Shown: positions 1-36,215 of the stretch, piece by piece
Numbering within the stretch: the first letter of the stretch is position 1
How the letters are laid out: the number at the start of each line of letters is the position of its first letter
Source of the DNA: Burkholderiales bacterium
Lineage (GTDB): Bacteria; Pseudomonadota; Gammaproteobacteria; Burkholderiales; Burkholderiaceae_D
Length of the DNA stretch: 36,215 nt
Reading direction: 5' to 3'
NCBI GenBank assembly: GCA_016196925.1
Contig: JACPWS010000032.1
Location: 1-36,215, forward strand
Notes under the pieces: generated by a model
What the model saw: the letters and a program-made list of their open reading frames with translations, nothing else
The model's database searches: none
Told to the model about the DNA's origin: nothing
Made by a program: the position numbers and the translations under genes

Positions 1-329
1 AAACTAAACCATCGACCGCGAAAATGTCTCGGTTACAAAACACCACATGAGGTATTCTTCGGCTTGGACATACTCCCCCTAAAAACCAAAAAAAATTGCG
101 CTTCGTAGTTGAATCCGCCGCCACTATATTTAAAGGGCTTGTAAATATACCCCCCTCCAGTATTTTTCTCGCTCATGCGGCCTTTGCGGCGCGCCCGACA
201 CTGCAATCGGTGGCATGTCGCCCGCTTAGTATGGACCCGATCGCGTCGATAGGTGCGAATGAAGATAAGGCACTTTCTCGCGGGCTTCTTATCATAAAAT
301 ACATGCAGTCTTGTTCAAGGAGGGTATTG
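1..329. other. Non-coding left edge with two ATACTCCCC-like elements
   Basis: No convincing gene lies here. A reading frame running in from position 96 is better explained as an upstream extension of the SIMPL gene, whose own ribosome binding site lies at 317-323. The stretch contains an A-rich run (81-95) and two C-rich motifs flanked by AT at 69-85 and 143-167. The second is nearly identical to a sequence near 30.5 kb and is listed separately. I see no confident sigma70 promoter; a weak TAAAAT at 295-300 lacks a good -35 box. Confidence 0.6.
143..167 (+). repeat. 25-bp AT-flanked near-palindrome, copy 1
   Basis: The sequence begins AAATATACCCCCC and ends CCAGTATTTTT. By my own alignment it matches the reverse complement of 30484-30508 at 22 of 25 positions. 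The similarity continues on the 5' side (GGGCTTG here, GGCCTTG there). A shorter related motif, CATACTCCCCC, lies at 69-79. A C/G tract between AT-rich inverted halves resembles operators of the CsoR/RcnR/FrmR regulator family, but no metal or formaldehyde gene is adjacent. Function is unknown. Confidence 0.5.
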
Positions 330-1064
330 ATGAAATTCGCCGCCGCATTTTTAACAATCGGCCTGCTGGCCGCTTCGGTACAGGCGCAGCCTATGGCGAC
401 CGGCACCCTGGTAAGCGTTTCGGGACAGGCCCATATCAAACGGGATAATGATCAGGCTGTGGTCAGCTTTTTTGTCGAGGAGCAGGACAAGGACAAGACG
501 GCGGCGGCTTCGCGCGTCAATCAAAAAATGAAATCCGGGACGGAATTGATCAAGAAGGAAGACCCGGAGGCACAATTGACTACGCGCGCTTATTATTCTT
601 ATCCGGTCTATGCCGATGAAACCGGCGCCGCACCGGCTCTGTCGCGCAAGCGTCAGTTGACGGGCTGGCGGATCGGGCAATATCTGGAAGTGAAAACCCA
701 GAACCTCAAGCAATTGCCGGCCACGACGGCCGCGGTGCAAAAGATACTGGCGCTGAACGGTATACGTTTCGGCTTGTCCGATGCGGCGGCGAAAGATCTG
801 GAGGCGGAACGCCTGGAAGCCGGGTATAAGAATTTCACTGAAAAAGTCAAAATTATCACCCGCGCCATGGGACGCAAGGAGGCGGATGTCGCCATAGAAA
901 GCATAGATTTTGAAGATGCGGACAATGCCCCTATCCCCTATGCGTCGGAAGCACCTATGCTGAAAAGCGCGGCTCGTACCGATGCCGCGGTGGCGGAGCC
1001 GAGTTTTGAGCCCGGCGTGACTTCCATTACGGTCAGGGTGAATGGAAAAATCAGGATGAAGTGA
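330..1064 (+). CDS. SIMPL (DUF541) domain secreted protein
   Basis: A 244-residue protein with a clear signal peptide: a basic start (MKF), a hydrophobic core over residues 4-15, and a probable cleavage site after the VQA at residue 19. It therefore acts in the periplasm or outer membrane. The mature part has the SIMPL/DUF541 pattern: an early GxxxVSGQAHIKRDND strand, a central helical section rich in Lys and Glu, and a closing strand ITVRVNGKIRMK. Family members are poorly understood and no enzyme activity is established. The start at 330 is chosen because AAGGAGG at 317-323 lies at ideal spacing and because the signal peptide begins there; a TTG start at 96 would bury it. No operon partner is evident, since pssA follows after 113 bp with a hairpin between. 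Confidence 0.8.
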   Translation: MKFAAAFLTIGLLAASVQAQPMATGTLVSVSGQAHIKRDNDQAVVSFFVEEQDKDKTAAASRVNQKMKSGTELIKKEDPEAQLTTRAYYSYPVYADETGAAPALSRKRQLTGWRIGQYLEVKTQNLKQLPATTAAVQKILALNGIRFGLSDAAAKDLEAERLEAGYKNFTEKVKIITRAMGRKEADVAIESIDFEDADNAPIPYASEAPMLKSAARTDAAVAEPSFEPGVTSITVRVNGKIRMK

Positions 1065-1140
1065 GCGTCTGCCCCCGGTCAGTTTGGTTTTCCGGATGGG
1101 GAATCGAGGTTATACTTCGTGCATTAATAGCCTATTTTCG

Positions 1141-1166
1141 CCCGGCACTGCCGGGTCATCTTTTTT
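1141..1166 (+). terminator. Hairpin plus T-run before pssA
   Basis: CCCGGC (1141-1146) pairs with GCCGGG (1150-1155) across a 3-nt loop. Five bases then precede a run of six T (1161-1166). It ends only 11 bp before the pssA start codon. It may terminate the SIMPL transcript. A TATACT box at 1111-1116 would instead place it inside the pssA leader, so its role is open. Confidence 0.45.
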
Positions 1167-1177
1167 AGACGAAACGC

Positions 1178-2035
1178 ATGTCCTCATTTAAACGACGTAA
1201 GCCCAAAGGCAATTTCAAGCTTTTTCCGCGCGGTGCGCGTAAAGCCCAACAGGCGGCCGATGCAGATTTGCTGGAGTTGCCGGCCAAGAGACGGCGCGGC
1301 ATTTATCTGTTGCCGAATGCCTTTACCACGGCAGCCTTGTTTTGCGGTTTCTATGCCATTGTAATGGCGATGAACTTGCGCTTCGATCAGTCTGCATGGG
1401 CGATTTTTGTCGCGATGGTGCTGGATAGCCTGGATGGACGGGTGGCGCGCATGACCAATACCCAGAGCGAATTCGGTGCGCAGTACGATAGCTTGTCGGA
1501 CATGATCTCCTTTGGCGCGGCGCCGGCCCTGGTCGCTTACGAATGGTCGCTGAGAGGCATGGGCAAGCTCGGCTGGCTGGCGGCGTTTGTGTATTGCGCC
1601 GGCGCCGCCTTGCGCCTGGCCCGTTTCAATACCAATATTGCCGTGGTCGACAAGCGTTATTTCCAGGGTTTGCCTAGCCCGGCCGCCGCCGCGCTGGTGG
1701 CGGGTTTTGTGTTGTTGATGGAAGACTTGCATTTCGTCGGCAGCGAACTCAGCTGGAGCGCCTGGTTTATTACCCTGTACGCCGGTTTGACGATGGTGAC
1801 CAACGTGCCGTTTTACAGTTTCAAGGATTTCAATCTGCGCCGGTCGGTGCCTTTTATTGCGCCTTTCCTGATCGTGCTGGCCTATGTGGCGGTGGTCAGT
1901 GATCCGCCGAAAGTCTTGTTTGGCCTGTTCGTGCTGTACGGCTTGTCCGGTTACGCGGTATTGCTGTGGCGCTGGCGCAAAGGCCGTCCCATCAGCATAG
2001 TCCAGACCAGCGTGGAAGCGCACGAAGACAAATAA
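1178..2035 (+). CDS. pssA: CDP-diacylglycerol-serine O-phosphatidyltransferase
   Basis: An integral membrane enzyme of phospholipid synthesis that transfers phosphatidate from CDP-diacylglycerol to L-serine, giving phosphatidylserine and CMP. The CDP-alcohol phosphotransferase signature DG-x2-AR-x8-G-x3-D-x3-D is complete at residues 86-108 (D86, G87, A90, R91, G100, D104, D108), so it should be active. About 40 basic N-terminal residues precede several hydrophobic helices that run to about residue 270. At 285 residues it belongs to the type II PssA branch of Gram-negative and Bacillus-like enzymes, not the E. coli peripheral type. The ribosome binding site is weak (AGACGAAAC). In many Burkholderiales this gene lies between psd and leuA. 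Here leuA follows, but a strong terminator and a separate promoter lie between them. Confidence 0.93.
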   Translation: MSSFKRRKPKGNFKLFPRGARKAQQAADADLLELPAKRRRGIYLLPNAFTTAALFCGFYAIVMAMNLRFDQSAWAIFVAMVLDSLDGRVARMTNTQSEFGAQYDSLSDMISFGAAPALVAYEWSLRGMGKLGWLAAFVYCAGAALRLARFNTNIAVVDKRYFQGLPSPAAAALVAGFVLLMEDLHFVGSELSWSAWFITLYAGLTMVTNVPFYSFKDFNLRRSVPFIAPFLIVLAYVAVVSDPPKVLFGLFVLYGLSGYAVLLWRWRKGRPISIVQTSVEAHEDK

Positions 2036-2050
2036 AATTTCCTTTTCAGA

Positions 2051-2096
2051 CAACAAAGCCGCCATGTGGAAAATGTATTGCGGCTTTGTTGTTTTT
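2051..2096 (+). terminator. Rho-independent terminator after pssA
   Basis: A perfect 12-bp stem, CAACAAAGCCGC (2051-2062) with GCGGCTTTGTTG (2080-2091), encloses a 17-nt loop and is followed by a T-rich tract (2092-2096). It separates the pssA transcript from the leuA leader. Confidence 0.75.
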
Positions 2097-2133
2097 GATC
2101 CGGATTTAATTTGGTTTTTACCGCCATAAATTC

Positions 2134-2162
2134 TTGCGCTTTTCGGTAATCGCGCTTATAGT
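2134..2162 (+). promoter_or_regulatory. Predicted sigma70 promoter of the leuA leader
   Basis: TTGCGC (2134-2139) and TATAGT (2157-2162) are separated by exactly 17 nt. The expected transcription start, about 7 nt after the -10 box, falls at 2169-2170, which is the A of the leader peptide ATG. If correct, the transcript would be leaderless or nearly so. Confidence 0.55.
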
Positions 2163-2169
2163 CTTTTGC

Positions 2170-2259
2170 ATGAACTTTGCATTCAAATCCTTCGCAACAC
2201 CAACATCAGCAGGCCTGTCTGGCCTGCTGATGCTATTCGTATTTCTACTAGTGCGGTAA
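2170..2259 (+). CDS. Putative leucine leader peptide upstream of leuA
   Basis: A 29-codon ORF, too short for routine gene calling, starts at the ATG at 2170 and stops with TAA at 2257-2259. Its second half reads LSGLLMLFVFLLV. Six of 13 residues there are Leu and two are Val, which is the composition expected of a sensor peptide for branched-chain amino acids. Three of the six Leu codons are CTA, a codon absent from all 512 codons of the following leuA gene. Codons 12-21 overlap a perfect hairpin (2204-2232), and eight T follow at 2352-2359. Position, Leu content and rare codon use resemble the leader peptides that control leu and ilv operons by attenuation. There is no ribosome binding site, and the predicted transcription start almost coincides with the ATG. 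The regulatory role is an inference. Confidence 0.6.
   Translation: MNFAFKSFATPTSAGLSGLLMLFVFLLVR
2204..2232 (+). promoter_or_regulatory. Leader hairpin overlapping the Leu peptide
   Basis: CATCAGCAGGCC (2204-2215) and GGCCTGCTGATG (2221-2232) form a perfect 12-bp stem with a 5-nt loop. The 3' arm includes the first Leu-Leu codons. The core of that arm, CTGCTGA (2224-2230), can also pair with TCAGCAG (2345-2351), directly before the T8 run at 2352-2359. The two pairings exclude each other, as in an attenuator. The distal pairing spans more than 100 nt and is not a strong stand-alone terminator. Confidence 0.5.
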
Positions 2260-2398
2260 CGCGCTAAATCCCCCCATACCCACAATTTGAGTAGTCTTGC
2301 CACCCCGGCGCGTCTTGCCAGGGTAGGCCGGAGAGTAACCGCATTCAGCAGTTTTTTTTCGATTTCCAACATTGACGTTCACTTCAGGAGAGTAAATC

Positions 2399-3937
2399 AT
2401 GGCCGACAAACTCATCATATTCGACACCACCTTGCGCGACGGCGAACAATCGCCGGGGGCATCGATGACCAAGGATGAAAAAATCCGCATCGCTAAACAA
2501 TTGGAACGCCTGAAAGTGGACGTGATCGAGGCCGGTTTTGCGGCGGCTTCGCCCGGCGATTTCGAGGCGATCAAGGCGATTGCTGCGACCATCAAGGATT
2601 CCACAATTTGCTCCCTGTCGCGCGCCAACGACCGCGACATCGCGCGCGCGGCCGAGGCCTTGGCGGCGGCGCAGCGCAAGCGCATCCATACCTTCATCGC
2701 GACTTCGCCCTTGCATATGGAAAAGAAGCTGCGCATGTCGCCCGATCAGGTCTTGGAACAAGCGATACAGGCGGTCCGTTATGCGCGCAATTTCACCGAC
2801 GATGTGGAATTCAGCCCGGAGGACGGCAGCCGTTCCGAGATGGATTTTCTGTGCCGTGTAATCGAAGCGGTAATTAAGGAAGGCGCCACCACCATCAACT
2901 TTGCCGATACCGTCGGCTACGGCGTACCCGAGTTGTACGGCAATATGCTGAAAACTTTGCGTGAACGCGTTCCCAATTCGGATAAGGCGATTTGGTCGGT
3001 GCATTGCCATAACGATCTTGGCATGGCGGTGGCCAATTCGCTGGCCGGTGTGATGATAGGTGGCGCGCGTCAGGTTGAATGTACGATCAACGGCTTGGGC
3101 GAGCGCGCCGGCAATACTGCGCTCGAAGAAATCGTGATGGCGGTGCGTACCCGCAAGGATTATTTCAATCTCGAACTCGGTATCGATGCCACGCAAATTG
3201 TGCCGGCTTCCAAGCTGGTGTCGCAAATCACCGGATTCGCGGTGCAGCCGAATAAAGCGGTGGTCGGCGCGAATGCCTTCGCCCATGCTTCCGGCATCCA
3301 TCAAGACGGCATTTTGAAGGCGCGCGATACTTACGAAATCATGCGCGCCGAAGACGTGGGCTGGAGCGCCAACAAGATCGTGCTCGGCAAACTGTCCGGC
3401 AGGAACGCCTTCAAGCAGCGCCTGGAACAGTTGGGCGTGGAGCTGGAATCCGAAGTCGAGGTCAACGCCGCATTCGCGCGCTTTAAAGATTTGGCGGATA
3501 AAAAATCGGAAATTTTCGATGAAGATATTTTGGCTCTGGTGTCGGATGAAGAGCATGCGCACGATAACGAGGCTTTCCATTTCGTTTCGCTGGCCCAGCA
3601 TTCCGAGACCGGCGAGCGGCCGGTGGCCAAGGTGGTGTTTTCCATCGAAGGCAAGGAAGTGAGCTGCGAAGGGCACGGCAACGGCCCGGTCGATGCGATC
3701 GTCAACGCGATCGAGTCGAAGACGCAAAGCGGCGCCGAGTTGTTATTGTTCTCGGTTAACGCGATCACGACCGGCACGCAGTCGCAAGGGGAGGTGACGA
3801 TGCGTTTATCCAAGTCTGGCCGTATCGTCAACGGCGTCGGGGCGGACCCCGATATCGTGGTGGCTTCCGCCAAGGCTTATCTGTCCGCCCTGAATAAGCT
3901 GCAATCGAAGGCGGAGAAGTTGAATCCGCAGATTTGA
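2399..3937 (+). CDS. leuA: 2-isopropylmalate synthase
   Basis: Condenses acetyl-CoA with 2-oxoisovalerate to give 2-isopropylmalate, the committed step of leucine synthesis in the cytoplasm. At 512 residues it has the usual length of the bacterial LeuA1 type. The N-terminal TIM-barrel starts with the signature [13 protein letters not shown] (R13, D14), and the metal site HCHNDLG has H202 and H204. A linker region near NGLGERAGN follows, then a C-terminal regulatory domain, which in this family binds leucine for feedback inhibition. The start at 2399 is supported by AGGAG at 2386-2390. Transcription probably begins at 2169, so the gene carries a leader of about 230 nt with a Leu-rich peptide and hairpins, which suggests a second layer of leucine control. 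No other leu gene is nearby. Confidence 0.96.
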
Positions 3938-3962
3938 TTCGCTGCTGCTTTCATGTTATATT
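3934..3962 (+). promoter_or_regulatory. Predicted sigma70 promoter of rpsO
   Basis: TTGATT (3934-3939) and TATATT (3957-3962) are 17 nt apart. The -35 box overlaps the leuA stop codon. The predicted start near 3969 gives rpsO a leader of about 85 nt. Leaders of this gene bind S15 for autoregulation in E. coli; I cannot confirm a similar fold here. Confidence 0.55.
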
Positions 3963-4054
3963 CACGCGTCCCGTCATCCCGGCGGGATAGTTCTCACGAT
4001 AACGAGGGTTTGATGTGCAAATGCAACTCTTGTTACCGCATGTAAAGGAAAATC

Positions 4055-4324
4055 ATGTCTATCGAAAAAAATGCAAAAGCCGCCATTGTTGCGGATAACG
4101 CCCGCGGTCAAAACGACACCGGCTCCCCGGAAGTGCAAGTTGCTTTGCTGACTGCGCGCATCAATGACCTGAATGGCCACTTCAAGGCGCATTCCAAAGA
4201 TCACCATTCCCGTCGTGGTTTGATCATGATGGTTAATCGTCGTAAGAGCCTGCTGTCTTACCTGAAAGGTAAAGACTTGAATCGCTATCGCGCCCTGATC
4301 GAGAAACTCGGCTTGCGTAAGTAA
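4055..4324 (+). CDS. rpsO: 30S ribosomal protein S15
   Basis: An 89-residue protein, the standard S15 length. It binds the central domain of 16S rRNA early in small-subunit assembly and contributes to an intersubunit bridge. Family hallmarks are visible: an N-terminal helix, the conserved [14 protein letters not shown] and [21 protein letters not shown] segments, and the ending [15 protein letters not shown]. The ribosome binding site AAAGGA lies at 4044-4049. It is followed by pnp, the arrangement conserved across proteobacteria, with a hairpin terminator (4356-4391) between the two genes. Confidence 0.97.
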
Positions 4325-4355
4325 TTCTTGCTGAACCTGGCAAAAAAATTATAGT

Positions 4356-4391
4356 AAAAAGCCTGCGTCAGTTCACTGTCGCAGGCTTTTT
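4356..4391 (+). terminator. Terminator between rpsO and pnp
   Basis: AAAAAGCCTGCG (4356-4367) and CGCAGGCTTTTT (4380-4391) form a 12-bp stem ending in five T, with a 12-nt loop. In E. coli the equivalent terminator is leaky and lets part of the transcription reach pnp; the same is inferred here. Confidence 0.75.
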
Positions 4392-4435
4392 GCTTATCTG
4401 CGATTTTAGTTTTATGTCTTATTTGCGGTATCAAT

Positions 4436-4474
4436 GATTGCAAGTGAGCAAAAAAGCAATCTTCAGGGATTGCT
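4436..4474 (+). promoter_or_regulatory. Stem-loop structure in the pnp leader
   Basis: Two overlapping inverted repeats lie 60-100 nt upstream of pnp: GATTGC (4436-4441) with GCAATC (4456-4461), and AGCAATC (4455-4461) with GATTGCT (4468-4474). They share the middle arm, so they are alternative folds. In E. coli, RNase III cuts a stem in the pnp leader and PNPase then lowers its own mRNA level; a similar role here is only a possibility. Confidence 0.35.
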
Positions 4475-4532
4475 CGCGGTGAGGTGAACGACAGCGCCTG
4501 AAAATCTGTCGGCAAAATAGAAAGGACACATT

Positions 4533-6665
4533 GTGTTTAATAAAGTTACGAAAACCTTCCAATACGGTCAACATCAAGTGACGCTGGAAACCGGTGAAAT
4601 CGCACGCCAGGCTTCCGGCGCGGTCTTGGTTTCTATCGAAGATACGGTGGTATTGGCTACCGTAGTTGCTAAAAAAGATGCAAAACCTGGTCAGGATTTC
4701 TTCCCGCTGACCGTGGATTACATGGAGAAAACTTACGCGGCCGGCCGTATCCCCGGCGGCTTCTTCAAGCGCGAAGGTCGCCCATCCGAAAAGGAAACGC
4801 TGACATCGCATCTGATCGATCGCCCGATTCGTCCATTGTTCCCTGAAGGTTACCTGAATGAAGTGCAGGTGATCGTGCACGTGTTGTCGGTCAATCCAGA
4901 GATCGATCCGGACATCGCTGCGATGATCGGTGCTTCGGCCGCGATCTGTGTGGCTGGCATCCCGTTCAGCGGCCCGGTTGGTGCGGCGCGCGTCGGCTAT
5001 ATCGACGGCCAGTATGTCTTGAATCCTACTGCGACCCAGTTGAAACAATCGCAGATGGATCTGGTGGTCGCCGGTACCGAGCAAGCCGTATTGATGGTCG
5101 AGTCCGAAGCGCAGCAATTGTCGGAAGAAGTCATGCTGGGCGCGGTCGTGTATGGTCATGAGCAAATGAAGGCCGTGATCGATGCGATCCATGAATTGGT
5201 GCGCGATGGCGGCAAGCCAGAAGTGCAATGGGCGCCGGCGGCCAAGAACGAGGCGCTGATCGCTGCCGTGTCCGCAGTGGCTGAGCCTTTGCTGCGCACT
5301 GCTTATCAGACTAAAGAAAAACAGGCGCGTACTGCGTTGTTGAAGTCCGCCAGTACGACCGTGGCTGCCGCTTTGGCGGAACAAGCTGCCGCCAAAGGCG
5401 AAGCTGCTCCTGACTCGTCGGAAGTCGGCAATATCATGTTCGATCTGGAAGCGAAGATCGTGCGTTCGCAGATCCTCGAAGGCGAGCCACGTATCGACGG
5501 CCGCGATACGCGCACTGTGCGTCCTATCACGATCCGTACCGGCGTCTTGCCGCGTACTCACGGTACTGCCTTGTTCACCCGTGGTGAAACGCAGGCGCTG
5601 GTGATTGCAACGCTGGGTACCGCACGTGACGAGCAAAAGATCGACGCCTTGATGGGTGAATACTCCGATCGTTTCATGCTGCACTACAACATGCCTCCGT
5701 TCGCCACCGGCGAAACCGGTCGCGTCGGTACGCCTAAGCGCCGTGAAATCGGCCACGGTCGTCTGGCCAAGCGCGCGCTGCAGGCAGCGTTGCCGGCGCC
5801 GGAAGATTTCAGCTATTCCGTGCGTCTGGTCTCTGAAATCACCGAATCCAACGGTTCTTCGTCGATGGCTTCCGTTTGCGGCGGCTGTCTGGCCTTGATG
5901 GATGCCGGCGTGCCGATGAAGGCGCACGTGGCCGGTATCGCGATGGGTTTGATCAAGGATGGCAATAAGTTCGCCGTCTTGACCGATATCCTGGGCGATG
6001 AAGATCACCTCGGCGATATGGACTTTAAGGTGGCCGGTACTGCGCAAGGCATTACCGCCTTGCAGATGGATATCAAGATCCAGGGCATCACCAAGGAAAT
6101 CATGCAAGTCGCTCTGGCGCAAGCCAAAGAAGGGCGCGTGCATATCCTCGGCAAGATGCAAGAGGCGGTTCCTGTCGGTAAGACTGAATTGTCCGACTTC
6201 GCGCCGCGTCTGATCACGATCAAGATCAATCCTGAGAAAATCCGCGACGTGATCGGCAAGGGCGGTGCGGTGATTCGCGCCTTGACGGAAGAAACCGGCA
6301 CCCAGATCGACATCAGCGACGAAGGCATTGTGACGATCGCTTCGGTCGATGCCGCGGCTGGCCAGGAAGCCAGGCGTCGCATCGAAGAGTTGACGGCGGA
6401 AGTGGAAGTCGGCAAGGTTTATGAGGGCACCGTATTGAAGTTGCTGGACTTCGGTGCGATTGTTTCCATCATGCCGGGCAAAGACGGTTTGCTGCACATC
6501 AGCCAGATCGCCAATGAGCGCGTCAATGCGGTAGCGGACTATCTGAAAGAAGGTCAGCAAGTGCGCGTGAAAGTGTTGGAAACCGATGATCGCGGCCGCT
6601 TTAAGTTGTCTATGAAAGCCGCAGCTCCTGAGGCTGAAGCGCAGCAGCAGCAACAGCAGCAGTAA
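4533..6665 (+). CDS. pnp: Polyribonucleotide nucleotidyltransferase (PNPase)
   Basis: A 3'-5' exoribonuclease that degrades RNA with phosphate to release nucleoside diphosphates; it is a trimer and usually part of the RNA degradosome. The 710 residues show the full domain order: the first RNase PH domain, a helical linker, the second RNase PH domain with the conserved [15 protein letters not shown] segment near residues 436-450, a KH domain with GKGG at about 575-578, and an S1 domain from about 625 to 695. It starts with GTG, preceded by AAAGGA at 4520-4525. The C-terminus is odd: it ends in eight glutamines encoded mostly by CAG repeats, which can change length by slippage. It is co-oriented with rpsO and closed by a strong terminator. 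Confidence 0.97.
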
Positions 6666-6696
6666 TTGTTTGCGTAGGGAAGCCCGCTTGAACTGA

Positions 6697-6727
6697 AAAG
6701 CGCCCGTGTCTGACACGGGCGCTTTTT
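6697..6727 (+). terminator. Terminator after pnp
   Basis: AAAAGCGCCCGTGT (6697 onward) pairs with ACACGGGCGC across a very short loop and is followed by six T (6722-6727). The GC-rich stem makes it a strong intrinsic terminator; the A run on its 5' side would let it work in both directions. Confidence 0.85.
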
Positions 6728-6772
6728 TATTGGCTTACAATAAAAATTTGCTCACCAGGAGGCATCGTGACG

Positions 6773-7759
6773 ATGCGTGCAATAGAAATTACCCGATATG
6801 GCAAGCCAGAAGTGCTGCGTCTTTGCGACCGGCCGATGCCGGAGCCGAAGGTCGGCGAGGTGCTGATTAAAGTGTATGCCGCCGGCGTAAATCGCCCCGA
6901 TGTATTGCAGCGTATGGGGCATTATCCTGTGCCGCCGGACGCCTCCGATTTGCCCGGGCTGGAGGTGGCCGGCGAGGTCGTCGGCGGCGACTTGGCGGGC
7001 AGCGATTTGGCGATTGGCACCAGGGTGTGCGCCCTGGTTCAGGGTGGTGGCTATGCGGAATATTGCACGGCACCTGTGCAGCAATGCCTGCCTATACCTG
7101 CCGGCTTGTCTATGGTCGAGGCAGCTTCTTTGCCTGAGACTTTTTTTACGGTCTGGAGTAATGTTTTCGATAGGGCGAAGTTGTCGACGGGCGAAACTTT
7201 GCTGGTGCAGGGTGGTACGTCGGGGATAGGTGTGGCCGCCATACAAATGGCGGTCGCCTTGGGGCATCGTGTGTTTGCCACCGCCGGCTCGGATGAAAAG
7301 TGCAGGGCGACAGAGGGGCTTGGCGCGGAGCGCGGGATTAATTACAAGACCGAAGATTTCGCTGAGGTGCTGAAGGCGGTAACTGTGGGGCGGGGCGTGG
7401 ACGTCATTCTGGATATGGTGGCGGGCAGTTATGTGCCGAGAGAAATCAACTGCCTCGCGGATGACGGGCGTCTGGCGATTATTGCCTTGCTCGGCGGTGC
7501 GCGCGCTGAAGTTGACTTGTCTCAAGTCTTGCGAAGGCGATTGACGATTTCTGGTTCCACATTGCGTCCGCGACCGGTAACATTCAAGGCTGCCATTGCG
7601 GCGCAGCTGCAAGAGCGTATCTGGCCCTTGCTTGAGGCTGGAAAAATCAAGCCGATGATACATGCTATTTTCCCTCTGGAGTGCGCAGATCGGGCGCATG
7701 TCATGATGGAGGAAGGTAAGCATATCGGCAAAATTGTGCTGCAACTGATGGAGGAGTGA
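6773..7759 (+). CDS. NAD(P)H:quinone oxidoreductase, PIG3 family
   Basis: A soluble zinc-independent member of the medium-chain dehydrogenase family, which reduces quinones with NAD(P)H by one-electron steps. From the start MRAIEITRYGKPEVL it has the GroES-like N-terminal domain, then a Rossmann domain with the nucleotide motif GTSGIGVAAIQ at about residues 148-158. No structural zinc cysteine cluster is visible, as expected for this subfamily. AGGAGG at 6757-6762 sits 10 nt before ATG 6773 but only 4 nt before GTG 6767, so ATG is preferred and gives 328 residues. Human PIG3 belongs to the same family. The physiological substrate is not predictable from sequence. It lies directly upstream of tpiA, but a good promoter in the gap suggests separate transcription. 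Confidence 0.85.
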   Translation: MRAIEITRYGKPEVLRLCDRPMPEPKVGEVLIKVYAAGVNRPDVLQRMGHYPVPPDASDLPGLEVAGEVVGGDLAGSDLAIGTRVCALVQGGGYAEYCTAPVQQCLPIPAGLSMVEAASLPETFFTVWSNVFDRAKLSTGETLLVQGGTSGIGVAAIQMAVALGHRVFATAGSDEKCRATEGLGAERGINYKTEDFAEVLKAVTVGRGVDVILDMVAGSYVPREINCLADDGRLAIIALLGGARAEVDLSQVLRRRLTISGSTLRPRPVTFKAAIAAQLQERIWPLLEAGKIKPMIHAIFPLECADRAHVMMEEGKHIGKIVLQLMEE

Positions 7760-7878
7760 TATTCGATGCCTCGGTTGTTGAATGGATCGATGGTAAATGA
7801 AAGTCTTGCGTGTGCCTGATGTCAGTATGAGTGCCGTGCAGAACTTTGATGATGCGGCATCTTTGGATGATGGTCTAT

Positions 7879-7907
7879 TTGACCCTGCATAAGTGACGGG
7901 ATACAAT
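7879..7907 (+). promoter_or_regulatory. Predicted sigma70 promoter of tpiA
   Basis: TTGACC (7879-7884) and TACAAT (7902-7907) with 17-nt spacing, close to consensus. The predicted start near 7914 leaves a short leader of about 20 nt before the tpiA ATG. Confidence 0.65.
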
Positions 7908-7934
7908 AGACGGTTATTTATATCTTGGCCTACT

Positions 7935-8687
7935 ATGCGACGCACATTAATAGCTGGTAACTGGAAAATGAACGGCAGTCTTGCTGCCAATAAGGCGCTG
8001 CTTGCGGAAATTAAGGCTGGTTTGTCTGATGGGGGTGCTTGCGATGTGTTGGTGTGCGCGCCTGCCCCGTATCTGTTGCAATGTGCGGAAACTTTGAAGG
8101 GCAGCAAGGTGGTCTGGGGTGCGCAGGACGTGTCGGCGCATGAAGTCGGCGCATTTACGGGGGAGGTTTCCTCGGCCATGTTGATGGATTGCGGCTGTAG
8201 TTATGTGATAGTCGGACACTCCGAGCGGCGTGCTTATCATGGTGAAGGCAATGAGATGGTTGCGCAAAAAACGGTGCAGGCATTGAAGTCGGGCCTGGTT
8301 CCCGTGGTTTGTGTGGGCGAGACCCTGGAGCAGCGTGAAAATGCGCAGACTGAAGCGGTTGTTTCTGCGCAATTGCAAGCGGTGCTCGATGTATTGGGTG
8401 TCGCGGCGTTGAAGAAGATAGTGGTGGCTTACGAGCCGGTCTGGGCAATTGGGACTGGCAAGACGGCAACGCCACAGATGGCGCAGGAAGTTCATGCTGT
8501 CTTGCGCAGGTTGCTGGCGGCGAAGGATGTGGTGTTGGCGGAGTGTGTGCAGATTTTGTATGGCGGTAGTATGAAGCCGGAAAATGCAAAAGAATTGTTG
8601 GCGATGCCGGATATTGATGGTGGCTTGATTGGTGGTGCCGCGCTGAAGTCGGCGGATTTTCTGGCGATCATTGCCGCGGCTTGCTGA
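7935..8687 (+). CDS. tpiA: Triosephosphate isomerase
   Basis: Interconverts dihydroxyacetone phosphate and glyceraldehyde 3-phosphate in glycolysis and gluconeogenesis, as a cytoplasmic dimer. Its 250 residues are the usual length. Active-site residues are all visible: N9 and K11 in AGNWKMNG, H95 in IVGHSERR, and E167 in [11 protein letters not shown]. The phosphate-gripping loop follows, and the late motif [11 protein letters not shown] supports the assignment. The start at 7935 gives the canonical N-terminus [13 protein letters not shown]. An upstream ATG at 7893 would add 14 unrelated residues and lies upstream of the -10 box. The ribosome binding site is weak. secG follows after 48 bp with no terminator, so the two are probably co-transcribed. 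Confidence 0.96.
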
Positions 8688-8735
8688 GCTTGAAATCGTT
8701 TTGATGTAATGATTAATTTATCTTGGGTGTTTTGA

Positions 8736-9083
8736 ATGCAAACTTTTTTTACATTGGTAGTGGTGGTTCAGGTGTTGTCCGCGCTGACTATTATTGGCCT
8801 GGTTTTGTTGCAGCACGGTAAAGGTGCGGATATGGGGGCGTCTTTCGGTTCTGGTGCATCGGGTAGTTTGTTTGGTGCGACCGGATCTTCCAATTTTTTG
8901 TCTAAGTCGACCGGCGTGGCTGCGGCAGTTTTTTTTGCTGCGACCTTGGCGCTGGCTTTCATTGGCGGTAATCGTACGCCATCCACTGGCGTGATGGATG
9001 GTGTGTCTGCGGTGAAGGCGGCGCCTGCTGCGGCATCCGCTTCTGCCAGTGCGGCAGGACAGGCGAATCAAATTCCAAAATAA
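8736..9083 (+). CDS. secG: Preprotein translocase subunit SecG
   Basis: The small non-essential subunit of the SecYEG channel in the inner membrane, which assists SecA-driven protein export. The 115 residues show the expected topology: a first membrane helix (about 4-24), a conserved cytoplasmic loop with LLQHGKGADMGASFGSGASGSLFGATGS, and a second helix (about 60-78). A low-complexity tail rich in Ala and Ser follows, which is typical of betaproteobacterial SecG and varies between species. It is probably co-transcribed with tpiA. tRNA-Leu lies 85 bp downstream under its own promoter. Confidence 0.93.
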   Translation: MQTFFTLVVVVQVLSALTIIGLVLLQHGKGADMGASFGSGASGSLFGATGSSNFLSKSTGVAAAVFFAATLALAFIGGNRTPSTGVMDGVSAVKAAPAAASASASAAGQANQIPK

Positions 9084-9128
9084 ACTGTTTTGCCCGGCAA
9101 AAAGTATTGAATAGCTGCAATTTGTGCG

Positions 9129-9157
9129 TTGAACAATGTCGCTAAACATAGTAGAAT
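9129..9157 (+). promoter_or_regulatory. Predicted sigma70 promoter of tRNA-Leu
   Basis: TTGAAC (9129-9134) and TAGAAT (9152-9157) at 17-nt spacing; the predicted start near 9164 is 5 nt before the mature tRNA. No terminator is visible between the tRNA and nuoA, so this promoter could also feed the nuo operon. Confidence 0.6.
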
Positions 9158-9168
9158 GCTGGGCTTAT

Positions 9169-9253
9169 GCCGACGTGGTGGAATTGGTAGACACGCTATC
9201 TTGAGGGGGTAGTGGCGCAAGCTGTACGAGTTCGAGTCTCGTCGTCGGCACCA
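9169..9253 (+). tRNA. tRNA-Leu (anticodon GAG)
   Basis: An 85-nt class II tRNA. The acceptor arms GCCGACG (9169-9175) and CGTCGGC (9243-9249) pair fully, and the CCA end is encoded (9251-9253). The anticodon stem CTATC/GGTAG encloses the loop TTGAGGG, giving anticodon GAG, which reads CTC and CTT. A variable arm and the T loop TTCGAGT are present. Its place between secG and nuoA is common in proteobacteria. Confidence 0.96.
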
Positions 9254-9306
9254 ATAAAAATAGGGCCAGTATCCTTTGCTGGCTTGGTCGAGGAAGTGGC
9301 CGTTTT

Positions 9307-9321
9307 TGATTCGTCGAATCA
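9307..9321. promoter_or_regulatory. Perfect dyad upstream of nuoA
   Basis: TGATTCG-T-CGAATCA is a perfect 7-bp inverted repeat around one central base, 47 bp before the nuoA start. It could be an operator for the nuo operon. No known regulator is assigned and no clear promoter is attached, so this is tentative. Confidence 0.3.
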
Positions 9322-9367
9322 TGCAATGGATTGCTTCAATGTGGCGTTCAATTACAGGTAGCCTAAC

Positions 9368-9727
9368 GTGAACCTCGAAAATTATTTCCCAGTTCTTCTC
9401 TTTGTTTTGGTCGGTATCGCCGTCGGTGTGGTGCCGCAAATTCTTGGGCGTATTCTCGCCCCGTATAAGCCGGACGCTCAAAAAAATTCTGCCTACGAAT
9501 GCGGTTTTGAGGCATTCGAAGATGCACGCATGAAGTTTGATGTGCGCTATTACCTGGTCGCGATTCTGTTTATTTTGTTCGATCTTGAAACGGCGTTTTT
9601 CTTCCCTTGGGGCATCGCGGTGCGCGACCTTGGCTGGTCCGGTTTCTTGATCATGATGGGTTTTGTCTTGGAATTCGCTGTGGGCTTTTGGTACATCTGG
9701 AAAAAAGGCGCTCTGGATTGGGAGTGA
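9368..9727 (+). CDS. nuoA: NADH-quinone oxidoreductase subunit A
   Basis: A small membrane subunit of complex I that sits beside NuoH near the quinone chamber. Its 119 residues contain three membrane helices (about 7-29, 60-82 and 86-108). The conserved loop [23 protein letters not shown] includes the Cys of the ND3-type loop that is exposed when the enzyme is deactivated in mitochondria. Translation starts at GTG 9368 with a modest ACAGG site upstream. It is the first gene of the 14-gene nuo operon, and nuoB follows 6 bp later. Confidence 0.95.
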
Positions 9728-9733
9728 TGGATT

Positions 9734-10210
9734 ATGGCAATTGAAGGTGTATTGAACGAAGGCTTTGTCACGACGACCGCGGATAAGTTGATTAACTGGA
9801 CGCGTACCGGTTCCATGTGGCCCATGACCTTTGGTTTGGCTTGTTGTGCGGTTGAGATGATGCATGCGGGTGCCTCTCGCTACGATTTGGATCGCTTCGG
9901 CGTCGTGTTTCGCCCGTCGCCACGTCAATCTGATGTGATGATCGTGGCCGGCACCTTGTGCAATAAGATGGCGCCAGCCTTGCGTAAAGTGTACGACCAG
10001 ATGGCTGAGCCGCGTTGGGTGATTTCCATGGGCTCTTGCGCTAATGGCGGCGGTTATTATCACTACTCTTATTCTGTGGTGCGGGGCTGTGATCGTATTG
10101 TACCGGTTGATATTTATGTGCCTGGTTGTCCTCCGACTGCGGAAGCGCTGATGTACGGCATTATTCAACTGCAAAACAAGATTAAACGTACCAATACCAT
10201 AGCTCGCTAA
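9734..10210 (+). CDS. nuoB: NADH-quinone oxidoreductase subunit B
   Basis: A peripheral-arm subunit that carries cluster N2, the [4Fe-4S] centre that passes electrons to ubiquinone. The four ligands are visible: the tandem C37-C38 in [11 protein letters not shown]102 in GSCAN, and C132 in PGCPP. The length of 158 residues is normal for the PSST/NuoB family. It sits at the interface with NuoD and NuoH. Translation is probably coupled to nuoA, given the 6-bp gap. Confidence 0.97.
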
Positions 10211-10238
10211 TTGCTGATTGCTGGGGCAGCTTTAAATT

Positions 10239-10835
10239 ATGACTACCAAACTGGAAATGCTTGAGGCGGCGGTAAAAAATGTCTTGGGTGAGCGCATTCT
10301 GGAATCCCGGTCTGCGTTGGGGGAGTTGACTATTGTGGTCGCTCCTTCCGAGTATCTGCAGGCGATGCGCGATTTGCGCGATCATGCGGATACTAATTTT
10401 GAAGAATTGATTGACTTATGCGGAGTCGATTACTCTGCCTATGGCGACGGTGCCTGGGAAGGTGCGCGTTTTGCAGTCGTTTCTCATTTGCTGTCGATTA
10501 AGCATAACTGGCGTTTGCGGGTGCGCGTGTTTGCCGCAGATGATGATGTGCCGGTGTTGCCATCGCTTATCGATGTCTGGAATGCTGCCAACTGGTATGA
10601 GCGCGAAGCCTTCGATTTCTTCGGCATTTTGTTTGAAGGTCACAATGACTTGCGTCGTATCCTGACGGACTATGGATTTATCGGTCACCCTTTCCGTAAA
10701 GACTTCCCGGTTTCAGGTTATGTGGAAATGCGCTATGACGCCGAGCAGAAGCGTGTAGTTTATCAACCTGTAACGATAGAGCCGCGTGAGATTACCCCGC
10801 GCGTGATTCGTGAAGAAAATTACGGGATGAAATAA
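10239..10835 (+). CDS. nuoC: NADH-quinone oxidoreductase subunit C
   Basis: The 30-kDa hydrophilic subunit of the complex I peripheral arm, without cofactor, which scaffolds NuoB and NuoD. Its 198 residues hold the family signature [30 protein letters not shown] and the following HPFRKDFP motif. Here it is a separate gene, unlike E. coli where it is fused to NuoD. Its stop codon overlaps the nuoD start by one base (TAATG), suggesting coupled translation and equal amounts of the two proteins. Confidence 0.96.
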
Positions 10836-12088
10836 TGGCTGAGATTAAGAATTACACCCTCAACTTTGGTCCTCAGCATCCTGCTGCGCACGGTGTTTTG
10901 CGCCTGGTTCTCGAATTGGATGGCGAAGTGATACAGCGCGCCGATCCGCATATCGGCCTCTTGCATCGCGCTACCGAAAAGCTGGCTGAGCAGAAAACTT
11001 TCCTGCAATCGGTCCCCTATATGGACAGGCTCGACTATGTGTCGATGATGTCCAATGAGCATGCCTATGTGATGGCGATCGAAAAAATGCTCGGACTGGA
11101 AGTGCCTTTGCGCGCTCAGTACATACGGGTGATGTTCGATGAAATCACGCGCTTGCTGAATCATTTGCTGTGGATCGGTGCGCATGCGCTGGACGTCGGT
11201 GCGATGGCGGTGTTCTTGTACGCATTCCGCGAGCGTGAAGATTTGATGGATTGCTACGAGGCAGTCTCGGGTGCGCGTTTACATGCTGCCTATTATCGCC
11301 CGGGTGGCGTGTATCGTGATTTGCCGGACGAAATGCCGAAGTTCACGACATCCGCGCTGAAGAACGAAAAGGCGATGCGCCTGATGAACGAGAATCGTCA
11401 AGGGTCCTTGCTGGATTTTATTGAAGATTTTACCAATCGCTTCCCTAAATACGTCGACGAATATGAAACACTGTTGACGGATAACCGTATCTGGAAGCAG
11501 CGCCTAGTCGGTATCGGCGTGGTTTCGCCTGAGCGTGCTAAAGCTATGGGCTTCACGGGGCCTATGTTGCGCGGCTCCGGGGTCGAATGGGATTTGCGCA
11601 AGAAGCAACCGTACGAAGTTTACGATTTGCTGGATTTTGATATCCCGGTCGGTGTCAATGGCGATAGTTACGATCGCTATTTGGTGCGTATCGAGGAGAT
11701 GCGCCAGTCGAACCGCATCATCAAGCAATGCGTTGAGTGGCTGAGAAATAATCGGGGCCCGGTGATTACCGATAATCATAAGGTCGCGCCGCCGCACCGC
11801 GTAGATATGAAGTCCAATATGGAAGAGTTGATCCATCACTTCAAGCTGTTCTCCGAAGGTTTTCATGTGCCGGCTGGCGAGGCGTATGCTGCGGTTGAGC
11901 ATCCTAAGGGCGAGTTTGGTATTTATCTGATGTCGGATGGGGCAAATAAGCCTTACCGCATGAAAATTCGTGCTCCCGGCTTTGCGCATTTGCAGGGCTT
12001 GGATGAAATGGCAAGGGGACACATGATTGCCGATGCGGTGACCATTATCGGTACCCAAGATATTGTGTTTGGTGAAATTGACAGGTAA
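10835..12088 (+). CDS. nuoD: NADH-quinone oxidoreductase subunit D
   Basis: The 49-kDa subunit, related to the large subunit of NiFe hydrogenases. It forms much of the quinone-binding cavity with NuoB. The 417 residues begin [19 protein letters not shown], whose His residues line the quinone site, and carry the conserved [14 protein letters not shown] and [10 protein letters not shown] segments. The ending [12 protein letters not shown] is canonical. The hydrogenase metal-binding cysteines are absent, as expected. It is an internal operon gene. Confidence 0.97.
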
Positions 12089-12124
12089 TTAGTCGCCCGA
12101 GGGCGTCGATTTGAGGCATTAGCT

Positions 12125-12613
12125 ATGGTGTTATCTGAGCAGGCATTTAAGAGAATTGATCGTGAGCTGGCCAAGTTTCCGGGCGATCAAAGGCAATCCG
12201 CCGTGATGGCCGCGCTGGCGATTGCGCAGGATGAGACTGGATGGGTTTCTCCGGAAGTCATGCAGACTCTCGCGGATTACATAGGCATGCCCGCTGTGGC
12301 AGTGCAGGAAGTCGCCACCTTCTACAATATGTATAACACTAAGCCGGTCGGCAAGCACAAAATTACCGTTTGTACCAACCTCCCTTGTGTCTTGTCTGGT
12401 GGCGAGCGTGCAGCCCATCATCTGAAGCAAAAACTGGGCATAGACTTTAAAGAAACCTCTGCAGATGGCGAGTTTACCCTGGTCGAAGGCGAGTGCATGG
12501 GTGCCTGTGGCGATGCGCCGGTGCTGTCGGTCAATAACAAGCGCATGTGCAGTCATATGTCGAATGAAAAAATCGATATCTTAGTGACTGAATTAAAAGA
12601 AGCGGGGAAATAA
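12125..12613 (+). CDS. nuoE: NADH-quinone oxidoreductase subunit E
   Basis: The 24-kDa subunit of the NADH-dehydrogenase module, with a thioredoxin-like fold holding [2Fe-2S] cluster N1a. The four ligands are C83, C88, C124 and C128, in CTNLPC and ECMGACG. An N-terminal helical bundle covers about residues 1-75. The length of 162 residues is normal. The stop codon overlaps nuoF by one base (TAATG), so the two partners are probably translated together. Confidence 0.96.
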
Positions 12614-13908
12614 TGACGAGTCTGCATAATCGCCATATCAAGCCGCTGATCCTGGCTGGGCTGGATGGTAAAAACTGGCATCTCCAGGATTACGTGGCAC
12701 GCGGCGGCTACGAATCCCTGAAGCGCATTTTGTCCGAAAATATCCCGCCTGAGCAAGTTATCGCCGAACTGAAAGCGTCTTCGTTGCGCGGTCGCGGCGG
12801 CGCCGGCTTTCCTACCGGTTTGAAGTGGAGTTTCATGCCGCGCCAGTTCCCTGGGCAAAAATACCTGGTCTGCAATACCGACGAGGGCGAGCCTGGTACA
12901 TTCAAAGACCGCGACATCATTCGTTATAACCCGCACGCCCTGATCGAGGGTATGGCGATCGGCGCTTATGCGATGGGTATCACGGTCGGCTATAACTATA
13001 TTCATGGCGAGATTTTCGCCGATTACTTGCGTTTTGAAGATGCGATAGAAGAGGCGCGTGCCGCCGGTATGTTGGGCAATAACATCGCCGGTTCCGAATT
13101 TTCTTTCCAGTTGCACGCATTCCACGGTTATGGCGCCTACATCTGTGGCGAGGAAACCGCTTTGCTGGAGTCGCTGGAAGGCAAAAAAGGCCAGCCGCGC
13201 TTCAAACCGCCATTCCCGGCCAGCTTCGGCCTGTATGGTAAGCCGACCACGATTAACAATACCGAAACCTTCGCCGCAGTGCCTTTTGTGTTGGCCATGG
13301 GCGGTGAAAAATACGCGGCGCTAGGCAAGCCGAATAACGGTGGCACCAAGATTTTCTCGATGTCCGGCGACGTCGCCAAGCCTGGTAATTACGAGGTCCC
13401 GCTCGGTACTCCATTCGCCACCTTGCTCGAATTGGCGGGCGGCATGCGTGATGGTAAGAAAATCAAGGCAGTTATTCCCGGCGGTTCTTCCATGCCGGTC
13501 TTGACTGGCGATGTCATGATGGCGACCGATATGGATTACGACTCGATCGCCAAGGCAGGATCGATGTTGGGTTCCGGTGCGGTCATCGTCATGGATGAAA
13601 CCCGGTGCATGGTGAAGTCTTTGTTGCGCTTGTCTTACTTCTATTTTGAAGAGTCTTGCGGTCAATGTACACCATGCCGCGAAGGCACCGGCTGGCTGTA
13701 CCGCATGGTGCATCGCATTGAACACGGGCAAGGCCGTCCGGAGGATCTGGATATGCTGAACTCTATTGCCGACAATATCCAGGGGCGCACGATTTGCGCT
13801 TTGGGGGATGCTGCAGCGATGCCGGTTCGCGCCTTCATCAAAAATTTCCGCGAAGAATTTGAATATCACATCGAGCATAAGCATTGCTTGGTGCCTACTT
13901 ACATGTAA
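12613..13908 (+). CDS. nuoF: NADH-quinone oxidoreductase subunit F
   Basis: The 51-kDa subunit that binds NADH and FMN, the electron entry point of complex I. The FMN/NADH-binding glycine-rich motif [10 protein letters not shown] lies at residues 60-69, with a second conserved stretch [18 protein letters not shown]-like central domain follows. The [4Fe-4S] cluster N3 ligands are C349, C352, C355 and C395, in [11 protein letters not shown] and ICALGD. The 431 residues are full length. Confidence 0.97.
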
Positions 13909-13940
13909 GCCAGCTTCGGTTAGCGCACTCAGAGTAAACC

Positions 13941-16247
13941 ATGGTTGAAATCGAAATAGACGGCAAAAAAGTCGAAGTCCAAGAGGGCAGTATGGTGATG
14001 GACGCTGCCAATAAACTTGGCACCTACATCCCGCATTTTTGCTATCACAAAAAATTATCTATTGCGGCGAACTGCCGTATGTGTCTGGTCGAAGTGGAAA
14101 AGGCGCCCAAGCCCTTGCCAGCTTGCGCCACGCCGGTTACTCCGGGCATGATCGTTCGCTCTTCCAGCGATAAAGCGGTCAAGGCGCAAAAAGGCGTGAT
14201 GGAATTCTTGTTGATCAACCATCCGCTCGATTGCCCGATTTGCGATCAGGGTGGCGAGTGCCAGTTGCAGGACCTGGCGGTCGGTTACGGCGAAACCACA
14301 TCGCGTTATCAGGAAGAAAAACGCGTCGTTTTCCATAAGGAAGTGGGCCCGCTCATTTCTATGGAAGAAATGAGCCGTTGCATACATTGCACGCGCTGCG
14401 TCCGGTTCGGCCAGGAAATCGCCGGCGTCATGGAACTGGGTATGTTGAATCGCGGCGAGCATTCCGAGATTACTTCCTTCGTCGGCAAGACGGTGGATTC
14501 GGAATTGTCGGGCAATATGATAGACCTGTGCCCGGTAGGCGCACTGACTTCCAAGCCTTTCCGTTACTCGGCACGGACCTGGGAATTGTCGCGTCGCAAA
14601 TCCGTGAGCGCGCACGACAGCCTGGGCTCCAACCTGATCGTGCAGGTTAAGAACAACAAGGTCATGCGGGTTGTTCCTCTGGAAAACGAAGCGATCAACG
14701 AGTGCTGGATATCCGACAAGGATCGTTTCTCTTATGAAGGCTTGAACAGCGCCGATCGTTTAACCAAACCTATGCTCAAGCAGGGTGGGCAATGGCAGGA
14801 AACCGACTGGCAGACTGCGCTTGAATATGTCGCGCATGGCTTGCGTAACGTCCGCCACGAACACGGCGCCGACGCCATCGCTGCCGTCGCCGCTCAAAAC
14901 TCGACCTTGGAAGAGTTCTCGTTGTTGCAGCGCGTTGTACGCGGCCTCGGTTCGGATAATGTCGACTTCCGCCTGCGTCAGTCCGATTTCTCCTTGAACG
15001 GCAAAATCAAGCCTTGGCTGGGCATGTCGATTGCCGACTTCGCGCAACTCAAGAATGTATTCGTGATCGGTTCCTTCTTGCGCAAGGATCATCCTTTGCT
15101 GGCGGCGCGTTTGCGTCAGGCCGTCAAACTGGGCGCGAAGCTGAGCGTACTGAACGCGAGCGACGATGATTTGCTGATCAAGCTGGCTAACAAAGCGATT
15201 GTTGCCCCATCCGCGTGGACGCAATTCCTGGCCGAAGTTGCGGTAGCGATTGCGGATAAAAAAGAAATTGCGAAACCGACCGGATTTGAAACTGTTCAAG
15301 CCAGCGCGAAGGCAATCGGCGTGGCGGCCAGTTTATTGGCAGGTTGCGCCGGCGTTTTCCTCGGCAATACGGCGGCACAACATCCCGATGCCGCGAAAAT
15401 TCATGCGATCGCGCAGTGGATTGCGCAAAATACGGAGGCTGGTTTCGGTTACCTGACCGAAGCGGCGAATACAGTAGGCGCCTATCTGGCGAATGCATTG
15501 CCGGAAAATAATGCGCAAGCGGTGTTTGCGCAAGCGAAGAAGGCCTATATCGTGCTGCACGCGGAACCCGAGCTGGATTGCGCGCAATCGCTGCAGGCCA
15601 AAGCTGCCTTGGAACAGGCCGACATGGTAGTCGTTATGTCGGCCTTCCAACAAGCGCAAGACTATGCCGACGTCTTGCTGCCAGTATCGCCATTCACCGA
15701 AACGTCCGGTACTTTTGTCAATTGCGAAGGCCGTGCGCAGAGCTTCCATGGCGTCGTCAAGCCTTTGGGTGATACCCGTCCGGCCTGGAAAGTCCTGCGC
15801 GTTCTGGGTAACTTGCTCGGATTGGAAAATTTTGATTTTGAAACAGCCGAAGCTGTCCGTGACGCAGTGTTGGGGCAGGGCGATCTGACTGCACGCCTGA
15901 ATAATTTTGCAGATTTGCAACCCATGCTGGCAAATGTTAACGGCGCCGCGCTGGAGCGTGTCGCGGATGTCGCTATTTACAGCAGCGATGCGATAGTCCG
16001 GAGGGCGGAATCCTTGCAAAACACGGCGGATGCAGCAGTTCCCCAAGCCTGGATTAGCGCGATTCAGGCTGCTAAACTCGGCGTACAGCACGGCGACCAG
16101 CTTAAATTGACACAGGCTGGCTCCGTCACTCTCAGCGTCGCTATTGACGCGACACTGCCGGAAAACGTGGTGCGCGTCGCCGCCGGTCATGCCGCTACCC
16201 AGAATCTTGGCGCGATGTTCGGCGCAATTGATGTGGAGCGTGCATGA
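13941..16247 (+). CDS. nuoG: NADH-quinone oxidoreductase subunit G
   Basis: The 75-kDa subunit that holds several iron-sulphur clusters between NuoF and NuoI. The N-terminal [2Fe-2S] ferredoxin domain has C34, C45, C48 and C62. The His-coordinated cluster N5 has H94, C98, C101 and C107, followed by the CIHCTRC motif and a later DLCPVGAL cysteine for N4. The C-terminal two-thirds is a molybdopterin-oxidoreductase-like domain that is degenerate in complex I. The ligands for the extra cluster N7 were not seen in a clear form. At 768 residues it is shorter than the E. coli protein. The stop overlaps the nuoH start (ATGA). Confidence 0.96.
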
Positions 16248-17317
16248 TGAATTGGCTGCTCACTATTCAAAATTTCGGGCAAAACATTTTTGGCTATTTC
16301 TGGCCTTTAATCTGGAACCTGATCAAGATCGTCTGCATCACACTCCCGGTCATGGGTTGCGTCGCTTACCTGACGCTGTGGGAACGCAAAATGATAGGCT
16401 GGATGCATATTCGCCTGGGGCCGAATCGCGTCGGTCCGGCGGGTTTGCTGCAACCGATTGCCGATGCGCTCAAGTTGTTGTTGAAAGAAATTGTGATCCC
16501 TGCCAAGGCGAACAAGGTTTTGTTCGTGCTGGCGCCTATCATGACTATCATGCCGGCCCTGGCGGCCTGGTCCGTGGTGCCGTTCGGCCCAGAGACTGTG
16601 TTGGCGAACGTTAACGCAGGCTTGTTGCTGATAATGGCAATTACTTCGATGGAAGTGTATGGCGTCATCATCGCCGGCTGGGCTTCCAATTCCAAGTATG
16701 CTTTCCTTGGTGCGATGCGCGCTTCGGCCCAGATGGTTTCCTATGAAATCGCGATGGGCTTCGTGCTGGTGATCGTGTTGATGGTCTCCGGCAGTCTGAA
16801 TCTGACCGATATCGTGAACGGTCAGGCGAAAGGCTATTTCGCGAATATGGGATTGAATTTCCTGTCCTGGAACTGGTTGCCTTTGTTGCCTATGTTCGTG
16901 GTGTATGTGATTTCCGGTATTGCTGAAACTAATCGTCATCCGTTCGACGTGGTGGAAGGTGAGTCCGAAATCGTTGCGGGCCACATGGTTGAATATTCCG
17001 GTATGTCGTTCGCGATGTTCTTCCTGGCTGAATATGCCAACATGATTTTGATTTCCGCCATGGCTTCCCTGATGTTCCTGGGCGGCTGGTCGTCGCCGCT
17101 AAATTCCGTCCTGTTGAATTGGGTGCCGGGTTGGATCTGGCTAGGTATCAAGACCTTTGTTGTGGTATCGATGTTTATCTGGGCACGTGCTTCCTTCCCG
17201 CGTTATCGCTACGACCAGATCATGCGTCTGGGCTGGAAAGTGTTTATTCCCTTGACTGTGAGCTATCTGGTCATCGTGGCAGCGTGGATGCAAACCTCCT
17301 GGAATATTTGGAAGTAA
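16244..17317 (+). CDS. nuoH: NADH-quinone oxidoreductase subunit H
   Basis: The ND1-type membrane subunit joining the peripheral and membrane arms, and forming the quinone entry path and first proton channel. Its 357 residues contain about eight membrane helices. The conserved matrix-side loop [20 protein letters not shown] is rich in acidic residues linked to quinone coupling, and [19 protein letters not shown] near the start is a family hallmark. It overlaps the nuoG stop by four bases (ATGA), so translation is coupled. Confidence 0.97.
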
Positions 17318-17329
17318 AAGGCTGAAAAA

Positions 17330-17818
17330 ATGGAAGCAATTAAGGATTTTTTTGGCAGCTTGATGCTGCGCGAACTGATTAAGGGCTTGGCCTTGACCGG
17401 CCGCTACATGTTCGCTCGCAAGATCACGATACAGTTCCCGGAAGAGAAAACGCCGCAATCTCCGCGTTTCCGCGGCTTGCATGCCTTGCGTCGCTATCCG
17501 AACGGTGAAGAGCGTTGCATCGCATGTAAATTATGCGAAGCCGTTTGCCCGGCGATGGCAATTACGATTGAATCCGAACAACGTGCGGATGGCTCCCGTC
17601 GTACTACCCGTTACGATATCGATTTAACCAAATGTATTTTTTGCGGCTTTTGCGAAGAATCATGCCCGGTCGATTCCATCGTCGAGACGCATGTACTTGA
17701 GTACCACGGCGAAAAACGCGGCGATTTGTATTTCACTAAAGAGATGCTGCTGGCCGTAGGGGATCGTTACGAAACACAAATAGCAGCGGCGCGTAGCGCT
17801 GATGCTGCGTACCGTTAA
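17330..17818 (+). CDS. nuoI: NADH-quinone oxidoreductase subunit I
   Basis: The 23-kDa (TYKY) subunit with two [4Fe-4S] clusters, N6a and N6b, which relay electrons from NuoG to NuoB. Both ferredoxin motifs are intact: C63, C66, C69, C73-P and C102, C105, C108, C112-P. The first 25 residues form an amphipathic segment that contacts the membrane. Its 162 residues match the usual length in betaproteobacteria. Confidence 0.97.
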
Positions 17819-17835
17819 ACTGGACCTGGTTCGAT

Positions 17836-18465
17836 ATGGAATTTACAACTGCATTATTTTATGTCTTCTCTGCGATCCTGATACTCGCCGCTACACAGGT
17901 GATTACTGCGCGTAATCCTGTGCATGCCGCGCTGTTCCTGGTGCTTTCCTTTTTTACCGCGGCCGGAATCTGGCTGCTGTTAAAGGCCGAGTTCCTCGCT
18001 ATCGTACTGGTGCTGGTCTACGTCGGTGCCGTCATGGTGCTGTTCCTGTTTGTCGTCATGATGTTGGATATCAACATGGACAAATTGCGCCAGGGATTTT
18101 GGAGTCATTTCCCGCTGGCAGCGACGGTAGGCGTAGTGATCGTGCTGGAAATGTCTGCCGTCTTGTGGCGCGGCTTTTTACGTCCCGACAATCATGTTCC
18201 AGCCGCAGCCGACACCATAGGAAACACCAAGGCGCTCGGCATTGCAATCTTTACGCATTACCAGTTTGCTTTTGAAGTCGCTGCCGCCATTTTGTTGCTG
18301 GCGATCGTGGCCGCGGTGGCACTGACCTTGCGTCGTCGCAAAGACAGCAAGTATTTCGATCCGGCCAAAGCGGTCAAGGTGAAACGCAATGATCGTATCC
18401 GTATGGTAAGCATGAAAGCGGAATCTGCGCGTGCCGCTGCAACAACCGATAAGCAGGAGGGCTAA
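17836..18465 (+). CDS. nuoJ: NADH-quinone oxidoreductase subunit J
   Basis: The ND6-type membrane subunit of complex I. Five hydrophobic helices are visible within the first 160 residues, including the conserved VLVYVGAVMVLFLFVVMML segment, which contains the pi-bulge helix important for coupling. The last 50 residues are basic and hydrophilic, a tail that varies between species. The nuoK start codon follows the stop directly, and AGGAGG at 18455-18460, inside the nuoJ end, serves nuoK. Confidence 0.95.
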   Translation: MEFTTALFYVFSAILILAATQVITARNPVHAALFLVLSFFTAAGIWLLLKAEFLAIVLVLVYVGAVMVLFLFVVMMLDINMDKLRQGFWSHFPLAATVGVVIVLEMSAVLWRGFLRPDNHVPAAADTIGNTKALGIAIFTHYQFAFEVAAAILLLAIVAAVALTLRRRKDSKYFDPAKAVKVKRNDRIRMVSMKAESARAAATTDKQEG

Positions 18466-18774
18466 ATGGCGCTGACATTGACGCATTATTTGATACTGGG
18501 CGCGATTCTGTTCGCCATTTCTATCGTAGGTATTTTTTTGAATCGCAAAAACATCATTGTTTTATTGATGGCGATTGAATTGATGCTGTTGGCGGTGAAC
18601 ATAAATTTCATCGCTTTCTCCCATTACCTCGGCGATGCTGCCGGTCAGATTTTTGTATTCTTTATCCTGACAGTGGCAGCGGCCGAGTCCGCGATCGGTC
18701 TGGCTATCCTCGTGGTGTTGTTCCGCAATCTGGACACCATCAACGTAGAAGATCTGGACGCGCTCAAAGGCTAA
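18466..18774 (+). CDS. nuoK: NADH-quinone oxidoreductase subunit K
   Basis: The ND4L-type subunit, a 102-residue protein of three membrane helices in the hydrophilic axis of the proton pump. The conserved Glu residues in the second and third helices are present, in [16 protein letters not shown] and [15 protein letters not shown]. The start directly abuts the nuoJ stop. A gap of 86 bp before nuoL is the largest inside the operon and holds no clear terminator. Confidence 0.96.
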
Positions 18775-18860
18775 TGCATTGCGCAGATTCGCCGTGCAAG
18801 CGGAGTATCTACGATACGCTGACGATTTAAAAAAAAGTAATAAGCTAACAAAGGGTCATC

Positions 18861-20903
18861 ATGGCGGGGCAACTTAACCCACAACTATTATTGGCTGTAC
18901 CTCTGGCGCCTCTGGCAGGTTCTGCCATTGCAGGTTTGCTAGGCACCAAGTTTTTTGGCAATCTGGTGGGACGTACCGTCTCGCATAGTGCGACCATACT
19001 CGGCGTACTGGTGGCTTTTATCATCTCCTGCCTGACCTTGTCCGCCGTGCTGGATGGCGCCAGTTACAATGCGACTGTCTATCATTGGATGAACGTCGCC
19101 GGATTGAAGCTGGAAGTCGGTTTTCTGATCGATAGCCTGACGGCGATGATGATGTGCGTAGTCACTTTCGTATCGCTGATGGTGCACATTTACACCATCG
19201 GGTATATGCAGGAAGACGAAGGGTATAACCGCTTTTTCTCGTATATTTCCCTGTTCACCTTCTCCATGCTGATGCTGGTGATGAGCAATAACTTCCTGCA
19301 ATTGTTCTTTGGTTGGGAAGCGGTCGGTCTGGTTTCTTATCTGCTGATTGGTTTCTGGTACACCAGACCGACGGCGATTTACGCCAACATGAAGGCGTTT
19401 TTGGTCAATCGCGTCGGCGACTTCGGTTTTATCCTCGGGATAGGTCTGTTGCTGTCGTATGCCGGCTCCATGGACTACGCCGAGGTTTTTGCGAAAAAAG
19501 AAGAACTGGCAAAGCTGATCTTGCCGGGTACGGACTGGATGCTGATTACCGTCGCCTGTATCTGCCTGTTTATCGGCGCCATGGGTAAATCGGCGCAATT
19601 CCCTTTGCATGTCTGGCTGCCTGACTCCATGGAAGGCCCGACCCCGATTTCTGCGCTGATTCACGCTGCGACCATGGTTACCGCCGGTATCTTCATGGTG
19701 TCCCGTATGTCGCCGCTGTTTGAATTGTCCGATACCGCCTTGTCATTCGTTCTCGTGATCGGCTCGATTACCGCGCTGTTCATGGGTTTCATGGGCATTA
19801 TCCAGAATGACATCAAGCGCGTAGTTGCGTATTCCACGCTGTCGCAATTGGGCTATATGACGGTTGCGCTCGGCGCTTCGGCCTATTCAGTCGCGGTGTT
19901 CCACTTGATGACCCATGCGTTCTTTAAAGCCTTGCTGTTCCTGGCCGCCGGCTCCGTGATCATAGGTATGCATCACGACCAGGATATCCGCAATATGGGC
20001 GGCCTGCGCAAGTACATGCCGCTTACCTGGCTGACTTCTTTACTCGGTTCGCTGGCCTTGATAGGCACACCGTTCTTCTCCGGCTTTTACTCCAAAGACA
20101 GCATCATCGAAGCGGTACAGGCTACGCATCTGGCGGGTGCCGGCTTTGCGCAATTTGCGGTACTGGCCGGCGTGTTCGTTACGGCGTTTTATTCTTTCCG
20201 CATGTATTTCCTGGTGTTCCACGGTAAAGAAAATTTCGGACATGTACACCCGCATGACCACCATGACGTCGACGATGAAGATGAAGGTCACCATGCTCAT
20301 GGCCTGGCGCCCGGTCAGAAACCGCATGAGTCGCCATGGGTAGTTACGCTGCCGTTGGTGATGCTGGCGATACCTTCGGTAGTGATCGGTTTCCTGACGA
20401 TAGAACCTATGCTGTTCGGTAATTTCTTCAAAGGCGTTATTTTTGTCGACGAAGCCCACCGCGCAATGGAAGAACTCCAGCACGAATTTCATGGACCGGT
20501 TGCGATGGCAGTGCACGCGTTGACTTCCTTGCCGTTCTGGCTGGCGCTCGCAGGCGTGGCAAGTTCCTATTTCTTCTATATGGTCAAGCCTGCAATTCCG
20601 GCGGCGATCAAGAAAAATGCCGGTGCCATCTACACTCTGCTGGACAACAAGTATTACATGGACAGGTTCAACGAGATCGTGTTTGCCGGCGGTGCGCGAG
20701 TACTCGGTGACGGTTTGTGGAAAGTCGGTGACCGCGGTTTGATCGATGGTCTGATCGTGAACGGTAGCGCGAAGATGGTAGCCTGGATATCCAGTCTGGT
20801 GCGCCTGCTCCAGAGTGGCTACATCTATCACTACGCCTTTGTAATGATATTGAGCGTGTTGGCCTTCCTTGTGTACTTCATGCCTTTCCCGTTTGCTAAA
20901 TAA
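18861..20903 (+). CDS. nuoL: NADH-quinone oxidoreductase subunit L
   Basis: The distal antiporter-like proton-pumping subunit (ND5), with a long lateral helix along the membrane arm. Its 680 residues hold the proton-translocating motifs: the Glu in FFGWEAVGLVSYLLIGFW, the Lys in AMGKSAQFPLHVWLPDSMEGP, and the His-containing helix HAATMVTAGIFMVSR. The loop at about residues 455-495 is unusually rich in His and acidic residues (HVHPHDHHDVDDEDEGHHAH), which is absent from the core fold and may bind metal. The ribosome binding site AAAGGG lies just before the start. Confidence 0.96.
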   Translation: MAGQLNPQLLLAVPLAPLAGSAIAGLLGTKFFGNLVGRTVSHSATILGVLVAFIISCLTLSAVLDGASYNATVYHWMNVAGLKLEVGFLIDSLTAMMMCVVTFVSLMVHIYTIGYMQEDEGYNRFFSYISLFTFSMLMLVMSNNFLQLFFGWEAVGLVSYLLIGFWYTRPTAIYANMKAFLVNRVGDFGFILGIGLLLSYAGSMDYAEVFAKKEELAKLILPGTDWMLITVACICLFIGAMGKSAQFPLHVWLPDSMEGPTPISALIHAATMVTAGIFMVSRMSPLFELSDTALSFVLVIGSITALFMGFMGIIQNDIKRVVAYSTLSQLGYMTVALGASAYSVAVFHLMTHAFFKALLFLAAGSVIIGMHHDQDIRNMGGLRKYMPLTWLTSLLGSLALIGTPFFSGFYSKDSIIEAVQATHLAGAGFAQFAVLAGVFVTAFYSFRMYFLVFHGKENFGHVHPHDHHDVDDEDEGHHAHGLAPGQKPHESPWVVTLPLVMLAIPSVVIGFLTIEPMLFGNFFKGVIFVDEAHRAMEELQHEFHGPVAMAVHALTSLPFWLALAGVASSYFFYMVKPAIPAAIKKNAGAIYTLLDNKYYMDRFNEIVFAGGARVLGDGLWKVGDRGLIDGLIVNGSAKMVAWISSLVRLLQSGYIYHYAFVMILSVLAFLVYFMPFPFAK

Positions 20904-20929
20904 GTGACCACGGCTATAAAAATATAATC

Positions 20930-22423
20930 ATGATGCAGTCAACTTCTTCCTTACTCAGCCTGGCGATCTGGTGTCCTATCGCTTTCGGCATCTTCGTTCT
21001 TGCCTTTGGCCGCGACAGCAATCCCGGCCTGGTGCGCGGTGTGTCTCTGATCGGTTCTTTAGCCAGTTTCTTGGTCACGATTCCCCTGATCCAGCAATTC
21101 GACAATAGCGCGCATGGTATGCAGTTTGTCGAAAAAGCTTCATGGATAGAGCGCTTTAATGTGTTTTACGCACTCGGTATCGACGGCATTTCCTTATGGC
21201 TGATACCGCTGACGGCGTTGGTCACTGTTATCGTGGTGATCTCCGCCTGGGAAGTGATAGAGAAACAGGTGGCCCAATACATGGGCGCTTTCCTGATTTT
21301 GTCCGGCCTGATGATAGGGGTGTTTTGCGCGACCGACGGTTTGCTGTTCTACGTGTTCTTTGAAGCGACGCTGATTCCTATGTATATCATCGTCGGCGTA
21401 TGGGGCGGTCCGAATCGCGTGTATGCGGCCTTCAAGTTTTTCCTGTACACCTTGCTCGGTTCTTTGCTGACGCTGGTCGCGGTTATTTACCTGTATCTCA
21501 AATCCGGTCATTCGTTTGATATCCTGGTCTGGCATAAATTGCCTTTGCCTTTGTCTACCCAGATCGTGATTTTCTGCGCCTTCCTGATGGCGTTCGCAGT
21601 CAAGGTTCCTATGTGGCCGGTGCATACCTGGTTGCCTGACGCTCACGTCGAGGCGCCTACCGGCGGTTCCGTGGTGCTGGCCGCGATCATGTTGAAGCTC
21701 GGCGCGTATGGATTTGTACGCTTTTCTCTGCCTATCGCACCGGACGCCAGCCATTACATGGCCGGTTTCATGATCACCCTGTCGCTGATCGCCGTTATCT
21801 ATATCGGCCTGGTCGCTCTGGTACAGGCCGACATGAAAAAGCTGGTGGCTTACTCGTCGATCGCGCACATGGGCTTCGTGACGCTCGGCTTCTTCATGTT
21901 TAACGAAATGGCAGTGCAGGGCGCTATCGTGCAGATGATTTCGCACGGTTTTGTATCGGCCGCGATGTTCCTGTGTATCGGCGTCTTGTATGACCGTGTG
22001 CACTCTCGCCAGATCGTCGATTACGGCGGCGTGGTGAACACCATGCCAAAATTTGCAGCCTTGTTCGTCTTGTTTTCCATGGCAAACTGCGGCTTGCCGG
22101 CGACGTCCGGATTCGTCGGCGAATTCATGGTGATACTCGGTGCGGTGAAATTTAATTTCTGGATCGCCATGCTGGCGGCGACGGCATTGATTTTTGGCGC
22201 AGCTTATTCGCTGTGGATGGTCAAGCGCGTGGTATTCGGTGCGATTACGCATGAGCATGTCGCACAACTTACCGACATCAATAAGCGCGAATTTTTCATG
22301 CTAGGCGTATTGGCAATTGCGGTGATCGCGATGGGCCTGTATCCGTTGCCGTTTACCGATGCAATGCAGGTGTCGGTGGCGGACTTGTTGAAACACGTGG
22401 CGGTTTCCAAATTGGCGCCCTGA
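20930..22423 (+). CDS. nuoM: NADH-quinone oxidoreductase subunit M
   Basis: The central antiporter-like subunit (ND4), about 14 membrane helices in 497 residues. The conserved proton-path residues are visible as E145 in VFFEATLIPMYI and K225 in AVKVPMWPVHTWLPDAHVEAP. The gene begins ATGATG (20930 or 20933), and the upstream bases are AT-rich with no ribosome binding site that I can see; the distance to nuoL is 26 bp. Its amount may depend on translation of nuoL. Confidence 0.96.
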   Translation: MMQSTSSLLSLAIWCPIAFGIFVLAFGRDSNPGLVRGVSLIGSLASFLVTIPLIQQFDNSAHGMQFVEKASWIERFNVFYALGIDGISLWLIPLTALVTVIVVISAWEVIEKQVAQYMGAFLILSGLMIGVFCATDGLLFYVFFEATLIPMYIIVGVWGGPNRVYAAFKFFLYTLLGSLLTLVAVIYLYLKSGHSFDILVWHKLPLPLSTQIVIFCAFLMAFAVKVPMWPVHTWLPDAHVEAPTGGSVVLAAIMLKLGAYGFVRFSLPIAPDASHYMAGFMITLSLIAVIYIGLVALVQADMKKLVAYSSIAHMGFVTLGFFMFNEMAVQGAIVQMISHGFVSAAMFLCIGVLYDRVHSRQIVDYGGVVNTMPKFAALFVLFSMANCGLPATSGFVGEFMVILGAVKFNFWIAMLAATALIFGAAYSLWMVKRVVFGAITHEHVAQLTDINKREFFMLGVLAIAVIAMGLYPLPFTDAMQVSVADLLKHVAVSKLAP

Positions 22424-22504
22424 ACGAGGATATTGAAAAGCAAGCACGTCGTCAGCAAGTCCTTTTCGGACTAATTGTGTGACCGCAGATCAATGCTAGT
22501 ACAA

Positions 22505-23989
22505 ATGAATAATATGAACCTGATACCACTTTATCCCGAAATTTTCTTGCTGCTGGCGACTTGTGCCATTTTGCTGATCGACATGTTTTTGGCAGACGAC
22601 AAGCGTAACGTGACTTACGTGCTGAGCATCCTCAGCCTGCTTGGGTGCGGCGTCTTGACGGTGATGAATTTCAATACCGGCGCATCGGTATATGTCAGCA
22701 ACAATATGTTCGTTTCTGATCCGATGTCGAGTTTATTGAAATTATTCTCTTATATCGCGGTCGGCATGACGCTGGTTTATTCGCGTCAATACGTCACCGA
22801 CCGCGGCATGAGCAACGGCAAACTCGGCGGCGAGTTTTATGTACTGGCCTTGTTCGCCTTGCTCGGGCAAATGGTGATGATTTCCGGGAATAACTTCCTG
22901 ATTATTTACCTGGGCCTGGAAATGATGTCTTTGTCCCTGTATGCGCTGGTTGCTTTGCGCCGCGAGCATACCGTGTCGACCGAAGCCGCGATGAAATATT
23001 TCATTCTCGGCGCCCTGGCGTCCGGCTTTTTGTTGTACGGAATTTCCATGTTGTACGGCGCCACCGGCTCGCTTGAATTGACGGAAGTGGCGAAAGTCGC
23101 CGCGTCTCCTACTGCCAATAAAACCATCCTGGTATTCGGCATCGTGTTCCTGGTCGCCGGTCTGGCATTCAAGCTCGGTGTGGTTCCGTTTCATATGTGG
23201 GTGCCGGACGTCTATCAGGGCGCTCCTACCGCAGTGACGCTGTTGCTCGGCGGCGCTCCTAAACTGGCGGCGTTCGCGATCACTTTCCGCTTGTTGGTGG
23301 AGGGCTTGTTCCCGCAGGCAGTCGATTGGCAACAAATGTTGCTGGTATTGTCCGTGCTGTCTATGGCGATCGGCAATATCACCGCGATTGCGCAAACTAA
23401 CCTGAAGCGTATGCTGGCGTATTCCACCATTTCTCAAATGGGTTTTATGCTGCTCGGACTCTTGTCCGGCGTCAGCAATGGCAGCGTCAGTCTGGCTGCC
23501 GATGCCTACAGCGCATCGATGTTTTATAGCATCACCTATGTATTGACGACGCTCGGCACTTTCGGCGTGATCATGTTGTTGGCGCGTGCCGGTTTCGAGG
23601 CGGAAAATATCGAAGACTTCAAGGGCTTGAACAAACGTAGCCCATGGTTTGCCTTTGTGATGCTGTTGTTGATGTTCTCGCTGGCAGGCATTCCTCCGCT
23701 GATGGGCTTTTATGCAAAACTGTCGGTGTTGCAGGCTGTGCTGGCGACCGGCCAGGTCTGGTTGGCGGTAGTGGCGGTCTTGTTCTCGCTGATCGGTGCC
23801 TTCTACTATCTGCGCGTGGTTAAAACCATGTATTTCGATGAACCGGCCGATAAGGAAGTGATCGTGGCCAGCGCCGATATGCGCATCGTGTTGAGCGTTA
23901 ACGGACTGGCGGTGCTGTTGCTCGGCATTATGCCCGGCAGTCTGATGTCGGTGTGTGCCGCCGCCATCGTTAAAACCCTGGCTTCCTGA
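22505..23989 (+). CDS. nuoN: NADH-quinone oxidoreductase subunit N
   Basis: The third antiporter-like subunit (ND2), the last nuo gene. From ATG 22505 it has 494 residues with about 14 membrane helices. Family motifs are [16 protein letters not shown] (proton-path Glu), [20 protein letters not shown] (Lys and His), and a late segment [15 protein letters not shown]. The start is uncertain. TTG 22475, ATG 22493, ATG 22505 and ATG 22514 are all in frame and none has a clear ribosome binding site. I prefer 22505 because the protein then begins [12 protein letters not shown], the usual N-terminal strand. Confidence 0.92.
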
Positions 23990-24004
23990 TCTCCGGGCAT
24001 CGGC

Positions 24005-24316
24005 GTGGCTAGTTCCGCTTCCAGTTGGCTGATCGTGGTATTGGCAGTACTTGCTGCCAATCTGCCCTTTTTAAACGAACGCTGCTTCGCCTTGTTTGCG
24101 TTGCGGCGTTTTTCTTTCTCCAAACCGTTCTGGGTGCGCCTGCTCGAATTGCTGGCGCTGTATTCTGCGCTGGGGTTCGTAGGCTTTACGCTGGAGTCGG
24201 GGATGGGCAATCGCTTCCAGCAGGGCTGGGAGTTTTATGCGATCACCGCCTGTTTGTTCGTGGTGCTGGCTTTTCCTGGCTTCGTGTTTCGTTATCTGAA
24301 GCGTCGCCATGCCTGA
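24005..24316 (+). CDS. DUF2818 family small membrane protein
   Basis: A 103-residue hydrophobic protein with three predicted membrane helices (about 7-22, 46-66 and 78-95) and basic ends. I recognise it as the DUF2818 type that follows nuoN in many betaproteobacteria. Its function is unknown. The fixed position, 15 bp after nuoN and overlapping the next gene by 8 bp, suggests co-expression with complex I. It starts with GTG without a strong ribosome binding site. It could be an accessory or assembly factor, but that is only guilt by location. Confidence 0.75.
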   Translation: MASSASSWLIVVLAVLAANLPFLNERCFALFALRRFSFSKPFWVRLLELLALYSALGFVGFTLESGMGNRFQQGWEFYAITACLFVVLAFPGFVFRYLKRRHA

Positions 24317-24875
24317 GCGAACGAATGGCGGCGTTAATTTGCAGGAACTGCGGCTCGATGGAGCACTCGCCTACGACGGCAATTTCCTGAAAGTACAGAA
24401 GGATACCGTCGTGCTACCGGATGGAAACAGCGCGACGCGCGAATACATACGGCATCCGGGTGCGGTGGTCGTGATTCCCGTGTTCGACGACGGTAGCGTG
24501 TTGCTGGAACGGCAGTTCCGCTATCCTCTCAATCAGGTGTTTATCGAATTCCCCGCCGGTAAAATCGACCCGGGCGAAGACCCGCTGCTGTGCGCCCAGC
24601 GAGAATTGCGCGAGGAGACCGGCTATACCGCCAGCGACTGGCGCTACCTGTGCACCATCCATAACGCGATCGCGTATTCCGACGAACACCTGGATATTTT
24701 CCTGGCCCGCGGTCTGACCGCCGGCGAGGCTGCGTTGGACGAAGAAGAGTTCCTGGAGATTTTTACGGCGACCGCGGAGCAGATGCAGGCTTGGGTCAGA
24801 CAGGGAGCCATCACCGATGTGAAGACCGTGATAGGCACGTTTTGGCTGGAAAAAGTACTCGCCGAAAATTGGTGA
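24309..24875 (+). CDS. Nudix hydrolase, ADP-ribose pyrophosphatase type
   Basis: A 188-residue cytosolic hydrolase predicted to split ADP-ribose, or a related nucleotide sugar, into AMP and a phosphosugar. The Nudix box G-x5-E-x7-RE-U-x-EE-x-G is complete at residues 84-105 (G84, E90, R98, E99, E102, E103, G105), so it should bind Mg2+ and be active. The preceding segment RQFRYPLNQVFIEFPAGKIDPGE is typical of the ADP-ribose pyrophosphatase branch (NudF-like). The start at 24309 overlaps the preceding gene by 8 bases. A link to NAD turnover would fit its place behind complex I, but substrate is inferred. Confidence 0.87.
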   Translation: MPERTNGGVNLQELRLDGALAYDGNFLKVQKDTVVLPDGNSATREYIRHPGAVVVIPVFDDGSVLLERQFRYPLNQVFIEFPAGKIDPGEDPLLCAQRELREETGYTASDWRYLCTIHNAIAYSDEHLDIFLARGLTAGEAALDEEEFLEIFTATAEQMQAWVRQGAITDVKTVIGTFWLEKVLAENW

Positions 24876-24923
24876 GATTAAAACTGCCAGCCTGGATAAA
24901 CCCGGCCGATCTGTGCCAGAATG

Positions 24924-24955
24924 AAAAAAGCCGCTGACGACAGCGGCTTTTTTTA
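24924..24955. terminator. Bidirectional terminator between the Nudix gene and ETF-QO
   Basis: Six A, then GCCGCTG (24930-24936), loop ACGA, CAGCGGC (24941-24947), then eight or so T. The A run and T run make it work on both strands, ending the nuo-Nudix transcript and the convergent ETF-QO transcript, whose stop codon is at 24957. Confidence 0.88.
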
Positions 24956-24956
24956 T

Positions 24957-26627
24957 TTACATATTCGGGTAGTTAGGACCGCCGCCGCCTTCCGGCGTCA
25001 CCCAGACGATGTTTTGCGTCGGGTCCTTGATGTCGCAAGTCTTACAGTGCACGCAGTTTTGTGCATTGATTTGCAAACGATCGCCGCCCTCATCGGTCTT
25101 GACGAATTCATAGACGCCGGCCGGGCAATAGCGCGCTTCCGGCCCCGCGTATTTGGCCAGGTTGACATTCACCGGGATGTTGGCGTCTTTCAGGGTCAGA
25201 TGGATGGGCTGATCTTCTGCATGATTGGTGTTCGAGATGAATACCGAAGAAAGCCGGTCGAAAGTCAGCTTGCCGTCCGGTTTCGGGTAGGCGATAGGCT
25301 GAAATTCGGACGCCGGACGCAGGCATTCGTGGTCGGCGTGGGGATGGTGCAGAGTCCATGGCGCCTTGCCGCCGAACACCACCTGATCGATGCCGACCAT
25401 CAAGGTGCCCAGGTACAAGCCCTTGCTCATCCACGGTTTGAAATTGCGCGCCTTATGCAATTCTTCATGCAGCCAGGATTGTTCGAAGGCCGTGCCGTAA
25501 GCGGTCACTTCGTCGTGCTGGCGGTTCTCGCCGAGCGCTGCAAAGACGGCGTCTGCGGCCAGCATGCCGGTCTTGATGGCGGCGTGGCTACCCTTGATGC
25601 GGCTGGCATTCAGGAAGCCGGCATCGCAACCTATCAGCGCGCCGCCGGGGAAGGTCAGCTTGGGCAGCGATTGCAAGCCGCCGGCTGTGATGGCGCGCGC
25701 GCCGTAAGCGATGCGCTTGGCGCCTTCAAAGAATGTCCGGATTTCCGGATGGGTCTTGTAGCGCTGAAATTCTTCGTAAGGCGACAGGTAAGGGTTTTCG
25801 TAAGACAGACCGACCACATAACCGACCGCGACCTGATTGTTTTCCAGGTGATACAGGAAGGAGCCGCCATAGGTGCTGTTATCGAGCGGCCAGCCGGCCG
25901 AATGGATCACCAGGCCGGGCTGATGCCTGGCCGGATCGATTTCCCACAATTCCTTGATGCCTATGCCGTAAGTTTGCGGGTCCTTGCCCTGGTTCAGGTC
26001 GTACTTCGCCATCAGTTGTTTTCCGAGGTGGCCGCGCGCCCCTTCCGCAAACAGCGTGTACTTGGCGTGCAATTCCATGCCGAGCTGGAAGGCCGGGCCG
26101 GGCTCGCCTTCACGGTTGACGCCCATGTTGCCGGTGGCGACGCCTTTCACCGAACCGTCTTCGTTGTACAGGATTTCCGCGGCCGGGAAGCCGGGAAAAA
26201 TTTCCACGCCGAGCGCTTCGGCTTGCTGGCCGAGCCAGCGCACGACGTTGGCCAGGGAAATCACATAGTTGCCGTGATTCTGGAAGCAGCCGGGCAGCAT
26301 CCAGTTGGGGGTCTTGTAGGCCTTGGTTTCAGTCAGGAACAGGAAGCGGTCTTCCGTCACCTCGGTATGCAGCGGCGCGCCCAGCTCTTTCCAGTTGGGG
26401 AAGAGTTCGGTGATCGCTTGCGGGTCCATCACCGCGCCCGACAAGATATGGGCGCCGAGTTCGCCGCCTTTTTCCAGTACGCAGACCGAGACTTCTTTGC
26501 CTTGTTCTGCCGCCAGTTGCTTCAGTTTGATCGCCGCCGACAAGCCTGCAGGACCGCCGCCGACGATAACGACGTCATATTCCATGGCGTCACGTGGACC
26601 GTACTGCTCAAGTATGCTTTGTGTCAT
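24957..26627 (-). CDS. Electron transfer flavoprotein-ubiquinone oxidoreductase
   Basis: A membrane-associated enzyme that moves electrons from reduced electron transfer flavoprotein, loaded by acyl-CoA dehydrogenases, to ubiquinone. The 556 residues start with an FAD-binding Rossmann motif GGGPAG at 23-28. A ubiquinone-binding middle part follows. A C-terminal [4Fe-4S] domain has ligands C501, C525, C528 and C531, in CPAG and NCVHCKTCD, and the canonical end [10 protein letters not shown]. The length matches the family. The start at 26627 has only a weak GAAAG site upstream. A TTCGTACGAA palindrome lies 25-34 bp before the start codon. The etfAB partners are not in this window. Confidence 0.95.
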
Positions 26628-26929
26628 GACTAAAATCGCTTTCAGAAAATTTTCGTACGAACGTGCTTATTTGCTGACGGCATGGTATATGCTGTCGCGG
26701 CATTTCGCAAGCAGAGCCGAGGAACAGGCGCCTGCGGCCGGGTCGATAAAACTTTCAGAATTATCGCAGAGCGATCTTGGCTGTGCATCAAGATCATGCG
26801 AAATATCCAAGATATATTCGCAAAAACCGGCGTTTGTCTGAAATCGGTACAACACAAGCATGACGTCTATGTCATCATAGCGGCGGATTTAGAGTAGTTG
26901 GCTTATTCAAAATATATGCGGAGATACAG
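26628..26929. promoter_or_regulatory. Divergent control region with operator-like palindromes
   Basis: A 302-bp gap between the divergent ETF-QO and SDR genes holds no convincing gene. It contains a perfect 10-bp palindrome TTCGTACGAA (26652-26661) near the ETF-QO start. A 7-bp stem GATCTTG/CAAGATC lies at 26773-26795, an imperfect dyad at 26798-26821, and ATGAC/GTCAT arms at 26860-26875. I could not assign clear -35/-10 pairs. The density of dyads suggests regulated divergent promoters, possibly by a TetR-type fatty-acid regulator. Confidence 0.4.
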
Positions 26930-27706
26930 ATGGGTATAGAAGTCAATTTTGAAGGAAAAATTGCCCTGGTGACGGGCGCTTCCAGCGGCCTCGGCGCCCG
27001 CTTTGCAAAAATTTTGGCGCAGGCCGGGGCGCAGGTGGTATTGGCATCGCGCCGCATAGACCGGTTGAAGGAATTGCGTGCCGAGATCGAAGCCGAAGGC
27101 GGTGCCGCCCACGTGGTCGCGCTCGATGTGACCGACTACGCCAGTATCAAGTCGGCCATCGCCCATGCGGAAACGGAAGCCGGCCCGATCGATATCCTGA
27201 TCAATAATTCCGGCGTATCGACCACGCAGCGTCTGGTCGATGTCACTCCCGAAGATTATGCCTATGTGATGGACACCAATCAGCGCGGCGCGTTTTTCGT
27301 CGCACAAGAAGCGGCCAAGCGCATGATCGCGCGCTACAAGGGCGACCCCAAGAAACAGCACCGCATCATCAACATCGCCTCGGTCGCCGGTTTGCGCGTG
27401 ATGCCGCAGATAGGCATTTACTGCATCAGCAAGGCCGCCGTGGTGCAGATGACCAAGGCGATGGCGCTCGAATGGGGCAAGTGCGGTATTAACGTCAATG
27501 CGATCTGCCCCGGTTATATTTCCACCGAAATCAATGCCGATTATTTTCACACCGACCAGGGGCGCAAGCTGATCGACATGCTGCCGCGGAAGCGCGTCGG
27601 CATGCCGGAAGACCTGGATGGGCTGTTGTTGTTGCTGGCGGCGGAAGAGTCGCGCTTCCTGAACGGTGCCATCGTTACCGCCGACGATGGGATGAGCGTG
27701 CAATGA
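26930..27706 (+). CDS. SDR family NAD(P)-dependent oxidoreductase
   Basis: A 258-residue short-chain dehydrogenase of the classical type. The cofactor motif TGASSGLG is at residues 15-22, NNSG at 92-95, and the catalytic Ser151, Tyr164 and Lys168 (YCISK) are present, so it is probably active. The closest described activities are 3-oxoacyl-ACP or 3-hydroxyacyl-CoA reduction, but substrate is not decided by sequence. A GGAGA site precedes the ATG at 26930. It overlaps the following thioesterase by four bases (ATGA), so both are translated together. With ETF-QO divergently beside it, a role in acyl-CoA or fatty acid metabolism is a reasonable inference. Confidence 0.85.
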   Translation: MGIEVNFEGKIALVTGASSGLGARFAKILAQAGAQVVLASRRIDRLKELRAEIEAEGGAAHVVALDVTDYASIKSAIAHAETEAGPIDILINNSGVSTTQRLVDVTPEDYAYVMDTNQRGAFFVAQEAAKRMIARYKGDPKKQHRIINIASVAGLRVMPQIGIYCISKAAVVQMTKAMALEWGKCGINVNAICPGYISTEINADYFHTDQGRKLIDMLPRKRVGMPEDLDGLLLLLAAEESRFLNGAIVTADDGMSVQ

Positions 27707-28152
27707 CAGAAACCAAGCATGGCGATAAAAAGCTGGTCTACACCGTCACCATCCCGATACGCTGGGGGGATATGGACGCCCTCGGGCATGTCAATAACAC
27801 CGTGTATTTCCGCTATATGGAGCAGGCCAGGATAGAGTGGCTGGCCATGGTCGGCTGCCTGCCGGACGAGAGGGGCTTCGGTCCGGTGATCGTCAACGCC
27901 CATTGCACGTTTAAGAAACCGCTCAAGTATCCGGGCCAGGTCGAAGTCTGCACCTATATCGCCGCGCCCGGACGCACCAGCTTCGAAACCATACAGGAAA
28001 TGCGTTGCGTCGGCGACGGTTACGCCTTGTACGCCGAGGGCGGGGCCAAGGTGGTCTGGATCGATCCGGCCAGCGAAAAATCGGCCCCCTTACCGGAACA
28101 GATCAAGCAAAAATTCAGCGAATTGAAAGCGGCGGCGAAGCGCCGGGCGTGA
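27703..28152 (+). CDS. Acyl-CoA thioesterase, 4-hydroxybenzoyl-CoA thioesterase-like hotdog
   Basis: A 149-residue single hotdog-fold protein predicted to hydrolyse acyl-CoA thioesters. The family motif DMDALGHVNNTVYFRYMEQAR is at residues 23-43; D23 or D25 and H29 are the expected active-site positions. It resembles the YbgC/FadM group, whose members prefer fatty acyl-CoA, aromatic acyl-CoA or acyl-ACP. It is translationally coupled to the SDR gene (ATGA overlap). Its end is only 7 bp from the convergent PAS-LuxR gene and no terminator separates them. Confidence 0.87.
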   Translation: MTETKHGDKKLVYTVTIPIRWGDMDALGHVNNTVYFRYMEQARIEWLAMVGCLPDERGFGPVIVNAHCTFKKPLKYPGQVEVCTYIAAPGRTSFETIQEMRCVGDGYALYAEGGAKVVWIDPASEKSAPLPEQIKQKFSELKAAAKRRA

Positions 28153-28159
28153 TTGCGGT

Positions 28160-28720
28160 TCAGCGCATGATGCCGAGCAGCTTGTGCACCAGTTCGCTGG
28201 AAGTGGAGGCGCTAAATTTGCGCATCAACTTGGCCCTGTGCATTTCCACCGTCCGCGGGCTGAGCCCGATCTGGCGCGCGATCAGCTTGCTGGTCTTGCC
28301 CTCCACCAGCAAGGCCGCGATCTCTCTTTCGCGCGGCGTCAGTTCGGCCGAAACCGGCCGTTTCGCGCTCAAGTCTTCGAAGGTCCAGATGCCCGCGGCA
28401 TGGGCGTCTTCCTTGCGCAAGCCGCGCCCGGAGACGTGGCACCAGAATAATTCCTGATTGGCGCGCTTCATGATGCGTTCGTCGGAATAGCAGCCTTTGG
28501 CATTCATGATGGGCGTGATCCGCGCCCCGGTGCGTTCGAATTCGTCGGGACTCGGGTAGAGCGCGAGAAACGACAGTCCCAGCAATTCGTTTTTCTGGTA
28601 GCCGAACATCGCGGCCAGATCATCGTTGCAGGCGCGGATGATGCGGTTTTGCGAGACGCACATGCCGACCGGGGCATGTTGGAAAATGGATTCAAAATCG
28701 ATGGCCTGCGCTGCATTCAT
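28160..28720 (-). CDS. PAS domain LuxR-type transcriptional regulator
   Basis: A 186-residue regulator with an N-terminal PAS domain (about residues 8-115, FESIFQHAPVGMCVSQN onward) and a C-terminal LuxR/GerE helix-turn-helix (about 125-182), with the conserved LTPREREIAALLVEGKTSKLIARQIGLSPRTVEMH. No phosphoacceptor receiver domain is present, so a ligand or redox signal through PAS is more likely than phosphotransfer. It is a compact architecture that recurs in Burkholderiales. It is convergent with the SDR-thioesterase pair and divergent from scoAB, which makes scoAB a possible target. That link is inferred from position only. Confidence 0.83.
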   Translation of the reverse strand: MNAAQAIDFESIFQHAPVGMCVSQNRIIRACNDDLAAMFGYQKNELLGLSFLALYPSPDEFERTGARITPIMNAKGCYSDERIMKRANQELFWCHVSGRGLRKEDAHAAGIWTFEDLSAKRPVSAELTPREREIAALLVEGKTSKLIARQIGLSPRTVEMHRAKLMRKFSASTSSELVHKLLGIMR

Positions 28721-29027
28721 AGTGCGTGTCTGGTTTTGAACGTTGGATCGGACGGTTCAGGTAGTTTTACGGTATTGCGCAGTATAGCGCAGCATCATAT
28801 CCTGTACTCCGGCCGGAAATGCCGCCACGACTACGGCCCGTTCGCGGCTGCTGGCGCGACAGAAAACACCGGTATTATTGAGTCGGCAAGAAAATAGTTT
28901 TATTTTCTTGCCGCCGTTCTCACCCTCTCCCGCTTGCGGGAGAGGGCCGGGGTGAGGGGAGTCGGCTCCATCTATTCAATTGCCGACTCTATAACAACAT
29001 AATCAAGAAAGAAGAAAGGGGACAGCA
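28721..29027. other. Intergenic region with repeat element, scoA upstream
   Basis: A 307-bp gap between the PAS-LuxR gene and scoA. The left half shows nothing I can name. The right half is occupied by the nested inverted-repeat element 28880-28989, and AAAGGGG just before 29028 is the scoA ribosome binding site. TATAAC at 28990-28995 and CATAAT at 28998-29003 could serve as -10 boxes but no good -35 is seen. Confidence 0.5.
28880..28989. repeat. Nested inverted-repeat element (REP-like)
   Basis: Outer arms GAGTCGGCAA (28880-28889) and TTGCCGACTC (28980-28989) are perfect inverted repeats. Inside lie a perfect 13-bp hairpin, CGGCAAGAAAATA (28884-28896) with its complement at 28901-28913, and a second hairpin, CCCTCTCCCGC (28923-28933) with GCGGGAGAGGG (28936-28946), framed by CTCACC and GGTGAG. 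The CCCTCTCCCGC core is a common REP-type sequence of proteobacteria. The left arm can pair with either of two partners, so folds compete. It lies 38 bp before scoA. Confidence 0.65.
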
Positions 29028-29729
29028 ATGAACAAGGTTTACCCTGATGCCGCCGCCGCCCTGGCGGATATTGTGAAAGACGGCCAGACCGTCGCCGTCG
29101 GCGGTTTCGGCCTGTGCGGCATTCCCGAAGCCCTGATCGCCGCCTTGCGCGATTCCGGCGTCCAAGGCTTGACCGCGATTTCGAACAACGCCGGTGTCGA
29201 CGGCTTCGGCCTCGGCCAGTTGCTGACGACGCGCCAGATCAAGAAGATGATTTCTTCCTACGTCGGCGAGAATAAGGAATTCGAACGCCAGTACCTGGCC
29301 GGCGAGCTCGCGCTGGAATTTACCCCGCAAGGGACGCTGGCGGAAAAACTGCGCGCCGGCGGCGCCGGCATACCGGCCTTCTTCACCAAGACCGGGGTCG
29401 GCACCATCGTCGCCGAAGGCAAGGAAATCCGCAATTTCGACGGCCACGACTACGTCATGGAGCGTTCGCTGGTGGCCGACGTATCGCTGGTGAAAGCCTG
29501 GAAAGCGGATAAGGCTGGCAATCTGGTGTACCGGAAAACCGCGCGCAATTTTAACCCCAACGTCGCGATGGCCGGCAAGATCACCGTCGCCGAAGTCGAG
29601 GTGCTGGTCGAAACCGGCGAGCTCGATCCGGATGAAGTCCACACCCCGGGGATTTTCGTGCAGCGCATCGTGCTCAACGCGCAGCCAGAAAAACGCATAG
29701 AACAGCGTACCGTACGCCCTTCCAAATAA
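29028..29729 (+). CDS. scoA: Succinyl-CoA:3-ketoacid CoA-transferase subunit A
   Basis: The alpha subunit of a heteromeric class I CoA-transferase that activates acetoacetate with succinyl-CoA. The 233 residues carry the subunit A signature [16 protein letters not shown] at 22-37 and the FFTKTGVGT region. The protein resembles bacterial ScoA more than 3-oxoadipate CoA-transferase, but the two cannot be separated with certainty. The ribosome binding site AAAGGGG is strong. It is co-transcribed with scoB, 13 bp downstream. The gene for 3-hydroxybutyrate dehydrogenase faces it at the other end of the pair, supporting the ketone-body assignment. Confidence 0.88.
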
Positions 29730-29742
29730 GCAGGAGACCAAG

Positions 29743-30384
29743 ATGGCATGGAATCGTGATCAGATGGCTGCCCGCGCAGCCCAGGAATTACAAGATGGCT
29801 TTTACGTCAACCTCGGCATAGGCTTGCCGACCATGGTGGCGAATCACGTCCCGCAGGGGATAGAAGTCTGGCTGCAATCCGAAAACGGCTTGCTCGGCAT
29901 CGGCCCTTTCCCTACCGACGAGCAAGTCGACCCCGACCTGATCAACGCCGGTAAGCAAACCGTGACGACCTTGCCCGGTTCGTCGATCTTCAGTTCGGCC
30001 GACTCGTTCGCGATGATACGCGGCGGCAAGATCAATCTGGCGATCTTGGGCGCCATGCAAGTCAGCGAAACCGGCGACCTGGCCAACTGGATGATCCCCG
30101 GCAAGATGGTGAAAGGCATGGGCGGCGCCATGGACCTGGTGGCCGGCGTAGGACGGGTAGTGGTGTTGATGGAACACGTCGCCAAAGGCGACGCTCACAA
30201 GATCTTGCGCAACTGCGATCTGCCGCTGACCGGGGTCGGCGTGGTCAACCGCATCATCACCGATCTGGGCGTGATCGACGTCACGCCGCAAGGCTTGAAA
30301 TTGGTGGAGCTGGCCGACGGCGTGACTAAGGATGAAATCGTCGCCAAGACCGGCGCCAGACTGGATGTCAGCGCCTTAGCCTGA
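29743..30384 (+). CDS. scoB: Succinyl-CoA:3-ketoacid CoA-transferase subunit B
   Basis: The beta subunit of the same CoA-transferase. It carries the catalytic glutamate that forms the CoA thioester intermediate, E47 in the class I motif [10 protein letters not shown]. The family segments VNLGIGLPT and [19 protein letters not shown] are present. Its 213 residues are the usual length. AGGAGA precedes the start, and a strong terminator follows at 30402-30439, so scoAB form a two-gene operon. Confidence 0.91.
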
Positions 30385-30401
30385 GCGTCATGACAGCGAT
30401 C

Positions 30402-30439
30402 CGGCCGGCGGCGAGCGGTTCGTTGCCGGCCGTTTTTTT
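30402..30439 (+). terminator. Terminator after scoB
   Basis: CGGCCGGC (30402-30409) and GCCGGCCG (30425-30432) form an 8-bp GC stem with a 15-nt loop, followed by seven T (30433-30439). Confidence 0.85.
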
Positions 30440-30483
30440 GCCTCCGCGCGCGCCGGCGAGCTCTGGACAGGGTGGGGAATTAA

Positions 30484-30508
30484 AAATATACTGGAGTGGA
30501 GTATATTT
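30484..30508. repeat. 25-bp AT-flanked near-palindrome, copy 2
   Basis: AAATATACT (30484-30492) and AGTATATTT (30500-30508) are perfect inverted arms around GGAGTGG. The reverse strand matches 143-167 at 22 of 25 positions. A related copy, AATATACTCC (30548-30557), lies 64 bp further and is the exact reverse complement of GGAGTATATT at 30498-30507, so the region can also fold as a longer stem. It lies between the ends of two convergent genes, an unusual place for an operator. The form TACTGG-N5-AGTA resembles RcnR-type sites; no such regulator is nearby. Confidence 0.5.
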
Positions 30509-30580
30509 CAAGGCCATTCAGATTCGCGGGCGATAGCCTGAATTTTTAATATACTCCCCATAAAATATCGAAAATACAGC

Positions 30581-30606
30581 AAAAAACCGGCTATTGCGCG
30601 AGCCAG
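30581..30606 (-). terminator. Terminator of bdhA, overlapping its stop codon
   Basis: On the minus strand CTGGCT and AGCCGG form a 6-bp stem with one G-T pair around an 8-nt loop, followed by six T (30586-30581). It overlaps the last codons and the stop of bdhA, which is unusual but workable. Confidence 0.45.
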
Positions 30607-31385
30607 CCGCCGTCCATGTTCCAGGCGGCTCCGCGGATCTGGCTGCCGGCCGCGCTGCAAAAGAAGACCGCCAGCGCACCGAGTTGCGCGGGCGTGACAA
30701 ATTCTCCCGACGGTTGCTTTTCCGCCAGCAAGGCTTGCTTGGCTTGCTCGTTGCTGAGGCTCTCTTTGGCGGCGCGCGCATCGACTTGTTGCTGCACCAG
30801 CGGCGTCAACACCCAGCCCGGGCAAATCGCGTTGCAGGTGACGCCAGTCTGCGCGGTTTCCAGCGCGGTGGTTTTGGTCAGCCCGATCAGGCCGTGCTTG
30901 GCGGCGACATAGGCCGATTTCTGGGCGGAAGCCACCAGGCCATGCACCGAGGCGAGGTTGATGATGCGCCCCCAGTTCTGCGCTTTCATATGCGGCAGCG
31001 CGAGCCGCGTGGTGTGGAAGCAGGAAGTCAGGTTGATGGCGATGATCGCATCCCATTTTTCCGGCGGAAAATCTTCGATCTTGGCGACATGCTGGATGCC
31101 GGCATTGTTGACCAGGATGTCGACGCCGCCGAACGTAGCGGCGGCGAATTCCATCAGGGCTGAAATTTCCCGCGGGCGGCTGAGGTCGGCGTTGTGGTAG
31201 GCGGTCCGCACGCCGAATTCCTGTTCGACGGCGCTTTGCAAGCCTTGGATTTCCTGAATATCGCCGAAGCCGTTGAACACGATATTGGCGCCTTCCGCCG
31301 CCAGCGCGCGGGCGATGCCCAGACCGATGCCGGAAGTGGAGCCGGTGACCAGGGCGGTTTTTCCTGTGAGTGCGGATGCTTGCAT
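30591..31385 (-). CDS. bdhA: 3-hydroxybutyrate dehydrogenase
   Basis: Oxidises (R)-3-hydroxybutyrate to acetoacetate with NAD+, the step before ScoAB and part of polyhydroxybutyrate recycling. It is a 264-residue SDR protein: TGSTSGIG at residues 14-21, NNAGIQHV at 93-100, and Ser146, Tyr159 and Lys163 as the catalytic set. The NNAGIQHVAKIEDFPPEKW segment and the HGLVASAQKSAYVAAKHGL stretch fit the 3-hydroxybutyrate dehydrogenase subfamily and not general SDRs. A GGAGG site lies 4-8 bases before the start. It is convergent to scoAB, so the two halves of the pathway share a locus but not a transcript. Confidence 0.93.
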   Translation of the reverse strand: MQASALTGKTALVTGSTSGIGLGIARALAAEGANIVFNGFGDIQEIQGLQSAVEQEFGVRTAYHNADLSRPREISALMEFAAATFGGVDILVNNAGIQHVAKIEDFPPEKWDAIIAINLTSCFHTTRLALPHMKAQNWGRIINLASVHGLVASAQKSAYVAAKHGLIGLTKTTALETAQTGVTCNAICPGWVLTPLVQQQVDARAAKESLSNEQAKQALLAEKQPSGEFVTPAQLGALAVFFCSAAGSQIRGAAWNMDGGWLAQ

Positions 31386-31515
31386 GGTGCCTCCCGAAGA
31401 TTCGTTGTGAAAAAAATCATGTTAAAAAAAAGGATATCGATGATTTTAAGCGCAACGACCGGTAAAATGGCAGGCATATCCGATAGTAAAAATACTGTTC
31501 AATAAGGATCCGACC

Positions 31516-32385
31516 ATGCCAGTGCGACGCAAGCAAGTGCAATGCCTGTCTCCGACCGGCTTGCACACCATGTCTTACAAAGAATGGGGCGATCCGGCCA
31601 ATGCCAGTGTCCTGGTTTGCGTGCATGGCGTGACCCGGGTCGCGGACGATTTCGATATGCTGGCGGCGGCGCTCAGCGATCGCTACCGGGTGGTTTGCCC
31701 GGACGTGGTCGGGCGCGGGCAGTCGGGCCGCCTGCGCAACCCCATGCATTACCAGATTCCGCAATATGTCAGCGACATGGTGACCCTGCTGGCGCGCCTC
31801 GAGGCCGCCAGCCTGGACTGGTTCGGCACCTCCATGGGCGGCCTGATCGGCATGGGCCTTGCCTCGCTGCCCGATAACACTATACGGAAACTGGTGTTGA
31901 ACGATGTTGGCCCGACCCTGAATCTGGACGCGATCCAACGTATCGGCGACTACATCGCCCAGGATGTGCGCTTCGATACTTATGAGGCGGCCGCCGCCTA
32001 TATCAAGGACATTTCTCTGTCTTTCGGCCCGCACAGCGCGGCCCAATGGGATAAGCTGGCGCGCGACGTCTTGCGCCAGAATTCCGCCGGGCAGTGGGTG
32101 CGCCATTACGATCTGGGCGTGGCCGAGCCGTTCAAGACCAGCACCGCCGAGATGGCGAGCGTGGCGCAAACCATGTTGTGGGCCGCATACGACGCCATAC
32201 ATTGCCCGACCCTGCTGGTGCGCGGCAGCGCATCGGACCTGCTGACGGCCGAAGCGGCGCTGGAAATGACGCGGCGCGGCCCCTGCGCCCAACTGGTGGA
32301 ATTGCCCGGCGTCGGCCATGCGCCGACCTTCGTGCACGCCGAGCAGATCGCCGTCGTCAGAAATTTTTTATTGAACGAACACTGA
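31516..32385 (+). CDS. Alpha/beta hydrolase
   Basis: A 289-residue cytoplasmic hydrolase of the alpha/beta fold. The catalytic triad is visible: Ser106 in the elbow GTSMGG, Asp241 in VRGSASDLLT, and His268 in GVGHAPTF. An oxyanion HGV motif occurs at about 37-39, and a cap region covers about 130-215. The substrate cannot be told from sequence; esterase or thioesterase-like chemistry is possible. An AAGGA site precedes ATG 31516. It may form an operon with ridA (19 bp) and relA. Confidence 0.8.
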   Translation: MPVRRKQVQCLSPTGLHTMSYKEWGDPANASVLVCVHGVTRVADDFDMLAAALSDRYRVVCPDVVGRGQSGRLRNPMHYQIPQYVSDMVTLLARLEAASLDWFGTSMGGLIGMGLASLPDNTIRKLVLNDVGPTLNLDAIQRIGDYIAQDVRFDTYEAAAAYIKDISLSFGPHSAAQWDKLARDVLRQNSAGQWVRHYDLGVAEPFKTSTAEMASVAQTMLWAAYDAIHCPTLLVRGSASDLLTAEAALEMTRRGPCAQLVELPGVGHAPTFVHAEQIAVVRNFLLNEH

Positions 32386-32404
32386 CATATTAATAGTGAG
32401 AAAA

Positions 32405-32755
32405 ATGAGCATACAAAGATCGCATGTCGGGGCCCGTTTATCCGAAACCGCCGTATTCAACAAAGTCGTCTACCTGGCCGGACAAATCGCCGAAGATGCT
32501 GGACAAGATATCCGTGGCCAGACGCGCGAAGTGCTGGCCCATATCGATCGCTTGCTGGCCGAGGCCGGCAGCGACAAGAGCCGCATTCTCAGTTGTCAGA
32601 TTTTCCTGGCCGATATCGGCCAGATCGACGTCATGAATCAAGTCTGGGATGCCTGGGTCGCGCCGGGTAATGCGCCGCCGCGCGCCACCGTGCAAGCGAG
32701 ACTGGCGAAACCGGATTGGCTGATCGAAGTCGTCGTCACTGCAGCGCAAAAATAA
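32405..32755 (+). CDS. RidA family enamine/imine deaminase
   Basis: A 116-residue protein of the RidA (YjgF/YER057c/UK114) family, a trimer that hydrolyses reactive enamine and imine intermediates made by PLP enzymes. The signature PGNAPPRATVQARL is at residues 87-100. R93 is the likely equivalent of the catalytic arginine that binds the substrate carboxylate, and E108 lies near the conserved C-terminal Glu. Family subgroups differ in activity, so the exact substrate is uncertain. The ATG at 32405 is preferred to GTG 32396. relA starts 8 bp downstream, which suggests co-transcription. Confidence 0.86.
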   Translation: MSIQRSHVGARLSETAVFNKVVYLAGQIAEDAGQDIRGQTREVLAHIDRLLAEAGSDKSRILSCQIFLADIGQIDVMNQVWDAWVAPGNAPPRATVQARLAKPDWLIEVVVTAAQK

Positions 32756-32763
32756 GAACAGCT

Positions 32764-35001
32764 ATGGTATCTATCTCGTCCACCGCCTCAGAGGCGCAAT
32801 TGCTGGAAGGCTTGTCGGATGCGGAAGCGGAGCGCGTGATCGCCGCGCTCGACTTCGTCACGCCTTACTATGCGGATAAAATTATCGTCACCGGCCAAAA
32901 CGCCCTGGCGTTCGCGCAGGGCGTGGTCTCCACGCTGGCGATGTTGCGCACCGATGTGGATACGCGCATTGCGGCGCTGGTAATTGAACTGCCTGAACTC
33001 AATCCGGCGGCGGCGCAGCAGATAGAAATCCGCTTCGGCAAAGAAATCGCCGACCTGGTCAGCGGTACGCGCCGCTTGATGAAATTGCGCGAAGCGGCCC
33101 TGACGCAGCACGATGTCGGGCGCGGCAAGGATGCCGCCGGAAAAGCCTCGGCCCAGATGGAAACGCTGCGCAAGATGATGTTGGCGATGGCGACCGACAT
33201 GCGCGTGGTCTTGATACGGCTGGCGTCGCGCGTCACCACCTTGCGCTATTTTGCCGAATGCAAGCGCGAAGACGGCGCGGCCCAGCAATACGCCAGCGAA
33301 ACGATGGACTTATATGCGCCGCTGGCGAACCGCCTCGGCGTCTGGCAGTTGAAATGGGAGCTGGAAGACTTGTCGTTCCGCTTCCTCGAGCCGGTGCAAT
33401 ATAAGCGCATCGCCAAGATGCTGGAAGAGCGGCGCCTCGAGCGCGAGAGTTTCGTGGTGAGCGCCATCGCCAGATTGAATGCCGAGCTGAAGGCGGCCGG
33501 CGTCAAGGCGGACGTCTCGGGGCGGCCCAAGCATATCTACAGCATCTGGAAAAAGATGCGCGGCAAGGATGTCGATTTCGACGAGTTGTACGATGTGCGC
33601 GCATTTCGCGTCATCGTCGACGACATCAAGGATTGCTACACCGTGCTGGGCATCGTGCACAATGCCTGGACGCCTATCCCGAAAGAGTTCGACGATTACA
33701 TTTCGCGCCCGAAACCGAACGGCTATAAATCCCTGCACACCGTGGTGGTGGTGGAAGACGGCCGCCCGCTCGAAGTGCAGATACGCACGCGCGAAATGCA
33801 CCAGTTCGCCGAATATGGCGTGGCCGCCCACTGGCGCTACAAAGAGAGCGGCGGCTCCAATTTCTCGGCCCAGGAATACGACGAAAAAATCGCCTGGCTG
33901 CGCCAGTTGCTGGCCTGGAAGACCGATGTGGCCGATGCCGTGGTCGGTCACGAGGAATTGCAGCGCGAGTGGGTGGAAAAGCTCAAGGCGGCCAGCCTGG
34001 ACGACCGCATCTATGTGCTGACGCCGCAAGCCAGGGTGATCGAATTGCCGAGCAATTCCACACCGGTGGATTTCGCCTACCATCTGCATACCGATGTCGG
34101 CCACCGCTGCCGCGGCGCGCGCGTGGATAACGTGATGGTGCCGCTGAATACGTCCTTGAAAAACGGCCAGACGGTAGAAATCATCACGCTCAAAGCCGGC
34201 TCCAGTCAATCCGGCCCCTCGCGCGACTGGCTGAGCGCCGAATATTCGGCGGCCCCCAGAACCCGCAGCAAGATACGCGCCTGGTTCAATGTGATCGACC
34301 AGCAAGAAACGCTGGCGAGCGGCCGCAGCCTGGTGGAAAAGACTTTGCAGCGCGAAGGCAAGACCGCCGTCAACCTGGAAGACCTGGCGCGCAAGCTCGG
34401 GTTTGCCGACCTCGACGATTTATTCCTGGCGGTAGGCAAGGAAGAATTCAGCCTGCGCCAGATAGAAACCGTATTGCGCGACAACGTCGAAGCCGGGGAA
34501 CCGGATCAGCTGAATATCACCAACAAGAGCCGCGCCTCCAGCGTGACGCAAGGCGCCAAATCCGGCGTGCTGGTGGTCGGCACCGACGGCTTGATGACGC
34601 AACTCGCGCGTTGCTGCAAGCCGGCGCCGCCAGATGAAATCGTCGGCTTCGTCACGCGCGGCAAGGGCGTTTCCATTCACCGGCTCAGCTGCAAAAATTT
34701 CGCTGAAATGCGCAATAAGGCGCCCGAGCGCGTGATACAGACCACCTGGGGCGAGCACGGCAAGGACACGGTCTATCCGGTGGATATTTTCGTGCTGGCG
34801 CAAGACAGGCAAGGTTTGTTGCGCGATATTTCGGAAATATTTTCGCGCGAAAAAATCAACGTGACAGGCGTGAATACGCAGAGCGCGAAAGCGCAGGCCA
34901 AGATGTCGTTTACCGTGGAAATCGGCGGCACGACGCAGTTGCAAAAGGCCCTGACGGTGATCCGCGAAGTGAGCGGCGTATTGGAAGTGCGCCGCCATTG
35001 A
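32764..35001 (+). CDS. relA: GTP pyrophosphokinase RelA
   Basis: The ribosome-associated alarmone synthetase of the stringent response, making pppGpp from ATP and GTP during amino acid starvation. From ATG 32764 it has 745 residues with the long RelA/SpoT layout: an N-terminal HD-like region, a synthetase domain with GRPKHIYSIWKKM and SRPKPNGYKSLHT, a TGS domain (about 414-484), a Cys-containing zinc-finger section and a C-terminal ACT domain in the last 77 residues. The HD hydrolase signature HDxxED is missing: the region around residues 70-100 reads VIELPELNP. The synthetase loop carries EFDD (308-311) in place of the RxKD of bifunctional enzymes. Both point to a synthetase-only RelA, with SpoT elsewhere. 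A TTG start at 32716 overlapping ridA is less likely. Confidence 0.93.
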   Translation: MVSISSTASEAQLLEGLSDAEAERVIAALDFVTPYYADKIIVTGQNALAFAQGVVSTLAMLRTDVDTRIAALVIELPELNPAAAQQIEIRFGKEIADLVSGTRRLMKLREAALTQHDVGRGKDAAGKASAQMETLRKMMLAMATDMRVVLIRLASRVTTLRYFAECKREDGAAQQYASETMDLYAPLANRLGVWQLKWELEDLSFRFLEPVQYKRIAKMLEERRLERESFVVSAIARLNAELKAAGVKADVSGRPKHIYSIWKKMRGKDVDFDELYDVRAFRVIVDDIKDCYTVLGIVHNAWTPIPKEFDDYISRPKPNGYKSLHTVVVVEDGRPLEVQIRTREMHQFAEYGVAAHWRYKESGGSNFSAQEYDEKIAWLRQLLAWKTDVADAVVGHEELQREWVEKLKAASLDDRIYVLTPQARVIELPSNSTPVDFAYHLHTDVGHRCRGARVDNVMVPLNTSLKNGQTVEIITLKAGSSQSGPSRDWLSAEYSAAPRTRSKIRAWFNVIDQQETLASGRSLVEKTLQREGKTAVNLEDLARKLGFADLDDLFLAVGKEEFSLRQIETVLRDNVEAGEPDQLNITNKSRASSVTQGAKSGVLVVGTDGLMTQLARCCKPAPPDEIVGFVTRGKGVSIHRLSCKNFAEMRNKAPERVIQTTWGEHGKDTVYPVDIFVLAQDRQGLLRDISEIFSREKINVTGVNTQSAKAQAKMSFTVEIGGTTQLQKALTVIREVSGVLEVRRH

Positions 35002-35041
35002 GGCCGGCCGCCGCTATCGGTTGCGGCGCGGCGGCGCGGTA

Positions 35042-36001
35042 CTAATGCCTGCCGCCGTCCGCTACCTCATCCGGATAGTCATCCATGCCCGGCACTTCGG
35101 CCTGTAAGGTGATGTGATCGATATTGTGCTTGCTGAGCAGCATGCTTTTGACGCTTTCCAGTATCCGCGGCCAGGCCGTCAAATCGTCGATTTCCAGATG
35201 GCCGATCAGGGCAGGGTAGCCGGGCGACATTTCCCACACATGCAGATCGTGGACCGACAGGATGCCATCCATCGCTTCCAGGTCTTCGCCGATTTGCACG
35301 TAGTCTATGTGTTGCGGTACGCCCTCCATCAAGAAATGGTAAGACTCGGCCAGTACGGCGAAAGTCGATTTCAATATCAGCAGCGAAACGAAGATGGATA
35401 AAATCGGATCGATCTGCATCCATTGCGTGTAATAGATCACCGCGCCCGACACGATGGCGGCTACCGAGCCGAGCAAGTCACCCATCACGTGCACCAACGC
35501 GGCTTTGGTGTTGATGCTTTCCTTGTCGTGCGATAAGACCCAGGCCACCACGATGTTGATCAGCAAGCCTAGGGTCGCCACCAGCATGACGGCGCCGCCC
35601 TGTACCACTTCGGGAGCCGACAGTCTGTGGATCGCTTCTTTCGTGATCCAGCCGACCACCAGCAGCATTACCAGGCCATTGACGAAGGCGGCCAGCGCTT
35701 CCGCCCGGCCGAAGCCGAAAGAATTTTTTGCGGTTGGCGGGCGTTTCGCGATGATTTGCGCCAGCAAGGCCAGACCAAGGGCGGCCGCGTCGGTCACCAT
35801 ATGGCCCGCATCTGAAATCAGGGCCAGCGAATTCGACCAGAAACCGAAGCCGACTTCTATGCCGGCAAAGCTCAGGGTTAAGCCCAGCGCCCAGGCGAGA
35901 ATTTTCTGGCTGCGGTTTTCAAAAAAATGCCTGTGTTGTGCATCGCCGCGTCTATGGTCGTGCAGGCGATCGCTATTCTTGTTGTGAGAGTGGTGCGGCA
36001 T
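35042..36001 (-). CDS. Cation diffusion facilitator, zinc/cadmium exporter type
   Basis: An inner-membrane metal/proton antiporter of 319 residues. Six membrane helices are visible between about residues 33 and 220, followed by a cytoplasmic domain. The metal site has the HxxxD pairs in helix 2 (H67, D71, in SDAGHMVTD) and helix 5 (H171, D175, in HVMGDLLG), the combination typical of Zn2+/Cd2+ transporters. The N-terminal 27 residues are His-rich (MPHHSHNKNS...HDHRR...HRHFF), a likely metal-sensing or binding tail. The family includes CzcD and ZitB. It is convergent with relA, leaving 40 bp without a clear terminator. No metal regulator is adjacent. Confidence 0.9.
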   Translation of the reverse strand: MPHHSHNKNSDRLHDHRRGDAQHRHFFENRSQKILAWALGLTLSFAGIEVGFGFWSNSLALISDAGHMVTDAAALGLALLAQIIAKRPPTAKNSFGFGRAEALAAFVNGLVMLLVVGWITKEAIHRLSAPEVVQGGAVMLVATLGLLINIVVAWVLSHDKESINTKAALVHVMGDLLGSVAAIVSGAVIYYTQWMQIDPILSIFVSLLILKSTFAVLAESYHFLMEGVPQHIDYVQIGEDLEAMDGILSVHDLHVWEMSPGYPALIGHLEIDDLTAWPRILESVKSMLLSKHNIDHITLQAEVPGMDDYPDEVADGGRH

Positions 36002-36082
36002 GTCGAAGCAGACCCTAAAATATTTTTCGCTAGTGTAGCCGAAGGAAGATCAGCGTGCGCTGTTGCTGAAACGGAGGCTTCG

Positions 36083-36145
36083 ATGAAAAAAATGCTCAGG
36101 GTACTAGTAATTGCCGGGAACTCTGCTATAATTTTGTCTTCTTAG
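36083..36145 (+). CDS. Possible 20-residue peptide before tRNA-Val
   Basis: A short ORF begins at ATG 36083 with a good ribosome binding site (GGAGG at 36073-36077) and encodes 20 residues, MKKMLRVLVIAGNSAIILSS, a basic start and hydrophobic body resembling a signal or membrane peptide. It ends with TAG at 36143-36145 and overlaps the predicted tRNA promoter and the first two tRNA bases. Without conservation data this may be chance. Confidence 0.2.
   Translation: MKKMLRVLVIAGNSAIILSS
36124..36132 (+). promoter_or_regulatory. Extended -10 promoter of tRNA-Val
   Basis: TGCTATAAT (36124-36132) combines the TGn extension with a perfect TATAAT. No good -35 lies at the normal distance; extended -10 promoters can work without one. 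The start near 36139 is about 5 nt before the tRNA. Confidence 0.55.
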
Positions 36146-36215
36146 GCGCGTAGCTCAGCTGGTTAGAGCACTACCTTGACATGGTAGGGGTCGTTGGTTC
36201 GAGTCCAATCGTGCC
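36144..36215 (+). tRNA. tRNA-Val (anticodon GAC), cut by the window end
   Basis: The acceptor arm AGGCGCG (36144-36150) pairs with CGTGCC at the right edge, one base short; the discriminator and CCA lie beyond 36215. The anticodon stem CTACC/GGTAG holds the loop TTGACAT, giving GAC, which reads GTC and GTT. D-loop and T-loop (TTCGAGT) are standard. Confidence 0.93.

What the first reader, a model, noticed from the sequence alone, without database searches (positions are those of the whole stretch)
2134..2398. Leu-rich, CTA-biased leader peptide before leuA, possibly leaderless
The sequence shows a 29-codon ORF (2170-2259) whose second half, LSGLLMLFVFLLV, has six Leu and two Val. Three of the six Leu codons are CTA. 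My reading of leuA found no in-frame CTA in 512 codons. A perfect hairpin covers codons 12-21, and one of its arms can alternatively pair just before a T8 run (2352-2359). Leader peptides with control codons are established in enteric leu and ilv operons. Applying that to this gene is inference. The odd points are that the predicted promoter (TTGCGC-17-TATAGT) starts transcription at about the ATG itself, so the peptide would be read from a leaderless mRNA, and that no compact terminator hairpin precedes the T8 run. The control may therefore differ from the classic attenuator.
Basis: partly seen in the sequence, partly recalled or inferred. Interest (0 to 1): 0.72.

Follow-up and report, generated by a model that had tools for sequence, protein, structure and literature searches.

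The report
Leaderless leucine-sensing switch before leuA
Upstream of the leucine-synthesis gene leuA lies a tiny open reading frame rich in a rare leucine codon, shared with many related bacteria, whose messenger is predicted to begin at the start codon itself and which would let leuA be read only when leucine runs short, probably through a stop signal unlike the textbook one.

Summary
Window 2170-2259 encodes a 29-codon peptide with 6 Leu, 3 of them CTA. Counterparts stand before leuA in 27 of 30 loci of the genus, 32 of 44 of a mainly Comamonadaceae set and 10 of 16 of a Burkholderia-type set. In the 26 distinct leaders of the genus CTA is 107 of 235 Leu codons, against 11 of 929 in leuA. 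Leaders lack a Shine-Dalgarno sequence (0 of 73; leuA 71 of 73) and the -10 box ends 6-8 nt before the start, so a leaderless start is predicted, not mapped. Two output types exist: Comamonadaceae-type leaders carry a hairpin-U terminator; the window type has none, but a stop-codon hairpin, a conserved unpaired C-rich box and a second hairpin. The box was found in five families, before leuA in 20 of 20 hits. Of 82 leaders, 35 have the box alone, 32 the terminator alone, 2 both, 13 neither. I predict ribosome-controlled attenuation with Rho-type termination at the box; the last step is inferred. Rfam and ten literature searches gave no match.

The parts
2134..2162 (+). Promoter TTGCGC-17-TATAGT of the leuA unit; -10 ends 7 nt before the leader ATG
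   Evidence: same arrangement in relatives; a search blind to the ATG put the best promoter 6-8 nt before a start codon in 17 of 29 loci of the genus. Below the cut
2170..2259 (+). Leader peptide ORF (29 codons + TAA), Leu/CTA rich, no Shine-Dalgarno, predicted leaderless
2204..2232 (+). Hairpin 1 inside the ORF (arms 2204-2215 and 2221-2232); 3' arm holds the Gly-Leu-Leu codons
   Evidence: 0 of 200 shuffles as good; each of the 8 inner arm positions pairs in 18-22 of 22 loci; C-G to G-C exchange in 4
2245..2250 (+). Last control codons CTA CTA, the second three codons before the stop
2249..2266 (+). Hairpin 2 around the stop codon (2249-2254 with 2261-2266)
   Evidence: 94.6% of cells paired in 28 sequences; no pair with change on both sides
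2261..2289 (+). C-rich unpaired box GCGCTAAA-N-CCCACAATTTG, rut-like
2299..2328 (+). Hairpin 3, in the place of a terminator hairpin but without a U tract
   Evidence: coordinates; 5 of 8 pairs with changes on both sides
2399..3937 (+). leuA, 2-isopropylmalate synthase
   Evidence: NF002087.0, TIGR00973.1 above cut-off

Best explanation
This is a leucine attenuator: a Leu/CTA-rich leader peptide ORF, predicted to be translated from a leaderless messenger, precedes leuA, and the position of the ribosome on its CTA codons is predicted to decide whether transcription goes on into leuA or stops, most likely with Rho, at the conserved C-rich box and hairpin behind the ORF. Shown by sequence comparison: the ORF, its control-codon bias, the missing Shine-Dalgarno, the -10 spacing, hairpins 1 and 3 (changes on both sides of pairs), the box, and the absence of a hairpin-U terminator. 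Inferred: with enough leucine the ribosome reaches the stop codon and leaves, hairpin 2 forms, the box lies bare between two hairpins, Rho loads there and transcription ends in the roughly 110 nt before leuA. With little charged tRNA-Leu the ribosome waits on the last CTA codons, its front edge at the box (rough estimate from a standard footprint), hairpin 2 cannot form and RNA polymerase goes on. Hairpin 1 would be a pause that lets a ribosome start on the bare 5' ATG in time. The exact step from waiting ribosome to read-through is unresolved.
For: Leader ORF in 27 of 30 loci of the genus (the window's own included), 26 distinct; CTA 107 of 235 Leu codons against 11 of 929 in leuA; likewise 72 of 154 against 5 of 1151 and 32 of 68 against 1 of 350 in two other sets (relatives are not independent). 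Shine-Dalgarno in 0 of 73 leaders but 71 of 73 leuA genes. Leaders of the genus, 21 to 66 codons long, stay open. Core structure: 93.4% of 531 cells paired, 6 of 19 pairs with changes on both sides, each reached by 0 of 500 shuffles. Box: 13 of 399 genomes of the order against 1 for the reversed pattern; 20 of 20 distinct hits before leuA. Box and U-tract terminator nearly exclude each other: 35 / 32 / 2 / 13 of 82. C over G around the box is matched by 0.13% of windows at the median of 26 loci. Box unpaired at 0.54-1.0 in all modelled ribosome states of 30 loci. In two loci whose leader start codon is gone, the core is gone too. Terminator-bearing relatives show the same kind of leader with an ordinary attenuator layout.
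Against: No experiment. The candidate antiterminator pairing (A)CGCGC:GYGYGU shows no covariation (0 pairs with changes on both sides) and is absent from several relatives. Hairpin 2 has no pair changed on both sides, and one of the five measures (further pair types) was reached by 71 of 500 shuffles. Folding with modelled ribosomes gives no difference between a waiting and a terminating ribosome; hairpin 3 falls below 0.2 in both in 4 of 30 loci and is 0.0 in the free RNA of L094. The box is more sequence-specific (ACAAT) than Rho needs. Box-bearing genomes of family f20 use mainly CTG. L098 and L104 keep a leader with a decayed box or none. In six of nine close pairs of leaders nonsynonymous codon changes outnumber synonymous ones.
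Confidence: 0.55

Rival explanations
1. Hairpin 3 is itself an intrinsic terminator that works without a proper U tract, so this is a classical leu attenuator in slightly degraded form.
For: Hairpin 3 is the best supported helix and sits where Comamonadaceae-type relatives have GCCCG-loop-CGGGC plus U tract.
Against: In the 26 loci of the genus and 5 others where hairpin 3 was located, T is 1-4 of the first 12 nt after it and at most 5 of any 8 nt starting within the next 14; no leader of the genus passed a uniform terminator scan.
Confidence: 0.15
2. The box is the binding site of an unknown RNA-binding protein or small RNA, and the leader only adjusts access to it.
For: Box bases CCCACAAT are conserved across five families beyond what Rho needs and modelled as unpaired.
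Against: No factor known; the box always came with a Leu leader (20 of 20); part of the box conservation outside the genus is by choice of the search pattern.
Confidence: 0.15
3. Translational control: the leader RNA hides the leuA ribosome site, like the actinobacterial LEU element.
For: LEU element precedent (PMC1262725); no U-tract terminator here.
Against: Modelled accessibility of the leuA initiation region shifts by at most about 0.2 and in no constant direction, and Leu run or box pair with it no better than shuffles (median fractions 0.83 and 0.90, n = 25).
Confidence: 0.1
4. The short ORF is a chance reading frame and the conserved DNA is a promoter or untranslated RNA only.
For: Peptide sequence varies; nonsynonymous changes outnumber synonymous ones in six of nine close pairs.
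Against: CTA excess of 38-fold or more over leuA in three sets; 73 leaders open from a start 6-8 nt behind a -10 box, though that spacing is partly by construction.
Confidence: 0.03

Closest known systems
Enteric leu operon attenuator with leader peptide LeuL (mostly recalled; E. coli 28-aa leader with 4 Leu in a passage of PMC6123439)
   Same: Leu control codons, rare CTA used (recalled), leader ORF just before leuA
   Different: No Shine-Dalgarno and start at the predicted 5' end; no U-tract terminator; conserved C-rich box; stop-codon hairpin
Leaderless trpL of Sinorhizobium meliloti (PMC7298713, passages seen)
   Same: Leader peptide whose ATG is the 5' end of the RNA; amino-acid attenuator
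   Different: Leu instead of Trp; leaderless start only predicted here; other RNA architecture
Leaderless polycysteine short ORFs of mycobacteria (Canestrari 2020, not held; passage in the review PMC9031893)
   Same: Leaderless amino-acid-rich short ORF tuning downstream genes
   Different: Said there to act on translation of downstream genes; cysteine; sequence not compared
Actinobacterial LEU element (PMC1262725, parts 1-2 of 3 read)
   Same: Leu-run leader ORF and conserved RNA before leuA without an obvious terminator
   Different: There the Leu run pairs with the leuA Shine-Dalgarno in a pseudoknot; tested here and no better than shuffles
Rho-dependent leader control of E. coli tna operon (recalled; named as precedent in PMC1262725)
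   Same: Ribosome at the leader end, C-rich site behind it, Rho-type stop proposed
   Different: tna responds to free tryptophan by a stalled terminating ribosome (recalled); here control codons

Membership tests
Classical transcription attenuator | Leader ORF enriched in codons of the end product | tested here: met
Classical transcription attenuator | Intrinsic terminator (GC hairpin plus U tract) before the structural gene | tested here: not met
Classical transcription attenuator | Mutually exclusive antiterminator pairing | tested here: inconclusive
   86% of cells paired but no covariation
Classical transcription attenuator | Leucine changes read-through | not testable with these tools
   needs expression data
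Leaderless leader peptide | No Shine-Dalgarno before the leader start | tested here: met
   0 of 73
Leaderless leader peptide | Promoter spacing puts the start site at the ATG | tested here: met
   promoter itself predicted
Leaderless leader peptide | Mapped 5' end at the ATG | not testable with these tools
Rho-dependent attenuator | Unpaired C-rich, G-poor stretch behind the leader | tested here: met
Rho-dependent attenuator | Sensitivity to Rho inhibition | not testable with these tools
   bench test
Actinobacterial LEU element | Leu codon run pairs with leuA Shine-Dalgarno | tested here: not met
   n = 25
Any Rfam family | Match at the gathering score in the leader region | tested here: not met
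   window; 12 relatives

The most novel reading that the evidence does not exclude
A leaderless leucine attenuator spread through the Burkholderiales has two interchangeable outputs: an intrinsic terminator in Comamonadaceae-type genomes, and in Undibacterium and four other families a dedicated RNA box (GCGCUAAA-N-CCCACAAUYYG) that recruits Rho or an unknown factor when a terminating ribosome leaves the leader.
Probability: 0.35. Interest if true: 0.75.

Novelty: new variant of a known kind. Interest (0 to 1): 0.6.

Why it matters
If true, it adds leucine to the few leader peptides read from leaderless messengers, and shows how one control leader keeps its sensor while its termination device is swapped between an intrinsic and a box-dependent form. 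Both forms occur in named genera, so the exchange could be tested directly.

Tried and rejected
Alternative pairing of hairpin 1 with the stretch before T8: present in the window, otherwise only a different G-U pairing in L106, none in the other 23 of 25 loci. A first version of this test (printed result 1 of 25) looked only at each locus's longest pairing and so missed the window's own; it was replaced. Pairing of hairpin 1's 3' arm with hairpin 3's 3' arm: seen in several loci, not tested against shuffles, not claimed. Antiterminator (A)CGCGC:GYGYGU: no covariation, left open. LEU-element-like pairing with the leuA ribosome site: not better than shuffles, rejected. In family f42 a 7-bp box to ribosome-site match is no better than shuffles (0.20-0.26), dropped. 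Translational switch by folding with ribosome blocks: none seen. Rfam at a relaxed threshold gave four sub-threshold hits, all on the other strand. Alignment A2 aligned hairpin 2 worse than A1 and was not used. Literature: ten searches listed no paper whose title or abstract start describes a Burkholderiales leuA leader; most listed papers were not opened.

Full report
What is there. leuA (2399-3937) is 2-isopropylmalate synthase. The gene before it, a CDP-alcohol phosphatidyltransferase (1178-2035; the name pssA is recalled), is followed by a perfect 13-bp inverted repeat with a 17-nt loop and then T4 (2050-2096, read; one search allows loops of 3-8 and did not list it), so leuA probably needs its own promoter. 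The promoter has 8 of 12 consensus bases and lies below the cut.

Conservation of the ORF. I examined 110 leuA loci. After setting aside L001, L002, L005 and L011, which repeat genomes among L081-L110, 106 remain, sorted by me into four sets (L027 fell into two). Leaders were found by a rule that demands a -10 box 5-8 nt before an ATG or GTG and at least 17% Leu, so the spacing is partly by construction. Found: 27 of 30 loci of the genus, the window's own included (missing: L086, cut by the contig end; L100 and L103, start codon lost), 32 of 44, 10 of 16, and 5 of 17. Spacing was 6-8 nt in all of these. A search blind to the start codon put the best promoter 6-8 nt before a start in 17 of 29, 3 of 5, 12 of 14 and 16 of 31 loci. 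A Shine-Dalgarno match stands before 0 of 73 leaders and 71 of 73 leuA genes. No leader was found in 12 of 17 loci of the fourth set, among them Collimonas, Herbaspirillum, Massilia, Rugamonas, Janthinobacterium and Pseudoduganella. Read by eye, in Massilia, Rugamonas, Janthinobacterium and Pseudoduganella a coding sequence reaches close to leuA, while in Collimonas and Herbaspirillum a terminator-like repeat lies between.

Control codons. CTA is 46%, 47% and 47% of leader Leu codons in the first three sets and 1.2%, 0.4% and 0.3% of leuA Leu codons in the same loci; in the fourth set 7 of 35 against 7 of 175. In Salmonella the rare CUA codons of the leu leader are known to matter (recalled). 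Box-bearing genomes of family f20 instead use mainly CTG, which tells against CTA being essential everywhere. Of nine close pairs of leaders, nonsynonymous codon changes outnumber synonymous ones in six and only synonymous ones occur in three, so it is codon content rather than peptide sequence that is kept.

RNA architecture. Hairpin 1 lies inside the ORF. In 22 distinct loci of the genus that could be put in register (L098 and L104 could not) each of the eight inner arm positions pairs in 18-22, and one is exchanged from C-G to G-C in 4. The best repeat of the leader was reached by at most 10 of 200 codon shuffles in 19 of 27 leaders of the genus (in L096 it is another hairpin), and by many in L094, L101 and L106. 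Behind the control codons an alignment of 28 sequences (A1) supports a stop-codon hairpin, a hairpin 3 and a basal stem: 93.4% of 531 cells paired, 6 of 19 pairs with changes on both sides, both reached by 0 of 500 shuffles; slid controls at most 52% paired; one further measure was reached by 71 of 500. Five of the six pairs are in hairpin 3, one in the basal stem, none in hairpin 2. A covariance model found one place in the own genome, the leuA leader, and 10 of 399 genomes of the order (strict filters).

The box. Between hairpins 2 and 3 lies an unpaired, C-rich, G-poor stretch. The pattern GCGCTAAA-N(2-14)-CCCACAATYYG occurs in 13 of 399 genomes of the order, in five genera of five families, against 1 for the reversed pattern, and in 1 of 274 genomes of the class sample, the own genome. 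Follow-up in the genus or families concerned gave 3 of 3, 8 of 61, 2 of 10 and 4 of 32, seven of them new. All 20 distinct hits lie before leuA behind a Leu-rich ORF (the three of the window's genus); in 19 of the 20 a -10-like box ends 6-8 nt before the ATG (L129: 9). The highest C-minus-G window around the box is reached by 0 to 2.9% of single windows of the same locus, median 0.13%, in 26 loci of the genus (a maximum is compared with single windows, which favours it somewhat).

Two outputs. With one uniform scan of 82 distinct leaders, 35 have the box (by a looser expression than the search pattern) and no hairpin-U terminator, 32 the terminator and no box, 2 both (weak U tract), 13 neither; leaving out the 10 that were fetched because of the box or the model: 27, 32, 0 and 13 of 72. 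The 13 are nine Burkholderia, Paraburkholderia or Caballeronia loci, L084 and L094 (variant boxes), L098 and L104. In terminator-bearing leaders the codons after the Leu run (often His-Gly-Arg) often spell ACGGGC, complementary to the terminator arm: at least 5 bp in 26 of 31, though shuffles reach this fairly often (median 0.076). That is an ordinary attenuator layout. Where the leader start codon is gone (L100, L103) no box was found either; the reverse is not strict, since L098 and L104 keep a leader with a decayed box or none.

Mechanism. Ribosome-controlled attenuation is the reading that best fits a control-codon leader placed before a hairpin, in one lineage with and in another without a U tract. 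Rho is the simplest device for the lineage without. The weak point is the switch: the candidate antiterminator has no covariation support, and folding of 30 loci with modelled ribosomes shows no difference between a waiting and a terminating ribosome and no constant change at the leuA ribosome site; in 4 of 30 hairpin 3 is lost in both states. So the sensor is well supported, the termination device is inferred, and the coupling is open.

Novelty. No Rfam match in the leader region. Papers: PMC1262725 parts 1-2 of 3 read; passages only of PMC7298713, PMC6123439, PMC13236596, PMC7563307, PMC9031893 and PMC4603805. PMC4603805 and PMC7563307 report leaderless messengers in Burkholderia and Cupriavidus; in their main texts the terms leucine, isopropylmalate and attenuat do not occur. 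The library lacks most subscription journals and supplementary files could not be looked up, so an earlier description cannot be excluded.

Noticed in passing
window 2050-2096: Perfect 13-bp inverted repeat with a 17-nt loop followed by T4, after the CDP-alcohol phosphatidyltransferase gene; a likely terminator that isolates leuA
   Followed up: partly
L100, L103 leuA upstream: Promoter kept, but leader start codon and the box/hairpin core are absent together in two genomes of the genus
   Followed up: partly
L019, L050 upstream of leuA: CTA-rich leaderless leader with neither box nor U-tract terminator; a hairpin CGCCAGCGGTGGCG follows
   Followed up: no
L043:19-86: Rfam ilvH RNA (RF02993) about 2.9 kb upstream of leuA in an Acidovorax genome
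   Followed up: no
window 9169-9253: tRNA-Leu with anticodon gag
   Followed up: no
L116, L118, L119, L120 before leuA: Four genomes of one family keep AAATCAGATAGTTAGGAGCTGATCGTG unchanged around the leuA start, a possible stem around the ribosome site
   Followed up: partly
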